From Deltaproteobacteria bacterium (GTDB lineage Bacteria; Bdellovibrionota; UBA2394): a stretch of 64,000 nucleotides of DNA. The translations under genes were made by a program, and so were the position numbers. The stretch is from positions 62,001 through 126,000 of the forward strand of contig JAFLCD010000006.1 of NCBI GenBank assembly GCA_017302715.1. The letters run 5' to 3'. Each line of letters starts with the position of its first letter. Positions within the stretch are counted from its first letter, which is position 1. The notes under the pieces were generated by a model. It had not been told where the DNA came from and ran no database searches. It saw only the letters and a program-made list of their open reading frames with translations. Shown piece by piece: positions 1 to 64,000 of this stretch.

Positions 1-1794
1 GTTTTTGGAACTTGGAATATTAAAAATTTGGGCCAACCCGTTTATTTCTTTGATAAAGAAAGTATTTTAGTGAGTGGAATCGTGGGTCGCATGGTCTTAG
101 AAGCAAGTCTTCAATTCATCGAACCTTCGCCAGGTCTATGGAGAATTCATCTTGCAAAGCCTTTGAATATCAAACTTCTGGATGACAAACCCACGGTTCA
201 AATGAAAGTGCGCAGGTTAGATCCCGACGGAGTTTATCGAGATCTCGTTCCCGATCCTGATCCCGCCGAAATTACGGAGACCGTGCGAAAGCAAATTGAG
301 GATACACTTTCGGATACGATTAAATCGGCACTCAATACTTATTTTTTTGCGGATGACTTAGCCTTTCGATTTCCATTGAGGGGGCTAACATTTGAATCTC
401 AAGACGCCAATATTCAAACGCAGACAAAACTTTCTAAAGTAGAAATGGATTCAGATGGTCTGGTGATCGGAATGGACGCGCGATTGTCGATGACTTCGCC
501 TGCGAATTGTAGTGTGAGGGCAGTAGAATTAATCAAAAATTTTACGCCCGTCTTTGATCCGCAGTCAGAATTCAAGATGCAAAAGTCAGGTCGTTGGCAG
601 TTGAATCATTATGAAAATCCGCAAAATCCTGGATGGATTTCAAACGATGAAAATTTAAAACTGATTGATGTACGGCTTTCCAAAGATGCGTTGCAATTGC
701 TGAATATCGGGGCTTACGCATCAGGTTTGTATTGCTTAAGTTCTCGAGCCTGGTGGCCACGTCCCGGATATATTCCTCTTTTAGAATTTCGTCCTGCTGC
801 GCTTCCTGAAATTCAATTTTCGAATAATAGTTTTAACGCTCATTTCGAAGGTGATGTTTTTATTTATGGGAGAAACCAACAGACGATGAACGAGAAATTT
901 GATGTTTCTAATGCGAAGAATATCAAATTAAAATTTGATATTCCGGGATCGTTTTCTTCTGAACGCTCTGAATGGAAAATCTCAGGAATTCAAAATTTAA
1001 ATTTCTCAGAAGATCAAATTTTCTCGAGCGAAACCAATTCTTTGAATGCTTGGATTGAAGAGACATTTAAAAAAGATGATTGGGGACAGATTCGATTTTC
1101 TCTTTCAGATTTAGATAAGTTATTTGAAAATAAAATCCGATTTTCCTCTTTTCAACTTACGGATGCAGGATTGGATATTTCTATTGATCCCAAAGATTTT
1201 TCTTGGGTAGAAATTCGAGATTCGAATTCGCAGGTCGTTGAAACAAGTCAGCTTAAAGTAAGTCCATTAGAGACTGAATTTTTATCGGATTTGCCCGAGC
1301 GAATCGACAATCCACTTTTACATTTGCGATGGCGGCAAAAATATAAACAAACAGAAGATGTTTTTTATTCTTGGGCTTTAAGATCATCAGATTCTCCGGT
1401 AACGGAATGGTCACCTTTTGACTCAGAAGCAGAATGGATGAAGTTTCTGACAAAGCCAGGCAAATATGAGTTTTTAATTAAGGCCATGAATCGAAAATAT
1501 GAAATTGAAAAAACACCAAAAGTTTATGAGTTTTATTTTCAACCTCGCGAAGAAGCTCCACAAAAAAATGTAAAGCCTGCTGATTGGGCTCAACCCATGC
1601 CGGTTGAAAAGAAGTCGAATGTTTCAACAAAGACGAGTGTGAAAGAGACAGAGTCAGATAAAGGTGCATTTGGTTGTGCGAGCGGTTTAGGTGAAAAGAC
1701 AGAGCCGCATTTTAATCTCTGGATTAATCTCGGGGGTTTCTTAATGGCTCTTGCAAGTCTTTTAATCTTGAGAGTTCGCCATCGGCGATTATAG
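1..1794 (+). CDS. Exported surface protein with C-terminal Cys-TM-Arg anchor (5' partial)
   Basis: The reading frame is open from the first base, so the N-terminus lies outside the window; the first in-frame start-like codon is TTG at 28 (588 residues from there). I do not recognise the family. The first half has a long amphipathic stretch (about residues 80-110) followed by alternating beta-like segments, loosely reminiscent of tubular lipid-binding folds. Residues about 430-510 look like an immunoglobulin or Y_Y_Y-type beta domain. The last 40 residues hold a Cys (about 550, in 'GCASG'), a hydrophobic segment (about 564-581) and a basic end 'RVRHRR', the layout of MYXO-CTERM-like sorting signals. 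The 3' end overlaps the convergent gene by 71 bp. Function unknown; the anchor is inferred. Confidence 0.7.
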   Translation, partial: VFGTWNIKNLGQPVYFFDKESILVSGIVGRMVLEASLQFIEPSPGLWRIHLAKPLNIKLLDDKPTVQMKVRRLDPDGVYRDLVPDPDPAEITETVRKQIEDTLSDTIKSALNTYFFADDLAFRFPLRGLTFESQDANIQTQTKLSKVEMDSDGLVIGMDARLSMTSPANCSVRAVELIKNFTPVFDPQSEFKMQKSGRWQLNHYENPQNPGWISNDENLKLIDVRLSKDALQLLNIGAYASGLYCLSSRAWWPRPGYIPLLEFRPAALPEIQFSNNSFNAHFEGDVFIYGRNQQTMNEKFDVSNAKNIKLKFDIPGSFSSERSEWKISGIQNLNFSEDQIFSSETNSLNAWIEETFKKDDWGQIRFSLSDLDKLFENKIRFSSFQLTDAGLDISIDPKDFSWVEIRDSNSQVVETSQLKVSPLETEFLSDLPERIDNPLLHLRWRQKYKQTEDVFYSWALRSSDSPVTEWSPFDSEAEWMKFLTKPGKYEFLIKAMNRKYEIEKTPKVYEFYFQPREEAPQKNVKPADWAQPMPVEKKSNVSTKTSVKETESDKGAFGCASGLGEKTEPHFNLWINLGGFLMALASLLILRVRHRRL

Positions 1795-3253
1795 ATTCAT
1801 ACTCAAAGAACCAGAGAGATCGCAATCGATCTAACTGAAGACTAGAAAATTCTTGCAGCTTATTTTTTTGCAAAAGATAAATTTCTGATCGAAGTTCTGC
1901 GGCGCGATCTCGATAAGTCTCTCTTAAATTTTGGGGCAGATTTTCGATAAAGCCTAATTCTAAAACTTTTGCATCAAAAGGATTTACAGGCATTTTCAAA
2001 TTTTTTTCAAATTCAAGATAAGCTTCTCGAGGCTTTCGATTTAAGTAGACTGAGCCTTTAATATTCTTTTCGACTCCATCAAGCAGGCCTTCTCGTCGGC
2101 TAGGAAAGGCGAGCGGCTTATCTTTTTGAGGCGTACTTAAATCGGCAAGAATGGCGTTGATTATTTCATCCCATTCATTTTTGTAGAGATAGTAATAGTA
2201 GAAGTCTTTCAGTTGCTGTGAAGACTTGAAATCAATCTCTTTTGTTCGTTCGTGAAAATCTTCAATATTTTTTTTCAGTTCTGAAAACTGAATTTGAATA
2301 TTCTTTTTTTCTTTTTCTGAGAGATCAAGTCGGCTGAGGTTTGCCATTTGGTCGATAAGCTGTTGATCCTGATTTTTTTTAGTTTTTATTTTTAATAAAA
2401 CTCGCGCACGCTTTTCTTTTGATTTTTCTAATTGTTCCGATAAATCAGGACTTAAAATCCACTGCAGATCTTGAAAGTAAGATGTCATCTTGGGAAGCAT
2501 GGAGACTTTTTGATCTTGGCCCAGCGGACTGCTTGCGGATTGAATCGCAGGTTTATTCCAAATCTGAAATTGATCGGTCAGAAGTCGGTGTTTATCCGAA
2601 AAGGCAATTTTATTTTCATGTTCCTCTAAATAATGAGGGGCGATGAATTGCGAGCCTAAGGCGGCAGCAGTCTCGGCAACCAAGAGAGGATTTCGATAAG
2701 TCGAAAGGGCAGAGAGAACAGGTTTGCAATTGTTTGCAAGAAAGGTGCGAGCTCGCCCTGGTGTTGATTTATTCCAAGTCAGCCCACGTATCATCTCTGT
2801 CAGTAGTAGAGGTTGAATGATCCAAGAATTTAAAACTGAATAATCGAGATGTCGTTCAGGTTGGTAAGAACTTAAAATAATTTGATCACCTTCCATGGTG
2901 ATCAGGTCGGGTCGTTCAAGTTGAACAAGTGCATTTAATTTCTTTAAAGTCTCTTCTGGGGTCGATGAAATAATTTCTGTTCGAACACCTTTTCGATTTT
3001 GAAAATAAATTTTAACTTCTTGTTCTGAATTTTTTTTTCGAGCATCCAATAAAAATTGTGGACTGGGTAAAATATTTATTTTTTCACCATTTGAAATTTT
3101 GAAATCGACGATATTTTGATTCTGTTTATTTTGATCGTACAAATCGCGCAGCCGAAGGCGTTGTCCACTTGAAGTGGGCAAGTCTTGCGCTCTCAATTCG
3201 TTTAAGAAAAGATTCGCGCAGGCGATTCCAGCAATGAGCCAAAGCGCACGCAT
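1724..3253 (-). CDS. Exported helical protein of unknown function
   Basis: 509 residues starting with a clear signal peptide (basic start, hydrophobic core, 'LRAQD' cleavage-like site near residue 22). The remainder is rich in Lys, Glu and Gln, with a probable coiled coil around residues 255-335. The ATG follows an AAGGTGG purine run. No catalytic motif or known domain was recognised. It converges with and overlaps the C-terminal anchor region of the preceding plus-strand gene by 71 bp, and diverges from the subtilase gene over 143 bp. Periplasmic or outer-membrane location is inferred from the signal peptide. Confidence 0.75.
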   Translation of the reverse strand: MRALWLIAGIACANLFLNELRAQDLPTSSGQRLRLRDLYDQNKQNQNIVDFKISNGEKINILPSPQFLLDARKKNSEQEVKIYFQNRKGVRTEIISSTPEETLKKLNALVQLERPDLITMEGDQIILSSYQPERHLDYSVLNSWIIQPLLLTEMIRGLTWNKSTPGRARTFLANNCKPVLSALSTYRNPLLVAETAAALGSQFIAPHYLEEHENKIAFSDKHRLLTDQFQIWNKPAIQSASSPLGQDQKVSMLPKMTSYFQDLQWILSPDLSEQLEKSKEKRARVLLKIKTKKNQDQQLIDQMANLSRLDLSEKEKKNIQIQFSELKKNIEDFHERTKEIDFKSSQQLKDFYYYYLYKNEWDEIINAILADLSTPQKDKPLAFPSRREGLLDGVEKNIKGSVYLNRKPREAYLEFEKNLKMPVNPFDAKVLELGFIENLPQNLRETYRDRAAELRSEIYLLQKNKLQEFSSLQLDRLRSLWFFEYESIIADGELSRLKDLQEPLRNPRD

Positions 3254-3396
3254 CCACCTTCTTTTGTATCAGAAGTGCCTTGAAAGAGCAGGACTGCGGC
3301 AGCACTGCCTCATTCTGCGACAAATATGTCTCAGTAAATCTTGAGAAAGCTGAATCATTTCAAAGATCTACATAGGCATAAAACTTGAAGATTTAG

Positions 3397-4935
3397 ATGC
3401 TTATGAACTTAGGCATTGAGCGTATTTCGATTCTCTTCATTAGCGCTCAAATTTTTTCCACTTCTGTTTTTGCTGCAACGAAGCCGAGCTCTCTCTTGAT
3501 TCGTCAAAAAGACGAAGTTGCAGCTGAAAGTTTTTCTTCGGCGAGTAAAGCTGCCGTTCAAAAAATTGATTTTAATTCTAACGATGAGAAAACAGATTTT
3601 TTAAATAATTTAGATTCAAATAGGTATGAAGTTGAACCTGTTGTTCAATTTCGCGCCAATGATTTAACGCTCTCTCAACAAATTCAGCAGACTCTTTTAA
3701 CCGATCCTTTAAGTGCGAATCAATGGAGCTTCTTTTCTTCAAACACAGATGGAAATCGATTTGAAGGTGCTGACACCGATGTACTTCGCGCCTGGCAAAT
3801 CACCAAGGGATCCGAACATGTCATGATTTATTTTTGGGATACAGGAATTGAAATGGATGCTTCCGGTCAGCCAGTGAATCCAGATCTTAAAGGAAGAGTA
3901 ACCAGTTATTATGATGCCTTAAATCCTGGTCAGCGACCTGTGGATCTTAATTCTCACGGAACGCATGTTGTTTCGATTGCTACATCCAAAGGTGAAAATA
4001 ATTTTGGGATGGCGGGGATTGTTCCCGGGGCTGTGAAAGTAGGCATTGGAAGATTTTTAGGTGCCGATGCATCGGGCGATAGTTCAAAGGCTGCCATTCT
4101 CGCTGACTGGATGGAAAACGATATGATCATTCAGCGCCAAAAAGATCCTAACGTAAAATTTATTTGGAATAATTCATGGGGCGGCGGCTATTCAAAATTT
4201 TTAGAAGATAAAGTGAAACGTTTTGCCGCTTATGATGTTTTGCCGATTACATCTGCAGGCAACGATCATCTCAATGTGGATGCGAATGCTTTTTATCCTT
4301 GTCGATTTCAAATCAACGCGAACACCTGTGTCGCCGCTTCGGATGCGAACGATGTGAGAGCTTCGTTTTCTTCTTACGGTGCCAACTCTGTTCATCTTTT
4401 TGCACCAGGCGTAAGAATTTATGGAACGGTTCCTGGAATTGTAAGCGGTTCAAATTATATTCCTCAAAACCAATATAAAGATGGAACTTCTCAAGCTGTT
4501 CCACATGTCAGCGGAATTGCCGCGCTGGTTTGGGCAGCCAATCCTCAGCTTACGGCGAATGATGTTCGTCAGGTTTTAGTGCAATCTGTAGATAAAATTC
4601 CTTCAGCCGCGGGACAAGTTTTTAGCGGCGGAAGAGTGAATGCTTATCGCGCTGTTTTGATGGCGACGGGACAAGATCCAAGTTTGGCGAATAGAAATTT
4701 AGCTTCAAGTATTGAAAATTCAGTTTCGGGAGGATGCACGATGCAAATCACCGACACAACGGCACCGGGGGGTGCTTTTTGGTTAGGACTTTTTGGATTG
4801 TTGGCTGCGCTCTTGGCGATGAGGTCATCTCAACTTTTCAATCAGAAGTTGAAGAAGTCCTTCGCGTTCACGACCGTCGGCAAAACGTCGACGATGCATA
4901 AAATCCGTCGTCTGCGCAAAACTCACCGAAAATAA
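3397..4935 (+). CDS. Secreted subtilisin-like serine protease (peptidase S8)
   Basis: 512 residues. A signal peptide (about 1-26) is followed by a propeptide-like region and an S8 catalytic domain. The triad is visible: Asp148 in 'FWDTGIE', His187 in 'NSHGTH', Ser365 in 'DGTSQAVPH', with oxyanion Asn289 in 'TSAGND'. After the catalytic domain come 'GGC' (Cys447), 'PGG', a hydrophobic segment (about 459-475) and an unusually long basic tail of about 37 residues. Cys-TM-basic resembles MYXO-CTERM-like anchors. The tail is encoded where the gene overlaps the convergent gene by 111 bp, which suggests the original stop codon was lost. Expected role is extracellular or surface proteolysis; the substrate is unknown. 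An alternative start is the ATG at 3403. Confidence 0.93.
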   Translation: MLMNLGIERISILFISAQIFSTSVFAATKPSSLLIRQKDEVAAESFSSASKAAVQKIDFNSNDEKTDFLNNLDSNRYEVEPVVQFRANDLTLSQQIQQTLLTDPLSANQWSFFSSNTDGNRFEGADTDVLRAWQITKGSEHVMIYFWDTGIEMDASGQPVNPDLKGRVTSYYDALNPGQRPVDLNSHGTHVVSIATSKGENNFGMAGIVPGAVKVGIGRFLGADASGDSSKAAILADWMENDMIIQRQKDPNVKFIWNNSWGGGYSKFLEDKVKRFAAYDVLPITSAGNDHLNVDANAFYPCRFQINANTCVAASDANDVRASFSSYGANSVHLFAPGVRIYGTVPGIVSGSNYIPQNQYKDGTSQAVPHVSGIAALVWAANPQLTANDVRQVLVQSVDKIPSAAGQVFSGGRVNAYRAVLMATGQDPSLANRNLASSIENSVSGGCTMQITDTTAPGGAFWLGLFGLLAALLAMRSSQLFNQKLKKSFAFTTVGKTSTMHKIRRLRKTHRK

Positions 4936-5199
4936 ACGAGATAATTTTAAAAGTTCATCGAATGTGGGCAGCCATAAGTTTTCGCCTTGAGCTTCTTTTT
5001 TTTCGATTACTAAAAAAATCTGTTCACTCGAAGTGGCAATGCAACCCTCTGGACATTCTCTGGACCAAAGATAATTACCTATGCGCGGAAATAATTCTTC
5101 AACCAGTTTTAAATTTTCAGGAGTGAGCTTTTTCTTCCAATGAAGGCGCTTTAATTCCTTGGCCTTTTCAACTTCTGCTTCTGAGAAAACTTCGTTCAT
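4825..5199 (-). CDS. Small conserved-looking protein of unknown function
   Basis: 124 residues with no signal peptide, so probably cytoplasmic. It has a charged helical N-terminal half, a Cys pair in 'RECPEGC' and a C-terminal part with 'LWLPTFDELL'. No family recognised. Its 3' third overlaps the end of the subtilase gene on the other strand. Its composition there reads as ordinary protein, whereas the subtilase tail there is an Arg/Lys-rich run, so this frame is the more natural one in the overlap. Confidence 0.6.
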   Translation of the reverse strand: MNEVFSEAEVEKAKELKRLHWKKKLTPENLKLVEELFPRIGNYLWSRECPEGCIATSSEQIFLVIEKKEAQGENLWLPTFDELLKLSRLFSVSFAQTTDFMHRRRFADGREREGLLQLLIEKLR

Positions 5200-5314
5200 G
5201 GATGAGGTTTAAAGCAATATAGGGGACGGGAGCCCTCTTCAAGATTAAAATTCAAAAGGATTTCAGGGGTTTATTCAGAACGAAAAACCCGTGTTATCCT
5301 AAAGCCTTGGAGGG

Positions 5315-5521
5315 ATGCGTCAATTGAAGACTGATCGTTACAAAGATCCTCGTTTGCAGAATTTAAATGACGCTCTTAAGCGATTAAAGGGATTGCTACG
5401 TGCAGCCCCTGAGATGACTTCCAAAATTCATCTCTATCTCCATAGAGAAAAAGGCATTCGCCTTCTCGATGATCTTTTAGAGAAAGACGAATCCGTTTCT
5501 CATTCTTCTCGAATTCATTAA
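5315..5521 (+). CDS. Small charged helical protein upstream of a CgeB-type glycosyltransferase
   Basis: 68 residues, rich in Lys, Arg and Leu, predicted helical, with no signal peptide or membrane segment. The ATG at 5315 directly abuts a GGAGGG sequence, too close for normal initiation. The TTG three codons later (5324) has better spacing from that Shine-Dalgarno and may be the real start. It ends 9 nt before the GTG of the glycosyltransferase gene, so the two are probably co-transcribed. Function unknown. Confidence 0.6.
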   Translation: MRQLKTDRYKDPRLQNLNDALKRLKGLLRAAPEMTSKIHLYLHREKGIRLLDDLLEKDESVSHSSRIH

Positions 5522-5530
5522 ACTATCTAA

Positions 5531-6790
5531 GTGCGAATTCTTTTGTTGATTGGTCCTGATCCGTGGATCGAGCTTTACCAAAGACCATTTTTAGATCTTG
5601 GACATGAAGTCAGTATTCTTCGTTTGGGAACTCTCACGAATGAGCAGATTGAAAAAGAAATTCGCGCGTTTGGTCCGCATTTCTGTCTTTGCCAAAGTTT
5701 GTTTCCTTTTGATCCGGGGACTACATCTCAAGGTGAGTTTTTGGAAGATCTGCTTTCACGTTTAAATATTCGTACAGCCGCCTGGATGGTGGACGGATTT
5801 TCTACAGGATCTTTGCCATTTCGCGAGAGATTTTTAAAAGCGAAATTGCCGCAGTCGGTGATTTATTTCTCTGTCGATCGGGGCCATCTATCTCTTTTTG
5901 AAAACGCAGGCGTAAAATCTTTTCATCTCCCGGTTGGCATTTCGAAAGAACTGGAGAGTATTAAAATAGGGCCCTTCAAAGATAAGTTGGAAGTCGCCTT
6001 TGTCGGCGCTCCTCCGCCTAATGCACTTCAGGCACCCCTCGCTTCGCGCGCACAGATTCTGCCAACTTTTCAGGCTTTCTTTTTAGTAGAGCTTTTTGAA
6101 TTCTTAAAATCAGTCATCGTCAAAAATCAACTTCAGTGGACTGAAATTCAGCTAATGGAAAAACTTTCGATTTTGGTTCCGTCGATCACTGAGTTCTTTC
6201 AGGCGGATGCAAATACAGCCAACTTTTTTGAGCAGATGAAAGCGAATTTACTTCAGAAAGCTAAAGAAGCTCTTGGAGAGCCTCTGTTTTTTTATTTTCA
6301 AATCTACGCGGATCTTTTAGATTTTTCATATTCTCATTATCAAATCACGGATCGTTTAAGTCGATTGAGCGAAACTCAAAATGTTCAAATTTTTGGAGGC
6401 GATCGTTGGCGGTCTTATCTTGGCCTTACACACGACACCCCCAAGCTTAGTTTATCTGAACTTTATTCCGTTTTTAAAAACGCCCCCATTTTAATCTGTC
6501 TCACCAAATGGCATTTTAAAACCGTGACTCATGAGCGGCCGCTCTTGACCTTGGCTTGCGGCGGATTTCCTTTAACGGATCATCGCGAAGAATTAAACGA
6601 GATGCTCTCTTCCGATGAAGTTGCGTCTTACTCTTCATACGAAGAAATGAGAGATAAAATTCAATTTTATTTAAATCATCCAGCTGAAAGAAATAAAATT
6701 TCAGCCGCAGGTAGAGCTCGAGTCTTTAAAGATCATACCTACCATCATCGAGCTCAAAAAATTTTAGAAGTAATGCAAAAAGAAATTTAA
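5531..6790 (+). CDS. CgeB-type glycosyltransferase, paralogue 1
   Basis: 419 residues, GTG start. The N-terminal Rossmann-like half opens with 'MRILLLIGPDP' and contains 'AAWMVDG'. The C-terminal part (about 300-415) has the CgeB / Glyco_trans_1_2 pattern: 'THERPLLTLACGGFPLTD', a 'SYSSYEEMRDKI' stretch and a final 'HTYHHRAQKIL'. A helical insert of about 110 residues separates the halves and ends in 'YSHYQ'. Family members transfer sugars from nucleotide donors; CgeB itself acts on spore surface glycans. It is one of three paralogues in this cluster. Its stop codon overlaps that of the convergent paralogue through a shared TTAA. Acceptor and donor cannot be read from the sequence. Confidence 0.85.
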   Translation: MRILLLIGPDPWIELYQRPFLDLGHEVSILRLGTLTNEQIEKEIRAFGPHFCLCQSLFPFDPGTTSQGEFLEDLLSRLNIRTAAWMVDGFSTGSLPFRERFLKAKLPQSVIYFSVDRGHLSLFENAGVKSFHLPVGISKELESIKIGPFKDKLEVAFVGAPPPNALQAPLASRAQILPTFQAFFLVELFEFLKSVIVKNQLQWTEIQLMEKLSILVPSITEFFQADANTANFFEQMKANLLQKAKEALGEPLFFYFQIYADLLDFSYSHYQITDRLSRLSETQNVQIFGGDRWRSYLGLTHDTPKLSLSELYSVFKNAPILICLTKWHFKTVTHERPLLTLACGGFPLTDHREELNEMLSSDEVASYSSYEEMRDKIQFYLNHPAERNKISAAGRARVFKDHTYHHRAQKILEVMQKEI

Positions 6791-8076
6791 GACCTTAATG
6801 CCCAATCCTTTTTCATCGTAGCGATGAGGCTTTTCATTCGATCGCGATAAGTATAATTTGCAAAAACTTTTTTACGGCCATTTTCTGCAATTCGTTTTCT
6901 TTCGGTTTCGTTCTGCAAATAAAATCGAATTTTGTCTTTAGCTTCATCGATCGTTGTATAAGTTGCGATTTCGTCCTGAGTAAACATCTCGTAAACTTCT
7001 TCTCGGCTATCAAGCAGTGGAAAACCACCTGCGCCTAAAACCCAAAAAGCTCGCTCTTGAACCGCTCCCCAGAAATGCCATTTGGTGAGTCCAAAATTAA
7101 TTTTGCTGTAGGCGAATTGGGCGTAGAGCTCTTGCTCACTTAAGCGAGGTTCAACTTGGTTGTAGCCGAGTAAAAGATTTTTCCAATCCATTCCACCATA
7201 AATTTTAATTTCAAAAGGTTTGAGCTCATTCAGATAAGCAGCCAACTGATAATGCGAATAAAAAAATGTCATTGCTGAAGAAAAGAAATTCCATTGGGAA
7301 TAAAGCCCTTCAGGAAGCAAATTCTTCATTTCATTATCTACTTGTTGATGTGCCTGATGAAAATCCTGAGGGGTTGTATAAAATTTTGAGAAAAAAGTTT
7401 CAACGGGCGCTACCATTTTTTCAACAAGCTCATGAAATTTTTCAGGTCGATGGATATGAACCATATCTTCGATGCGTTTAAGCTGCTGCGTAAACATTTG
7501 CAAAAAACCAATCAGAAAATTTTCTTTAAGCTCTTGAAGATTTTTTGCGGGAGCAGCATTATGGGTTGGAGTCCCACAAAAACTTAAGTTAGTTTCGAAT
7601 CTTGATTTAAGTTCTAAAGGCGCACGATAGCTTTCCATCCGATGATCTACACCCACTGGGAGGTGAAGAACCGGAAGTGCCCGATTTTTGAAAAAACTTA
7701 TATCTTTTCGATCCGCGCAAAAAAAGCTCATGAAATCTGGGGCGTAACCTTTTTGCCAGCGATCCTGACAAGCGTAGCTTCCAGATGATTGGGGCCCATC
7801 AACCATCCAAACGGCGGTAGGAATTTTTTCTGATTTTAAATAATCTTCCAATGGCAATGCCAATTTAGGACGAATCAAATCAAAGCAATGAAAATTTTCG
7901 GTGATACAAAAATCTGGTTTAAATTCTTTAAGAAATTTTAAAGTCGAATCGATTTCAGGATCTTTATCTTCGTTGATGGTTACCATTCGCGCTTCGTGAC
8001 CGAGAGCTTTAATGCCTTCACCCACGGTTTCAAGCCAAGCTCCCGTATGATCTAAAAGTGCAATTCGATAAGCCAT
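6787..8076 (-). CDS. CgeB-type glycosyltransferase, paralogue 2
   Basis: 429 residues. The layout matches paralogue 1: 'YRIALLDHTGAW' start, 'TAVWMVDGPQSSG', a helical insert ending in 'YSHYQLAAYL', 'IYGGMDW', then the C-terminal donor-binding-like region with 'VQERAFWVLGAGGFPLLD' and 'YTYRDRMKSL'. It is the last gene of a minus-strand run (dehydrogenase, SDR, C-methyltransferase, this gene), only 6 nt after the methyltransferase, so it probably uses or follows the sugar made by that set. It converges on paralogue 1 with a 4-bp stop overlap. The specific sugar is inferred only from context. Confidence 0.87.
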   Translation of the reverse strand: MAYRIALLDHTGAWLETVGEGIKALGHEARMVTINEDKDPEIDSTLKFLKEFKPDFCITENFHCFDLIRPKLALPLEDYLKSEKIPTAVWMVDGPQSSGSYACQDRWQKGYAPDFMSFFCADRKDISFFKNRALPVLHLPVGVDHRMESYRAPLELKSRFETNLSFCGTPTHNAAPAKNLQELKENFLIGFLQMFTQQLKRIEDMVHIHRPEKFHELVEKMVAPVETFFSKFYTTPQDFHQAHQQVDNEMKNLLPEGLYSQWNFFSSAMTFFYSHYQLAAYLNELKPFEIKIYGGMDWKNLLLGYNQVEPRLSEQELYAQFAYSKINFGLTKWHFWGAVQERAFWVLGAGGFPLLDSREEVYEMFTQDEIATYTTIDEAKDKIRFYLQNETERKRIAENGRKKVFANYTYRDRMKSLIATMKKDWALRS

Positions 8077-8082
8077 GAAGAA

Positions 8083-9381
8083 TTAAATCAATCTCGGTTC
8101 AGGAAGAGGAACGAGAAACTTTCCTTTAAATCCTTTTTCTCTAAATTTCACAGCGATCTCATCGGCGATATGCCAAGAAAGTAAGAGGGCCACATCGGGC
8201 TGGTCTGTAAAAAGTTTAGACTCCTCTAAAACAGGAATGGTGGTTCCTGGCATATATTTTCCAATTTTATAGGAACCCTTAATTTCGAGGACGCAGTCTA
8301 AAATGCCATCGTCGAGGCCGACGTAATTTACTAAGGTGCTAGCACGGGAAGGGGCGCCGACTCCGTAGATTTTTTTGCCTGCTTTTTTAAGATCATAAAG
8401 CATCTTGTGAAGAGAAAGTTTTGAAAGCAAAACATTCTCTTTAAATTTGGCAAAATTTTTCTCAGAGATGACGACGTCTTTTTCTTCAGCGAGTAAATTT
8501 TCTACGCTCTTTTCTTTTTGATATTTTCCTGGTTTCGCGGCGTAAACTCGAACGCTTCCTCCGTGAGAGGGGATTTTTTTCGCGTGAAAAATTTCTAAAC
8601 CATGCATTTCAAAAAGATATTTAAGAGAGTGAAGCGAGTAATAGCGAAGGTGCTCGTGATAAATGGTGTCGTATTGAACCGTTTCGATAAGTGGCAATAA
8701 ATAATGAGATTCAGAAATAAAAACACCGTCATCGGTCAGAAGATTTTTAATTCCTTTGATCACATCATGAACATTTTCAATATGTGCGAATACGTTTGTG
8801 GCCGTAACCACTTTCGCTTGCGATCTGGTTTTTACGATCTGATCGACAACGCTTTGATTGAAAAAAGAAATGATCGTTGGAATTCCTCTTTCGATCGCAA
8901 GCTTTCCCATTTGTTCAGGCGTGACACCTTGAACCTGGTGATTTTTTGCAAAATTACTCAGCAAGGTTCCATCGTTTGATCCGATATCTACAATCAGGTC
9001 ATCAGCCTTGAGTGAAAGTAATTTTGAAGATTCGTTATAAAGCTCCGCAAAGTTTTCGCGAAGTACCTTGGTGGTTCCCGAAGTATACGGATACTCAGGC
9101 GGAAATAAAATTCCTGCATCCACAGTGAGTCCTAACTGAACGAGGTGGCATTGTGTGCAATAAAGAAGTTCAGCTGGATACGAAGTTTTTTCAGCGGGCC
9201 GAGTTCCAATCGTAGGCATTGTGTTGACGGGAGGTAAATATCCTAAAAATAAAACGCTTTTTAAATCGACGTTGCTGCAGATTTGGCAAGACTCAACGAC
9301 CACACTGCTTTTGCTGTGAAGAGCCACTTTCGATTTGGTAGAGGATGAAGTTGTTGAGCGTTCGGTTTCATTCGTGATCAT
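8083..9381 (-). CDS. Sugar C-methyltransferase, SAM-dependent, with zinc-binding N-terminus
   Basis: 432 residues with the three-part build of NDP-sugar C-methyltransferases. There is an N-terminal zinc-binding module with Cys32/Cys35 ('CQIC') and Cys75/Cys78 ('CTQC'), a class I SAM-binding domain with 'VDIGSNDGTL' (131-140), and a C-terminal 'KIYGVGAPSRASTL' region typical of the methyltransferase 14 family. Known relatives add a methyl branch to a keto-sugar nucleotide. The start overlaps the upstream SDR gene by 4 bp, giving tight coupling. About 30 Ser/Thr/Lys-rich residues precede the zinc module, so a start further downstream is possible. Confidence 0.9.
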   Translation of the reverse strand: MITNETERSTTSSSTKSKVALHSKSSVVVESCQICSNVDLKSVLFLGYLPPVNTMPTIGTRPAEKTSYPAELLYCTQCHLVQLGLTVDAGILFPPEYPYTSGTTKVLRENFAELYNESSKLLSLKADDLIVDIGSNDGTLLSNFAKNHQVQGVTPEQMGKLAIERGIPTIISFFNQSVVDQIVKTRSQAKVVTATNVFAHIENVHDVIKGIKNLLTDDGVFISESHYLLPLIETVQYDTIYHEHLRYYSLHSLKYLFEMHGLEIFHAKKIPSHGGSVRVYAAKPGKYQKEKSVENLLAEEKDVVISEKNFAKFKENVLLSKLSLHKMLYDLKKAGKKIYGVGAPSRASTLVNYVGLDDGILDCVLEIKGSYKIGKYMPGTTIPVLEESKLFTDQPDVALLLSWHIADEIAVKFREKGFKGKFLVPLPEPRLI

Positions 9382-10370
9382 AGAGAAAGTACTTTCTTAG
9401 TTTGAGTTTCTGCATTTTTTAAATACCACTCGACGGTTTTTGCTAAACCTTGATCGAGAGAAAAATGAGGTGAGAATCCAAGAGCTTGAACTTTGCGAGT
9501 ATCAGGACATCTTCGAGGTGTGCTTCCTACCAAAAGATCTCCGGGCATCAATCGAAGGGAAGTCTTCATTGCTTTTGCCACACTTTCGGCAAGTTGGTTG
9601 ATTGAAATTTCGTCCATCGTACCGAGGTGATAAATTTCATTGTGCTTTCCGATGGCGACTACTTTCATGAGAGCTTCTGTAAAATCATCTATATAAATAA
9701 AAGCTCGAGTTTCTTTTCCTGAGCCTTGTATCGCAAAAGGCAGAGGCCTTTCTGTCGTTTCGCTCTCTAAATTTTTAATTCTTAAAATAAATTGAGGAAT
9801 AACATGTTCAAAACCCATCATCGGCCCATAGACATTATGAGGTCTAAAAACGCATACACGATCAAAAAGTTTTTTTCCGTAATTGAAAGCCATGAGCTCG
9901 GTAATGAGTTTACTGCCCCCATAAGAATAGCGTGGATTTTTTGGATCGGGAACGGTGAGTGCAACGGTTTCATCCGTCGGAATCTGCGCCGCCATTTGAT
10001 AGACTTCAGAACTCGACGCTAAAATAAATTCGCGAATTTTATTTTCTTTGCAGCCGTCTAAAATATTGAGCATTCCGCGAATGCCTACATCCATAACCAA
10101 ATCAGGATGCGAATAAAAATATTCGGTTCCGTTGATGAAGGCTAAATGACAAACGACATCGATATTTTTACAGGCTTTGATAACTGCTTCTGCATCGCGA
10201 ATATCCGCTTTAACGAATTCTACTTCATTTCGAATATCGGCTAATCGTTCAAAACTTCCTCGAGCATCGTTATCAAGAACGCGAACGAAATGTCCTGCTT
10301 CAACTAAACGTCGAACAAGCGCTCCACCTAAAAATCCAGTGCCACCTGTGACAAGAAAACGTCTTTTCAT
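9378..10370 (-). CDS. NAD-dependent sugar-nucleotide epimerase/dehydratase (extended SDR)
   Basis: 330 residues with the glycine-rich NAD motif 'TGGTGFLGG' at the N-terminus, a Ser-rich 'ASSSEVYQ' and the catalytic pair Tyr150/Lys154 in 'YSYGGSK'. 'FRPHNVYGP' and 'RAFIYIDD' are standard for the extended SDR epimerase/dehydratase family. The exact reaction (4-epimerisation, 4,6-dehydration or reduction) cannot be fixed from motifs. It lies between the 6-dehydrogenase and the C-methyltransferase, so it probably makes or modifies the keto intermediate for methylation. Confidence 0.9.
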   Translation of the reverse strand: MKRRFLVTGGTGFLGGALVRRLVEAGHFVRVLDNDARGSFERLADIRNEVEFVKADIRDAEAVIKACKNIDVVCHLAFINGTEYFYSHPDLVMDVGIRGMLNILDGCKENKIREFILASSSEVYQMAAQIPTDETVALTVPDPKNPRYSYGGSKLITELMAFNYGKKLFDRVCVFRPHNVYGPMMGFEHVIPQFILRIKNLESETTERPLPFAIQGSGKETRAFIYIDDFTEALMKVVAIGKHNEIYHLGTMDEISINQLAESVAKAMKTSLRLMPGDLLVGSTPRRCPDTRKVQALGFSPHFSLDQGLAKTVEWYLKNAETQTKKVLSL

Positions 10371-10432
10371 GATTTACTGGGTCCCTCTCCAACGATCATA
10401 TCTTTTTCGAAAGCCCGAACGAAACAAAAAGC

Positions 10433-11695
10433 TCAAGCTTTGCTGACGCGTTGCGAAAGTTCATCTTTCTTTTGGCAAGCGCCCCAGAGATCTACAACTT
10501 CTGTAAATTTTGGAAAATTTAAATTTTTATAAGCTTGGTGAGGAGCACCGATGATAACGACATTGCAAGTTGAAAGGATTTTTTCTTTCGTTACGAATGT
10601 TGGATCTGATGCATATTCATCAGAGTAGTAAACATCCGCTCCATGAAATCTTAAAAGTTTGCCGAGTTTGTACGACAATGAATCGCGAATATCGTCGATG
10701 TCTGCTTTAAAGGCCATTCCTAATATTCCCACTTTGCAGAGGTTGAGAACGTAACGACGTCTTAGATCTTCCACAATAAATTGAGGTAATCCTTCATTCA
10801 CTTTCATCGCGCCATAACCTAAATCAAATGAATTTGAATTGAAGGCGGCGAGTTGCATCGTGTCTTTGAGCAAGCAAGGTCCCGCCGCAAATCCTGCCGT
10901 GGGAAGAGAGGCCGCTCTACCATAGCCATCCGTCATGACTTGGCGAAGGCGATTGAAATCAACGCCATAATTTTTGGCGATCATATAAAACTGATTGGAG
11001 GCCGCGAACTGAATATATCTCCAGGCATTGCAAAAAAGCTTTACCAATTCTGTTTCTTCCATCGATGCCGTAATCACTTTTGGCGAGATTTTTTCAAAAA
11101 GTTTTTCAGCCGAGCGAGTAGCTTCTTCGGTAAGACCTGCGATCACTTGAGGAAGTTCAGAAAGTTCTTTTACGGCATAACCTTGAACAATTCTCTCGGG
11201 GCAGTAGGCGATTTTCCAAGGAGTGGGCGAGGCACCTAAAAGTCTTTGAAGTTGTTCGCAGGTTTTTGGAAACACAGTGCTTCGAACAATGATGGTTTGT
11301 TCGGGGCTAAGATCATTCTTCAAAGTTTGGGCAAGATCTAGAAAGGTTCTGAGTTTGGGATTTAAATATTCATCGACGGGAGTGCCGATAGTTAAAATCA
11401 CGTATTCCGCATCTGAGATTTTAGAATTATCGAGAGAGACTGTTAAATTTTTTCCGATTACTTTTTTTAAAATTTCTTCGCTTCCGTATTCAACGAAGGG
11501 CATTTCTCCTGCATTGACGAGTTCTGCTTTTTTGGCATCGAGATCGCAGAGTAAAACTTTTAATCCTTTGTCTGCAAACACAAGACCCAGTGGAAGTCCG
11601 ACGTGACCTAAACCTCCGACGATCGCGATATCGTATTTGAAAGTTTTTGAAGATTTCGTTGTGCTTTTGAGAGGAGAAATTTTTGCTTTTGCCAT
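10433..11695 (-). CDS. UDP-glucose/GDP-mannose dehydrogenase family, UDP-HexNAc 6-dehydrogenase-like
   Basis: 420 residues. The N-terminal NAD-binding motif 'GGLGHVGLP' (27-35) sits after a 20-residue Lys/Ser-rich extension. The catalytic Cys274 is in 'GPCLLKD', and the C-terminal UDP-binding domain has 'GILGMAFKADIDDIRDS'. The family oxidises C6 of a nucleotide sugar to the uronate in two NAD-dependent steps. The overall pattern looks closer to UDP-ManNAc or UDP-GlcNAc dehydrogenases (WecC/WbpO type) than to UDP-glucose dehydrogenases, but substrate is inferred. It is the first gene of the minus-strand run and faces the DegT aminotransferase across a 320-bp spacer. Confidence 0.9.
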   Translation of the reverse strand: MAKAKISPLKSTTKSSKTFKYDIAIVGGLGHVGLPLGLVFADKGLKVLLCDLDAKKAELVNAGEMPFVEYGSEEILKKVIGKNLTVSLDNSKISDAEYVILTIGTPVDEYLNPKLRTFLDLAQTLKNDLSPEQTIIVRSTVFPKTCEQLQRLLGASPTPWKIAYCPERIVQGYAVKELSELPQVIAGLTEEATRSAEKLFEKISPKVITASMEETELVKLFCNAWRYIQFAASNQFYMIAKNYGVDFNRLRQVMTDGYGRAASLPTAGFAAGPCLLKDTMQLAAFNSNSFDLGYGAMKVNEGLPQFIVEDLRRRYVLNLCKVGILGMAFKADIDDIRDSLSYKLGKLLRFHGADVYYSDEYASDPTFVTKEKILSTCNVVIIGAPHQAYKNLNFPKFTEVVDLWGACQKKDELSQRVSKA

Positions 11696-11730
11696 ACTTC
11701 ATTTTATTACTTTCGCAAGCGATGCTGCCA

Positions 11731-11820
11731 GGGGTCGGGTTGTCGCGCGGAGAGCGCGCCTTTAACCAAAGGTGCCAGGTCAGTTTTGTCAGCGACTCCA
11801 CACTCGGCAAACTTTGCCGA
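11731..11820. repeat. Dispersed intergenic repeat, copy 1
   Basis: The order of parts is GGGGTCGGGT (11731-11740), AAGGTGCCAGGTCAG (11769-11783), CGACT (11793-11797) and a near-perfect palindrome of 8-bp arms TCGGCAAA/TTTGCCGA around a single base (11804-11820). The same parts in the same order, with shorter spacers, recur at 43194-43253. Confidence 0.65.
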
Positions 11821-11944
11821 CTACGTAAAATTTTCTGCACTTGTCGCGGAGCATGAGAAAAATTTTCCAATATTTTTTGAGATCCGCCTTATCGCAGCAA
11901 AATGAAGATTAGTCGTAAAATAATCTATCAGCGTTTCAAAAGAG

Positions 11945-11959
11945 TGCGAATCTTTCGCA
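11945..11959. promoter_or_regulatory. Inverted repeat, candidate operator of the aminotransferase operon
   Basis: Perfect 6-bp arms TGCGAA/TTCGCA with a 3-base spacer, centred where the -35 box would lie relative to the TATAAT at 11971. The position suits a transcription-factor site. Function is inferred from position only. Confidence 0.35.
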
Positions 11960-11970
11960 ACGCATTAATT

Positions 11971-11976
11971 TATAAT
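11971..11976 (+). promoter_or_regulatory. Candidate -10 box (TATAAT)
   Basis: Consensus TATAAT, 39 bp before the ATG of the DegT aminotransferase. No good -35 match lies 16-18 bp upstream; the inverted repeat at 11945-11959 occupies that region, so the promoter may depend on an activator. Confidence 0.4.
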
Positions 11977-12015
11977 ATCGCTTCGTACGCGTTATCTAAA
12001 AAGTTAAGATGAAAT

Positions 12016-13122
12016 ATGAAACCTTGGTGGCAACCACATATCGGAGACCTAGAAGAAAAATTCGTTCTGGATGTTCTTCGCAGTCATTATATTAACGAAG
12101 GCCATCTCTGCACTGAGTTCGAGCAAAAATTATCTAAAATTTTAAACGTACCTTATGTCGTAGCGACCACAAGTGGCACCGCTTCGCTCTTTCTTTCTTT
12201 GGCAGCGCTTGGCGTGGGCCCGGGCGACGAAGTGATTGTTCCCGATTTTACGTTTATCGCAACTGCGAATGCCGCCCGTCTTACGGGTGCTAAAGTTGTG
12301 CTCGTGGACGTCGATCCAGAAACGTTGACGATGGATCCCGAAGCTTTTAAAGCCGCCATTACAAAAAATACCAAAGCTGTTATGCCCGTTCACGTCAGCG
12401 GGCGAGCGGCGCAGATGAAAGAAATTTTATCGATCGCTAAAGAAAAAAATATTTTCGTTGTCGAAGATGCTGCTGAAGCTCTTCTTTCAAAATATCAAGG
12501 TGCCAGTTTAGGAAGCTTAGGCGATTTAGGAATTCTTTCTTTTTCGGCAAATAAAATGATTACCATGGGTCAAGGTGGAGCGGTCTTAACATCCGACCGA
12601 AAACTTTACGAAAAAGTAAGAATGCTTAAAGATCATGGACGCCCCGTTCGAGGGACAGGCGGCAACGATATACATTTTATAACGGGGTATAATTTTAAAC
12701 TTACCAATTTGCAGGCTGCCGTTGGTTTAGCTCAACTTGAATACTTGCCTGGGCGCGCGAAGAGAGCTTCAGAGATTCAAAAGTTTTACCAAGAGGAGTT
12801 TAAATCTCTAGAAGGTTTAAAAATCCTTCCCTTCGAAAAAGAAGATCAACCACTTTGGACAGACGCTTTAAGTGATCAACGAGATGGGATCTGTTTGGCC
12901 TTAGAAAAAACAGGTTATGAGTGCAGAAAATTTTGGTATCCTCTTCACACTCAAGCACCGTATCAAACAAATGAAAGTTTATTGCAAACAGCCACTCATC
13001 TAGGCCCCAAAGCTTTTTGGCTGCCCTCTCATTTTCTTTTAACAGACAGCGATTTGGAAAAAATTTCTGAATCCGTAAAAACTTTTTTTAAACATAGAGA
13101 CCGAAAAGGAAAGGTCGAATGA
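12016..13122 (+). CDS. DegT/DnrJ/EryC1/StrS-family sugar aminotransferase
   Basis: 368 residues, a typical length for PLP-dependent sugar aminotransferases. Visible family features are 'TSGTASL' (phosphate contact), 'VEDAAEA' with Asp151, and the PLP lysine Lys180 in 'SFSANKMITMGQGG'. The enzyme moves an amino group from glutamate or aspartate to a keto-sugar nucleotide. It starts the plus-strand glycan operon and overlaps the next gene by 4 bp. With the 6-dehydrogenase opposite, an amino-uronic acid product is plausible but not proven. Confidence 0.92.
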   Translation: MKPWWQPHIGDLEEKFVLDVLRSHYINEGHLCTEFEQKLSKILNVPYVVATTSGTASLFLSLAALGVGPGDEVIVPDFTFIATANAARLTGAKVVLVDVDPETLTMDPEAFKAAITKNTKAVMPVHVSGRAAQMKEILSIAKEKNIFVVEDAAEALLSKYQGASLGSLGDLGILSFSANKMITMGQGGAVLTSDRKLYEKVRMLKDHGRPVRGTGGNDIHFITGYNFKLTNLQAAVGLAQLEYLPGRAKRASEIQKFYQEEFKSLEGLKILPFEKEDQPLWTDALSDQRDGICLALEKTGYECRKFWYPLHTQAPYQTNESLLQTATHLGPKAFWLPSHFLLTDSDLEKISESVKTFFKHRDRKGKVE

Positions 13123-14483
13123 AAGTTTTGCTGCTTCATAGCGTTGATCCTAGTTTTGAAGCTTACGCGAATATTTTCAATCAACTCGGGCACGAAGCCA
13201 TTCTGCTTCCCGTAAAAACTTCCTTTGTTGATTTAAGTGCGGCAATCGATAAATTTATTCCTGATTTTATTCTTATTAATAATACAGATCTATTCTCTCC
13301 GGAATGGCATCCAGATGCGTTGATGTTTGAACCTTATTTTGAGAAGAGAGGAATTCCTGTCGCCATCTGGGAATACGAAGCGCCCTATTTTGCCGGTGGT
13401 ATCACGCTGACATCTCGATGGAGAGATAAAAATTACTTAAAAAATATTTTCTTTTTTAGTTTAGATACTTATTGGGTTGAAAAATATAAAGAAGCGGGGC
13501 ATCGATGTCATTTTTTACCCTTTGGGGTAGACGAAAGAGTAGAGAATTTTTCTCCACCGGCTCATTTACTAAGCCAATTCAATCATGATCTGACGTATAT
13601 CGGAACCTGCTTCATTGATAGTAAGCCCGTCGACATAGAACCTTCTGAAGATGGTCTGCTTCATTTTTTCCTCGATAATTTTCGCCATACGATATTAAAT
13701 ATTCTTCATACATCTTGGGGCAGCCATCCAGACAATATAGCAGCCCTTCAAGATCTGGATGATAAGTTTGCTCCACCCATAGCCCAATTTTTAAAAATGG
13801 ATCTCGATGATCCTTATGAATATCAGAGATTATTTAAAATGATATGCGATAAATTATACGACACCTATCCCCAATTTTTTAAAATATCTTCTACGCCAAA
13901 AATTATTTTTGAAGTGAAATTTTTAATTTACTTCTCTTATTACCAAGTAGCAGCTCGACTTTTTCGACTGATAGACAAAGGCTTAAGAATTTACGGCGAG
14001 GGCGGATGGAATTCAATGTTTAGAAATTATTCACATCCTATTCGAAGACTTTCTTATCCAGAGATGTATGCGGCCTTTCGGGCGAGCAAAATAATTTTTT
14101 GTTATACTAAGAAATTGTTTATGAACAATGTGCATGAACGAGTTCCACATATTTTAGGTGCCGGAGGTTTTCCGCTCACCGACTACAGAAAAGATATCGA
14201 TCTGATGTTCGAGCCCGGAGAGGTCGCTACCTACAAATCATTTGAAGAAGCAAAATCATTAATAGATTTTTATAAAACTCACGATTCAGAGCGCTTGCGT
14301 ATTATTGAAAAGGGCAGAAAAAAAGTTTTTGCCAAACATACGTATAGAAAACGTGTAGAAGAAATTATCTCTGTCATAGGTAAAGAATTTGGAATATCAC
14401 AAGCTCCGCATCGATCCGTGATTTTTACATCTAATAATGAATGGATGGCGGACGTTTACCATCCACCTAAGGTAGAATTTTAA
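13119..14483 (+). CDS. CgeB-type glycosyltransferase, paralogue 3
   Basis: 454 residues, same build as the two other copies: 'MKVLLLHSVDPSFE' start, 'VAIWEYEAPYF' in place of the 'WMVDG' motif, a helical insert ending in 'FSYYQVAARL', then 'NNVHERVPHILGAGGFPLTD' and 'HTYRKRVEEI'. About 40 extra residues follow the catalytic region. It overlaps the aminotransferase gene by 4 bp. Its codon use differs from neighbours, with many ATA isoleucine and TTA leucine codons, which hints at a different origin. Donor and acceptor are unknown. Confidence 0.85.
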   Translation: MKVLLLHSVDPSFEAYANIFNQLGHEAILLPVKTSFVDLSAAIDKFIPDFILINNTDLFSPEWHPDALMFEPYFEKRGIPVAIWEYEAPYFAGGITLTSRWRDKNYLKNIFFFSLDTYWVEKYKEAGHRCHFLPFGVDERVENFSPPAHLLSQFNHDLTYIGTCFIDSKPVDIEPSEDGLLHFFLDNFRHTILNILHTSWGSHPDNIAALQDLDDKFAPPIAQFLKMDLDDPYEYQRLFKMICDKLYDTYPQFFKISSTPKIIFEVKFLIYFSYYQVAARLFRLIDKGLRIYGEGGWNSMFRNYSHPIRRLSYPEMYAAFRASKIIFCYTKKLFMNNVHERVPHILGAGGFPLTDYRKDIDLMFEPGEVATYKSFEEAKSLIDFYKTHDSERLRIIEKGRKKVFAKHTYRKRVEEIISVIGKEFGISQAPHRSVIFTSNNEWMADVYHPPKVEF

Positions 14484-14492
14484 TCGCTTAAT

Positions 14493-15038
14493 CTAAGCGT
14501 TTGTTTTTCCGCTTTTGCCTAACTGAGACTCTAAAGCTTCGATCTGCTGCAAAATACGCTTTTGATTTCGCTTCTTGATAAGACGAAGTGGGTTACCCGC
14601 GTAAACAGACCAAGCCTCAAATTTAAAAGCAGCAGGTACAAAAGATAAGGCGCCAATGACGACACCTTCAGGAACTTCGTTCTTTGGCATCACAACCGAA
14701 TTCGCTCCTACCGCTGTATAATTTTTAAAAATGACGTCTCCAGTGATTGGAGAATTTCCGATTGTGGCAAAATTCTTTGGCAAAATTGTAACCAGATCTT
14801 CTGAAAAATCATCGCTCGTGCACCAAATTCTTACACCGGCGGAGAGACTGCTAAAATCGCCCAATTGAAAAAGCCACTCGGGCCCACCGCCTACTGTGCA
14901 ATTAGATGCAATATGGGAACATCGACCCACAATCACACGAGTCGAAAAATAGGAAAAATCATCCACAATCGAGTAAGCGCCGACTTGAAAATGATCGGGA
15001 ACTCGTAATCGAATATTTTTAGAAATAATGGGTTCCAT
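14493..15038 (-). CDS. Left-handed beta-helix (hexapeptide) acyltransferase
   Basis: 181 residues. Short repeats starting in I, V or L ('YSIVDDFSYFSTRVIVGRC', 'HIASNCTVGG', 'VIFKNYTAVGANSVVMP') and the C-terminal 'YAGNPLRLIKKR' signature match sugar O- or N-acetyltransferases of the WbbJ/VatD type. A charged helix forms the C-terminus. It would acetylate a sugar in the surface glycan made by the adjoining cluster. It lies 44 nt downstream of tRNA-Lys on the same strand and may share its transcript. Confidence 0.85.
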   Translation of the reverse strand: MEPIISKNIRLRVPDHFQVGAYSIVDDFSYFSTRVIVGRCSHIASNCTVGGGPEWLFQLGDFSSLSAGVRIWCTSDDFSEDLVTILPKNFATIGNSPITGDVIFKNYTAVGANSVVMPKNEVPEGVVIGALSFVPAAFKFEAWSVYAGNPLRLIKKRNQKRILQQIEALESQLGKSGKTNA

Positions 15039-15082
15039 TTATTCAAAGATAGCATGGATGTATCCGATAGAGAGATAAAATG

Positions 15083-15155
<73 letters not shown>

Positions 15156-15321
15156 ATCTAATGGTCCTTTTTTTTATCCGACTCTTTCCTATTTCGTCGA
15201 GTTCTTTAGATCGAAAAGTGACGCAAATCAGAGATTTCTCAACAACTCAGGCATTATGCGAGTTTGAGCTTGCGTCAGAACGCATCGTTTGGGTTTAGCG
15301 ATCAGCTGCCGATAGACCCGT

Positions 15322-16353
15322 ATGCTTCAATGGGTGGGTCAGAGTCTTAGGGATCGAATCAAATCAAATCCAGATGAGGTGGTCGCCGAACTGAATGCCC
15401 CCCAAACCGCCGATGAGTTTTTTGCTCTTGCCGTCGCTTATGATCAGCTTGGTAAACGTAAATATACCGAATCTCTATTACGTACGGCGCTTCAAAAAAA
15501 TCTCTGTCATTTTCCAAGCCTCTATTCGATGGCTCTTAAATCCTTTGAAAAAAGTTTAGAGCGTACTGGCAAAAATTATTTCAGACGGGCCATTCGCTTG
15601 GATCCTGATGCTTCTAAAAACACTTTGAGTTTTCAAAAGGAACTTAAATTCAGTCTTTCTTCCTACGAAGATGCCGGACGTTTTGGCGTTTGGTGCCTTA
15701 AAGAATTGGAAGCCTTCAAAAAAGCTTCAGCCGAAACAGAATTTCAATTGGGCCGAACGTTATTTGAGCAGTCTCGGTTAAAAGAAGCAATTCCGTATTT
15801 AAGAGATGTCTTAAGCAATAAAGAAATGGCGTCCGAAGCCACCGAATATTTGTCTTATATATATGAGCATCTTTATCGAGGTGACGAACTCATTTTAAAA
15901 ACCTTGGAACTCGCGCAAGAGACGCCTGAGAGGTCGGATTTGTTTTTTAATTTGGCCATGGTTTGCCAGCACGATCAAAAGCGCCTCGATCTTTCGATGC
16001 ACTTTTTCTATTTGGCCACGCGAGAAGATCCACAAGATCCAGGATTGAGATTTTCTTTAGAGCAAGCCGCACTCGAGCTCATTTCGCAATTAAATCGCGC
16101 GAAGGGCGATCATGAAACTTTTCTTTTGATGCTCGCACATCTTTATCAAGGCTCTTTAGGAGTCGCCAAACGATACGCCAGTGAGCTTTCTGCGGTAAAA
16201 TATCCTGAAAGTTTTCAAACAGCCGATCCCTTTGGCCTTTGGAATAATTGGCTTTTAAAGGATGAAGGCCCGCTCGGAATGTCGCTTAAACATTGGTTTG
16301 GCGTCGATAAAGATAAAAAAACGGTCCGTTATATTTCTTCCAAACAAATCTGA
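15322..16353 (+). CDS. TPR-like helical repeat protein
   Basis: 343 residues, no signal peptide. Repeated helix pairs such as 'FFALAVAYDQLGKRKYTES', 'FQLGRTLFEQSRLKEAIPYL' and 'FFNLAMVCQHDQKRLDLSM' fit degenerate tetratricopeptide repeats, which mediate protein contacts. It lies directly before tilS (20-nt gap) in the housekeeping run. No enzymatic motif seen; partner unknown. Confidence 0.75.
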   Translation: MLQWVGQSLRDRIKSNPDEVVAELNAPQTADEFFALAVAYDQLGKRKYTESLLRTALQKNLCHFPSLYSMALKSFEKSLERTGKNYFRRAIRLDPDASKNTLSFQKELKFSLSSYEDAGRFGVWCLKELEAFKKASAETEFQLGRTLFEQSRLKEAIPYLRDVLSNKEMASEATEYLSYIYEHLYRGDELILKTLELAQETPERSDLFFNLAMVCQHDQKRLDLSMHFFYLATREDPQDPGLRFSLEQAALELISQLNRAKGDHETFLLMLAHLYQGSLGVAKRYASELSAVKYPESFQTADPFGLWNNWLLKDEGPLGMSLKHWFGVDKDKKTVRYISSKQI

Positions 16354-16357
16354 AGCT

Positions 16358-16371
16358 CGCTAGTTCTAGCG
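16358..16371. repeat. Short inverted repeat before tilS
   Basis: CGCTAG, two bases, CTAGCG, ending 2 nt before the tilS ATG. It could form a small hairpin overlapping the ribosome-binding region. No T-run, so not a terminator. Confidence 0.3.
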
Positions 16372-16373
16372 GA

Positions 16374-17399
16374 ATGCTGTCGCTCGAACAGAGTTTAATT
16401 GATCAACTTTGTCTCAAAGCTTCTGAGAAGAGATCCTTTGTCATCAGTGTAAGCGGCGGACTTGATTCAACGGTTTTGGCATTTGCACTTTCGCAACTGA
16501 GAGAACGTTTTGAGCTCGAACTGAATTTATTTCATATCAATTTTCAATTGCGTGGAAAAGAAAGCATGCGCGATGAAGATTTTGTAAAAAAGCTCTCTGA
16601 TAAGCTTAAAATTCCACTACATTTATTTCGTGAAAAAATCTCTTCAAAGACGGCGATTCAAGAAACGGCTCGAAATTTACGATTGAAGCGGGCTGCGAAT
16701 CTTTTACCTGAGGCCGAATGGGTAGAAGCCCATCAAGCCGACGATCAAATTGAAACTTTTCTTTTTCGTATGCTCAGAGGTTCAGGGCTTAAGGGTCTTT
16801 CAGCTATGAAAGCGCTTTCGCTGAGAGAAATTCCAACGGGAAAGCGAAAAGTGTGGCGGCCTCTGCTCAGGCTTTCAAAAAAAGATCTACTCCAATACGC
16901 AAAAAAATATCGTTTGAAATTTTGTGAAGATTCTACGAATAAAAAAGATAAATACGATCGAAATTGGCTTCGATTAAAGGTTTTGCCTTTATTAGAGCAA
17001 CGCTTTCCAAAAGTTCGGGATGCTCTTTCGGGATTGATATCTGAAATTCAAACTCTAGAAGCGGACCAAGAAAAAAAGTTTTTTGAATCGGAGCGCGAGG
17101 TTGTAAAGAACCCCGATAGTCGGACGTGGTCTTGGGAAAAATTGCAAGAACTCGAGACGGCTTCGCGTCAGCGATTTTTGCATACTTATTTTCAGAGGCG
17201 ACTTCAACTTCAGCTATCGAGAAAGCAAATTCTAGATTTAGAAAATAAAATCCTGAAAGGTGAAAATTTTGCATTTAACGCGCCCAAAGGGGTAATCGTC
17301 AGAGGGCGGCGTAAAAGCCATAGTGTTAAAGAATCCCATATCAGTCTTTCGGGAATTAAAGATGACAAACGCAGAATCGACATTATACTGAGTTCTTAG
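16374..17399 (+). CDS. tilS: tRNA(Ile)-lysidine synthase
   Basis: 341 residues. The PP-loop 'SGGLDS' (27-32) and downstream 'HQADDQIETFLFRMLRGSG' and 'EDSTN...DRNWLRLKVLPLL' are signatures of TilS. It attaches lysine to C34 of the tRNA-Ile CAU anticodon using ATP, which switches decoding from AUG to AUA. The C-terminal part is shorter than in E. coli TilS. It sits next to ftsH, a common arrangement. The ATG has only a weak ribosome-binding site. Confidence 0.95.
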   Translation: MLSLEQSLIDQLCLKASEKRSFVISVSGGLDSTVLAFALSQLRERFELELNLFHINFQLRGKESMRDEDFVKKLSDKLKIPLHLFREKISSKTAIQETARNLRLKRAANLLPEAEWVEAHQADDQIETFLFRMLRGSGLKGLSAMKALSLREIPTGKRKVWRPLLRLSKKDLLQYAKKYRLKFCEDSTNKKDKYDRNWLRLKVLPLLEQRFPKVRDALSGLISEIQTLEADQEKKFFESEREVVKNPDSRTWSWEKLQELETASRQRFLHTYFQRRLQLQLSRKQILDLENKILKGENFAFNAPKGVIVRGRRKSHSVKESHISLSGIKDDKRRIDIILSS

Positions 17400-17405
17400 A
17401 AAAAA

Positions 17406-19268
17406 ATGTCGTCAGGATTTAAAACATTTCTTCTCTGGGCCGTACTTATTCTCGGTCTTTTTTTGGTCATTAAAGCGACCCAAAATTATCAGGCTTCGGT
17501 CTCAGATATTGCTTTTTCTGAATTTGAAAAGGCTTTGAATGCGAAGACCATTCAGTCGGTCACCATCATCGGAGATCAGATTGAAGGCGAGCGAATGGTC
17601 GATGGAAAAAAGAGTAAATTTTCCACTCGTGGTCCTACGGCGGACTCCGCTTTTGTTGAAAAATTAAAAGATTCAGGCGTTGAAGTTTATAAATTCATGC
17701 CACCTCAAGATGATAATCTTTGGAGCCTGTTTATCGCTTGGGGTCCGATGATTGCCATTTTTATATTCTTCCTTTTTATTATGCGAAATATTCAGATGGG
17801 CGGCGGCAAAGCGATGAGCTTTGGAAAATCGCGCGCTCGATTAATGCGTGAGGAAGACAAAGGTAAAGTTACTTTCAAAGATGTTGCCGGAATTCCTGAA
17901 GCTAAAGAAGAGCTTCAAGAAATTGTAGAATTTTTAAAAGACCCTAAAAAATTTCAAAAACTCGGCGGACGAATTCCTAAGGGCGTTTTGTTGATGGGTG
18001 CGCCAGGCACAGGAAAAACTTTGATCGCTAAAGCCATTGCAGGCGAAGCGAATGTTCCTTTCTTCTCGATTAGCGGAAGTGATTTCGTGGAGATGTTCGT
18101 TGGCGTTGGTGCCTCGAGAGTTCGAGATTTATTTTTGCAGGCGAGAAAAGCCGCTCCTTGTTTACTTTTCATCGATGAAATCGATGCAGTCGGTCGCCAT
18201 CGTGGCGCTGGCTTAGGCGGCGGACATGACGAGCGAGAGCAAACTCTCAATCAGCTTTTGGTCGAGATGGATGGCTTCGAAGGCAAAGAGGGAATCATTA
18301 TTTTAGCGGCGACGAACCGACCCGATGTTTTGGATCCTGCACTTTTGCGCGCCGGTCGATTTGATCGACGAGTGGTTGTTCCAAAACCTGAAGTCAAAGG
18401 TCGCGAAGAAATTCTTAAAGTTCACGCCAATAAATTAAAAGTTTCTCCTAATGTAGATTTAGCTGTCATCGCTCGAGGTACTCCGGGATTTGTGGGCGCA
18501 GATCTTGAAAACATTTGTAATGAGGCTGCGCTTTTGGCGGCTCGATCTAATAAAGACAAAGTCGAGATGACTGATTTTGAAAAAGCTAAAGACAAAGTCA
18601 TGATGGGTGCAGAGCGACGCAGTTTAGTTTTGAACGAAATGGAAAAGAAAACTACCGCCGTGCATGAAGCCGGTCATACGATGGTTGCAAAACTTCTTCC
18701 TGGAACAGATCCCGTTCATAAGGTGACGATTATTCCTCGCGGAATGGCGCTGGGTTTAACGATGCAACTTCCTGAAGAAGATCGCCATAGCATGACCTCG
18801 CAGTCTGCTCTCGATATGATCACCATATTGCTTGGTGGTCGTGCCGCTGAAGAATTGATATTTCCTGATATTACCACCGGAGCAGGTAATGATATTGAGC
18901 GAGCCACCGAAATTGCCCGCAAGATGGTTACTGAGTGGGGAATGTCTGCAAAGATCGGGCCTGTCGCGCTTTCTAAAAAAGAGGAGCATGTCTTTTTAGG
19001 TAAGGATATCGGAACGGGCCGTGAATTTAGCGAGCAAACCGCTGTTGAAATCGACAGCGAGATCAGACGAATTCTTACTGAAAATTACGCTCGAGCTAAA
19101 ACTTTGCTCAAAACAAATATCGATAAACTCAAGCGAGTTTCGGATGCTTTGCTTGAGCGCGAAACTTTAGATGGTCCAGAAATTGATACTTTAATAGCCG
19201 GTGGAAAATTGGCTCCTTTAGAATCTTTGACGGGCGGATCTCTCGATCCAATACCTAGTCCCGCTTAA
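17406..19268 (+). CDS. ftsH: ATP-dependent zinc metalloprotease FtsH
   Basis: 620 residues. Two N-terminal membrane segments (about 6-22 and 105-126) flank a periplasmic domain. The AAA+ domain has Walker A 'GAPGTGKT' (198-205), Walker B with Asp257/Glu258 and the SRH region '[20 protein letters not shown]'. The peptidase motif 'HEAGH' is at 420-424. FtsH is a membrane-bound hexamer that degrades misfolded membrane proteins and regulators. The stop codon overlaps that of the convergent gene through TTAA. Confidence 0.98.
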
Positions 19269-20545
19269 TTTTTAATTCCAGCAGTTCGCAAACTTCTTAA
19301 AAAGTCTCGGCAGGTAAATGGACTAGGTCGATCGCCATTTGTTCCCAAAACAAAATCCACCAGCAAAGGCAATCGATCGGAAATATTTGGAATAACCTTT
19401 TTTGCTGCGCGCAAGCGAGATTGAAAATCGGCCATGAATGCAGAGGAGTGCATATTTTTAAGTCCACGTTTGTAGGCCGCTACGGCTTCTGGCGTTTGCT
19501 CGGCTGCATTCGAATAAGGAGTCATGCCGTATTCACTCATCCATTCAAAAATAGAGTCATAACTTTGCTGCCGTTTTTGAAATTCTTCACGACGAGTTTG
19601 TAAAAAAAGTGAACGAATTTCGTAAGCCATGCCTCTTTTCCAACTGGGGATCGCATACGAAAAAACTTTGTCGTATTGAAGTGCAAAAGAAAGTGAAATA
19701 TCTCCTGTGACATGCACCGCTGTCGTGGCTCGCTGCAAAGCTTGAGCCGAATAATTCAAAGATTTGCCTTTTAAGTTGATCAACTCCACTCGAGGTAATT
19801 CAGATTTTTCGACTTGATAAGGCGTATACGCGATTCCATATTTTCCATTCTCTTGAAGGTGATCATTAAAACTTCTTAGAAAGTTTTCACCTCGATCTGA
19901 TCCCAGCGAATAAACAAAAGTCACTTCTCTGCCACGTGGATCTGGAAACTGAATTTTTGGTCCTAGCGAAATGGGTTTCGATAGCATTCCAAAGCTAAAG
20001 GGACCGGTGGCGATGCGAAGTCGAAGCCTCTCTGAAGAAGAAACTTGAAGATCTTCTTGCTCGGTCTTATCAAGGGGACCGTGAAAATTTTGATGAGTGT
20101 ATTCGGAGAGCGTAATAATATCTCTGCCAGCTCGGTTGAGATTTTCATTGGCGCTGAATGCAGAGTTTTTGGGAATAGCACTAAAATCTGAAACCGCGAT
20201 AATTAAGTCAGCGGGTTTAAGAGCCCCTTCTTTTAACGAAATCATTTCAAGAGACGTATCATCGCCCAATAAAATTTTTAGTTTAGCGAGATCTCGCTCA
20301 ATATCTTTTCGCTCAGGATGAATTGAATCAAAAGGTTCGAGAAGTTTAATATTGAAGTGCGGTCGTTTAGCTTTGAGATCCTTTGCAACAAGAACAGCCC
20401 ATGCGAGATCACCAAAGCCTGCATTGGATCCGGGTAAAACATAAATACTTTGGGCAAAAATAGGGAAAGAAAAAGAAAAGAGAGCGGAAGAAAAAAAAGA
20501 GGCTGAAATCACGAAACCGAAAAAAAATTTCATTCGCGACTTCAA
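19265..20545 (-). CDS. Exported protein resembling a GT-B glycosyltransferase
   Basis: 426 residues with an N-terminal signal peptide ending near 'FAQSIYV'. Two features recall GT-B folds: 'GSNAGFGDLAWAVLVAKDL' near the mature N-terminus and 'VHVTGDISLSFALQYDKVF' in the C-terminal half, where GT-B enzymes hold the donor. No certain family match. If a glycosyltransferase fold is exported, nucleotide donors would be lacking in the periplasm, so it may bind rather than transfer. It is on the strand opposite the housekeeping operon between ftsH and cdaA. Confidence 0.65.
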   Translation of the reverse strand: MKSRMKFFFGFVISASFFSSALFSFSFPIFAQSIYVLPGSNAGFGDLAWAVLVAKDLKAKRPHFNIKLLEPFDSIHPERKDIERDLAKLKILLGDDTSLEMISLKEGALKPADLIIAVSDFSAIPKNSAFSANENLNRAGRDIITLSEYTHQNFHGPLDKTEQEDLQVSSSERLRLRIATGPFSFGMLSKPISLGPKIQFPDPRGREVTFVYSLGSDRGENFLRSFNDHLQENGKYGIAYTPYQVEKSELPRVELINLKGKSLNYSAQALQRATTAVHVTGDISLSFALQYDKVFSYAIPSWKRGMAYEIRSLFLQTRREEFQKRQQSYDSIFEWMSEYGMTPYSNAAEQTPEAVAAYKRGLKNMHSSAFMADFQSRLRAAKKVIPNISDRLPLLVDFVLGTNGDRPSPFTCRDFLRSLRTAGIKN

Positions 20546-20562
20546 CCCCTCACCACAAATAC

Positions 20563-21795
20563 TTACTTAGAATCTTTCATCAAAGGAGAGCGAACCATTT
20601 CGATTCCGCCAGCTTTGATTTCATCTGCTGTGACGAGATCATGAAAACAGCGAGAAGTAATTTCAGGTAATTTATAGAGATCGATTCGTTCAGCATTGTT
20701 TTTGTGATGCGTTGGTTCAGGAGACAGGCGAGCTAAATTTCCCGCAGATCGAACAGCGGTTTGCGACCATCCAAACCAAGGATTTGCTCCAGATGCATCA
20801 CCTTTTGCGTTGTAACGAGGTTCGCTTCCAATGCCGCCCAATGTGACGACCTCACCACCACCCAATGCTTTAAATTTAACAACTTGGGTTTGATAGGCTT
20901 TAGTCGACATGAAATTTCGTACGTCAGTTTCTTTTCCATCGAGAACGCTTTTTACAAATTCTCTTTTTAAATCGTAAGTTACAATGCCTTTAGCTTTGGC
21001 AACTTGAGGCCATTGAGCTTCGAGTGCTTTCATATCGATCGTTTCATCTCCCATTTTTGGAACAAAAATCATCGTGGTGCTGGAATCCACATTTTCGATG
21101 AGGTCTTTAAGATTACTCGCCACGCCTAAATTTCCGTAAGCGTCTGAAAGAAGAACGGGCCGACTTTGATCAAGATCTGCAAGACGTTTATGTTCCGCAC
21201 CACCTTGAACTTGTTTAAGAGCCATGGCATTCAATGTAAAAGAAGTAAGACCGTAATCTAAATTTTTAGAAAACATTCCTGCTGAGAAAGAATAATCATA
21301 TGGAAGAACGCTCAATGTTTTTTCACTGGCTGTGGAATAAAGAGGTGCAGAATAAGCATTGGTTACAAAAATAGGGGCCTCGAATTTAAATTTATCAACG
21401 CCATCTGCAAAAGTAGAACCGATATGGTCTTTTTTCAAATAGACCAAAAGGGGTTGGCCGCTGAATCCATGATCCTTCGATTGGTTTCGATTGAATTGAT
21501 AAATAATTCTTAAAATAGCACCGGTTTCATCGACATCGATATCCAATGCAGCTGGTGAAGATTTCGTTAACTTTGCTGAATTGGCGTCGTTATTGGTAGG
21601 ATCCCAATCGCCGTCATAGTCATATCGACATGGCAATTGTGATTGAGGATCACAACTTGGCTGCACAATAATAGGAGCGTTCTTAAAAATAAGCTGCCAA
21701 TGAGCATCGGTTAAAGGAGCTTGAATATCGGAAGCCGAAACTTGGCCGACGAATCCAAGAACCAAAAAAGTAAAAAGGGAAGTGATGTATTTCAT
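20563..21795 (-). CDS. Exported protein of unknown function
   Basis: 410 residues with a signal peptide cleaved near 'VSASD'. The mature start holds 'PSCDPQSQLPCRYDYDGDWD', with two Cys that may pair and Asp-rich text that may bind metal. The rest is mixed alpha/beta with no recognised domain. Good Shine-Dalgarno AAAGGA 5 nt before the ATG. Together with the next gene (17-nt gap) it forms a small minus-strand unit inserted into the ftsH-cdaA region. Confidence 0.7.
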   Translation of the reverse strand: MKYITSLFTFLVLGFVGQVSASDIQAPLTDAHWQLIFKNAPIIVQPSCDPQSQLPCRYDYDGDWDPTNNDANSAKLTKSSPAALDIDVDETGAILRIIYQFNRNQSKDHGFSGQPLLVYLKKDHIGSTFADGVDKFKFEAPIFVTNAYSAPLYSTASEKTLSVLPYDYSFSAGMFSKNLDYGLTSFTLNAMALKQVQGGAEHKRLADLDQSRPVLLSDAYGNLGVASNLKDLIENVDSSTTMIFVPKMGDETIDMKALEAQWPQVAKAKGIVTYDLKREFVKSVLDGKETDVRNFMSTKAYQTQVVKFKALGGGEVVTLGGIGSEPRYNAKGDASGANPWFGWSQTAVRSAGNLARLSPEPTHHKNNAERIDLYKLPEITSRCFHDLVTADEIKAGGIEMVRSPLMKDSK

Positions 21796-21812
21796 AAAGG
21801 TCCTTTCGTTTT

Positions 21813-21827
21813 GCTCCCTCTGGGAGC
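21813..21827 (-). promoter_or_regulatory. Hairpin in the 5' leader of the exported-protein gene
   Basis: Perfect 6-bp stem GCTCCC/GGGAGC with a 3-base loop, 17 nt upstream of the start codon and just before the Shine-Dalgarno. It may stabilise the mRNA or affect translation. No T-run follows it on the minus strand. Confidence 0.35.
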
Positions 21828-21970
21828 GGTATATTTTAAGGGATAGCGTCTGAAAACTGGCCTTTGTCTAACATGGGTTTGGGGTAACTTCAAGGTGGCC
21901 TCGTTTAAACTGCTCCCGTCTTTAAAATCGCCCTGGCAGGCAGCGGCAGCCTCGTTTAAAGTAAGAGCCA

Positions 21971-22747
21971 ATGGTCTCTGGAATTGAGAAGATTATTTTT
22001 GAACTCATACCGACGCTTCGTCTTTGGGACATTCTCGACATTCTCATTGTCGCTTTTTTGATTTATCGAGTTTTGCTGCTCATTAAAGGAACTCGAGCGG
22101 GCGAAATTTTGCTCGGTTTAGGGCTTTTATTTTTTATGTTTTGGATCGCCGATCGATTTGAAATTCGAACTCTGCGGGCTTTGCTCGCCATGGTTTTTGA
22201 TAACCTCTTTATTATTTTTGTTTTGCTTTTTCAAAACGATATTCGTCGCGCACTTTCGCAAGTCGGGCGCACAAGTTTTTTATCTCCCGCCGATTCTTTC
22301 AAAGATATGCAGCTTTTGGAGGAATTAATTCGTTCCTGTGTTTCGCTTTCAAATAAAAAAATCGGAGCTTTGATCGTGATCGAACGCCAAGCGAATGTTT
22401 TAGATTTCGTAGAGCCTGGAACGGCGCTCGATGCGCAACTTACAAAAGAAATTCTTACTTCGATTTTTTTACCCGTTTCGCCTTTGCATGACGGAGCCGC
22501 GGTGATTCGAAACGGCCGCATTCATATGGCCGGTTGTTTTTTGCCACTTACGTTGAATCCGATGGTTTCAAAATCTGTCGGAACTCGCCACCGAGCGGCG
22601 GTGGGCCTCACCGAAGAAACCGATGCGGTTTGTATCGTGGTCTCTGAAGAAAATGGAACGATCTCTTTTGCGGCGGGTGGAAAAATCACACACAATTTAG
22701 ATGCAGCGCAACTTCGCCGCGCACTTTTGGAGGCTGAAGAGCGATGA
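21971..22747 (+). CDS. cdaA: Diadenylate cyclase CdaA (DAC domain)
   Basis: 258 residues. Three N-terminal membrane helices are followed by a DisA_N/DAC domain with the catalytic motifs 'DGA' (174-176, in 'LHDGAAVIRNG') and 'RHR' (206-208, in 'GTRHRAA'). It condenses two ATP into c-di-AMP, a messenger for osmolyte and cell-wall homeostasis. The ybbR and glmM genes follow, the same cluster as in Firmicutes, where CdaR and GlmM modulate the cyclase. Confidence 0.96.
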   Translation: MVSGIEKIIFELIPTLRLWDILDILIVAFLIYRVLLLIKGTRAGEILLGLGLLFFMFWIADRFEIRTLRALLAMVFDNLFIIFVLLFQNDIRRALSQVGRTSFLSPADSFKDMQLLEELIRSCVSLSNKKIGALIVIERQANVLDFVEPGTALDAQLTKEILTSIFLPVSPLHDGAAVIRNGRIHMAGCFLPLTLNPMVSKSVGTRHRAAVGLTEETDAVCIVVSEENGTISFAAGGKITHNLDAAQLRRALLEAEER

Positions 22748-23664
22748 AAAGAAAATCTTCATTTGCCGATTGGTTTTCATCGAATTTGGCGTTTCAAATT
22801 TTGTCAGTTATCTTGGCTCTGCTTGCTTGGATTTTTGTAAACTCAGGTCGAACGATTGAGCAAAAACGAGAAGGTAAAATTCAGTATTTGCAAATTCCAA
22901 AAGGGCTTGTCTTTCATCGCACTCCGCTTAAAGAATTTAAAATCGATTTGACGGGTTCGCTCTATCGCCTGCGCTCTATTCGTGATGAAGATTTGGTTTA
23001 TGTCGTTGATATGTCGAACGCTCGCGCAGGGGCAAATCGAGTTGAGATCGACACCGATAATTTGCGTTTGCCTTTGGATGTCGAGGCTTCGCATCCGAAT
23101 CCCAAATTTTTTAATGTGCATTTAGAAGAAGTTTTTGTTCGCAATCTTCCGATCAAACCGATTTATCTCGGAGCTTTGAAGGAGGGTTTTGCAGTCTCGG
23201 CGTTTCGATCTTCTCCTGAAAGTATTACGCTCTCAGGGCCGCGATCTGTTGTTTCAAAAGTAGATTTTGTAGAGCTAGAAATTCCAGTCGCCGGAAAAGA
23301 TTCTTCGTTCTCGCTTCAAGTAAAGCCTCGATTGAATTTACCTAACTCGGAACTAACGGATTCGGTGATGGTGGAAGTCGATGTTTCTCCCATTCGTTCG
23401 ACTCGAGATTTTGCGAATATTCCAGTCATGATGATGGGAGCTGCAGATCCGACAAAAATTAAAATTACGCCGAGTATGGCGACGATCTCTGTTGAGGGTT
23501 CTCCTGAAATAGCGAATTCGCTTGAAGGTCAGCTGAAAGTAAATATTCCGGTCGATTCGCTGAAGCGGGGTCGGTATCGCATTCGTGGCCAAGTCGATTT
23601 GCCGCCGGCCCTTCGTTTGGTGAAAATGGAGCCCCAGACTTTTATTGTCGAAGTTTTAAAGTGA
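22744..23664 (+). CDS. ybbR: YbbR-domain protein (CdaR-like regulator of CdaA)
   Basis: 306 residues. One N-terminal membrane anchor (about 15-32, 'LAFQILSVILALLAWIFVN') is followed by repeated beta-rich YbbR domains on the outside of the membrane. It overlaps cdaA by 4 bp, so the two are translated together. In Firmicutes the equivalent protein binds and adjusts the cyclase; that role is transferred here by context. Confidence 0.9.
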   Translation: MKRKSSFADWFSSNLAFQILSVILALLAWIFVNSGRTIEQKREGKIQYLQIPKGLVFHRTPLKEFKIDLTGSLYRLRSIRDEDLVYVVDMSNARAGANRVEIDTDNLRLPLDVEASHPNPKFFNVHLEEVFVRNLPIKPIYLGALKEGFAVSAFRSSPESITLSGPRSVVSKVDFVELEIPVAGKDSSFSLQVKPRLNLPNSELTDSVMVEVDVSPIRSTRDFANIPVMMMGAADPTKIKITPSMATISVEGSPEIANSLEGQLKVNIPVDSLKRGRYRIRGQVDLPPALRLVKMEPQTFIVEVLK

Positions 23665-23668
23665 TTTC

Positions 23669-24292
23669 TCAGTGTAAAAATTCAAGATAATCGAAATAAA
23701 AATAATTATTCCCGCTAGTCGCGCCATTTCCAATCACGATGCTGAGATCATTTGTTTTAGCCGTAAAAACAATCGGCCATCGAAAATCGAGAGGATGATC
23801 CGTTAGATTGGCTTGCTCCCAAACATCATTTTTAGTTTTAAATGTTTTAGATCCGCCTTTTAAAATTTGAGCATATCCAAATGAGACATTCGCCGAAAAC
23901 GTAGAGGCGCCAGCTGAGCCCATGGGATAGATAATGAGTTGGTAAGTTTCGCCAATGGTTAAATTAGAAAAAGAAAAAATTTGATCGCGAGGGTAGCCTT
24001 TGACGTATCCACTGCAAGGCGCATTGCAGTCGGAGTGCCCGACCCAGGATCGTATATTACTGAGTGGATCAATACCGACGCGATAGTTGACTTGAGGTGG
24101 AGGAAAATTATCCGGGAACTCCGCACGGCTCGCATCGAAAATTCCAATGGCGGTGATGTTATAACTTTTGCTCGAATCGGAGGTGGTCGATAACGAAGAA
24201 TTTAAGGTCCGCGTGTTTGAGTTTTCTGAGCTTCCACATCCGGTTATTGTGGCGACAATGCAAAGACCAAGACTATATCGAATGGATAACAT
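23669..24292 (-). CDS. Small secreted lipoprotein, beta-rich
   Basis: 207 residues from the ATG at 24292, chosen because GGAGG lies 6 nt upstream; a longer frame starts at 24328. The signal sequence ends in a lipobox 'TITGC', so it is lipid-anchored. The mature part is Ser/Thr-rich, then beta-rich with Cys in 'SDCNAPCSG' that may form a disulphide. No family recognised. It sits between ybbR and glmM on the opposite strand, breaking the usual continuity of that cluster. Confidence 0.75.
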   Translation of the reverse strand: MLSIRYSLGLCIVATITGCGSSENSNTRTLNSSLSTTSDSSKSYNITAIGIFDASRAEFPDNFPPPQVNYRVGIDPLSNIRSWVGHSDCNAPCSGYVKGYPRDQIFSFSNLTIGETYQLIIYPMGSAGASTFSANVSFGYAQILKGGSKTFKTKNDVWEQANLTDHPLDFRWPIVFTAKTNDLSIVIGNGATSGNNYFYFDYLEFLH

Positions 24293-24406
24293 TTGAACCT
24301 CCACGATCCCCACTCGAAAGAGCTGCAAAATCTATACCATTTTAAAAGTGGCGTTGACGGACTAAGCAAAGGTTTTGAAAGAAGGGGGTAAAATCTTGCG
24401 GAGCAG

Positions 24407-25798
24407 GTGAGAAATCTTTTACCATCAATGAACGTGACAAAACCCAAGCGACATCTATTTGGAACTGACGGCATTCGAGGAATTGCGAACACTTACCCCA
24501 TGACAGCGGAAGTGGCGATGAAACTCGGACGCGCCTTAACCACATTGCTTAAAGAATTTTCAGATCAGCCGCGGATCATCGTCGGCAAGGATACAAGACT
24601 CTCAGGTTATATGCTCGAGACGGCGCTGACGGCCGGCATCACGAGTATGGGTGGCTACGCGCATTTGCTTGGACCGCTTCCCACTCCTGCGGTGGCATAT
24701 CTTGTTCGATCGATGCGAGCTCAAGGTGGCGTGATGATTTCTGCAAGTCATAATCCTTATCAAGATAATGGACTTAAAGTTTTTGGAACCGATGGATTCA
24801 AACTCGACGATAAACTTGAAAGTCGTTTGGAACATTGGATGGAATCTGAAAATGAAATTACGGCTGTGAAGCCGACTCCCGAAAGATTGGGACGGGCTCG
24901 AAGAATCGACGATGCATCGGGAAGATATCTGACTCATCTTAAAACTATTTTTCGCCAAGACTTTGATCTGCAAGGAAAGAAAATTGTTTTCGATGGTGCG
25001 AATGGTGCAGCCTACGATTGCGGAGTAAAACTTTTTCAAGAGATGGGTGCCGAAGTCATCACTTTGGCCTGTGCTCCTAACGGAAGAAATATCAACGCCG
25101 ATTGTGCTCAAGCGGATCCAAAATTATTGGCAGACGCCGTTTTAAAATCAAAAGCTGATTTAGGCATCGGAGTAGATGGAGACGCCGATCGATTGATGGT
25201 GGTTGATGAAACTGGAGTCGTGATTTCGGGCGAACATCTTTTATATGCGATGGCAGAATTTTTAAAAGATTCGGATCGATTGACCAATTCTCTGATCGTG
25301 ACGACCACGATGGCGAATCAAGCTTTAGAAATCGCTCTTTCGAAAAAGAAAATCACCACCTTAAGAACAGAAGTGGGCGATCGCTACGTCACCGAAAGAA
25401 TGCGAGCTGAAGGTTCTATTTTGGGTGGCGAAACCTCCGGGCATTTTATTTTTCTCGATCAAAATACGACGGCCGATGGATTGTTTTCGGCTCTCGAAGT
25501 TTTAGCGCTTTTGCATAAGAAAAAAGTAAAAGCTTCGAGTTTAAGAAATGGTTTTGAGTTGCTTCCTCAAAAATTGGTGAGCGTTAAAGTAAAAGAAAAG
25601 ATTCCGGTGGAGAAAGTTCCTTCGTTAAGCTTGGCGATTCAGCAACTCGAGAAAAAATACGACGGCCAGGGTAGAGTGAATGTGCGCTATAGCGGCACGG
25701 AGTCGGTTTTGCGGATGATGGTGGAAGGTCCGGATCTTTCGGCCATCGAAAGTGATTTAAAGGCTCTGGTCGCAGTAGCTCAAAAAGAACTTGGGTGA
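24407..25798 (+). CDS. glmM: Phosphoglucosamine mutase GlmM
   Basis: 463 residues from the GTG at 24407; the ATG at 24428 is an equally possible start and matches the usual family N-terminus better. Motifs: 'FGTDGIRG', the phosphoserine loop 'ISASHNP', metal loop 'DGDADR', sugar loop 'GGETSGHF', and phosphate-binding 'RYSGTES'. It converts glucosamine-6-phosphate to glucosamine-1-phosphate for UDP-GlcNAc, peptidoglycan and LPS. In Firmicutes GlmM also inhibits CdaA. Confidence 0.97.
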   Translation: MRNLLPSMNVTKPKRHLFGTDGIRGIANTYPMTAEVAMKLGRALTTLLKEFSDQPRIIVGKDTRLSGYMLETALTAGITSMGGYAHLLGPLPTPAVAYLVRSMRAQGGVMISASHNPYQDNGLKVFGTDGFKLDDKLESRLEHWMESENEITAVKPTPERLGRARRIDDASGRYLTHLKTIFRQDFDLQGKKIVFDGANGAAYDCGVKLFQEMGAEVITLACAPNGRNINADCAQADPKLLADAVLKSKADLGIGVDGDADRLMVVDETGVVISGEHLLYAMAEFLKDSDRLTNSLIVTTTMANQALEIALSKKKITTLRTEVGDRYVTERMRAEGSILGGETSGHFIFLDQNTTADGLFSALEVLALLHKKKVKASSLRNGFELLPQKLVSVKVKEKIPVEKVPSLSLAIQQLEKKYDGQGRVNVRYSGTESVLRMMVEGPDLSAIESDLKALVAVAQKELG

Positions 25799-25810
25799 TA
25801 AGGTCGCGCG

Positions 25811-26563
25811 ATGGGCATTCGCCTCGGCGTTAATATTGATCACATCGCAACTTTGCGCGAAGTTCGTCAGGCGCAGTATCCTGATATCTTAGAAGCTCTT
25901 TTTTTATGTGAGCGGGGTGGGGCCGATCAAATTACAGTGCATTTACGAGAAGATCGAAGACATATTCAGGATCACGATGTCTCGCGTTTACTTGAACACA
26001 ATCAATTGCCGTTGAATTTGGAAATGGCTTTTGTTCCAGAGATGGTGACGAAGGCGAGAAAGTGGCGACCTTATTCAGTGACTTTAGTTCCCGAAAGGCG
26101 AGCAGAGATGACAACTGAATCTGGTTTAGATTTGGCGCGAGTAAAAAAGAAAATAAAATTACTGCAGTCTTTGCAAAGAGCGGTTCGCGTTTATGGATTT
26201 ATTGATGCTTCATTCAAGCAAGTGGAGCTTGCTAAAGAGTTAGAGCTCGATGGAATCGAATTTCACACCGGTCCCTTTGCGCATGCCTTCGAAAAATCAG
26301 TGCGCGGAAAATCCGATAAAGAATTGAAAAAAGAAATTCATAAATTATTTTCTGCGGCAAAGCTGGCGACGAGTTTGGGCTTAGAAGTTAAAGCAGGACA
26401 TGGCCTGACCGTTCGCAATGTGGGCGAGCTTTTAAAGATGCCTGGGCTTTCGGAGATGAATATCGGGCACGCGATCGTTGCTCGATCGGTGATGATCGGC
26501 CTCGAAGCTTCGGTAATTGAAATGAAGTCTGCGATTCTCAAAACCCGATCCTTTTCTATTTAG
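25811..26563 (+). CDS. pdxJ: Pyridoxine 5'-phosphate synthase PdxJ
   Basis: 250 residues. The start 'RLGVNIDHIATLREVR', the central 'HLREDRRHI', 'EFHTGPFA' and the late 'KAGHGLTVRNV' are PdxJ signatures. It condenses 1-deoxyxylulose 5-phosphate with 3-amino-2-oxopropyl phosphate to make pyridoxine 5'-phosphate, in the cytoplasm. It follows glmM by 12 nt. Confidence 0.97.
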   Translation: MGIRLGVNIDHIATLREVRQAQYPDILEALFLCERGGADQITVHLREDRRHIQDHDVSRLLEHNQLPLNLEMAFVPEMVTKARKWRPYSVTLVPERRAEMTTESGLDLARVKKKIKLLQSLQRAVRVYGFIDASFKQVELAKELELDGIEFHTGPFAHAFEKSVRGKSDKELKKEIHKLFSAAKLATSLGLEVKAGHGLTVRNVGELLKMPGLSEMNIGHAIVARSVMIGLEASVIEMKSAILKTRSFSI

Positions 26564-26565
26564 TT

Positions 26566-28038
26566 ATGCGCGAATTTGTTTCGGCTCTTCAAATGCAAAA
26601 CATCGATCAAAGAACGATGAATCTCAATCGTTTGGATAGCTTTGGCCTGATGCAAAAAGTAACTGATTCGATGCTCGAGTTTTTTCAAGCTGAGTTGGAT
26701 TTGTCTGGCGATATTTTATTTCTCTGCGGACCTGGAAACAACGGCGCAGATGGATATTTGCTTGCTGAGAAGCTGCGAAAGACTCGCGCCCAATTTCGCG
26801 AGAGCTTGCAAAAACCAGATCGAAAAGTTTGGGTCTACGAAGTTTTAAAACCAAAATCTATAGACTGCATCAAGGCTGCAAAGTTTTGTAAGGCTGAAAG
26901 AGTTTCAGATTTAAATTTAATTTTAAAAAAAGCTGGTTCGAACTTCATGATTGTCGACGCTGTCTTTGGTTATCAAGCTCGCGCTGATTTGCCAGCTGCA
27001 GTGGCAAAGATTTTAAAAGAAGTGAATGCAGCGAAAGCTTTTCGAGTGGCTCTGGATATGCCGTCTGGCATCGAAGCTGAGGGCGGCAAATGTCATCGAG
27101 ATAGTTTTTTGGCTGACGTTAGTTTGTGTGTTGGATTTCCAAAGTTAAGTTTTTTGAACGAAGAGGTGGCAGAATTTTTAGGAAGAGTAGAATTTATCGG
27201 AGATTTTTTTTTGAGTCCTCGGGATGCAGCAAAGAAAAAGTTTTTTGCGATCGAGAGAAAAGATTTTATTTTTTCAAAGCGTGCGCGGGTCAGTCATAAA
27301 TCTCAGTTTGGAAAATGTGGGATTGTGGGCGGCTCAGCTCAAACTCCAGGAGCTGCTTTTTTATCCGCTGAGGCTGCACATCGAGTAGGTGCGGGTTATG
27401 TTAACTTGTTTTTGGCGCGGGCTCAGAAGTTCGAACTTTCTCTCAAAACTTCGAGTTTTTTATTTAAAAAAAATTGGGCTGCAAAAGATTTAAATTCAAT
27501 GAGTTCTTTGGTCTTGGGCTGTGGGGGATTTCCTGAGAAATTTGATTTCAAGAATATTAAAGTTCCTTCGGTTCTCGATGCAGATGCGCTTCAAGATTTA
27601 AAACAAATTCAAAAAATTTCTTCCGACGTTTTGCTTACACCTCATCCGGGGGAGGCAGCTCGTTTATTGAAATCGACGAATCAAAAAATTTTAAAGGATC
27701 GAGTGGGCGCGCTCGATGAACTCGTAAAAAAATCTTTGCAGTCTGTGTATCTCAAAGGTGCGCCTGGAATTTTAAAACTTTCTCCCAAAATTTCTAGCGG
27801 AGATATTTATTATGTTAACTTGTCTATTAATCCTGTTTTTGCCAAAGCGGGGAGCGGGGATATTTTGTCTGGAATTGCGGGAGGATTTTTAGCGCAGAAG
27901 CCGATGCAATTTAAAGATGCGATTTTGTCTGGGCTAATTTTTCAGCAAAATTTAGGTGAAGTTTTGAGAGATCAAAGAGCGACGATCGCCAGTGATCAAT
28001 TGCATTCATTTTCGAAAACTTTTGAAAGATTAAAATAA
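26566..28038 (+). CDS. nnr: Bifunctional NAD(P)H-hydrate epimerase / ADP- or ATP-dependent dehydratase
   Basis: 490 residues, the normal length of the fused repair enzyme. The N-terminal YjeF_N-like domain has 'CGPGNNGADGYLLAEKL'. The C-terminal carbohydrate-kinase domain has 'GKCGIVGGSAQTPGAA', 'LLTPHPGEAARLL' and 'AKAGSGDILSGIAGGFL'. It repairs damaged NAD(P)H hydrates. It overlaps tsaE by 1 bp (TAATG). Confidence 0.93.
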   Translation: MREFVSALQMQNIDQRTMNLNRLDSFGLMQKVTDSMLEFFQAELDLSGDILFLCGPGNNGADGYLLAEKLRKTRAQFRESLQKPDRKVWVYEVLKPKSIDCIKAAKFCKAERVSDLNLILKKAGSNFMIVDAVFGYQARADLPAAVAKILKEVNAAKAFRVALDMPSGIEAEGGKCHRDSFLADVSLCVGFPKLSFLNEEVAEFLGRVEFIGDFFLSPRDAAKKKFFAIERKDFIFSKRARVSHKSQFGKCGIVGGSAQTPGAAFLSAEAAHRVGAGYVNLFLARAQKFELSLKTSSFLFKKNWAAKDLNSMSSLVLGCGGFPEKFDFKNIKVPSVLDADALQDLKQIQKISSDVLLTPHPGEAARLLKSTNQKILKDRVGALDELVKKSLQSVYLKGAPGILKLSPKISSGDIYYVNLSINPVFAKAGSGDILSGIAGGFLAQKPMQFKDAILSGLIFQQNLGEVLRDQRATIASDQLHSFSKTFERLK

Positions 28039-28460
28039 TGTCAGCCCATTTTTCACAAAAAGAATTTCGAATTTCTTCGGTGGCTGAACTTTCAAAGGTC
28101 GTAGATGCATTGGCAAAAGTTTTAAAACCAGGGGATTGGATTTGGCTTGAAGGAAATTTGGGCGCTGGTAAAACGACGTTTGTTCGTGAACTCTTTCGAA
28201 AACTTGGTCACGAAGACGAAGTGGTTTCTCCCTCCTATCCATTGATGGTGGAGTATGAAATTGAAGGTCAGCGCTATTTTCACTTAGATGGTTATCGATT
28301 AACTGGTAAATCTCCATGGGATTATCGAGAGTGGGGTGATGCTATTATCTTGGCGGAATGGCCTGAGCAGTTACATTTACCTGCTGAAAGATTCAAATAT
28401 CGACTGGAATTTGAGGTCCTCTCTGAAAATGAGCGCCTTATAAAAATTTCTGCCCTTTGA
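28038..28460 (+). CDS. tsaE: tRNA N6-threonylcarbamoyladenosine biosynthesis ATPase TsaE
   Basis: 140 residues. Walker A 'GNLGAGKTT' (39-47) and the 'VVSPSYPLMVEYE' and 'HLDGYRL' segments are typical of TsaE. It works with TsaB and TsaD in making t6A37 on ANN-decoding tRNAs. Its position after the nnr fusion is common in bacteria. Confidence 0.94.
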   Translation: MSAHFSQKEFRISSVAELSKVVDALAKVLKPGDWIWLEGNLGAGKTTFVRELFRKLGHEDEVVSPSYPLMVEYEIEGQRYFHLDGYRLTGKSPWDYREWGDAIILAEWPEQLHLPAERFKYRLEFEVLSENERLIKISAL

Positions 28461-28489
28461 TCTCAATCTGAATTAGAACTTTAGGCTTC

Positions 28490-29746
28490 ATGGGTTTGCA
28501 TGTTTTAAAATTTGGCGGAACAAGTGTTGGATCTTTAAAGCGTTTAGAAAACGTCGCGGATATCGTTTCGGCTCGAGCGAAAGAACATCAAGTGATTGTC
28601 GTTCTTTCGGCGATGTCAGGTGAAACCGATTCGCTGATCGAACAGGCCAAACATTTTACTCAGGTTCCAAATCCCCGTGAGCTAGATGTTTTACTTACGG
28701 TCGGTGAACAAAAATCGGTAGCGCTCTTTAGCATTTGCATGCTCGCTCGTGGAATCAAAGCCAAAAGTTTTTTAGGTTCTCAGATTCAAATTAAAACTTC
28801 GAACGATCACACAAAAGCTCGCATCACCGAGATTGCTGATCACGGCGTGCGTGCTTCTTTGAAGCGTGGTGAAATCGTCGTCGTGCCAGGATTTCAAGGT
28901 GTCACCGAAACGGGCGAACTTACCACTCTCGGTCGAGGTGGAAGTGATACCACAGCCGTAGCGATTGCGGCAGCACTCAAAGCCGATGTCTGTGATATTT
29001 ATACGGACGTCGAAGGTGTTTACACGACAGATCCTAATATCGAACCTAAAGCTAAAAAACTTTCATCTATTACTTATGATGAAATGCTTGAGCTCGCATC
29101 TTTAGGCGCAAAAGTTTTACAAACCAGATCGGTAGAGTTCGCCAAAAAATATAAAGTTCCACTGCATGTGCGTAGCACTTTTAAAGATGTGCAGGGTACG
29201 TGGGTGCTAGAGGAGTCGAAGCTTATGGAAGCATTAGTTGTCTCAGGAATCACTTATACAAAAAATGAAGCAAAAGTTGTGGTCGAGGGGATGCCTGATC
29301 GCGTCGGTATTGCTGCGGATCTTTTTATGAAAGTGGGTGAGGCTGGCGTGGGCGTTGATGTGATTGTTCAAAATGTTTCTAAAGATCAAACGACTGATAT
29401 TTCGTTTACCGTTCCTCGATCAGACTTAAGAAAAGCCATCGAGGTCATCGATAAGCATAAAGATGTTTTGAAGCATAAGCAAATTCGCGGCGATGACAGA
29501 ATTTCAAAAATTTCTGTTATCGGAAACGGAATGCGTTCGCATTCTGGAGTTGCGGCAAGAATGTTTCAGGCACTCGCAAAAGAAAACATCAACATCCAAA
29601 TGATTTCGACGAGTGAAATCAAAATTTCTTGCGTGATCGACGAAAAATATTCTGAGTTAGCGGTCAGAGTGCTTCACGATTGTTTTGGTCTTGATAAAAT
29701 TGGAAATCAAGAAATCGAAATTAAAGAAGTGAATGATTTTCGCTGA
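28490..29746 (+). CDS. lysC: Aspartate kinase
   Basis: 418 residues. N-terminal kinase signature 'KFGGTSVG', then 'VVVPGFQG' and 'TTLGRGGSDTTA', and two C-terminal ACT domains (for example 'MPDRVGIAADLFMKVGEAGV'), the standard layout of a feedback-regulated monofunctional enzyme. It phosphorylates aspartate as the first step to lysine, threonine and methionine, and to diaminopimelate for the cell wall. The 29-nt upstream gap leaves no room for a lysine riboswitch. Confidence 0.96.
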   Translation: MGLHVLKFGGTSVGSLKRLENVADIVSARAKEHQVIVVLSAMSGETDSLIEQAKHFTQVPNPRELDVLLTVGEQKSVALFSICMLARGIKAKSFLGSQIQIKTSNDHTKARITEIADHGVRASLKRGEIVVVPGFQGVTETGELTTLGRGGSDTTAVAIAAALKADVCDIYTDVEGVYTTDPNIEPKAKKLSSITYDEMLELASLGAKVLQTRSVEFAKKYKVPLHVRSTFKDVQGTWVLEESKLMEALVVSGITYTKNEAKVVVEGMPDRVGIAADLFMKVGEAGVGVDVIVQNVSKDQTTDISFTVPRSDLRKAIEVIDKHKDVLKHKQIRGDDRISKISVIGNGMRSHSGVAARMFQALAKENINIQMISTSEIKISCVIDEKYSELAVRVLHDCFGLDKIGNQEIEIKEVNDFR

Positions 29747-29766
29747 GCTGATTTGCTAAATCGAAT

Positions 29767-30309
29767 TTAGCGGGGCTTCGAAGGCGCGCCTTTTTTTATA
29801 ATCTCTTCTATTTTTTTTCCAAAACTTGCCATCGTTCTCTTTTTGACTTTTTTTCCTGGTCGAACAGGGCTTGGATTTTTTTCTACTAAAATATACTCTT
29901 TCAATTTTGCATCCCACTCGATGAGTTCAACTCCCTGAGTCCAAGATGTAATCGTAAAAGTGTCTTTAGGTGAGCCTCTCCAAAGATAGAGGATCACTTT
30001 TTGGTGAGAATGAAGATTAGGAGCGGATGGCACCGTTACTTTTCGGCCTTTGTAAGAACCTCCGGGCCATTGAATGGTGTAAATTGTCCCTGTTTGTCCA
30101 CCTTTCCAGCATTCAATGGCTTTAGCTTTTGCTGTGCTTACAATCGTTTTATTCACTTCATTTGATTTCACTTCGAGTAAATCAAATGCGCAGATCATTT
30201 CAGAATCAAAAATCATTTGATTTGGTGTCTGAGCAATAAAGGTGGCGGCGAAGCTTGCACTTAAACTAGTTATAAAAAAAAGAAGGAGGGTGCTTATGCT
30301 TCTCAACAT
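29767..30309 (-). CDS. Small exported beta-rich protein
   Basis: 180 residues from the ATG at 30309, chosen because the signal peptide 'LRSISTLLLFFITSLS' begins there; a longer frame starts at 30375. The mature part has a pattern of the kind 'KAIECWKGG', 'IQWPGG', 'KVILYLWRG', 'SWTQGVELI'. I have seen comparable W-K-G / P-G-G / S-Q-G patterns in secreted proteins of predatory bacteria and myxobacteria, but I cannot name a family. The last 35 residues are Lys-rich. Confidence 0.65.
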   Translation of the reverse strand: MLRSISTLLLFFITSLSASFAATFIAQTPNQMIFDSEMICAFDLLEVKSNEVNKTIVSTAKAKAIECWKGGQTGTIYTIQWPGGSYKGRKVTVPSAPNLHSHQKVILYLWRGSPKDTFTITSWTQGVELIEWDAKLKEYILVEKNPSPVRPGKKVKKRTMASFGKKIEEIIKKGAPSKPR

Positions 30310-30384
30310 GAGGTCTAAGTTTATATCAGATAAAATATTCAGATAAGCCTTTTCAGACGAAATGATTCTGGGCAAATTTGGAAT

Positions 30385-31128
30385 ATGATGAAAACTCCTT
30401 CCTTTATAGGTTTTGGACCCTTTCTGGCGGTTTTAGTCAGTTTATTTTTTTCGAATGCATGGGCCGTTGAAGACGTTGAAGATGTGAAAATTTCTCCGGA
30501 TGCTGCACCTTCTGTCGAATCCAATCCAGAGATTTCGCAATCTCTCAGAGAAGAAAAAGCAAAGTTGCTTCAAATTTTGAAAGGTGAAGTCGAGCCCAAT
30601 TTAGTAAAAGGCGATATCGAAAAACTTCAACGTAATGTCATGAGGCTCGGCAGCTATCGCAAAGATTGGGTGCTAAAAAGTCAGAGCACTTTGTTAGCAA
30701 ATCCCGCACTTTCGGAATTATATATTTACAGATATGCCACTGTAAAAAATGAAAGATTGAATCAGGCTCTTTTAGATACTTTGTTGCAATTTAATAATTT
30801 TAGATTTCCTCGTGCGACTTTGGCATTTGCAGATGATTTGGCTAAGACTCCAGCCGATAAAATTAAATATCTTTCATTGGTTGCAAAAGCAGCTCAACAA
30901 GATCCTTCTTTGACGGCCGAAGCTTTTCAACTTTTGATGTCCGATTGGGGCAAAGAAATTCCCGTAGAATCTAAACTTTATTTTGCCGAAAAAGTTTGTG
31001 GGCGTTTACCGAGAGTATCTAATTTTGCTCAAGTTCGAGCCGCACTCGATGAATGGATGGCTTCGAGTGGAGAAATTTGGAACAAAATTGTTTCTGCTGA
31101 AGTCCATGCTTGCCTTCGCGGAGGTTGA
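30385..31128 (+). CDS. Exported helical protein, first gene of a coupled envelope operon
   Basis: 247 residues, signal peptide ending near 'NAWAVED', then an acidic linker and a mostly helical domain with HEAT/TPR-like helix pairs. No catalytic motif. Two adjacent ATG codons (30385, 30388). Its 3' end overlaps the next gene by 19 bp, so all three genes to 33084 are translationally coupled. Function unknown; probably periplasmic. Confidence 0.7.
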   Translation: MMKTPSFIGFGPFLAVLVSLFFSNAWAVEDVEDVKISPDAAPSVESNPEISQSLREEKAKLLQILKGEVEPNLVKGDIEKLQRNVMRLGSYRKDWVLKSQSTLLANPALSELYIYRYATVKNERLNQALLDTLLQFNNFRFPRATLAFADDLAKTPADKIKYLSLVAKAAQQDPSLTAEAFQLLMSDWGKEIPVESKLYFAEKVCGRLPRVSNFAQVRAALDEWMASSGEIWNKIVSAEVHACLRGG

Positions 31129-32198
31129 ACCTGATTTCTAAATCCAAAGCTCGAATAGTTGTTAGCGATCTTCATTTAGGGGAAGGCCGGCGAAATTGGG
31201 ACGGCTCTCTCAATGTGCTCGAAGACTTTCTCGTCGATCGAAGATTTGCCGAGTTTTTAGATTTTTATTCACGCGCCTATGACGAAGTAGAGATTGTTCT
31301 CAATGGAAATTTTTTCGAAATGCTTCGCTGTCGCGCTGTCATTGATTATCCCGATATTGTGTTTGAAACCTATGCCGTAGAGATGATTCGCGTAGCGATG
31401 GAAGGTCACGTAGAAGTTGTCGACGCTTTAAAACGTTTTATGGAAAACCCGGCGCATTCGATTGTCTATATTATCGGAGAAGCAGACGTCGGAGTTTTTT
31501 GGCCCAAAGTTCAGCAGGAACTTCGAGAAAAAATTTCAGATCGAATTAAATTCTATGACAGTTTTTATTTTGAGAGTGGCATTCATATCGAGCATGGCCA
31601 TCAGTATGAAGCGATGCATGCGATCGATGTCAAAGAGCCTTTTAAAGATGCTGAGATGCTGCGAGTTTTGAAGTTGCCATGGGGAGCTTTTTTTAACGCC
31701 CATTTTATTCAGCCACTTCGAAAAATCCGTCCACAGTTTTATAGAGTTCGTCCGATGCAAAATTATCTGATGTGGGCGCTCATTTTTGAAACGCGGTTTC
31801 TTTTTAAAGTGATTATGCAGTTTATTCGTATGCTTTTTTCGGCTCGTTCGAGAAGTCTCTATCCCGGGAATTCTTGGGTGACGGTCTTTCGAATTTTTTC
31901 GCAGGCTGCAGATACAGAAGCTCTCGAAGAGTATGCAGAAATTTTATTGTCTTCGGATTCTGTAAAAAAAGTTATTTTTGGGCACAGCCATATTCCAAAT
32001 TACAGACAGTTTGAAAATGGAAAGGAATATTTTAATGCCGGCACTTGGACGAGAAATCTAAGTCTCGACTTGAGGTCGCTCGGAGCTTTTCATCGACTCA
32101 CTTATATTTTGATCGAGTTTCGAGGAGAGGGTGCTGATCCTCAAGCCAAGTTGATGGAATGGTACGGAAGGCATGAGGTGATTGAGGATTATGTTTAA
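31110..32198 (+). CDS. Metallophosphoesterase-fold protein with substituted catalytic motifs
   Basis: 362 residues, no signal peptide. The calcineurin-like order is clear: 'SDLHLG' (Asp20, His22), 'LNGNFFE' (65-70), 'IIGEAD' (121-126), 'HGHQYE' (His162, His164) and 'GHSH' (291-294). In active enzymes the second and third motifs read GDxxD/E and GNHD. Here the bridging Asp is Asn67, the metal-binding Asn is Glu124 and the catalytic His is Ala125. Relatives include LpxH-like UDP-diacylglucosamine hydrolases. The protein probably binds at most one metal and may be a pseudoenzyme. The start is uncertain: GGAGG at 31120-31124 lies inside the frame, just before a TTG (31125). Confidence 0.8.
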   Translation: MPSRRLNLISKSKARIVVSDLHLGEGRRNWDGSLNVLEDFLVDRRFAEFLDFYSRAYDEVEIVLNGNFFEMLRCRAVIDYPDIVFETYAVEMIRVAMEGHVEVVDALKRFMENPAHSIVYIIGEADVGVFWPKVQQELREKISDRIKFYDSFYFESGIHIEHGHQYEAMHAIDVKEPFKDAEMLRVLKLPWGAFFNAHFIQPLRKIRPQFYRVRPMQNYLMWALIFETRFLFKVIMQFIRMLFSARSRSLYPGNSWVTVFRIFSQAADTEALEEYAEILLSSDSVKKVIFGHSHIPNYRQFENGKEYFNAGTWTRNLSLDLRSLGAFHRLTYILIEFRGEGADPQAKLMEWYGRHEVIEDYV

Positions 32199-33084
32199 AA
32201 ATTTTGTTTCTCTTTTTGGGTGTTTCATTGCGAGTTCAAATTTGTGGGCGCATTCTCTCGAGACAGAAAGTAGATTCGGCGAAAACCATTATTCTCAAGC
32301 GATTTATTATTCTGGCAAATCGCAGGTCGACGATCTTTCTCAGTGGCTTTGGAATATCGATTTTCAATTTGCTCGTACAACCGTCACTGACGATGCAGTT
32401 TTCACAAAAAAAATTATCGATCGAACTTTTACCGGCACATTTGGTTTTGGATACGATTCCATTTGGTCTGGTGGCGTTTCGTTTGATTTTTCTAGAACTC
32501 CAGAAGAAAAACTTACAAATCTGGGCCCGCTTTTTTATATGGGAAGAAAGTTTGATTGGAAGTCTTTAAGACTCAAGGCTTCTGGAGGTTTTGAATCTTA
32601 TACTCAAGATGTTGAATCTCAACCTCGAAGGCGTTCCATTACGCTTCGAAGAAGTTTTAAATTTCTTCAAACGTCTTTAGGTTTTTTTGCTTCTTTAGAT
32701 CCTGCCGAGTGGCTCAATATTTCTGCTGGGTATATCCAATATTTTTATTCTCGCGATATTGCAACTTTGGTGAATAATTTAGATTCAAAGAGGGTAATCG
32801 CTCAGACCACTTCGGGTTTATCATCGACTCTTTCGAATTTTGCAAAAAACTCCATTTCAACGACATTTAATTTTTATCCTTATGATATTTGGGAGCTCGC
32901 TATGGGGGGCGTATTATCTCGGCTTGAATCAGAAGCACGATGGGTGAAAATTTTGCAAATCTCAACACGATATGAACTTTTTAAAGCTTGGAGTCTTGGC
33001 GTCGGATACGAGCGAAGTTTTAATGGTTCATCATTGGATCCTGATCAAAATCTTTACTCGGCTCAAATCGGCTTTCGCTTCTGA
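32191..33084 (+). CDS. Outer-membrane beta-barrel protein
   Basis: 297 residues from the ATG at 32191, which has GAGG-type Shine-Dalgarno sequences upstream; a TTG at 32182 is less likely. A short signal peptide ends near 'NLWAHS'. The rest is a run of amphipathic alternating strands rich in Tyr, Phe, Trp and Ser, ending in 'QIGFRF' with a C-terminal Phe, the recognition signal for barrel assembly. The start overlaps the preceding gene by 8 bp. Substrate or role unknown. Confidence 0.75.
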   Translation: MFKNFVSLFGCFIASSNLWAHSLETESRFGENHYSQAIYYSGKSQVDDLSQWLWNIDFQFARTTVTDDAVFTKKIIDRTFTGTFGFGYDSIWSGGVSFDFSRTPEEKLTNLGPLFYMGRKFDWKSLRLKASGGFESYTQDVESQPRRRSITLRRSFKFLQTSLGFFASLDPAEWLNISAGYIQYFYSRDIATLVNNLDSKRVIAQTTSGLSSTLSNFAKNSISTTFNFYPYDIWELAMGGVLSRLESEARWVKILQISTRYELFKAWSLGVGYERSFNGSSLDPDQNLYSAQIGFRF

Positions 33085-33178
33085 CTCGTTGCGCTAAGTC
33101 AGTCACTCAAGTTCGTCGATTCCGCTGGTGAAAACTCCTATGCGATGCGATCCTTTTAGATAGAAGAAGCGGGGTGTC

Positions 33179-34486
33179 ATGATGAGTTTTGAAAATCAAA
33201 CCGGAAGAAAAGTGGTTGTCGTCGAAGGAGCGCGAACTCCTTTTGCTAAAGCTGGCGCAGATTTGGCGAGATTGTCGGCGGTAGATTTGGGCGTGATGGC
33301 GCTTCAAGAAGCTGTGGCGAGATCGGGAATTGATTACGCCGATATTGATCAGATCGTGATTGGAAATATCGGCCAACCCGCCGATGCAGCGAATGTTGCT
33401 CGAGTGATTAGTTTATTCGCTGGAGTTCCAAAGTCGGTGCCCGCGTTTACGGTTCAAAGAAATTGCGCTTCGGGAATGGAGGCTGTCGCTCAAGCCGCTC
33501 GAATGATTCGTACGGGAGAGGCCGATGTCGTCGTGGCTGGGGGAACAGAGAGCATGACACAGATTCCGCTTCTACTTTCGGAGCCGATGAAATCTGTTTT
33601 TATGGGTATGGCTTTTTCAAAAACAATTGGCCAAAAGTTGATGAACCTCTCTCAACTTCGCCCTTCTTTTTTAAAACCTGTTGTAGCTCTTGAAGTGGGA
33701 CTTACCGATCCCGTTTCGGGAATGAATATGGGGCAAACCGCTGAAAGAATCGCGAGAGATTTTGGAATCACACGAGAAGAGCAGGATGAGTTTGCACTTC
33801 AATCTCATCATAAGGCAATTGCTGCACGTGAAAAATTAAAAGCAGAGATCGCAACGACTTATATTCCACCCAAGTTTAAAAAATTTCTCGATATCGATAT
33901 GGGCCCGCGTGAAGGGCAGACGATTGAAGCTCTTGCAAAACTTAAACCTTATTTTGATCGCAAGCATGGAACTGTCACCGTCGGTAATGCATGCCCGATC
34001 ACGGATGGAGCGGCGATGCTTGTGCTGATGAGCGAAGAAAAAGCCCGCGCCGAGGGGCTGAAAATTTTAGGAGAGATTAAGTCAGTTAGCTTCGCAGGAT
34101 GCGAGCCTTCTCGGATGGGACTTGGACCTGTTTTTGCTTCGCCGAAAGCTTTGAAGGCCGCAGGATTACAAATGCAAGATATGGATTTGGTTGAAATCAA
34201 TGAAGCCTTTGCAGCACAAGTCATTGGTTGTATGAAAGCTTTCGCAAGTAAAAAATTCTGCGAAGAAAATTTTGGATCAAGTCAGTTGATCGGCGAAATC
34301 GATCCTGCAAAATTAAATGTCAATGGAGGCGCGATCGCACTTGGACATCCTGTTGGAACTTCAGGAGCTCGATTGATTTTAACTTTGCTTAAAGAACTTG
34401 AAAGACAAAATAAAAATAGAGGTCTGGCTACACTTTGTATCGGTGGTGGCCAAGGAGGAGCTTGTGTTGTCGAACGTGCAGCCTAA
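33179..34486 (+). CDS. fadI: Acetyl-CoA C-acyltransferase (3-ketoacyl-CoA thiolase)
   Basis: 435 residues. Active-site Cys96 in 'NCASGM', the 'GHPVGTSGAR' His motif and 'CIGGGQGGA' with the second Cys are all present. The length and the pairing with the next gene fit the beta subunit of the fatty-acid oxidation complex, which cleaves 3-ketoacyl-CoA to acetyl-CoA and a shortened acyl-CoA. FadA is the alternative name; the length favours FadI. A second ATG follows directly after the first. Confidence 0.93.
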   Translation: MMSFENQTGRKVVVVEGARTPFAKAGADLARLSAVDLGVMALQEAVARSGIDYADIDQIVIGNIGQPADAANVARVISLFAGVPKSVPAFTVQRNCASGMEAVAQAARMIRTGEADVVVAGGTESMTQIPLLLSEPMKSVFMGMAFSKTIGQKLMNLSQLRPSFLKPVVALEVGLTDPVSGMNMGQTAERIARDFGITREEQDEFALQSHHKAIAAREKLKAEIATTYIPPKFKKFLDIDMGPREGQTIEALAKLKPYFDRKHGTVTVGNACPITDGAAMLVLMSEEKARAEGLKILGEIKSVSFAGCEPSRMGLGPVFASPKALKAAGLQMQDMDLVEINEAFAAQVIGCMKAFASKKFCEENFGSSQLIGEIDPAKLNVNGGAIALGHPVGTSGARLILTLLKELERQNKNRGLATLCIGGGQGGACVVERAA

Positions 34487-34499
34487 AGGAAATTCACCT

Positions 34500-36662
34500 A
34501 TGACTATGGAACCATCATCATCTCTTAAAATTGAAAGAGGCGAGGCCACGGTTCATCTCAAAGTAGAGCGCGATCATGCCGAGATTCTCATTCATACGCC
34601 CAATGAAAAAGTGAATAAGCTTACTCGCACAGCTTTTATGGAACTGCATGAGCATTTCGTATTTTTAAAAGCGAAAGGCCATGAAATTAAAACTTTGCTC
34701 ATCTATTCAAATAAGCCCGATATGTTTTTAGCGGGTGCGGATATTTCAGAAATCGAAGCGATGATGTCACCAGCCGATGCACTTTCTATGGTGGAAAAAG
34801 CTCAGGAAGTTTTTCAAGAATTGGCAGAGCTTCCTCAAGTTACTTGTGTGGCGATCGACGGAGTTTGTTTTGGTGGAGGTTTAGAACTCGCACTTGCTGC
34901 TAACTACCGACTGGCTTCGGATAGTCCTTCGACCAAACTGGGGCTGCCCGAAGTTCAACTCGGAGTGATTCCAGGAGCGGGTGGAACGCAGAGACTTCCT
35001 CGAGTGGTGGGATTAGTAAACGCCATTCAAATGATTACGTCGGGAGCTCCCGTTGATGCCAAGAAAGCTTTGAAGCTTGGGCTTGTATCGGATGTCATAC
35101 CTGTCGAAAGTTTGCTGTCCTATGCGCGAAAATTTTTAAAAGAAAAAATTTATCTGCGCTTTCCTCAAAAAGAAAGTTTCACTCAGTGGATTGTCGACGG
35201 CACTCCTCTTAAAAAATTAATCTATCGCCAAGCGAAGATAACGATCTTAGATAAATCCAAAGGCTTTTATCCCGCACCTTTAAAAGCTCTCGAAGTTATC
35301 GAAAAAACTTATCGCAAAATGGAAATTCGCGCGGGCCTTGCGGTTGAAGCAAAAGCTTTTGCGGAGCTTGCGATTAGTCCGATCGCTAAAAATTTGATTA
35401 ATCTTTTTTACGGAACCGAAGAGCTTAAAAAAGAGCGTGGTGTTGGCGCAATGGAAGCTGCGGATTTCAAACCTGCGAAACTGCAATCTCTGGGAGTGAT
35501 CGGTGCTGGAATTATGGGAGGAGGCATCGCTGCCGTAGCCGCTCAGAGGGGGGTGAGCGTTCGACTCAAAGACGTTTCGAATGAATCTATTTTGAAAGGA
35601 CTTCAAGAAGCACGACAACTTTTTGATAAAGATTTCAAACGAAAAAAAATCACGAAAGCTGAATATCAAAAAAGAATTTATCGAATTTCGCCGACTCTTC
35701 AGTGGACAGGTTTTGGTCACCTTCCTTTTGTGATCGAAGCTGTCGTTGAAAAAATGGAAATTAAAAAAGCTGTCATCGCCGAACTTGAAAAACATTTACC
35801 TGAGTACGCGATCATTGCTTCGAATACGAGTTCGCTCAGTATTTCTGAAATGGCAAAAGGATCTCAACGTCCTGGTCAAATTGTGGGAATGCATTTTTTC
35901 AATCCGGTTCCAAAGATGCCACTTGTTGAAGTTGTGCGCGCTGAAAAATCGGATCCTAAAGCTATTGTTCAGACCGTGGCCTTCGGAAGACAAATTGGAA
36001 AAACCGTTATCGTCGTTAAAGATCGTCCGGGATTTTTAGTGAATCGTATTTTGATGCCGTTTCTCATCGAAGCCGGACATCTTCAGGCTGATGGTTACAG
36101 CATTTCTCAAATCGATAAAGCGGCCACCACTTTTGGAATGCCGATGGGCCCATTCCGTTTGCTCGATGAAATCGGTTTCGATACCGCCGCAAAAGTTGCC
36201 GATGTGATCGCGGGGGCATTTCCTCATATGAAAGTTTTGCCAATGATCAACGATATGGTGGCCAAAGGCTATCTCGGTAGAAAAAATAATCGAGGTTTTT
36301 ATCATTACGATGCTCGAGGAAAAGTTCTTTCGGTTCGCCAAGAGTTTCAGCGCGATCCAAAAGATCCATCGGATGCTACTCATCAAATGATTCAAGATCG
36401 TTTGATTTTGCCGATGGTCACCGAAGCTGTGATGACCCTCGAAGAAGGAGTCGTTTCAACCGTTCGCGATCTCGATTTAGGTTTAATTTTCGGGATTGGA
36501 TTTCCTCCGTTTAGAGGGGGATTACTCAAGTGGGTGAGCGATACGGGCGAGCAAAAGATCCTAGATCGACTTAACGCGACGCATAATATGACAAAAGGTC
36601 GCCTTATTGTGCCTGCGTCATTTGCGGGGCGTATCCATTCGGGACAAAAATTTTACAATTAG
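34500..36662 (+). CDS. fadJ: Multifunctional enoyl-CoA hydratase / 3-hydroxyacyl-CoA dehydrogenase
   Basis: 720 residues from the ATG at 34500, preceded by AAAGGAA; a longer frame from 34398 runs into the thiolase gene and is unlikely. The N-terminal crotonase domain has 'FLAGADISEIEAM' and 'GGGLELALAANYRLA'. The C-terminal NAD-binding domain has 'GVIGAGIMGGGIAAVAAQRG' and 'GMHFFNPVPKMPLVE'. It hydrates enoyl-CoA and oxidises the product; the thiolase 13 nt upstream completes the cycle. FadB is an alternative name. Confidence 0.94.
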   Translation: MTMEPSSSLKIERGEATVHLKVERDHAEILIHTPNEKVNKLTRTAFMELHEHFVFLKAKGHEIKTLLIYSNKPDMFLAGADISEIEAMMSPADALSMVEKAQEVFQELAELPQVTCVAIDGVCFGGGLELALAANYRLASDSPSTKLGLPEVQLGVIPGAGGTQRLPRVVGLVNAIQMITSGAPVDAKKALKLGLVSDVIPVESLLSYARKFLKEKIYLRFPQKESFTQWIVDGTPLKKLIYRQAKITILDKSKGFYPAPLKALEVIEKTYRKMEIRAGLAVEAKAFAELAISPIAKNLINLFYGTEELKKERGVGAMEAADFKPAKLQSLGVIGAGIMGGGIAAVAAQRGVSVRLKDVSNESILKGLQEARQLFDKDFKRKKITKAEYQKRIYRISPTLQWTGFGHLPFVIEAVVEKMEIKKAVIAELEKHLPEYAIIASNTSSLSISEMAKGSQRPGQIVGMHFFNPVPKMPLVEVVRAEKSDPKAIVQTVAFGRQIGKTVIVVKDRPGFLVNRILMPFLIEAGHLQADGYSISQIDKAATTFGMPMGPFRLLDEIGFDTAAKVADVIAGAFPHMKVLPMINDMVAKGYLGRKNNRGFYHYDARGKVLSVRQEFQRDPKDPSDATHQMIQDRLILPMVTEAVMTLEEGVVSTVRDLDLGLIFGIGFPPFRGGLLKWVSDTGEQKILDRLNATHNMTKGRLIVPASFAGRIHSGQKFYN

Positions 36663-36680
36663 TTTTATAATTAGAGGTGG

Positions 36681-37877
36681 ATGATATCTGCCTGCTTAAT
36701 TACGAAAAATGAAGAAGCTTGGATCGGTGAGTGCATCGCGCATCTCAAGCCGATCGTCTCTGAATTTATTGTTGTCGACACGGGCTCAACCGATCGCACG
36801 ATTGAGATTGCAAGAGCCGCTGGTGCAAGAGTTTCAAAAGTTCAATGGCAAAATGATTTTGCAAAAGCTCGAAATACAAGTTTAGAAAAGGCGACTCAGC
36901 GATGGATTTTGATTATTGACCCTGACGAGCGTCTCGCAAAAAAAGATTTAGAAAAATTAAAAAATCTTACGCTCGCTCGAGATGCGATGGCCTATTCATT
37001 TAATGCGAGAAATTATTCTCGTAATCCAGCGGTCAGTCATTTTAAGCCTTCCTCTAAAGAATATCCTTTAGAGGAAAAAGATTATCCTGGATATTTTGAG
37101 AGCCGAAAAATTCGATTATTCCAAAATATTCCTTCGATCCGTTTTGTGGGTTCTGTTCATGAACTCGTAGAGACGACCGTTAAAGGAAAAATTATCGAGA
37201 GTGATATTCCATTTCATCACTATGGCTCGACTCCTGAAATGGATGCTGAAAAAAATAAACGAAGTTTTTATCAAGAGCAGGGAACCAAAAAAATAAATGA
37301 GAATCCAAATGATTGGAAAGCTCATTTTGAACTCGGTGTGGAATATCTGGGAGCCAAAGAGCACGGAAGAGCGGTCAAAGAATTAGAACGCGCTAAACAA
37401 CTCAAACCCAATGATTCTTTAATCCTAAGCAATTTAGGTTACGCCTATATGGAAGCGGGCAAATTAAGCGAAGGTCAGAATACTTTAGATGAATGTTTAA
37501 GACTCGATCCTCATTACCACGATGCGCTTTTAAATTTGGGTGTGATTCAAATGCGCCGGCAAAAGTGGGCACAAGCCGTAGAAATTTTTGATAAGATCGT
37601 TAAAAAATATCCTGGAAGTTTTTTGGCTTATCGAAATTCCGGAAACTGCTTTGCTCATCAACGAAAATTTCAAGCGGCTGCAAAATGCTTTGAAAAAGCG
37701 ATTCAACTTTTTCCTCAGTATGCGGACGCTCGAATTGATTTAGGTTTAGTGTGTATCGCGGGCGGCCGCCCGGATGTGGCGAAGCCTATCCTCGAAGAAG
37801 CACTTAAAATCAGCCCTAGCTCTTTGCGCGCTAAAGCTCTGCTCGACGAAGCGACGAGCGCCATTCAAAAGAAATAG
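36681..37877 (+). CDS. Family 2 glycosyltransferase fused to TPR repeats
   Basis: 398 residues. The N-terminal GT-A domain has 'CLITKNEEAWIGECI', 'VVDTGSTDRTIEIA' and 'IIDPDERL', as in the SunS-like GT2 family. From about residue 200 there are about five tetratricopeptide repeats ('LSNLGYAYMEAGKLSEG', 'LLNLGVIQMRRQKWAQA'). Such fusions often glycosylate proteins, with TPRs holding the acceptor. It follows the fatty-acid genes by 18 nt, but no functional link is evident. Confidence 0.88.
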   Translation: MISACLITKNEEAWIGECIAHLKPIVSEFIVVDTGSTDRTIEIARAAGARVSKVQWQNDFAKARNTSLEKATQRWILIIDPDERLAKKDLEKLKNLTLARDAMAYSFNARNYSRNPAVSHFKPSSKEYPLEEKDYPGYFESRKIRLFQNIPSIRFVGSVHELVETTVKGKIIESDIPFHHYGSTPEMDAEKNKRSFYQEQGTKKINENPNDWKAHFELGVEYLGAKEHGRAVKELERAKQLKPNDSLILSNLGYAYMEAGKLSEGQNTLDECLRLDPHYHDALLNLGVIQMRRQKWAQAVEIFDKIVKKYPGSFLAYRNSGNCFAHQRKFQAAAKCFEKAIQLFPQYADARIDLGLVCIAGGRPDVAKPILEEALKISPSSLRAKALLDEATSAIQKK

Positions 37878-37878
37878 G

Positions 37879-37888
37879 GGGGTCGGGT
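37879..37888. repeat. Partial copy of the dispersed repeat (GGGGTCGGGT)
   Basis: Exact 10-base match to the first part of the elements at 11731 and 43194, but not followed by the GGTGCCAGGTCAG part. It lies between convergent genes. A match this short can occur by chance. Confidence 0.3.
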
Positions 37889-37892
37889 CCCG

Positions 37893-38762
37893 TTACCAAT
37901 CAATCGGTTGAGTTGATTTATCGGTGACGAATTTAGTCACCATACGAAGAAGCCAGTTATGATCGTTCACGTCGAATTCGCGTTTGGCGACTTTAGCGCG
38001 AACGGTTCCCATATTGGAGCCGCTTAAAAATTCTACCGACAAAACCGAAACATAATTGAGATCGACGTTTACGATTCCGCGTGAACCAAATTTTCCAAAG
38101 AGGTCGACATTTTTAAAATCGGAGACATAGACATGTCCGCTTCGAGTGCGTTCAACATTAAATTGAAAATTTTCATAAAAAACGAGAGCTTCAGCGATTT
38201 GGCAAAGACCTTCACGAAAACTCCCGAATCCTTTGCCACCATTTAAGGGCAATCGAATTTCTTTTTTATCAAACTTCACCTCATAAGTGCCGCGTTCAAA
38301 ATGATCACTCCACACCAAACCAATTTCCGAAATATGATTGGGTAGTTCAGGAGTCGAAAAAACTTGAGCTGTTAGTAAAAGATGCCGAACGGGATCGCGT
38401 TTGATTCGAATAAAAGTTTCGTTGAGATTTTTGTATTTTCCTAAATAAAAAAGAAGGCCATAAAACTGCTCGAGTTTAGAAATCGTTTTGGGATCTCGAT
38501 CAAAAAGACTGGCGAGCGCCTTTCGAAAATCAGGCGAAATCGAATTCACCAGCGGTCTATCTTGAATATCTTTAAGACTTAAAATTCCGGCCTCAATCTT
38601 GGATAGAGGGATTCTCTGCGCAGATGTTTCAGCGACATTGGTATTGGCTTTGCACTTTTGCTCGTCTGAATCTTTAGGGTTTTGAGCTCCCAGCATTTGC
38701 GGCATCAGAAAACTGAGCAAAACAAGTCGTTTAAGACTTTTCATCATTTTGAGCATACGCAT
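37893..38762 (-). CDS. Exported protein of unknown function
   Basis: 289 residues from the ATG at 38762, chosen because AAAGG lies 9 nt upstream and the signal peptide 'LKRLVLLSFLMPQMLGAQ' starts close behind; the open frame extends to 38843. Mature region: helical first half, beta-rich second half ('GTYEVKFDKKEIRLPLNGG'). No domain recognised. It diverges from lepA. Confidence 0.7.
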   Translation of the reverse strand: MRMLKMMKSLKRLVLLSFLMPQMLGAQNPKDSDEQKCKANTNVAETSAQRIPLSKIEAGILSLKDIQDRPLVNSISPDFRKALASLFDRDPKTISKLEQFYGLLFYLGKYKNLNETFIRIKRDPVRHLLLTAQVFSTPELPNHISEIGLVWSDHFERGTYEVKFDKKEIRLPLNGGKGFGSFREGLCQIAEALVFYENFQFNVERTRSGHVYVSDFKNVDLFGKFGSRGIVNVDLNYVSVLSVEFLSGSNMGTVRAKVAKREFDVNDHNWLLRMVTKFVTDKSTQPIDW

Positions 38763-38841
38763 TTTATCGGCCTTTGCCTCTGTTTTTAGTTTGTAAATTT
38801 TCATTTTGAGTGCAGCGAAGCGACATGTATAACCAGATTTC

Positions 38842-40647
38842 ATGTCATTTGATCTGGTTAGAAACTTTTCGATTATTGCACATATTGATCACGGTAAGTC
38901 CACGCTGGCTGACCGATTGATTGAAGTCACCGGTCTCGTTTCAAAGCGTGAAATGAAGGAGCAGATCCTCGATAGTATGGATATCGAGCGCGAGCGTGGA
39001 ATCACGATCAAAGCGCAGACCGTTCGTCTCAATTACAAGGCTAAAGACGGCAAAACTTATATTTTAAATCTGATCGATACGCCTGGGCATGTGGATTTTT
39101 CGTACGAAGTTTCGCGAAGTCTTTCGGCTTGTGAAGGTGCGCTTCTCGTCGTCGACGCTTCTCAGGGGATTCAGGCTCAGACTTTGGCGAATGTTTATTT
39201 AGCCTTGGATAATAATCTCGAAATTGTTCCGGTGATTAACAAAATCGATTTGCCGTCCGCAAATCCCGAAGCTGTTAAAAAAGAAATCGAAGACGTGATC
39301 GGTTTAGATACTAAAAATGCAGTTCTCTGTTCTGCCAAATCAGGAATTGGAATTGAAGATGTTCTCGAAGCGATCGTAAAACAAGTTCCCGCTCCAAAGG
39401 ATAGAGAGGGTTACGACGGAAAATTAGCTGCGTTGATTGTCGATTCTTGGTTCGATTCTTATCGAGGTGTGGTGATTCTCGTTCGTGTTTTTTCGGGAAC
39501 GGTAAAAGCTCGCGATAAAATTAAATTGATGAGCTTAGGAAGAGACTTTGAAGTTTTAGACGTTGGGGTTTTTTCTCCTAAAGCGACTTCGCGCGATCAA
39601 CTCGTCTCGGGCGATGTAGGTTTTATCATCGCCGGTATCAAGACGGTTCAAGATGCCAAGGTCGGCGACACTGTCACCATGGCCAAAGATCCCGCGCCAC
39701 AAGCGCTCGCAGGATTTAAAGAAATCAAGCCGATGGTTTTTTGCGGAATTTTTCCGACTTCGAGCGATGATTACGAAAATTTAAAAGATGCGTTGGCAAA
39801 GCTGACGCTCAACGATTCTGCTGTTAGCTATGAGCCAGAAACTTCAGAGCATTTAGGATTTGGATTTCGCGCGGGCTATTTAGGTTTGCTTCATATGGAA
39901 ATCGTGATGGAGCGTCTCGAGCGAGAGTACAATCTCGATTTGATTTCAACGGTTCCGACTGTGAAATATAAGATTTATCAGACAAACGGTGAAGTTTTAG
40001 AAATTGCAAATCCTGGAAAAATGCCTGACGTCGGTTTGATCGAAAAAATGGAAGAGCCTATTTACAAAGTGACGATTCACACACCACCAGAATTTATTGG
40101 TGCCGTCATGCAACTTTGCACCGATAGACGAGGCCAACAGAGAAAAATGGATTATCTCACTCCCGATCGAGTGATGCTCGTTTACGATATGCCGCTCAAT
40201 GAAATCGCGTTGAACTTTTTCGACAAGTTGAAATCCATTTCTAAAGGCTATGCGAGTTTAGATTACGAATTTTTGGAATATCGAGAGAGCGATTTGCTGA
40301 AACTCGATCTTCTTTTGAACGGAGAAAAAGTCGAAGCCCTTTCGCTCATCATCCATAAAGATTTTGCTTATCCACGCGGCCGCGAGCTTGCCAAAAAAAT
40401 GAAAGAGCTGCTTCCTAAGCAGATGTATCAAGTGGCGATCCAGGCGGCCATTGGCGCTAAAATTATCGCTCGCGAGACTTTGAGTGCGATGCGAAAAGAC
40501 GTTCTTGCTAAATGTTATGGCGGCGATATCAGTCGTAAACGAAAACTCTTAGAAAAACAAAAAGCCGGTAAAAAGCGTATGAAGCAGATCGGCTCCGTCG
40601 AAGTTCCTCAAGAAGCATTTTTGGCTATCCTTAAAATAGATAATTAA
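38842..40647 (+). CDS. lepA: Elongation factor 4 (LepA), ribosome back-translocase
   Basis: 601 residues, the usual LepA length. GTPase motifs 'HIDHGKST' (14-21), 'DTPGHVDF' and 'NKIDLPSA', and the LepA-specific C-terminus '[19 protein letters not shown]'. It binds ribosomes and affects initiation and stalled translocation. The stop codon overlaps that of brnA by TTAA. Confidence 0.98.
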
Positions 40648-40892
40648 GATTTTCCTACGATACGTTCTAAAGCAATTCGAATGAATTTTTGATATTCAAG
40701 GCCATATTCATCCGCTTCATGTTTTACAGCATTCAATAAATCTTCGCTCATACGTATAGTAACCGTTTTATTTTTTGGTTTGAGTTCAAAGCGTACTCTT
40801 TGCCAGCTCTTGTTTTCAAAAAGATTTGAAAGATCTCCCGATAGTGGATCGTCTGATTTATTTTTGTTTGATGTTCTTTTTGAGTTTTTCAT
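40644..40892 (-). CDS. brnA: BrnA-type antitoxin
   Basis: 82 residues. Basic, disordered N-terminus, then '[20 protein letters not shown]' and '[13 protein letters not shown]', a ribbon-helix-helix pattern typical of BrnA/CopG antitoxins that bind toxin and autorepress their promoter. It overlaps brnT by 35 bp and is the downstream gene, the order known for brnTA. Convergent with lepA. Confidence 0.85.
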
Positions 40893-41169
40893 AAGCTTTA
40901 CTTTCTTTGGCGTGCATGAATCTCGCAGAGATTACTCGAATGAGTTGATTTCTCCATGTATAGGCCACCAACATTGGTCGTCCCTTTTCTGAAATACCAG
41001 CAGCAATAAATCTCTGCTCTTTACTGGAATGCTTGCCATCGCTGACAATCAATAATTCCTGGGAAAAAAAGGATTCAATAGCATCTATTTTTAATCCGTG
41101 TTTTTTAGACTTTTCGAGATTTCCGGCATCCCAATCAAAGCCATCAAAATCCAAAGTCTTTACTTTCAC
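40858..41169 (-). CDS. brnT: BrnT-type ribonuclease toxin
   Basis: 103 residues. 'FDWDAGNLEKSKKHGL', 'RFIAAGISEKGRPMLVAYT' and '[20 protein letters not shown]' match the BrnT family (DUF497), RelE-like RNases that stop translation. The annotated start is GTG at 41169. It lies only 6 nt from the -10 box, so translation is either leaderless or begins at the TTG five codons later (41154). The family core begins near residue 9, compatible with both. Confidence 0.88.
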   Translation of the reverse strand: MKVKTLDFDGFDWDAGNLEKSKKHGLKIDAIESFFSQELLIVSDGKHSSKEQRFIAAGISEKGRPMLVAYTWRNQLIRVISARFMHAKESKAYEKLKKNIKQK

Positions 41170-41175
41170 ATTGAT

Positions 41176-41203
41176 ATTATAACATTTGTAGGACTAATGT
41201 AAA
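41176..41203 (-). promoter_or_regulatory. Sigma-70-type promoter of brnTA with overlapping inverted repeat
   Basis: On the minus strand: -35 TTTACA (41203-41198), 16-bp spacer, -10 TATAAT (41181-41176). Within it, ACATT and AATGT arms flank the spacer, a possible BrnA operator. Transcription would begin at or next to the brnT GTG. Confidence 0.7.
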
Positions 41204-41206
41204 TAC

Positions 41207-41602
41207 ATGAGTCAATCATCAAATAAAGGCTTCACCGAGTTTTCGATTGGTAAAATCATCATCATTCTTCTTTTTGTAGTCGGCGGATGGGCTGCGGCGC
41301 ATTTTGCGATGGGATATTTTTCGAATATTCAAATGCAAAACACCATGACTCAAGCTGTTTTAAAAAATCGCTCGCAAAACTTAAATGAAGAGCAGTGGAA
41401 AGATGCCATTGTCGCTGCGGTTGCCGCAGAAAATCAGTTCCATTTAGATCCAAAAAATTTAACGGTTTTGCAGTCAGAGGATAAAAAGAAAATCACAATT
41501 GAAGTTCAATATGTTCGACACATTGGTATTACATTATTTCAAAAGTTTTGGGATCTGCCTTTTACAGCAAAAGTAGAAGAGAATTTAAATCCAGGCCTTT
41601 AA
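41207..41602 (+). CDS. Single-pass membrane protein of unknown function
   Basis: 131 residues: a short cytoplasmic start, one membrane segment (about 15-37, 'IGKIIIILLFVVGGWAAAHF') and an outside domain of helix plus beta strands ('KKITIEVQYVRHIGI'), a build like DUF4845 proteins. Divergent from brnT over a 37-bp gap that also carries the brnT promoter. No function known. Confidence 0.65.
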   Translation: MSQSSNKGFTEFSIGKIIIILLFVVGGWAAAHFAMGYFSNIQMQNTMTQAVLKNRSQNLNEEQWKDAIVAAVAAENQFHLDPKNLTVLQSEDKKKITIEVQYVRHIGITLFQKFWDLPFTAKVEENLNPGL

Positions 41603-41606
41603 TTTA

Positions 41607-42176
41607 TCATCTGCTGCAGTAGACTTGGACAGTTTGTTTGCCTTTGCGATTCAAGCTTCCTAATTTTAAATCTCTTAAAGTTTGACCTGGCTTTATTGCA
41701 GGAGGCGGAACCCCTAAATCTTCGATTGGTTTAAATTTTCCAATCTCATCCTTTGCAAAAAATTGTGAAATCTTCGGACGTACTAAAAAATCATCTATTA
41801 TTACTAAAGAGAAGTCGCTTCCACTGTAGGAGATTCTTGTAAATTTTTTTGAAACTCCTTCATCCTCCGCTGGAACTGGAAACCATGCTGCCTTTGCATA
41901 TTTAGATTCAGGTAGAAGCACTTTTCCTGCCTCACGGCCTGAAAACCAAGCCACAAACAAATTTTTAGGTGCATTTGGATCCTGATTTAGTTCTGGAAAC
42001 GGATCGGTATTTTTAGGAGCGGTTTGAATGTGCACATTTAAATAATCACCATTTATGTTCGTATAATAACAAGTAAAAATGGGCATTTGTCCGAATTCGA
42101 GTTGGAGCGCTTGAGAATAGATAACTGTTCCAGTTATAAAAAAAAATGCCAAAACTGAAATGAGTTTAATTTTCAT
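41607..42176 (-). CDS. Small exported protein of unknown function
   Basis: 189 residues with a signal peptide ('LISVLAFFFITGTVIYSQA'). The mature part is beta-rich with two Cys (one early, one three residues from the end) that could pair. No family recognised. Convergent with the previous gene (4-nt gap). Confidence 0.65.
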   Translation of the reverse strand: MKIKLISVLAFFFITGTVIYSQALQLEFGQMPIFTCYYTNINGDYLNVHIQTAPKNTDPFPELNQDPNAPKNLFVAWFSGREAGKVLLPESKYAKAAWFPVPAEDEGVSKKFTRISYSGSDFSLVIIDDFLVRPKISQFFAKDEIGKFKPIEDLGVPPPAIKPGQTLRDLKLGSLNRKGKQTVQVYCSR

Positions 42177-42231
42177 GATTTCCCCTTCTTGAATGAGGAG
42201 ATCACTTTTGAAAGTAGCCAGTCAATTCATT

Positions 42232-43170
42232 TTAGGTAATCGAACGTAAGATCCACTCGTAGGTTTGCTTTAAACCCTGCTCTAAATTTGTTTGAGGTTG
42301 CCAGCCTGTCGCTTTTTTAAAATTTTCATAAGAGAGGCAAGAGCGCATTTGTTCGCCGGATCTCGCGGGTTCAAACGTGACCGTTTTTTCATAGTTAGAA
42401 ATTTTCGCCAGCGTTTGATGAATTTCTAAGATAGAAGTTTCTTTGCCCGTTCCTATATTGAAAGCTTGAAAGCCCTTTAAGTTTTTTTCGGCTGCGATAT
42501 TGGCGAGCACCACGTCACCGACAAAAACGAAATCTCGGGTTTGTTTTCCTGTTCCAAAGATAGACATATTTTCTTGGGCTTTCATTTTTTGAGAAAAGAT
42601 GGCAACCACACCAGCTTCTCCCGCAGGATCTTGTCGTGGGCCATAGATATTGGCGTATCGTAAACAGGTCGCGTGAAATCCAAACTCTTGAACGTAATAA
42701 TCCAAATAGAGTTCAGAAGTATATTTTGTAATTCCATAAGGAGACATGGGCCGCTTGGGATGAGATTCATCTGTAGGAATCTGAGAAGTTTCTCCGTAAA
42801 CGACTCCGCCTGAACTTGCATAAATAATTTTTCGGCACGAGGTTTCTCGAGCGGCTTCCATCAAATGGATCAATCCCATCAAATTGATATCGGCATCTTT
42901 TTGGGGATCGGTAACAGAGTCGCGAACACTTTTTTGCGCGCAGTGGTGACTAATGAGATCAGGTTTTTCTTTTTTTAAAATCTCTTGAATCGCAGGTGAT
43001 TGAAGTTTTGCTTTGTAAACTTTGGCTCCATTTTTGACAGCTAAATCAATGTTGGATTGTTTTCCTGTCGAAAAATCGTCGACGATCACGACCTCATAAC
43101 CGAGCGCTAAATACTTATCCGCGAGGTGTGAGCCCACAAAACCTGCACCCCCAGTAATGAGTACTTTCAT
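42232..43170 (-). CDS. NAD-dependent sugar-nucleotide epimerase (UDP-glucose 4-epimerase-like)
   Basis: 312 residues from the ATG at 43170, where the family N-terminus 'MKVLITGGAGFVGSHLAD' begins; the frame is open further to 43209. Catalytic Tyr145/Lys149 in 'YGITK', 'YASSGGVVYGE' and 'RYANIYGPRQDP' are typical of GalE-like extended SDRs. It probably interconverts UDP-hexoses for surface glycans. It is far from the 5-15 kb glycan cluster and lies next to copy 2 of the dispersed repeat. Confidence 0.9.
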   Translation of the reverse strand: MKVLITGGAGFVGSHLADKYLALGYEVVIVDDFSTGKQSNIDLAVKNGAKVYKAKLQSPAIQEILKKEKPDLISHHCAQKSVRDSVTDPQKDADINLMGLIHLMEAARETSCRKIIYASSGGVVYGETSQIPTDESHPKRPMSPYGITKYTSELYLDYYVQEFGFHATCLRYANIYGPRQDPAGEAGVVAIFSQKMKAQENMSIFGTGKQTRDFVFVGDVVLANIAAEKNLKGFQAFNIGTGKETSILEIHQTLAKISNYEKTVTFEPARSGEQMRSCLSYENFKKATGWQPQTNLEQGLKQTYEWILRSIT

Positions 43171-43193
43171 GAGGTTTAAGATAGAAATAAACG

Positions 43194-43253
43194 GGGGTCG
43201 GGTCAACAAGGTGCCAGGTCAGCGACTGGTGGATTAAACGACAAATTTTGTCG
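43194..43253. repeat. Dispersed intergenic repeat, copy 2
   Basis: GGGGTCGGGT (43194-43203), AAGGTGCCAGGTCAG (43208-43222), CGACT (43223-43227) and a palindrome of 7-bp arms CGACAAA/TTTGTCG around one base (43239-43253). Parts and order match copy 1 at 11731-11820. Confidence 0.65.
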
Positions 43254-43331
43254 CCTTTAAAGGCTGCTGCAGGATGTCAAATTCCTGCCATGATTCTCTG
43301 CGTCAACGCTTTCTTTTAGAATAGAAAGAAT

Positions 43332-43919
43332 ATGGGAATAAGGGATTTAGTTTTCGCAAAAGTAGTGATTTTAGGGGTGGTCGTTTTTTCAAATGAAGCC
43401 GCAGCGGAGGAGCTTTCAAATGTTCCAGATGCTGATTCATTGAGAACTTATTTGTTCAACGTCTTTGATAAGAACGTAGCCGAAGCCCCTGTTCAACTTA
43501 AAACCTACGAGCATTATTTCTCACAAAGTTTTGGAACCAAACGTTTTTGGAGCGATAAGAAGATTTCTTTTGGTTATGCCAAAAATGCAGATGGAGATGT
43601 GATTTTGGTGACTTGGTTAAATGATAAAGCTGAGGCCCCCATTTCTTTAGTTGATGCGAAAGAAATTTTTTTAGACGGACTTTTTGCTCAAATTAAAAGT
43701 GAGCAGCAACTGACCGAATGGCAGGGCATTCGAAGAGATGTCGCGGGAGCTTTGATGAATTTGAGAATGGGCGAGGCGAAGGCCGAGTTTCCTGATGGCC
43801 ACACCCTCAAAGCAAATGAAAGACTTGAAAAACAGTCGGTGGGATATCAGCCATCGGTTGTTATGATTGAAGAAACAAACTCTAAGTCGCTTCTATCGGC
43901 TTCGCGAAATACTGATTAA
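43332..43919 (+). CDS. Small exported protein of unknown function
   Basis: 195 residues, signal peptide ending near 'EAAAEEL'. The mature domain is mixed alpha/beta with 'FGTKRFWSDKKISFGYAK' and no Cys. No family recognised. It precedes pyrB by about 40 nt on the same strand. Confidence 0.65.
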   Translation: MGIRDLVFAKVVILGVVVFSNEAAAEELSNVPDADSLRTYLFNVFDKNVAEAPVQLKTYEHYFSQSFGTKRFWSDKKISFGYAKNADGDVILVTWLNDKAEAPISLVDAKEIFLDGLFAQIKSEQQLTEWQGIRRDVAGALMNLRMGEAKAEFPDGHTLKANERLEKQSVGYQPSVVMIEETNSKSLLSASRNTD

Positions 43920-43961
43920 AATAGCTTTCAAGCGATCGCGAGCCCGGTTAGATTGGGGCTC

Positions 43962-44861
43962 GTGATTAATCTTTCTGGTCTGCTCTCTATAAAGGGAATT
44001 TCGAGACCAGAGTTGTTTTCATTTTTCGACCAAGTTTCTTCAACAAAAAATTCATCCCAAAAACAAAATCAAAAACTGTCTACGACTTCAGATCAAGTCG
44101 GCATTCTCGCGTTCTTCGAGCCGAGCACTCGCACTCGTGTAAGCTTTGAAGCGGCGGGCTCGGCTTTGGGCATCCGCTGGATTGTTTTAAATCCCGAAAA
44201 TCTAAGTCTTAAAAAAGGGGAATCAGTAAAAGATACGTTTCAAGCTTTGGCTCTCTACCGACCTGATTTTTTGGTGATTCGACATCATTTAAGTGGATTT
44301 TGTGAGCTTGCTCAAAAGTGGACGAATCTTCCGATCATCAATGCGGGCGATGGATTTAACGAGCATCCGACTCAGGCCTTGCTTGATGCTTATACGCTTT
44401 GGAAAAAAAATCCGAAAAAGAAATATAAAATCGCCTTTTTTGGAGACGTCGTTCGTAGTCGTGTCGCACGATCGGATATCTACGCCTTTCGCGCTCTTGG
44501 GTACGATTTATCAATCGTCGATGATGGCGGTTTAGAGACGAAACTTTTTGCGAAAGCTTTTAAAGTTAAATTGATTTCAAGAGCCAAATTGAAAGCTCAG
44601 GATGTAGTTTTTTGTCTGCGAGTTCAAAAAGAGAGAGGCTCGCAAGTTCAGATGCCGGCCTTGATGCCAAATGATTTAGGGAAACAAACTTTGGTGATGC
44701 ATCCCGGGCCTGTTGTGGCAGGCGAAGATTTGGCTTATGAACTCTGTGATTTTAAAGCCAAAAATAATTTAGTGCATGAACAAGTTGAAAATGGATTTTG
44801 GGTTCGCAAAGAAATTTTAAGAAATGTGCTGAACTTGAAAAAAAGAGGTCCGAAAAAATGA
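43962..44861 (+). CDS. pyrB: Aspartate carbamoyltransferase catalytic chain
   Basis: 299 residues from the GTG at 43962; a TTG at 43953 is the alternative start. Carbamoyl-phosphate loop 'FFEPSTRTR' (about 51-59), 'EHPTQALLDAYT' and 'FFGDVVRSRVARS' are standard. The late loop reads 'MHPGPVVAGEDL' where relatives have 'HPGPVNRGVEI'. It makes carbamoyl aspartate in pyrimidine synthesis. It starts the pyrB-pyrC-carA-orf-carB-greA-recG run. No pyrI or PyrR-type leader is visible. Confidence 0.93.
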   Translation: MINLSGLLSIKGISRPELFSFFDQVSSTKNSSQKQNQKLSTTSDQVGILAFFEPSTRTRVSFEAAGSALGIRWIVLNPENLSLKKGESVKDTFQALALYRPDFLVIRHHLSGFCELAQKWTNLPIINAGDGFNEHPTQALLDAYTLWKKNPKKKYKIAFFGDVVRSRVARSDIYAFRALGYDLSIVDDGGLETKLFAKAFKVKLISRAKLKAQDVVFCLRVQKERGSQVQMPALMPNDLGKQTLVMHPGPVVAGEDLAYELCDFKAKNNLVHEQVENGFWVRKEILRNVLNLKKRGPKK

Positions 44862-46120
44862 TTCGGATTTTTTCTAAAAATATTTGGAATTGCGATAAAG
44901 AGAAATTTGAAAAAGGCGTTCTTGAGATTTCGGGCAGCAAAATCTCTGGTTATCAAAGTGGAGATCCAGATCTCAAAAAGAATAAACAGAAAGTTTTAGA
45001 TTACGGAGATTTGTTTGTTTCACCTTCAGCCGTGGATCTTCACATCCACAGCCGTGGATTTTTAGAATCTCATAAAGAAAGTTTTGAAACTTTAGAGGCT
45101 GCGGCTTTAAAGGGCGGGGTAAGTGCCGGGGCGTGTATGGCCAATACTTTTCCTCGTTTAGATTCTCCTCAAATGATTCGAGAATTCTTTAAATTTTCAA
45201 AACCACTTCGGGTAAAACTATCTCCTTTCGCTGCCGTTACTAAAAATCTAGAAGGAAAAAATCCAACAGATTGGGACGAACTTTTAAAGATGCCGATCGC
45301 AGGACTTTCGGATGACGGCAAACCTCTGCTCAACGAAAAGCTTTTTGAGCAGGCCTTAGTAAAAACAAAAAAGTATAAAAAATTTATTTCGCTTCACGAA
45401 GAAAATACAGAAACCTCATGTGCCTCGCAGCTTCACCTTTCAGAATCTTCGATGCGATTAGGAATTGAAGGCTCGCCTGAAAATTCCGAGAGCGAAATGG
45501 TGGCTCGAGATTTAGCGATTGCTTCAAGAGTGAAGGCGCATCTGCATTTAGCTCATATGTCTTCGGCCAAATCGGTAGCGTTGATTCAAGCCGCTAAGAA
45601 AAAAGGCGTTTCGGTTTCGGCTGAGCTTACTCCTCACCATGCGCTGCTTTCGGTCGATCAAGCTGAGAAGTATTCTTATGTGGATCTCTCGCGATTTAAA
45701 GTTTGCCCCGTGATTCGCTCGAGGGAAGATCAAGCGGCCCTATGGAAGGGTGTTGAAAACGGAGCCATTGATTGTTTTGCCTCGGATCACGCTCCGCACT
45801 CTCATTTTGAGAAAGATCGTCCTTATAAAGAGGCGGCGCATGGAATGATCGGCTTAGAATATTATTTTCCTCTCTATAATGAGTTTCGGCTTCGCTCAAA
45901 ACTCTCTTGGAAAAGATTTTTTGAGTGTTTTTGGAAAAATCCAGCAAAGTTGCTAAAACTAGATATGAACGCCGCCGATTTGATTATTTTTGATCCGAAC
46001 GCTGTACAGACCTTGGATTGGTCTCTTTCGAAGTCTTCAAATACTCCTTTTGCTGGAGCTAAGATCCGTGGAAAAATCGTAGAACACTGGATCGCAGGAA
46101 AAAAACTTTATGGCATCTAA
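44858..46120 (+). CDS. pyrC: Dihydroorotase (class I)
   Basis: 420 residues from the ATG at 44858, which overlaps the pyrB stop by 4 bp; a longer frame from 44798 lies inside pyrB. Zinc ligands in 'DLHIHSRG', 'SLHEEN', 'HLAHMSS' and the catalytic Asp in 'FASDHAPH' are visible, with 'GLSDDGKPL' typical of class I enzymes. It closes carbamoyl aspartate to dihydroorotate. A bare 'HSRG' replaces the usual 'HLREPG'. Confidence 0.93.
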   Translation: MIRIFSKNIWNCDKEKFEKGVLEISGSKISGYQSGDPDLKKNKQKVLDYGDLFVSPSAVDLHIHSRGFLESHKESFETLEAAALKGGVSAGACMANTFPRLDSPQMIREFFKFSKPLRVKLSPFAAVTKNLEGKNPTDWDELLKMPIAGLSDDGKPLLNEKLFEQALVKTKKYKKFISLHEENTETSCASQLHLSESSMRLGIEGSPENSESEMVARDLAIASRVKAHLHLAHMSSAKSVALIQAAKKKGVSVSAELTPHHALLSVDQAEKYSYVDLSRFKVCPVIRSREDQAALWKGVENGAIDCFASDHAPHSHFEKDRPYKEAAHGMIGLEYYFPLYNEFRLRSKLSWKRFFECFWKNPAKLLKLDMNAADLIIFDPNAVQTLDWSLSKSSNTPFAGAKIRGKIVEHWIAGKKLYGI

Positions 46121-47243
46121 AGCAAAACCAGGCGCGCTTCTACTTCAAGACGGTAGTCTCTGGCGTGGCCTAAGTTTTGGCGCAAAAACAACTTCGGTAG
46201 GCGAGGTGGTTTTTCATACGGCTCTAAGCGGCTATCAAGAAATTTTAACGGATCCTTCGTATCGAAAACAGATCATTACTTTTTCTTCAGTACAGATCGG
46301 CAATCAGGGATTTCACTCCGAAGATTTTGAAAGTAAGCGCGTGTGGGCGTCGGGTTGTCTGGTAAGAGATTATTCGGAGCCGCTTTATCATTGGAGAAAA
46401 GAAAATTCTCTGGATGAAATTTTAAAGCAAAATAAAACTCCTGCCCTTTCAGGAATCGATACGCGTCGATTAATTTTGCATCTTCGTGAAAACGGAAATC
46501 AGTGGGGCGTGATCTCCACTGAAACCGATGATCTTAAATCTTTAAAAAAACATTTGCAGAAAACAGTTTCGATGCAGGGGCTTTCTCTCACTCAAGAAGT
46601 TTCAACTTCAAAAATGTACACTTGGACCGAGGGAAGTTCTGCGCTTTTAAATTCGCCGATCACGACTCCCGCAAACAAGCGAGTCGTCGTGATGGATTTT
46701 GGAGTGAAGCATCAGATTTTGCGCTACCTCATCGACTCCGGCTTCAAAGAGGCGATTGTGGTACCTGCAAAAACGTCGGCCAAAGATATTTTAGCGCTTA
46801 AAGCCGATGCTCTCTTTTTATCGAATGGTCCTGGAGATCCCGCAGCAGAAACGGAGATCGTCAGCGAAGTAAAAAAACTGATCGGAGAGTTTCCGATTTT
46901 TGGAATTTGTTTAGGCCATCAGATTTTAGGATTGGCACTCGGACTTTCGACTTTCAAATTAAAATTTGGTCATCACGGTGCCAATCATCCTGTGCAGAAT
47001 TTACGTACGGGCAAAGTAGAAATCACTTCTCAAAATCACGGCTTTGCGGTTTCGGCAGAAGAGATCGCGAAGCATAAAGATATTGAAGTGACACATTTAA
47101 ATTTAAACGATCAGACGGTTGAAGGATTTGTGCATAAAAAATATCCAGTTTGCGCGATTCAATTTCATCCGGAGTCGGCACCCGGTCCGATCGACTCAAC
47201 ATTCACATTTAAGCAGTTTTACGAGGGGAATTTTCACATATGA
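46110..47243 (+). CDS. carA: Carbamoyl-phosphate synthase small (glutaminase) subunit
   Basis: 377 residues. The C-terminal class I glutaminase domain has Cys267 in 'GICLGHQ' and the His/Glu pair in 'FHPESAPGP'; the N-terminal domain has 'ALSGYQEILTDPSY'. It supplies ammonia from glutamine to CarB. It overlaps pyrC by 11 bp and the next gene by 4 bp. Confidence 0.96.
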   Translation: MASKAKPGALLLQDGSLWRGLSFGAKTTSVGEVVFHTALSGYQEILTDPSYRKQIITFSSVQIGNQGFHSEDFESKRVWASGCLVRDYSEPLYHWRKENSLDEILKQNKTPALSGIDTRRLILHLRENGNQWGVISTETDDLKSLKKHLQKTVSMQGLSLTQEVSTSKMYTWTEGSSALLNSPITTPANKRVVVMDFGVKHQILRYLIDSGFKEAIVVPAKTSAKDILALKADALFLSNGPGDPAAETEIVSEVKKLIGEFPIFGICLGHQILGLALGLSTFKLKFGHHGANHPVQNLRTGKVEITSQNHGFAVSAEEIAKHKDIEVTHLNLNDQTVEGFVHKKYPVCAIQFHPESAPGPIDSTFTFKQFYEGNFHI

Positions 47244-47950
47244 GCTACGCTGACAACCGAAAAATTTGGGAAGAAGCCTACCAAGAACTTTTGAAATTTG
47301 GTTCCGACGGTGTTTTACAGAACGAAATTTTAGAAGCCAAAGAAGTTTTCTTTTCTAAACTAGGTCGCGCTCACGAGATGCGCGAAGAATTATTCGAAGT
47401 CGCAAGCCAAAGTTTTTTGGAATGGTATTTATTTGAGTACCCCACGCGGTTATTTACGAAGACTCCGGCGGTGGTTTTTTTAAGTTTGGGCTTAGGCTCT
47501 ACTGGTAAAAATGAAATTCTTGAGAGATCGCTTTTCAATCATTGGTCTATCTACGAAATCATCGCGATTAAATCCGATCGTTTAATTTTGAAAGATCTAC
47601 TGCTCGGTCATAAGCGCGTGGCCTTAAAAGAATTGGATGCGCCTGAATTTCGAGGCTGGAAAATAAAAGAGGGTCAGATTTTTCAAGCGCGTTTATTTCC
47701 ACTGGCTGGTGCCGCTGAATCTAAAGAAGAAATTTATTTTTTCACACATCGCTGGCTGCACCCTGATCCAGAAGATCAGATGCTTATGTCTGTTTGTAAA
47801 AAGCGCCAACCTAAATGGTCGCTGCATAAAGATTTATTGCTCTCGTCGTTTGAGGCCGCCGTGCGCTCGTATGGAATTCAGTCTCAAATCAAAGCGAGTG
47901 GTAGTCGAAACTGGTTGTATCAAGATTTACAGAAACGTTATGTGAGTTAA
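47240..47950 (+). CDS. Uncharacterised protein encoded between carA and carB
   Basis: 236 residues, no signal peptide or membrane segment. Helical N-terminus ('MREELFEVASQSFLEWYLFE') then mixed strands with 'IYEIIAIKSDRLILKDLLLG' and 'QIFQARLFPLAG', a pattern seen in small regulatory or SEC-C/YchJ-associated-like proteins, but no zinc motif is present. Overlaps carA by 4 bp and ends 9 nt before carB, so it is certainly co-translated with the synthase. Function unknown; a role near carbamoyl phosphate is only inferred. Confidence 0.8.
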   Translation: MSYADNRKIWEEAYQELLKFGSDGVLQNEILEAKEVFFSKLGRAHEMREELFEVASQSFLEWYLFEYPTRLFTKTPAVVFLSLGLGSTGKNEILERSLFNHWSIYEIIAIKSDRLILKDLLLGHKRVALKELDAPEFRGWKIKEGQIFQARLFPLAGAAESKEEIYFFTHRWLHPDPEDQMLMSVCKKRQPKWSLHKDLLLSSFEAAVRSYGIQSQIKASGSRNWLYQDLQKRYVS

Positions 47951-47959
47951 GGAAGTCTA

Positions 47960-50900
47960 ATGCCTAAGCGAGAAGATCTTCGCAAAATTCTCATTATCGG
48001 AAGTGGGCCTATTCAGATTGGCCAGGCCTGCGAATTTGATTATTCGGGAACTCAAGCGGTTCGCGCGCTCAAAGCCGAAGGCTACGAAATTATTTTGGTG
48101 AATTCGAATCCGGCAACGATCATGACGGATCCTGAACTCGCAGATCGAACTTATATCGAGCCACTCACCGCCGAAACTTTAGAAAAAATTATTGCGATCG
48201 AAAAACCCGATGCTCTTCTGCCGACCTTAGGCGGACAAGTTGCGCTGAATCTTGCGATTGAACTTCATGAACACGGCGTGCTTGAAACTTATAGAGTAGA
48301 AGTTTTGGGAGCTTCGATTCCTTCGATTGAACTTGCTGAGGATCGAGAGAAGTTTAAAAATTTGATGGTGGAGTTGGATCTGCCGATTTTAAAATCTAAA
48401 GTGATTAATAATTTATCCGACGGCGTTAAGGCTGCCGATGAAATTGGATTTCCTTTAGTGCTTCGACCAAGTTTCACTTTGGGCGGAGCCGGCGGAGGTA
48501 TTGTCTATAATAAGTCAGAACTTTCGGATCGATTGACTGAGGCACTTCGCGCATCTCCGACATCTGAAGTTTTGCTCGAAGAATCCGTGATCGGTTGGAA
48601 GGAAATCGAACTCGAAGTCATGCGAGATCGTAAAGATCAAATGGTCGTCGTCTGCGGAATTGAAAATTTGGATCCCATGGGCATTCACACGGGGGACTCG
48701 ATCACGTTAGCCCCCATTCAAACGTTGACCGATAAAGAATATCAACGGCTTCGTGAATCTGCGAAAAAAATTGTGCGCGGCGTAGGCGTCGAAACCGGCG
48801 GATGCAATATTCAGTATGCGCTCGATCCCCATTCGGATCGCTGGATCATCGTTGAGATGAATCCTCGTGTGTCTAGATCTTCGGCACTTGCATCGAAGGC
48901 AACGGGATTTCCGATTGCAAAACTTGCTGCACTTTTGGCGGTGGGTTATTCGCTGGATGAAATTAAAAACGATATCACGAAAGAAACCCCGGCTTCATTC
49001 GAGCCCGTGATCGATTATATCGTGGTAAAAGTTCCGCGTTTCGCTTTTGAAAAATTTTCGGCGACTGAACCTTTACTCGGCACTCAGATGAAATCGGTGG
49101 GTGAGGTGATGTCGCTTGGACGTAGTTTTAAAGAAGCGTTTCAAAAAGCTTTTGCGAGTTTGGAGCTCGGAAACAAAGGATTGTTACTTCCGAAATCTTG
49201 GAAGCCTGAAGAAGTTAAACTCGAAACGATTCGACGACAAAGATTTGATCGTTGGTGGTTGATGGCGGAGCTGCTTCGTGCAGAGACGGCGACGATTGAA
49301 GAAATTCATGAGGCCACTCAAATTGATCGATGGTTTTTAAAGCAGCTCGAAGAAATTATTGATTACGAAAAAGAGTTAGCAAGGATGAAGTTTGCAAAGG
49401 TCGGAGCTAAAGAATTTCGAAAAGCTAAAAACTTTGGATTCACAGATGAGGTTTTGGCAGTGCTTTGGAAGACTCCGCTTGAAAAAATCACCGCGAAACG
49501 AGAAAAATGTGAAGTTGAAGCTTCGCTCAATCAAGTAGATACCTGTGCTGGTGAATTCGAAGCAAAAACTCCCTATTATTATTTTGCTTATGAAAATTAT
49601 CCTTCCGCTCTTCCTGATAAAATTCCCGTGAAGAACAAAAAAGAAGCCGTGATTATTTTAGGCAGTGGCCCGAATCGAATCGGCCAAGGTGTCGAATTCG
49701 ATTATTGCTGCGTAAAATCTGCACAAGCGATTCGCGATTTAGGTTTTGAAGCGGTAATGGTCAATTGCAATCCCGAAACAGTTTCAACCGATTACGATAT
49801 TTCAAATCGACTTTATTTTGAGCCTCTTCAGAAAGAATTTTTGGAGAGAATTTTCAAAGAAGAAAATAAATTTGGAAAAATTCGCGGCGTACTTTGCCAG
49901 ACGGGTGGGGGCACTGCGCTTCGACTTTCTCAGCAGCTTGATTCCAAAAGTATTTTAGGAACTCCCTCCGCTCAAATCGATCGCGCCGAAGATCGCGCAA
50001 AATTTGATAAAGTTCTAACCAAGCTCAAACTTAAGCGCCCAGAATCAAAAACGGTCAATCGCGTGGAGGATTTGAAAAAAGTTTGTGCAAATTTAGGTTA
50101 TCCCGTTTTGATTCGCCCGAGCTATGTGCTTGGCGGAAGATCCATGCATATTGTTCGTTCTGAAGAAAATCTAAATCGAATTTTGCAAACCTTTTCGACG
50201 GCGAGTGATATCGAGTTTCCACTCTTGGTCGATAGATTTTTAGATGAAGCCATTGAAGTGGATGTCGATTGCATTGGCGATAGCAAAGCCGTTGTCGTCT
50301 TAGCGGTGATGGAGCATATCGAAGAAGCTGGAATTCACTCCGGAGATTCTTCGTGTTCATTGCCCTCTCTCAGTTTATCAAACGCCATGATCGATAAAAT
50401 TCGAAAAACTTCTATTCAACTGGGGCGTGAACTTCAACTCTCTGGATTTTTAAATATCCAATTTGCCATTTCTAAAAAGAACGAACTTTATGTGCTCGAA
50501 GTAAATCCTCGAGCATCGAGAACTCTTCCTTTTGTTTGCAAAGCGACGGGAACCGATTGGGTGCGCGCGGGAATTCACGCCATGCTTGGAAAAACTTTTA
50601 AAGAGCAAGAGCTCGTTCCGCCTCCACTTTATCCTGCTGACTTTCAACATTACTCTGTCAAAGCGGTTGTCTTTCCCTTTTTAAAATTTCCAGGCGTCGA
50701 CGTTTTGCTCGGACCCGAAATGAAATCCACTGGCGAAGTCATGGGTGTGGGCGAAGATTTTTCGGAAGCTTTTATGAAGGCTCTCATAGCATCGAGTCAC
50801 CGCTTACCAAAATCTGGAAGCGTTTTTGTCAGTGTTCGAGATAGTGACAAAGAAAAATTGATAGAGATTTGTCAAAAATTAAAAGCTTTAGGATTTAGAT

Positions 50901-51328
50901 TGATTGCCACTCACGGAACAGCGGCGTATTTGCGAAAACTTGGAATCGTGGTCGCGGGTATCAATAAAGTAAAAGAAGGGCAACCGCATATCGTCGATGC
51001 GATCATCAACGGACAAATTGATATGGTGATCAACACCACCGATAGTGAGTCGGCGATTTCGGATTCTTATTCGATTCGTCGCTCAGCTCTTCAGACTGGT
51101 GTTCCTTATTTTACGACCCTCACGGCGGCTAAGGCAGCTGTGCATTCGTTACCGAGGTATATTCGTGGAGAGCTTGAAGTTCGGGCTTTGCAATCTCTGC
51201 CATTCAAAGGTAAAACATCCACTTTAGGAACGAACTATGGCACCAGAACGCGAACCAATGACCCCCGCGGGTTACGAAAAACTTCAAAAGGAACTCGAAC
51301 AAATCAAAACGGTCGAGCGGCCTCGTAA
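47960..51328 (+). CDS. carB: Carbamoyl-phosphate synthase large subunit
   Basis: 1122 residues, about 50 longer than E. coli CarB. Two tandem ATP-grasp halves are visible, each opening with '[16 protein letters not shown]' or '[16 protein letters not shown]', then an oligomerisation helix region ('[12 protein letters not shown]') and a C-terminal allosteric domain ('[15 protein letters not shown]'). The last 30 or so residues are a basic tail ('[19 protein letters not shown]') read from the DNA that also starts greA (92-bp overlap). That tail has no counterpart in the family I know and looks like a lost stop codon. Confidence 0.96.
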
Positions 51329-51716
51329 TATCAAGTCGATCGAAGAAGCTCGAGCTCACGGCGATCTCTCCGAAAATGCGGATTACGACGCTGCTAAGAA
51401 CGAGCAGGGATTGATTGCTGCTCGTTTAGCGCAAGTTGAAGATCGTCTCGCCCGAGCTGAAGTGATTGATCCAAAATCCTTGTCGGGAACCACCGTGATG
51501 TTTGGAGCGACGGTGACTTTGATCGATGTCGAAAGTGAAGAAAAAGTCGTTTATAAGTTGGTGGGATCTTTTGAAGCCGATCTTAAAGAGAAGACAATTA
51601 GTATCGAATCTCCGATTGGAAAATCTCTCATTGGAAAATCCGAAGGCGATGAAGTGGTTGTGAAAACGCCTGGTGGTTTTCGCGAATTTTCTATCCAAAA
51701 AGTCGAATACAAATAA
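51237..51716 (+). CDS. greA: Transcription elongation factor GreA
   Basis: 159 residues. Coiled-coil N-terminus with '[14 protein letters not shown]' and '[20 protein letters not shown]', and a globular C-terminus with '[16 protein letters not shown]'. It stimulates transcript cleavage in backtracked RNA polymerase. The ATG at 51237 has AGGA 8 nt upstream; an ATG at 51258 is an alternative. Either start lies inside the end of carB. Confidence 0.96.
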
Positions 51717-51721
51717 TTTCT

Positions 51722-53818
51722 ATGACGGGGACTCCCGATCTCGAAAAACCTCTGCGCTATCTTAAAGGAGTTGGCGAAAAACTCTCTTTGCTCTTTGCGA
51801 AGAAGGATATTTTAAAAGTCCGCGACCTACTTTATTATTTTCCGCGCACTTACGAAGATCGACGAAAAATTTCTACTCTCGATGAACTTCAAGCGGGGAT
51901 GACGACTTCGGTGGTGGGAAGAATTCGAAGATCCCATCCAGTTTTTTTTTCAAAGTCGAAGCGCCGAGCTTTTGAAGTGGTGCTTGAAGCTCCTGACTCT
52001 TCCAATTTTTTAAGCGCGCAAACTCTTAGTCTCACCTGGTTTCATTCTCCGTATTTAAAAAATAAATTGGAAGTCGGTACCCTGGTGATGGCGATGGGAG
52101 AAGTGCAGAATTTTCGTGGAAAATTTCAGATGGTTCATCCCGACGTTGAACTCATCGGTAAAACTTTAACGGATGAATTTAAAACTCCAGGCATTTTGCC
52201 CGTTTATTCAGAGACCGAAGGTCTGTTTCAAAAGACGATTCGAAAAATTGTAACGGGAGCCGTTAAAACTTTTGCGGCACAAGTTCAAGAAACTTTGCCA
52301 GATCCGATTTTAGAAAAATATAAATGGCCTAAGATTGGACCTGCACTCTATTCAATTCATTCGCCCAAACCCGATTCGGATTTTGAAGCCTTGGTTGAAA
52401 ATAAAACACCGGCGCATCAGAGACTCATTTTTGAAGAATTTTTTAAACTCTCTGTAGCTTTGGCCGCAAGGCGAGATCAAACCATTCAGAAAAAGGGAAT
52501 TGAGTTTAAAAAGCCTGAGCATTCTTGGGAGCAGTTGAAAAAAAATCTTCCTTTTAAGTTTACGAATGCGCAAAAAAAAGTTCTACATGAAATTTTAGAC
52601 GATATGACCTCGAGTAAGCCCATGCAGAGGCTCGTTCAAGGCGATGTGGGCTGCGGAAAAACTGTGGTGGCGGCCGCTGCCGCGCTGATCGCCATGGATT
52701 CGGGTTATCAAGTCGCGATGATGGCGCCGACTGAGCTTCTGATCGATCAGCATTTTAAAAATTTTGAAAAGTGGTTTGCAGGGATGTCGATTCGATGTGT
52801 GAAATTGACGGGCTCGCTTCCGGCCGCAGAAAAAAAGAAAATCTTAAAAGAAATGGCGAGTGAATCACCTTTGATGGTGTTTGGAACGCATGCGCTTTTT
52901 GAAAAGGATGTGGAGTTTCAAAAATTGGGATTGGTGATCATCGATGAGCAGCATCGATTTGGAGTTCGTCAACGCGCTGACCTTGTCGAAAAAGGTTCGA
53001 AAATTTCTCCACCTGATTTGCTCGTCATGACGGCAACTCCGATCCCTCGAACTTTAGCGCTCACCGTTTATGGAGACCTCGACATCTCGGTGATCGATGA
53101 ACTTCCACCCGGAAGAAAGCCTATCGTCACAAAAGTTTTTATTGATAAACAGAGAACTACTTTAGAAAAATCTATTTTAGAACAGCTTAAGCTCGATCGT
53201 CAGGCGTATATTGTTTTTCCACTTATTGAAGAGAGTGAGAAGTTGCCGCTGAAAAGCATCGAAGTCATGATGCCTCAAATCGAAAAAGCTTATTCCGAAT
53301 TTAAGGTCGCACTTCTGCATGGCAAAATGAAATATGAAGATCGTCAAAAAATTCTCGACGATTTTAAAGCGAATAAAATTCAAGTTTTAGTTTCAACGAC
53401 GGTGGTAGAGGTAGGTGTCGATATTCCAAACGCCACTGTCATGGTCATTGAAAACGCGGAGAGATTTGGGCTCAGTCAACTTCACCAGCTCCGCGGTCGA
53501 GTGGGCAGAGGTGCCGAGCAAAGTTTTTGTTTTTTAATGGCCTCGCATATGGGAACTCCTGAAATTGTGCAGCGACTTCGAACGATGGAAAAGACGCAAG
53601 ATGGATTCAAATTGGCCGAAGTCGATTTAGAAATGCGTGGGCCCGGTGAGTTTTTAGGGACGCGTCAATCCGGAATGCCGGCGTTTGAGTTGGCTCGCTT
53701 ACCTCGAGATTTGCATTTATTGCAGTTAGCACGCGAGGAGGCAGCGAATTGGGGTCGGCAGTTGAAGACGTCTTCTTCTCCAGGCGTATCCGTCACAGCA
53801 CACGAAATTGCTCCTTAA
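51722..53818 (+). CDS. recG: ATP-dependent DNA helicase RecG
   Basis: 698 residues. N-terminal wedge/OB domain, then Walker A 'GDVGCGKT' (307-314), 'DEQH' (408-411), 'MTATPIPRTLALTVYGDLD' and 'RGRVGRG', the RecG set. It reverses stalled replication forks and branch-migrates Holliday junctions. It begins 5 nt after greA. Confidence 0.97.
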   Translation: MTGTPDLEKPLRYLKGVGEKLSLLFAKKDILKVRDLLYYFPRTYEDRRKISTLDELQAGMTTSVVGRIRRSHPVFFSKSKRRAFEVVLEAPDSSNFLSAQTLSLTWFHSPYLKNKLEVGTLVMAMGEVQNFRGKFQMVHPDVELIGKTLTDEFKTPGILPVYSETEGLFQKTIRKIVTGAVKTFAAQVQETLPDPILEKYKWPKIGPALYSIHSPKPDSDFEALVENKTPAHQRLIFEEFFKLSVALAARRDQTIQKKGIEFKKPEHSWEQLKKNLPFKFTNAQKKVLHEILDDMTSSKPMQRLVQGDVGCGKTVVAAAAALIAMDSGYQVAMMAPTELLIDQHFKNFEKWFAGMSIRCVKLTGSLPAAEKKKILKEMASESPLMVFGTHALFEKDVEFQKLGLVIIDEQHRFGVRQRADLVEKGSKISPPDLLVMTATPIPRTLALTVYGDLDISVIDELPPGRKPIVTKVFIDKQRTTLEKSILEQLKLDRQAYIVFPLIEESEKLPLKSIEVMMPQIEKAYSEFKVALLHGKMKYEDRQKILDDFKANKIQVLVSTTVVEVGVDIPNATVMVIENAERFGLSQLHQLRGRVGRGAEQSFCFLMASHMGTPEIVQRLRTMEKTQDGFKLAEVDLEMRGPGEFLGTRQSGMPAFELARLPRDLHLLQLAREEAANWGRQLKTSSSPGVSVTAHEIAP

Positions 53819-53829
53819 TTACTTTTGGA

Positions 53830-53901
53830 GATTACGAAGATTCATTCTTGAACTTCGAGCTTTAGGTCACGTAATCTTATGTGCAGGGCTGAATCGTAAT
53901 C
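53830..53901. repeat. Inverted GATTACG/CGTAATC arms upstream of the DsbA-like gene
   Basis: GATTACG at 53830-53836 is matched by CGTAATC at 53870-53876 and again at 53895-53901, the last two set in similar TCACGTAATC / CGTAATCACG contexts. It could be a hairpin after recG or an operator for the next gene. Function unproven. Confidence 0.35.
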
Positions 53902-53964
53902 ACGTGCGACGATTCGAGAAACCATTCATTAAGATTAGCGCGTAAAGAAATTGGAGATTTTGGA

Positions 53965-54702
53965 ATGAACGCAAGTAAGACATTCAAATTAGGTTTGTTG
54001 ACAGTGCTTGGAACGATCGGGCTTTCGGGTTGTCAAAATATGATGGATAAAGCGATCGATAGTTATATGGATCGTAAAGGCGTCGACGCTGTTGAAAAAG
54101 TGATCGACAAGATTGTTGCAAAAAAGAGAGAAGAAGCTCGCAAACAAGATGAGCCAAGTTTAGAAGACCGTCTCAAAAAACGAGTCGACGTGAATATCAA
54201 AGGTGCTCCTGTCAAAGGAACTGAAGGCGCTCCGATCACCATCGTTGAATTTTCAGATTTTCAATGTCCTTTTTGCAAACGTGTTCTTCCAACCGTTCAG
54301 CAAGTCATGAAGGATTACCAAGGCAAAGTAAAAATTGCTTTCAAGCATAATCCTCTTCCATTTCACCCGAATGCAATGCCCGCTTCAAAAGCTGCAATCG
54401 CAGCAGGAAACCAAGGCAAATTCTGGGAAATGTATGAAAAACTTTTTGCAAATCAACAAGAGTTGACCGAAGCCAATTTCAAAAAATGGGCCAAGGAACT
54501 CAAACTCAATCCTGCAAAATTTGAAAAGGATATGAAAGATCCTGCTACTCAAAAACAAATCGAAGAAGATATGAATTTCGCTCGTGCTAACGGCGCTGGT
54601 GGAACTCCAAGTTTCTTTATCAATGGCGTTCTCTTGGTTGGAGCTCAACCTTACGAGAAATTTAAAGAAGTCATTGATGTTCTGTTAACTGAGAAAAAAT
54701 AA
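53965..54702 (+). CDS. DsbA-like thioredoxin-fold lipoprotein
   Basis: 245 residues. The signal ends in lipobox 'GLSGC' (Cys23), so it is lipid-anchored. A charged helical spacer leads to a DSBA-like domain with active-site 'CPFC' (101-104) and the cis-Pro loop 'GGTPSFFING'. Relatives are DsbA/BdbD-type oxidoreductases that act on disulphides of exported proteins. Good Shine-Dalgarno GGAG 8 nt before the ATG. Confidence 0.92.
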   Translation: MNASKTFKLGLLTVLGTIGLSGCQNMMDKAIDSYMDRKGVDAVEKVIDKIVAKKREEARKQDEPSLEDRLKKRVDVNIKGAPVKGTEGAPITIVEFSDFQCPFCKRVLPTVQQVMKDYQGKVKIAFKHNPLPFHPNAMPASKAAIAAGNQGKFWEMYEKLFANQQELTEANFKKWAKELKLNPAKFEKDMKDPATQKQIEEDMNFARANGAGGTPSFFINGVLLVGAQPYEKFKEVIDVLLTEKK

Positions 54703-54709
54703 GTTTATA

Positions 54710-54749
54710 TTTGAGGGATTGGATCTAAATCACAATCCAATCCCTCAAA
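54710..54749. terminator. Bidirectional rho-independent terminator
   Basis: Perfect 15-bp stem (54710-54724 with 54735-54749) and a 10-base loop, between the convergent ends of the DsbA-like and GT10/TPR genes. The stem core is GAGGGATTGG, flanked by TTT on the right and AAA on the left, so it can serve both strands. Confidence 0.88.
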
Positions 54750-54750
54750 T

Positions 54751-56130
54751 TTATTTTAAGCTCAGAAGATTTTTCAAATCCTCTTGCATGATTTTATCGT
54801 GAGGAGCGGCTTTAAGGCCTGCCTCAAAAGCGATTCGAGCTTCTGAAAATTTTTCAAGTTTGGCGAGACTTCGCCCAAGATTTCTCCAGCCTAAGCCTGA
54901 ATTTGGATAAATCGAAACTACTTCTTCAAACAGTTTTACAGCCTCGACATCTTGATTTTGTTTTGTTTTGAGAACGGCGAGGTTAATTAAGCATTCATGA
55001 TTAAATGGATAACGCTCGAGACAATTTTTGAAGAACCTCTCCGCTTCGATGAAATTTCCAAGACGCATTTCACAGACACCTAAATGTAAATCAATAAAAA
55101 ATATAGGTCCTAAAATTGCAGAAGCATTTTTAAAATTTAGAATAGCTTGTGGATAATCGCCGGAATTAAAAAACTGAATTCCTTGATCAAAAAGTTTTTT
55201 ACTTTCTGGGTCAGAATCATCCGAATGATTTTGTATTTGTTTCGAGGAGCGATTTTGAACTTTGTTTTGCACTTCAGGCATCGCGAGTGAGGCTGCGATC
55301 AAGGTGTCAAAATAATTTTTATAAGAATAAATTTCCCAGTCCGAAGAAAAAAGAAAGGAATGCATTCGCTCGATTACTTGGCCGGCAATTTCATTTCGAT
55401 GCTTCCAGTTTTCAGGATTCCAATTTAAGTAAGAGTTGTTGAGAAATTTCAAATCAATCGTGGGATCTGCAATATAAAAACTGACGCAGCCACTGAGGAG
55501 AGATAAAAATAATTTTTCGGAATGGCATTTAAAATGCAAACTGCTTTCAAAGACGAATCTATATTTATAAGTACGCGCCGTTTCGATATCGCTAGGTGCT
55601 TTTCCTTTCCAACAGCTCAGCGGCCATGGCTCTTCCGAGAAAATATCGAGAGCGACTCCGTTTGCGAGCAACATTTTGGCAAATTCAATTCTTTCAAGTG
55701 TAGGACGACCAATCCAGCAGGCTCGATCTTGGCGCTTATTCCAATTTTCAAGTTGAGGGTCCGTCCATTCGGAGGGTGGATGAAGCATTTTGAGGTTATC
55801 ACCCGGGCAAACGCAAAAAGTTTTTGCCGGATCTGCAAATCGATAAGCAATAGGAGCCGCTTCACGAGTTTCTGGAATTAAAAATAAATTCGGATGACGA
55901 GAAATTTTTTGAATTCTCTTTTTTTCATCTTCTTCGCAGAGTGGGCTATCAAAAGAGAGTTCGGTCTTTCGAATCCAAACGTCATCATTTTCTGTCGCCG
56001 GTCTCCAAACAATTTGGTTTTCTTTGAAGTAATTTTCAACCGTCACGCCCGAGCGATTGATTTTTTTCTGTGAATAAAAAACTTTTGGATACGAGAAGCT
56101 CGGCAGTTCCCCGATGACGAGTTTGGCCAT
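54751..56130 (-). CDS. Family 10 glycosyltransferase-like domain fused to TPR repeats
   Basis: 459 residues. In the N-terminal part 'YKYRFVFESSLHFKC' and 'HSEKLFLSLLSGCVSFYI' follow the alpha-1,3-fucosyltransferase (GT10) pattern Y-K-F-x-x-x-F-E-N-S ... T-E-K ... L-x-x-G-x-V-P-V. Here the motif's Asn is Ser and the Thr is Ser. The C-terminal third (about 315-455) is TPR ('LFDQGIQFFNSGDYPQA', 'GWRNLGRSLAKLEKFSEA'). Last gene of the run aminotransferase-serA-purA. A protein or glycan fucosyl-type transfer is inferred. Confidence 0.75.
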   Translation of the reverse strand: MAKLVIGELPSFSYPKVFYSQKKINRSGVTVENYFKENQIVWRPATENDDVWIRKTELSFDSPLCEEDEKKRIQKISRHPNLFLIPETREAAPIAYRFADPAKTFCVCPGDNLKMLHPPSEWTDPQLENWNKRQDRACWIGRPTLERIEFAKMLLANGVALDIFSEEPWPLSCWKGKAPSDIETARTYKYRFVFESSLHFKCHSEKLFLSLLSGCVSFYIADPTIDLKFLNNSYLNWNPENWKHRNEIAGQVIERMHSFLFSSDWEIYSYKNYFDTLIAASLAMPEVQNKVQNRSSKQIQNHSDDSDPESKKLFDQGIQFFNSGDYPQAILNFKNASAILGPIFFIDLHLGVCEMRLGNFIEAERFFKNCLERYPFNHECLINLAVLKTKQNQDVEAVKLFEEVVSIYPNSGLGWRNLGRSLAKLEKFSEARIAFEAGLKAAPHDKIMQEDLKNLLSLK

Positions 56131-56173
56131 AAGTTTTATTTTAACTGCAGTTCGCTGGGGAACGAAAGAGAAC

Positions 56174-57469
56174 TTAGCTTTTATGTAGAAGCTTTGAATC
56201 TCTAACGATCATTTCATCGCGTTTTGCACCCGTTGAAATCATCGCGACCTTCACGCCTGTATATTCTTCAAGTCTCTGAATGAATTGGCGAGCCGCTGAC
56301 GGCAGATCCGATTCCTTTTGAGTGCCTGGAAATTCTGGCCAACCTTCGACTTCTTCGTAAATAGCTTTGGGTTCGTGAATCCAGAAATTGGGAAAATCTT
56401 GAGTTCGCTTGCCGTCGATTTCGTAATGAGTCGCTAACTTGATCGTTTTTATTCCCGAAAGAACATCCAGTTTTGAAAGCGCAAGTCCGTGAACTCCGTT
56501 GAGTTCGACCGCTCGTTTCAAAGCGACGAGATCCAGCCAACCGCAGCGGCGAGCTCGACCCGTTGTTGATCCGAATTCATTTCCTTTTTTTGCGATGAGT
56601 TTGCCGGTTTCTTCATCCGCACCTTGGCATTCCGTTGGAAAAGGCCCTGAGCCGACTCGTGTCGTATAAGCTTTTGTAAGTCCAAGTACGTAACCGATTT
56701 GCGATGAGCTTAAGCCTGATCCGCATGCAGCAAATCCCGCGGAGGTATTAGAACTTGTGACAAAAGGATACGTTCCGTAATCGATATCGAGCAGTGTTCC
56801 CTGAGCACCTTCGAATAAAATTCGTTTTCCTTTGCGATCGAGGTCGTGAAGAAAGCGAGACGTGTCGACAAGATGAGGCTCTACTTTTTTAAAATGCGCG
56901 AGGGCTTGGTTGAATAAATCATCGAAGCTTGGAATTTCTTCATGGCCTAAATTTTTAAGATGCACGCATTTTTCATCGTACCAAGTTTTTAGGGTCGGCC
57001 GAATTTTTTCGGGATAGGCGAGTTCGCCGATACGCAAACCTAAACGTGCCGCTTTGTCGCTATACGTTGGTCCGATTCCTCTTCCCGTTGTTCCGATTTT
57101 TGTTTTGCTGGTTTCGCGCGCGCGATCGAGAAGTTGATGAAGCGGCAAAATCACGTGACATATTTCAGAAACTTTCAATCGCGAAGGGCCAACGTCCACT
57201 CCCTTGGCGATAAGCGAATCTCTTTCATGAAGAAAAACGCCCATATCAAATACGACTCCGTTACCAACGACGTTGATCGTGTTTTTGTGCAAAACGCCAG
57301 AAGGGATTAAATGTAAAACCGTTTTCTCATTCCCAACGACGATGGTGTGCCCGGCGTTATTTCCACCTTGAAATCTTACGACCACGTCTGAAGTTTCTGC
57401 CAAATGATCGATGATCTTGGCTTTGCCTTCATCGCCCCACTGAATTCCTACAAGTGCTAAGTTTTTCAT
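56174..57469 (-). CDS. purA: Adenylosuccinate synthetase
   Basis: 431 residues. The P-loop-like 'QWGDEGKAKIID' (the usual GKGK has Ala here), 'GGNNAGHT', 'TTGRGIGPTYSDK' and 'GSTTGRARRCGWLD' are PurA signatures. It joins IMP and aspartate using GTP, the first step from IMP to AMP. It overlaps the serA-like gene by 4 bp. Confidence 0.97.
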   Translation of the reverse strand: MKNLALVGIQWGDEGKAKIIDHLAETSDVVVRFQGGNNAGHTIVVGNEKTVLHLIPSGVLHKNTINVVGNGVVFDMGVFLHERDSLIAKGVDVGPSRLKVSEICHVILPLHQLLDRARETSKTKIGTTGRGIGPTYSDKAARLGLRIGELAYPEKIRPTLKTWYDEKCVHLKNLGHEEIPSFDDLFNQALAHFKKVEPHLVDTSRFLHDLDRKGKRILFEGAQGTLLDIDYGTYPFVTSSNTSAGFAACGSGLSSSQIGYVLGLTKAYTTRVGSGPFPTECQGADEETGKLIAKKGNEFGSTTGRARRCGWLDLVALKRAVELNGVHGLALSKLDVLSGIKTIKLATHYEIDGKRTQDFPNFWIHEPKAIYEEVEGWPEFPGTQKESDLPSAARQFIQRLEEYTGVKVAMISTGAKRDEMIVRDSKLLHKS

Positions 57470-58452
57470 AAATTTTTTCCTTCTGTTTGAGAATCTACAG
57501 CATTTAAAACTTCGCCAGTTTCAAAAAAATGAATCAATTGCTCGGCCATCGCTACGCTCACTCGAATCTGCGCTTCTTGAGTTTGAGCTCCTAAGTGCGG
57601 AGTACAAATCACCTGAGGATGATGGAGTAAATAATTTTTAGAATCCGGTGGTTCCGTTTCAAAAACATCCGTTGCGTACGCCAAAAGTTTTTTGGACTGA
57701 AGAGCGGGAAGTATCCCTCGCTCTTCGACGAGGCCGCCTCTCGCGGCATTCACCAATACGGATGAATTTTTCATAAATGGCATATTTTTCGCATTCAAAA
57801 GATATCGAGTGCTTTCGTTGAGCGGAGTATGAATGCTCACAAAATCAGAGCGCGAAAGAAGTTCTTCAAAGCTAACGAGTGGAACTTTAAGAGAGGCAGC
57901 TCTTTCAGGAGCAAGATAAGGATCGCAGGCGATAACCTCACACTCAAAAGCTTTCATTCGAAGCGCCACTCTCGATCCGATTCTTCCAAGTCCGATAATT
58001 CCAAAAGTTTTTCCTGCAACCTCGGTGCCTTTATAAAAATTTCGCTCCCATTTACCTACGCGTAAGGAGCGGTGAGCTTCTGGAATCTTTCGAAGTGCTG
58101 CTAAAAGTAAAGCGATCGTATGCTCCGCAGTCGAATTCGCCGAAGCCGTTGGAGAATTCATAATTTTAATACCGCGTTTTTCGGCAGCTTTGAGATCAAT
58201 ATTATCGACACCGTTACCAATGCGACCGACAATTTTTAAATTTTTGCCAGCGGCGAGAAGGCTCTCGTTCACAGCAGTCATTCGAACGAGGAGCGCATCC
58301 TTGTCAAAAATTTTCTCTTTGAGCTTTTTTGAATCTAAGCCTGGCAGAATTTCAATTTCTAAGTTTTCTTTTTGTCTTTCAAAAACTTGAAGAGCTTCAG
58401 GCGCGATTTCATCCGCAATCAAAATTTTTGTTTTTGAAGCTCCGGTCGTCAT
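57466..58452 (-). CDS. serA: D-3-phosphoglycerate dehydrogenase (short form)
   Basis: 328 residues, without the C-terminal ACT domain. NAD motif 'GIIGLGRIGSRVALRM', catalytic Arg in 'NAARGGLVEE' and His in 'CTPHLGAQTQE' are in place. It oxidises 3-phosphoglycerate to start serine synthesis. Pairing with the class V aminotransferase 12 nt upstream supports this over other 2-hydroxyacid dehydrogenases. Confidence 0.9.
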   Translation of the reverse strand: MTTGASKTKILIADEIAPEALQVFERQKENLEIEILPGLDSKKLKEKIFDKDALLVRMTAVNESLLAAGKNLKIVGRIGNGVDNIDLKAAEKRGIKIMNSPTASANSTAEHTIALLLAALRKIPEAHRSLRVGKWERNFYKGTEVAGKTFGIIGLGRIGSRVALRMKAFECEVIACDPYLAPERAASLKVPLVSFEELLSRSDFVSIHTPLNESTRYLLNAKNMPFMKNSSVLVNAARGGLVEERGILPALQSKKLLAYATDVFETEPPDSKNYLLHHPQVICTPHLGAQTQEAQIRVSVAMAEQLIHFFETGEVLNAVDSQTEGKNL

Positions 58453-58464
58453 GATTTTATTTGC

Positions 58465-59598
58465 TCAAAGATTATAAGTTTCAATAAATGTTTTTAAAAC
58501 ATCTTCGGTTTTGTGAGAGTAGCCTTCTTTTAATAGTGCTCTACTCAAAGCGGTCAATGCCGAGATTAAATCAAAAGCTGTATAAAAACCTAAATGAGAA
58601 AGTCGAATGACTTTTCCTTCCCACTGCTCTTGTCCACCTGCGATTCTAAAACCGTAATCCGCTTCGATTTTTTTCAATAACTTTCTTCCGTCGATTCCGT
58701 TCGGTAAATACATCGTGGTGCAAGCAACCGATGGCGAATGGGTCGCCGTTTTTAAACCCATCGCGAGCAAAGCTTTTTGAGTGCTTTGAGAAAGTTTGGT
58801 GTGTCGAGCGTAAACATTTTCGAGTCCTTCTTGATTCATCATCTTAAGCGCCGCTTGCAGAGCAATGATCAAAGAAATGGCAGGAGTGAAGGCCGTTTGA
58901 TTTTCTAAAATAGATTTATGTTCTCGAGCAAAGTCCAAATAAAATTTGGGCAGAGTGGAGGATTTCATTTTCTCGAGGGCTCGCTGACTAATGCTAGCAA
59001 ACGCTAAGCCTGGCGGCAGCATAAAAGCTTTTTGAGATCCGCTGATCAAGATATCGATTCCTAATTTATCTGTCGCAATCGACATCGCGCCTACGGCTGT
59101 GATTCCATCGACGATCAAAAGACAATCTGGATATTTTTTTCGCACCCACTCGCAAATTTCTTGATAGGGGTGCAAGGTGCCTGTCGAAGTTTCGTTGATT
59201 TGAAAGCAAAAAGCGGCGGGGGCTTTTTGAATTCCGGCCTCAATTTGTTTGATCGTCACAGCAGAGCCCCATTCGACTTTGATTTCGTCGAGTTCGAGTT
59301 CAAAAGCTTTTGCAATTTTTGAAAATCTTTCGCCAAATTTTCCAGCGTTCACAACGGCCACTCGATCTCCTTTTTTAAGAGTCGAAGAAATCGCGCCTTC
59401 CATCGCGCCTGTTCCCGAACAGGTGAGAATAAGAACTTCATTTTGCGTCTGCCAAACTTTTTTAAGCTCGGAGCGAAGGCCGCCGATGATCTCTTTAAAC
59501 TCTGAAGATCGGTGGTTTACGATCGGTTGGCTGAGGGCCGCGAGCACAGGTTCAGGCACCGGAGTGGGGCCGGGAGTAAAAAGAAAACTTTTTTTCAT
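58465..59598 (-). CDS. Class V aminotransferase, probable phosphoserine aminotransferase substitute
   Basis: 377 residues from the ATG at 59598, where the family start 'FTPGPTPVPEPVLAAL' begins; a longer frame reaches 59724 but overlaps the divergent gene. PLP features: 'CSGTGAMEGA', Asp164 in 'LIVDGITAVG' and Lys190 in 'SGSQKAF'. The family includes alanine-glyoxylate and serine-glyoxylate aminotransferases. Position before serA suggests it aminates 3-phosphohydroxypyruvate. No canonical serC is in the window. Confidence 0.87.
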   Translation of the reverse strand: MKKSFLFTPGPTPVPEPVLAALSQPIVNHRSSEFKEIIGGLRSELKKVWQTQNEVLILTCSGTGAMEGAISSTLKKGDRVAVVNAGKFGERFSKIAKAFELELDEIKVEWGSAVTIKQIEAGIQKAPAAFCFQINETSTGTLHPYQEICEWVRKKYPDCLLIVDGITAVGAMSIATDKLGIDILISGSQKAFMLPPGLAFASISQRALEKMKSSTLPKFYLDFAREHKSILENQTAFTPAISLIIALQAALKMMNQEGLENVYARHTKLSQSTQKALLAMGLKTATHSPSVACTTMYLPNGIDGRKLLKKIEADYGFRIAGGQEQWEGKVIRLSHLGFYTAFDLISALTALSRALLKEGYSHKTEDVLKTFIETYNL

Positions 59599-59625
59599 GG
59601 CGTGTTTCAGACTAGGATCTGGGCC

Positions 59626-60021
59626 ATGCTCGGTCAAGGTCTGTTGCGATATGATGCTGTTCTTCGTGCCCTTAGCCGCGAGGAAGAGCGGGCACCTGTT
59701 CGCTTTACCGCGGATGCATTTCAAAAAAATCCTCGAGTGATTTTTGCCTATGAGCCAGGGGATGAAGACTTTGAGCTTATGAAAAAATTGACGGAGGCTT
59801 TGAAGGTTTCGTCAGACGATATTTTATACCTTAGAAGTCAAAGTGGCTCGATGAAGCTTCCCAAAAAAGTTTCTCTGATCGTGAAATTTGGTGAGAATGT
59901 TCGGTTGGCAGAGATAGAGGCGAGCGCGACGATTCAAACGGTTTCTCTTCGAGAATTGCAATCATCGGCTGAAATGAAGAAAAAACTTTGGGCAGATTTT
60001 AAGACTTGGCTTCAGTCTTAG
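59626..60021 (+). CDS. Small cytoplasmic protein of unknown function
   Basis: 131 residues from the ATG at 59626, preceded by AGGATCT. Mixed alpha/beta ('PRVIFAYEPGDEDFELMKKL', then a Lys-rich strand pair) ending in a helix. No family recognised. Divergent from the aminotransferase gene over 27 bp, so each promoter must lie in or against the other gene. Confidence 0.6.
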   Translation: MLGQGLLRYDAVLRALSREEERAPVRFTADAFQKNPRVIFAYEPGDEDFELMKKLTEALKVSSDDILYLRSQSGSMKLPKKVSLIVKFGENVRLAEIEASATIQTVSLRELQSSAEMKKKLWADFKTWLQS

Positions 60022-60022
60022 A

Positions 60023-60916
60023 TTAGAAGTTTTTCCACTGCGAGCTAAGCTCGTTTGCAGATTTAAAAGTTCCCCATTTTTCTAAATCAACAATCACGAA
60101 TTTTTGTTCAGTGCTTCCATCTTGTTTAGTGACGATTCGTTCGATGCGATATTTTCCGGGAAGAAGAGGGATTCGATATGGATTTTGAGAGGGATCAGAG
60201 ATCGTAAATTCTTCGATTTGAAAATATCCAAAAAGGATATCGTCGATTTCGGTCAGATTTTTTCCATCTGATTTTTTATCTTCTAAATTTGGACGAGCAA
60301 ATTTTTTTAAATATTCCGAAGGGCTTTTTATATTTTGCTGTTTGAGAGGAAGAAATCCGAGATTTCCCCTGGGAAGATAAGATTTTTTGAAAATTTTTAT
60401 TTCTACAGATTTTTCGTTATCAGAAATTTTATCAGCAAGCTGAACGGATGGAATCGAGAGGTTGCAGGCGGCGAAGTAAGCATTCTTGTCTAAGAAACAT
60501 TCACTTTCTTGTTCAAGGAGCGGAAGGTCGTGAAGATATTTTTCAAAAAAGAATTGGGGTTCAGAAATTCTTAAAAAAATATTCGAAATCGTTTCTTCGG
60601 TAAATGGAAAAGTAAGCTCTTGATTTTTTATACTTGGATTTTCGGAGTTCACCGTAAAGGGATAGCGAGTTGTAAAATCGGGATCAAAAGAGCGGGGATT
60701 GTTTAGGGTAAATCCTTTTTGACGAAGAAAAACTTTAAGCATGGTCGAGCGAAGGGACGGGGGGTTGGGGTCATTTTCGGGGGCTGCGATATCGACGTTT
60801 AAGGTGACGGTAAATTGGTAGAGAGATTCTTTGGGCGCGGAGAAGGCGAATTTAGACGCAAAAATCAGGGTGAGCAAAATGACCGCGAGCAAAAAGTAGG
60901 AATAGATTTTCATCAT
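60023..60916 (-). CDS. Exported protein of unknown function
   Basis: 297 residues from the ATG at 60916 (a second ATG at 60913; the open frame extends to 60979). Signal segment 'SYFLLAVILLTLIFASKFAF', then a beta-rich mature region with one Cys pair near 'SECFLDKNAYFAACN'. It ends 1 nt after the convergent gene. No domain recognised. Confidence 0.7.
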   Translation of the reverse strand: MMKIYSYFLLAVILLTLIFASKFAFSAPKESLYQFTVTLNVDIAAPENDPNPPSLRSTMLKVFLRQKGFTLNNPRSFDPDFTTRYPFTVNSENPSIKNQELTFPFTEETISNIFLRISEPQFFFEKYLHDLPLLEQESECFLDKNAYFAACNLSIPSVQLADKISDNEKSVEIKIFKKSYLPRGNLGFLPLKQQNIKSPSEYLKKFARPNLEDKKSDGKNLTEIDDILFGYFQIEEFTISDPSQNPYRIPLLPGKYRIERIVTKQDGSTEQKFVIVDLEKWGTFKSANELSSQWKNF

Positions 60917-60985
60917 ACTTGGAGGTCTTTTAGCACCAAATGCCAAGTCCGCAAATGGCCCCACTTTGCCCGCAAACAAATGAGG

Positions 60986-61061
60986 GGGGACGGAGTAAAC
61001 TTTAAAAAAGTCCGCTTAAAATGCATTTAAACGACTATTTGTCGTGGGCTGCTCCGTCCCC
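60986..61061. repeat. Inverted repeat GGGGACGGAG/CTCCGTCCCC
   Basis: Perfect 10-bp arms at 60986-60995 and 61052-61061 flank 56 bp, which hold an inner inverted repeat ACGAC/GTCGT (61031-61045). The inner part, preceded by TTTAAACGAC, recalls the TTAAACGAC of repeat copy 2. It lies between divergent genes and could be a related mobile repeat. Confidence 0.55.
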
Positions 61062-61124
61062 AAGCAAAAACGAGGTGGCGCGAAAGTTGCAGGTTAGTGG
61101 GTGGTGCGGCGGGGATATATCATA

Positions 61125-64000
61125 ATGATGGCCTTTTGGATGGCGTTCATCGTCGCGATCTCTGGCGCCCATTCTCAGCCCGGCGCACTTTTGATTGCTC
61201 CTCCTGGTTGGGTTTACGATTTTTCACGAACTCAAGTTTTGAATTTTTCGGATGAACTTGCAGCCCCTTTTCAGGACCTCGGAAAAATGCAAATTGGTCC
61301 TAAACCAAGAACCCTTGAATATCCGATTTCAAATTTCATTGAGCCTTATCGAGAGCAGGCCATGCAATCACTTACAAAATTTTCTTCGGATCCAGAAAAG
61401 GCTAAGAAAATTTTCGACGAGCTTGCGGGATACAAATTAGTCATCGCGTTTGAATTTGAAGCGGATCCTAATTTTAAAGAAGCTCAGGCGACCATCACTC
61501 CCACTTCCACTCAGCAAGCACAAAATTCTTCCGATATGTTGTCCGTCACTTTGGAGGGAAAACTTCAACCTCGTTTCAAGCCCACTCGAATCAATGCGAC
61601 TTTAGAAAATCCGAAATTAAAAAGTATGATCGATCCTTCGCTTCCGGAAGTCGTTCAACTCAGTCGAGATCCTCAGAGCTTGATTCAAATCGCTCCGCTG
61701 GTTCTTTCACCCGATCATCCTGAGGCTGCTCAGATTTCAAATTTCATACCTACCTTTCAATTGCCTGAAGTGAATGGAAAAATTCAAATTGGTGTCGAGC
61801 AAAATTTCAAAGAGGCCGCTGAAAATTCTCAAGCGGCCCCACTGCGCTTACTTATTAAAAATCTTGAAGCCAACTTCGATCAAATTCAACTCGATCCTGA
61901 GTTGGCCGATCGCTTAGTCCAAAATTTTTTTAAAGAACAAAATATGTTTGACTTTCTTTCAGCTTTTTTGAGAACACGTTTCAAAGACGACGCCTTTAAG
62001 CAGCTCGCTAAAGATGCTGAACATTTTTTAAAAAACCAAAAACCAAAGATGACGCTTTGGATCTCACGTGATGGAGATCATGACTATAATTTTCATCTAG
62101 GGCCGTCGGGCATGAGCGACGAAACTATCGCTGAATTTAAAAAGCAGGGAAAAGTTGTTTTTCAAGCTGAAGCCGAATTTCCTCTTGAAGGTATTCATGG
62201 CTTTGAATTCGACGCCACTTCAGGTGGTGCAACGGCTAAGATGAAGTTGCCGTCATCACTTCAACTTAAATTTGTTCCTAGTTATTTCAACATCACCGAA
62301 GAGGCACTTAAAGATTTTCCAGATCCTGTGATGCGAGAAGTTTTTAAAAATTTTACGGGTCGAGATCTTCGTCAGCCAGGAATGGCTTTAGGTTTTGATC
62401 TTCAACTTCCGAATACTCGATCCAAAGAAGGTCCTCCTTTCATCCGTCAGTCACCAGAATTATCTGCACAAGTTCCTTGGAAATGGAACGAACAGACAAA
62501 ATCTTACCAAGTTGATTTTGAGCATTTGCGCGTTCAACTTCCATTTTTGAATCGTCCGCTTCAGTCGATCGATACATTGACATTTAAAGCGAGTGAAATT
62601 TCTCGTCCGCTCATTCTTCATCCTAATCAACCTAGACTTTTGATGACTCAAAGTTTCGATCAGCTAGATGCTATTTATGAAACTGTAAAAGTTTTGGGAG
62701 ATGAAAAAGCTTTTGAAAATATTGCAGGCGCTCTGCAGTCGAAAATGCAGTCAACGATTGCGAGCATCGGAAATCCAAAGCCACTTGAAGTATCGATGAA
62801 TGGAAAATCTATGAATGTTCAAGTTCTCGATTTTCAATTTCCAAATTCTCAAAGCATTAAAGTCGATTGGGAAAATAAAACGCGCGATCGCGATCATCTT
62901 AAAGAAGCGGAGTACGATGGCCAAGTGGCATACGTTGGAGGTTATCATCATCCGATCGGTTATCGAGAGCTGCGCGATATTCTTCCGCCGGCTTATGAGC
63001 GTTTCAAAGATGCAAAAGTAGTAGGTGAAAGATGGGTTACGATTCAAATGCCACCCTCTATCAAAACGCGTTTAGAAAATGTAGTGAGCAAAGACGGCGA
63101 TAAAATCGGCCGCATTGATTTGACGATAAGATCCAAAGATACAAATGGACCTCTTGTTCACTTAAAAGCGAGAATTGTCGAGGATCCCAAAACGAAAAAA
63201 AGATTTATCGATATCGCAAAAGATAATTTGGCGAGTGTGATGGACTCCTATGAGTTGGGTTCTGAAAAAGGTGATGTCGTGATGCAAAATATTCAGCCCG
63301 CAGGTGTGGCAGGATTTTTGTCATCAGCGCTGCAAGGTTTGGGAGTGGCAACTTCAGGTATGGGCGGAGGCTTTCTTACTTATCAAGTGGAGTCCTTTAA
63401 AGAAGACTTTGCACGCGACCAGCTTCGATTAGAAATACAAAGTTCAAGAGTAGCGATCTATGAAACTCTGGCTCAAAAAATTATGGAAGAAATGAATGGT
63501 CAGATTGATTCGGCAAATATTGCTGAGCAATCTGCGGGGATTTTTCCTCAGGTGCAGGAGGGGATCTCGCAGTACTTCATGGAACTTGTCAGACAAATTC
63601 CTCGCGGAGATGAATTGCAACGCCTTGTTCAAGAAAGAATTACAAGCACTCTTGAAACAAATGTTCTTCAGCGCGAAGGAGCAATGAAGGAATGGCCTTT
63701 TTTTGCCACTCAACAATTCTGGGACTCGCAATTTGCTGAGTTGCAAAGCACGACGAAAATTTGGATTCAAAACGCGATCAAAGATAATGCGCCCGCTCTT
63801 AAGGGAGCTTTTCAAGAAGTGGCTGAAGAATATTTTCCGCCAATTCAGACCCGCGTTCGTGAAAAAATAAATGAAGTGGCTGCGCAAATAAACTCTTCGA
63901 AAGATTTGCCTGCGCCAGCCGTGCCAGCGCCTTCGATTATCGATCAAGCGATTGTTGCGATTCCTGAAATTCGTGCTTCTATAGCTTCTCAAGCGATGAA
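61125..64000 (+). CDS. Very large exported protein (3' partial)
   Basis: At least 958 codons, open to the right edge. Starts at ATGATG (61125/61128) with a short signal-like sequence 'FWMAFIVAISGAHSQ' and no strong Shine-Dalgarno. Repeated alternating-strand stretches and amphipathic helices run along the protein ('LRLLIKNLEANFDQIQLDP', 'IGRIDLTIRSKDTNGPLVHL'). A helical region follows (about 760-950). No enzymatic motif seen. The strand pattern resembles that of the truncated gene at the left edge, so a tubular lipid-binding or envelope-bridging role is possible, with low confidence. Confidence 0.7.
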   Translation, partial: MMAFWMAFIVAISGAHSQPGALLIAPPGWVYDFSRTQVLNFSDELAAPFQDLGKMQIGPKPRTLEYPISNFIEPYREQAMQSLTKFSSDPEKAKKIFDELAGYKLVIAFEFEADPNFKEAQATITPTSTQQAQNSSDMLSVTLEGKLQPRFKPTRINATLENPKLKSMIDPSLPEVVQLSRDPQSLIQIAPLVLSPDHPEAAQISNFIPTFQLPEVNGKIQIGVEQNFKEAAENSQAAPLRLLIKNLEANFDQIQLDPELADRLVQNFFKEQNMFDFLSAFLRTRFKDDAFKQLAKDAEHFLKNQKPKMTLWISRDGDHDYNFHLGPSGMSDETIAEFKKQGKVVFQAEAEFPLEGIHGFEFDATSGGATAKMKLPSSLQLKFVPSYFNITEEALKDFPDPVMREVFKNFTGRDLRQPGMALGFDLQLPNTRSKEGPPFIRQSPELSAQVPWKWNEQTKSYQVDFEHLRVQLPFLNRPLQSIDTLTFKASEISRPLILHPNQPRLLMTQSFDQLDAIYETVKVLGDEKAFENIAGALQSKMQSTIASIGNPKPLEVSMNGKSMNVQVLDFQFPNSQSIKVDWENKTRDRDHLKEAEYDGQVAYVGGYHHPIGYRELRDILPPAYERFKDAKVVGERWVTIQMPPSIKTRLENVVSKDGDKIGRIDLTIRSKDTNGPLVHLKARIVEDPKTKKRFIDIAKDNLASVMDSYELGSEKGDVVMQNIQPAGVAGFLSSALQGLGVATSGMGGGFLTYQVESFKEDFARDQLRLEIQSSRVAIYETLAQKIMEEMNGQIDSANIAEQSAGIFPQVQEGISQYFMELVRQIPRGDELQRLVQERITSTLETNVLQREGAMKEWPFFATQQFWDSQFAELQSTTKIWIQNAIKDNAPALKGAFQEVAEEYFPPIQTRVREKINEVAAQINSSKDLPAPAVPAPSIIDQAIVAIPEIRASIASQAM

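Follow-up and report, generated by a model that had tools for sequence, protein, structure and literature searches.

Does a calcineurin-like phosphoesterase that has lost catalytic residues persist in a bacterium as an enzyme, as a regulator or as a relic? The question is raised by a gene in the window, the 64,000-nucleotide stretch of DNA analysed here, which is part of a 2.39-Mb draft genome (96% complete) whose closest named relatives carry the family label Bacteriovoracaceae (phylum Bdellovibrionota). The best-known inactive members of the calcineurin-like superfamily are eukaryotic and archaeal (VPS29, the polymerase small subunits), and a literature search for calcineurin-like metallophosphoesterase pseudoenzymes found no paper. 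The family of the window genome, termed f1, is represented by five genomes (G000–G004) of five genera, all within that one family, and is related to predatory Bdellovibrio. The three overlapping ORFs described in an earlier note on this DNA are present, and a divergent gene lies beside them:

29767 to 30375, minus strand: divergently encoded exported protein whose place beside the gene 1–gene 2 pair is conserved (cluster 20: window, L007, L009 and L010), with a similar ORF in L005.
30385 to 31128, plus strand: gene 1, a predicted exported protein of 247 aa that matches no Pfam or NCBIfam family and always lies directly 5ʹ of the degenerate phosphoesterase.
31110 to 32198, plus strand: gene 2, a calcineurin-like phosphoesterase paralogue without catalytic residues, with its start at TTG 31110 or TTG 31125.
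32191 to 33084, plus strand: gene 3, a putative outer-membrane barrel starting at ATG 32191, with an 8-bp overlap with gene 2; non-syntenic in relatives.

Judged by sequence, gene 2 belongs to a family of calcineurin-like phosphoesterases spread through much of the Bdellovibrionota. In a profile search against metallophosphoesterase families, the kind of check proposed in the earlier note, gene 2 itself falls below the PF00149 cut-off (14.7 bits against 21.5 in Pfam), whereas a second gene in the same genome (C14:11453-12517), 37% identical to it across nearly the whole length, passes with 26.4 bits. PF00149 is also matched at E ≤ 0.01 by 51 of the 60 homologues in the alignment, which comprises five degenerate proteins and 55 others. 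Full-length homology to proteins above the cut-off thus places gene 2 in the superfamily by descent. Relatives, mostly full-length, occur in 48 of the 59 related genomes searched; when 369 genomes of the phylum were scanned, only the five f1 orthologues came out at 61% identity or more, with the next matches at no more than 40%, and a scan of viral_contigs found no further relatives. A phmmer search of gene 2 against the PDB returned only chance matches to designed helical repeats, and an AlphaFold2 model built with two homologues as input had a pLDDT of 42.6.

What sets gene 2 apart is its active site. Metal-ligand roles were assigned from LpxH, whose Asp8, His10, Asp41, Asn79, His114, His195 and His197 match gene 2 residues 20, 22, 67, 124, 162, 292 and 294 by motif, with 20, 22 and 294 forming site 1 (PMC5016852). 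Residue 125, the histidine of GNHD, lies outside this mapping; with it, eight positions concerned with two-metal binding or leaving-group protonation were scored, numbered from TTG 31110. They fall in five motifs:

31164 to 31181, plus strand: motif I, SDLHLG (residues 19–24); the site 1 ligands Asp20 and His22 are retained in 60/60 homologues.
31302 to 31319, plus strand: motif II, NGNFFE (residues 65–70); Asn67 (31308-31310) replaces the bridging Asp in 5/5 of the degenerate clade, with Asp in 55/55 others.
31476 to 31487, plus strand: motif III, GEAD (residues 123–126); Glu124 replaces the site 2 Asn (5/5) and Ala125 (Ser in one orthologue) the catalytic His, with Asn-His in 55/55 others.
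31593 to 31604, plus strand: motif IV, HGHQ (residues 162–165); the site 2 ligand His162 is retained in 60/60.
31980 to 31991, plus strand: motif V, GHSH (residues 291–294); His292 (site 2) is Tyr in 2/5 orthologues, and His294 (site 1) is retained in 60/60.

The motifs reported in the earlier note were thus found in the translation, with NGNFFE and GEAD standing for GDxxD/N and GNHD, and the residues that it singled out for a conservation check behave as a shared feature of the clade. Bridging Asp, site 2 Asn and catalytic His are jointly replaced in all five f1 orthologues and in 0/55 other homologues, and the latter, which include a second copy in every f1 genome (L026–L030), are intact at all eight positions. 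An active PF00149 enzyme is defined by seven metal ligands and the catalytic His; four of the seven are kept throughout the degenerate clade, and the His is Ala or Ser. The two orthologues with Tyr292 (L007 and L010) are not sisters in the tree and site 1 is invariant, so site 2 looks relaxed. Read through the LpxH assignment, then, site 1 retains its full set of predicted ligands; the bridge is altered, and site 2 is both altered and relaxed. With losses in every family member and site 1 ligands kept without exception, the suggestion of a pseudoenzyme or one-metal variant is well supported by the sequences.

These losses, together with a long stem branch, are what would be expected of a decaying duplicate heading for loss, its motif changes the product of neutral erosion. 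That account has very little left to recommend it: the reading frame is open in five genera at 61–75% identity, and many residues are invariant, Asn67 and Glu124 among them. Degenerate copies differ at nonsynonymous sites (pN 0.16–0.29) far less than at synonymous ones (pS 0.72–0.89; dS is saturated, and the contrast is one of pN with pS, with no claim about dN/dS), and the intact paralogue has similar values (pN 0.16–0.23), which argues against decay. Conservation across five genera largely refutes neutral erosion, and the degenerate copy appears to be a maintained gene under purifying selection.

In the tree, the degenerate five form one clade (support 100/100) on a stem of 1.75 changes per column, and the intact f1 copies form a separate clade (100/100) on a stem of 0.55; within-clade branch lengths are alike for the two groups, except for L010. 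Constraining both f1 groups to a single clade gives a tree no worse than the unconstrained one (p-AU 0.489). The data are therefore compatible with a duplication in the ancestor of f1 but do not prove it, and the long stem may blur whether it fell within f1. The ancestral activity would still be supplied in all five genomes, since each keeps a separate intact copy. A conserved bacterial inactive member beside an intact paralogue in the same genome would offer a clean natural test of what the fold does without catalysis.

The reading preferred here, with a probability of roughly 0.6, is that gene 2 is a pseudoenzyme, specific to f1 and neofunctionalised, that arose as a copy within a calcineurin-like phosphoesterase family found phylum-wide and linked to c-di-GMP. 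Its main rival is a rewired enzyme, in which the carboxylate missing at Asn67 is supplied by Glu124, and catalysis of some other phosphoester or pyrophosphate reaction relies on one metal at site 1 or on an atypical pair. Asn67 and Glu124 are both invariant in the clade, which suggests a reciprocal amide/carboxylate exchange rather than drift; D67N with N124E could rebuild a metal site instead of abolishing it, and there is equally no variation at the site 1 ligands, at His162 or at Asp126 in the second shell. However, all five proteins have Ala or Ser in place of the proton-donor His, a site 2 ligand (His292) is Tyr in two of them, and to our knowledge no characterised member of the superfamily works with such a residue set. 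Gene 2 may still hydrolyse a substrate with four of seven ligands in place, and the sequence is compatible with both readings; on balance a rewired enzyme is unlikely, though it deserves to be taken seriously.

For the pseudoenzyme reading, VPS29 provides a solved precedent: it has the same fold, its metal binding is vestigial, and it serves as a scaffold independently of metal (PMC3101248). VPS29 chains were the best match of the family profile in the PDB, a very weak one (E 0.011) that ran through motif V only. The likeness to VPS29 of the retromer, and to other inactive scaffolds with the phosphoesterase fold, would lie in a degenerate active site that serves as a binding surface; VPS29 differs in being eukaryotic and about 185 aa long, and its losses are unlike those of gene 2.

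The c-di-GMP link comes from the intact relatives. Of the 33 that share gene 2's half of the tree, 21 are directly preceded by a GGDEF gene and 4 have one downstream. The upstream gene of L032 (one upstream gene scanned) encodes a response-regulator/GGDEF protein, and the gene downstream of L018 encodes an FHA-GGDEF protein resembling DgcB; GGDEF genes also lie downstream of L011, L019 and L025. A broader arrangement was observed in most families (L011, L018, L019, L025 and others), where the neighbours of the intact phosphoesterase are coiled-coil/receiver and GGDEF genes, together forming what looks like a conserved c-di-GMP-linked cluster. Meek et al. 2019 (PMC6733907) reported that the Bdellovibrio operon containing dgcB/bd0742 also includes bd0740, for a putative calcineurin-like phosphatase. 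The intact family is probably Bd0740-like and tied to c-di-GMP signalling, the likeness to Bd0740 being drawn from operon position and description. Its members adjoin cyclase genes of the kind that controls predation in Bdellovibrio.

Gene 2 shares with the Bd0740 system its full-length homology, at about 30–40% identity, to the intact relatives that have this phosphoesterase–GGDEF neighbourhood, but differs in having neither the catalytic residues nor a GGDEF neighbour. An adjacent GGDEF gene was found at 0/5 degenerate and 0/5 intact f1 copies; GGDEF proteins are encoded in all five f1 genomes. One intact f1 copy (L028:3646-5536) lies between hflX-like and fliL/M/N/O-like flagellar genes, behind an overlapping exported gene that bears no relation to gene 1 (hhalign probability 0.2%).

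Of the two kinds of ligand proposed for gene 2 in the earlier note, a nucleotide signal would suit the GGDEF neighbourhood of the intact relatives better than a lipid-A-like molecule. The latter is disfavoured, because the proteins of the lipid A and LPS pathway that were sought are undetected in all five f1 genomes: LpxB was above cut-off in 0/5 against 53/54 others, WaaA was found in 0/5 against 18/19, LpxC in 0/5 against 14/19 and LptD in 0/5 against 13/19. Searches for LpxC and LptD also miss some genomes outside f1, and it is LpxB and WaaA that carry the argument. LpxI is absent from all 59 genomes, and Omp85 is present in 5/5 f1 genomes. The f1 outer membrane may thus be devoid of LPS, an apparent loss across a whole family that is of interest in itself, as nearly all others in the phylum have LpxB.

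This pattern also weighs against the idea that gene 2 is a lipid-A-linked sensor or an LpxH-like protein. Gene 2 and LpxH (UDP-2,3-diacylglucosamine diphosphatase) share their superfamily, the order of the five motifs and the wide spacing of motifs IV and V. In gene 2 a hydrophobic or amphipathic segment (residues 220–245) is reminiscent of the LpxH helical insert; seven of the 60 members also resemble the LpxH model weakly, below threshold. Gene 2, however, lacks three key residues and scores 11.8 bits against the NCBIfam LpxH model (cut-off 134), and ORFs of 250–280 aa outside the family, weakly similar to gene 2, would be more plausible as the LpxH of relatives that have LPS. Assignment to LpxH calls for a match to this equivalog model and a lipid A pathway in the organism; gene 2 is far under the cut-off and no such pathway was found in its genome, and a role of this kind is very improbable. 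The intact family was also considered as the LpxH of the phylum and rejected for that role: f1 retains the family in the apparent absence of lipid A, and most genomes of families f2, f4, f10 and f13 have LpxB but not this phosphoesterase.

The three genes had been taken as a coupled envelope operon, and this holds for the first two. A gene 1 homologue (35–45% identity) lies directly upstream of gene 2 in 5/5 f1 genomes and has an N-terminal hydrophobic stretch in each, consistent with the export attributed to it. Gene 3 is missing beside the gene 2 orthologue in the four other f1 genomes, its best homologue (36% identity) sitting elsewhere in G002; the conserved unit is hence gene 1 with gene 2, of which gene 3 is probably not a part. 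The 8-bp overlap between genes 2 and 3 is accordingly real in the window genome and has no counterpart at the orthologous place in the other four. The barrel assignment of gene 3 was made from a signal-like N-terminus and a terminal Phe, and no Pfam family matches it. The 19-bp overlap of genes 1 and 2 stands if translation starts at TTG 31110 and shrinks to 4 bp (TTGA, at the stop of gene 1) if it starts at TTG 31125, a start that is at least as likely, since orthologues begin 0 to about 16 nt past the end of gene 1.

Under the pseudoenzyme reading, gene 2 probably descends from a phosphatase or phosphodiesterase that used two metals and was encoded beside diguanylate cyclases, in the manner of Bd0740 and dgcB. 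In the f1 ancestor, one copy would have shed the Asp of the bridge, the Asn of site 2 and the catalytic His while retaining Asp20, His22 and His294 of site 1 and the frame of the pocket, and would have become paired with gene 1, an exported and apparently helical protein. The product of gene 2 would have ceased to hydrolyse and would bind one metal, the ancestral ligand or partner, or both, at the inner face of the cytoplasmic membrane, acting as a ligand-gated or scaffold regulator much as VPS29 does with its vestigial site; a link across the membrane to gene 1 is conceivable. The boldest version, a long shot, starts from a lineage that shed LPS but kept an outer membrane. There, a duplicate of a c-di-GMP-linked phosphatase would have become either a regulator gated by a ligand or an enzyme whose metal centre was rewired around Asn67 and Glu124; in partnership with an envelope protein, it would make up a bacterial receptor of phosphoesterase fold.

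Elsewhere in the window, three ORFs (5531-6790, 6787-8076 and 13119-14483) look alike by eye, with similar motifs near both ends; they lie among genes for sugar-nucleotide enzymes and are possibly glycosyltransferase-like paralogues.
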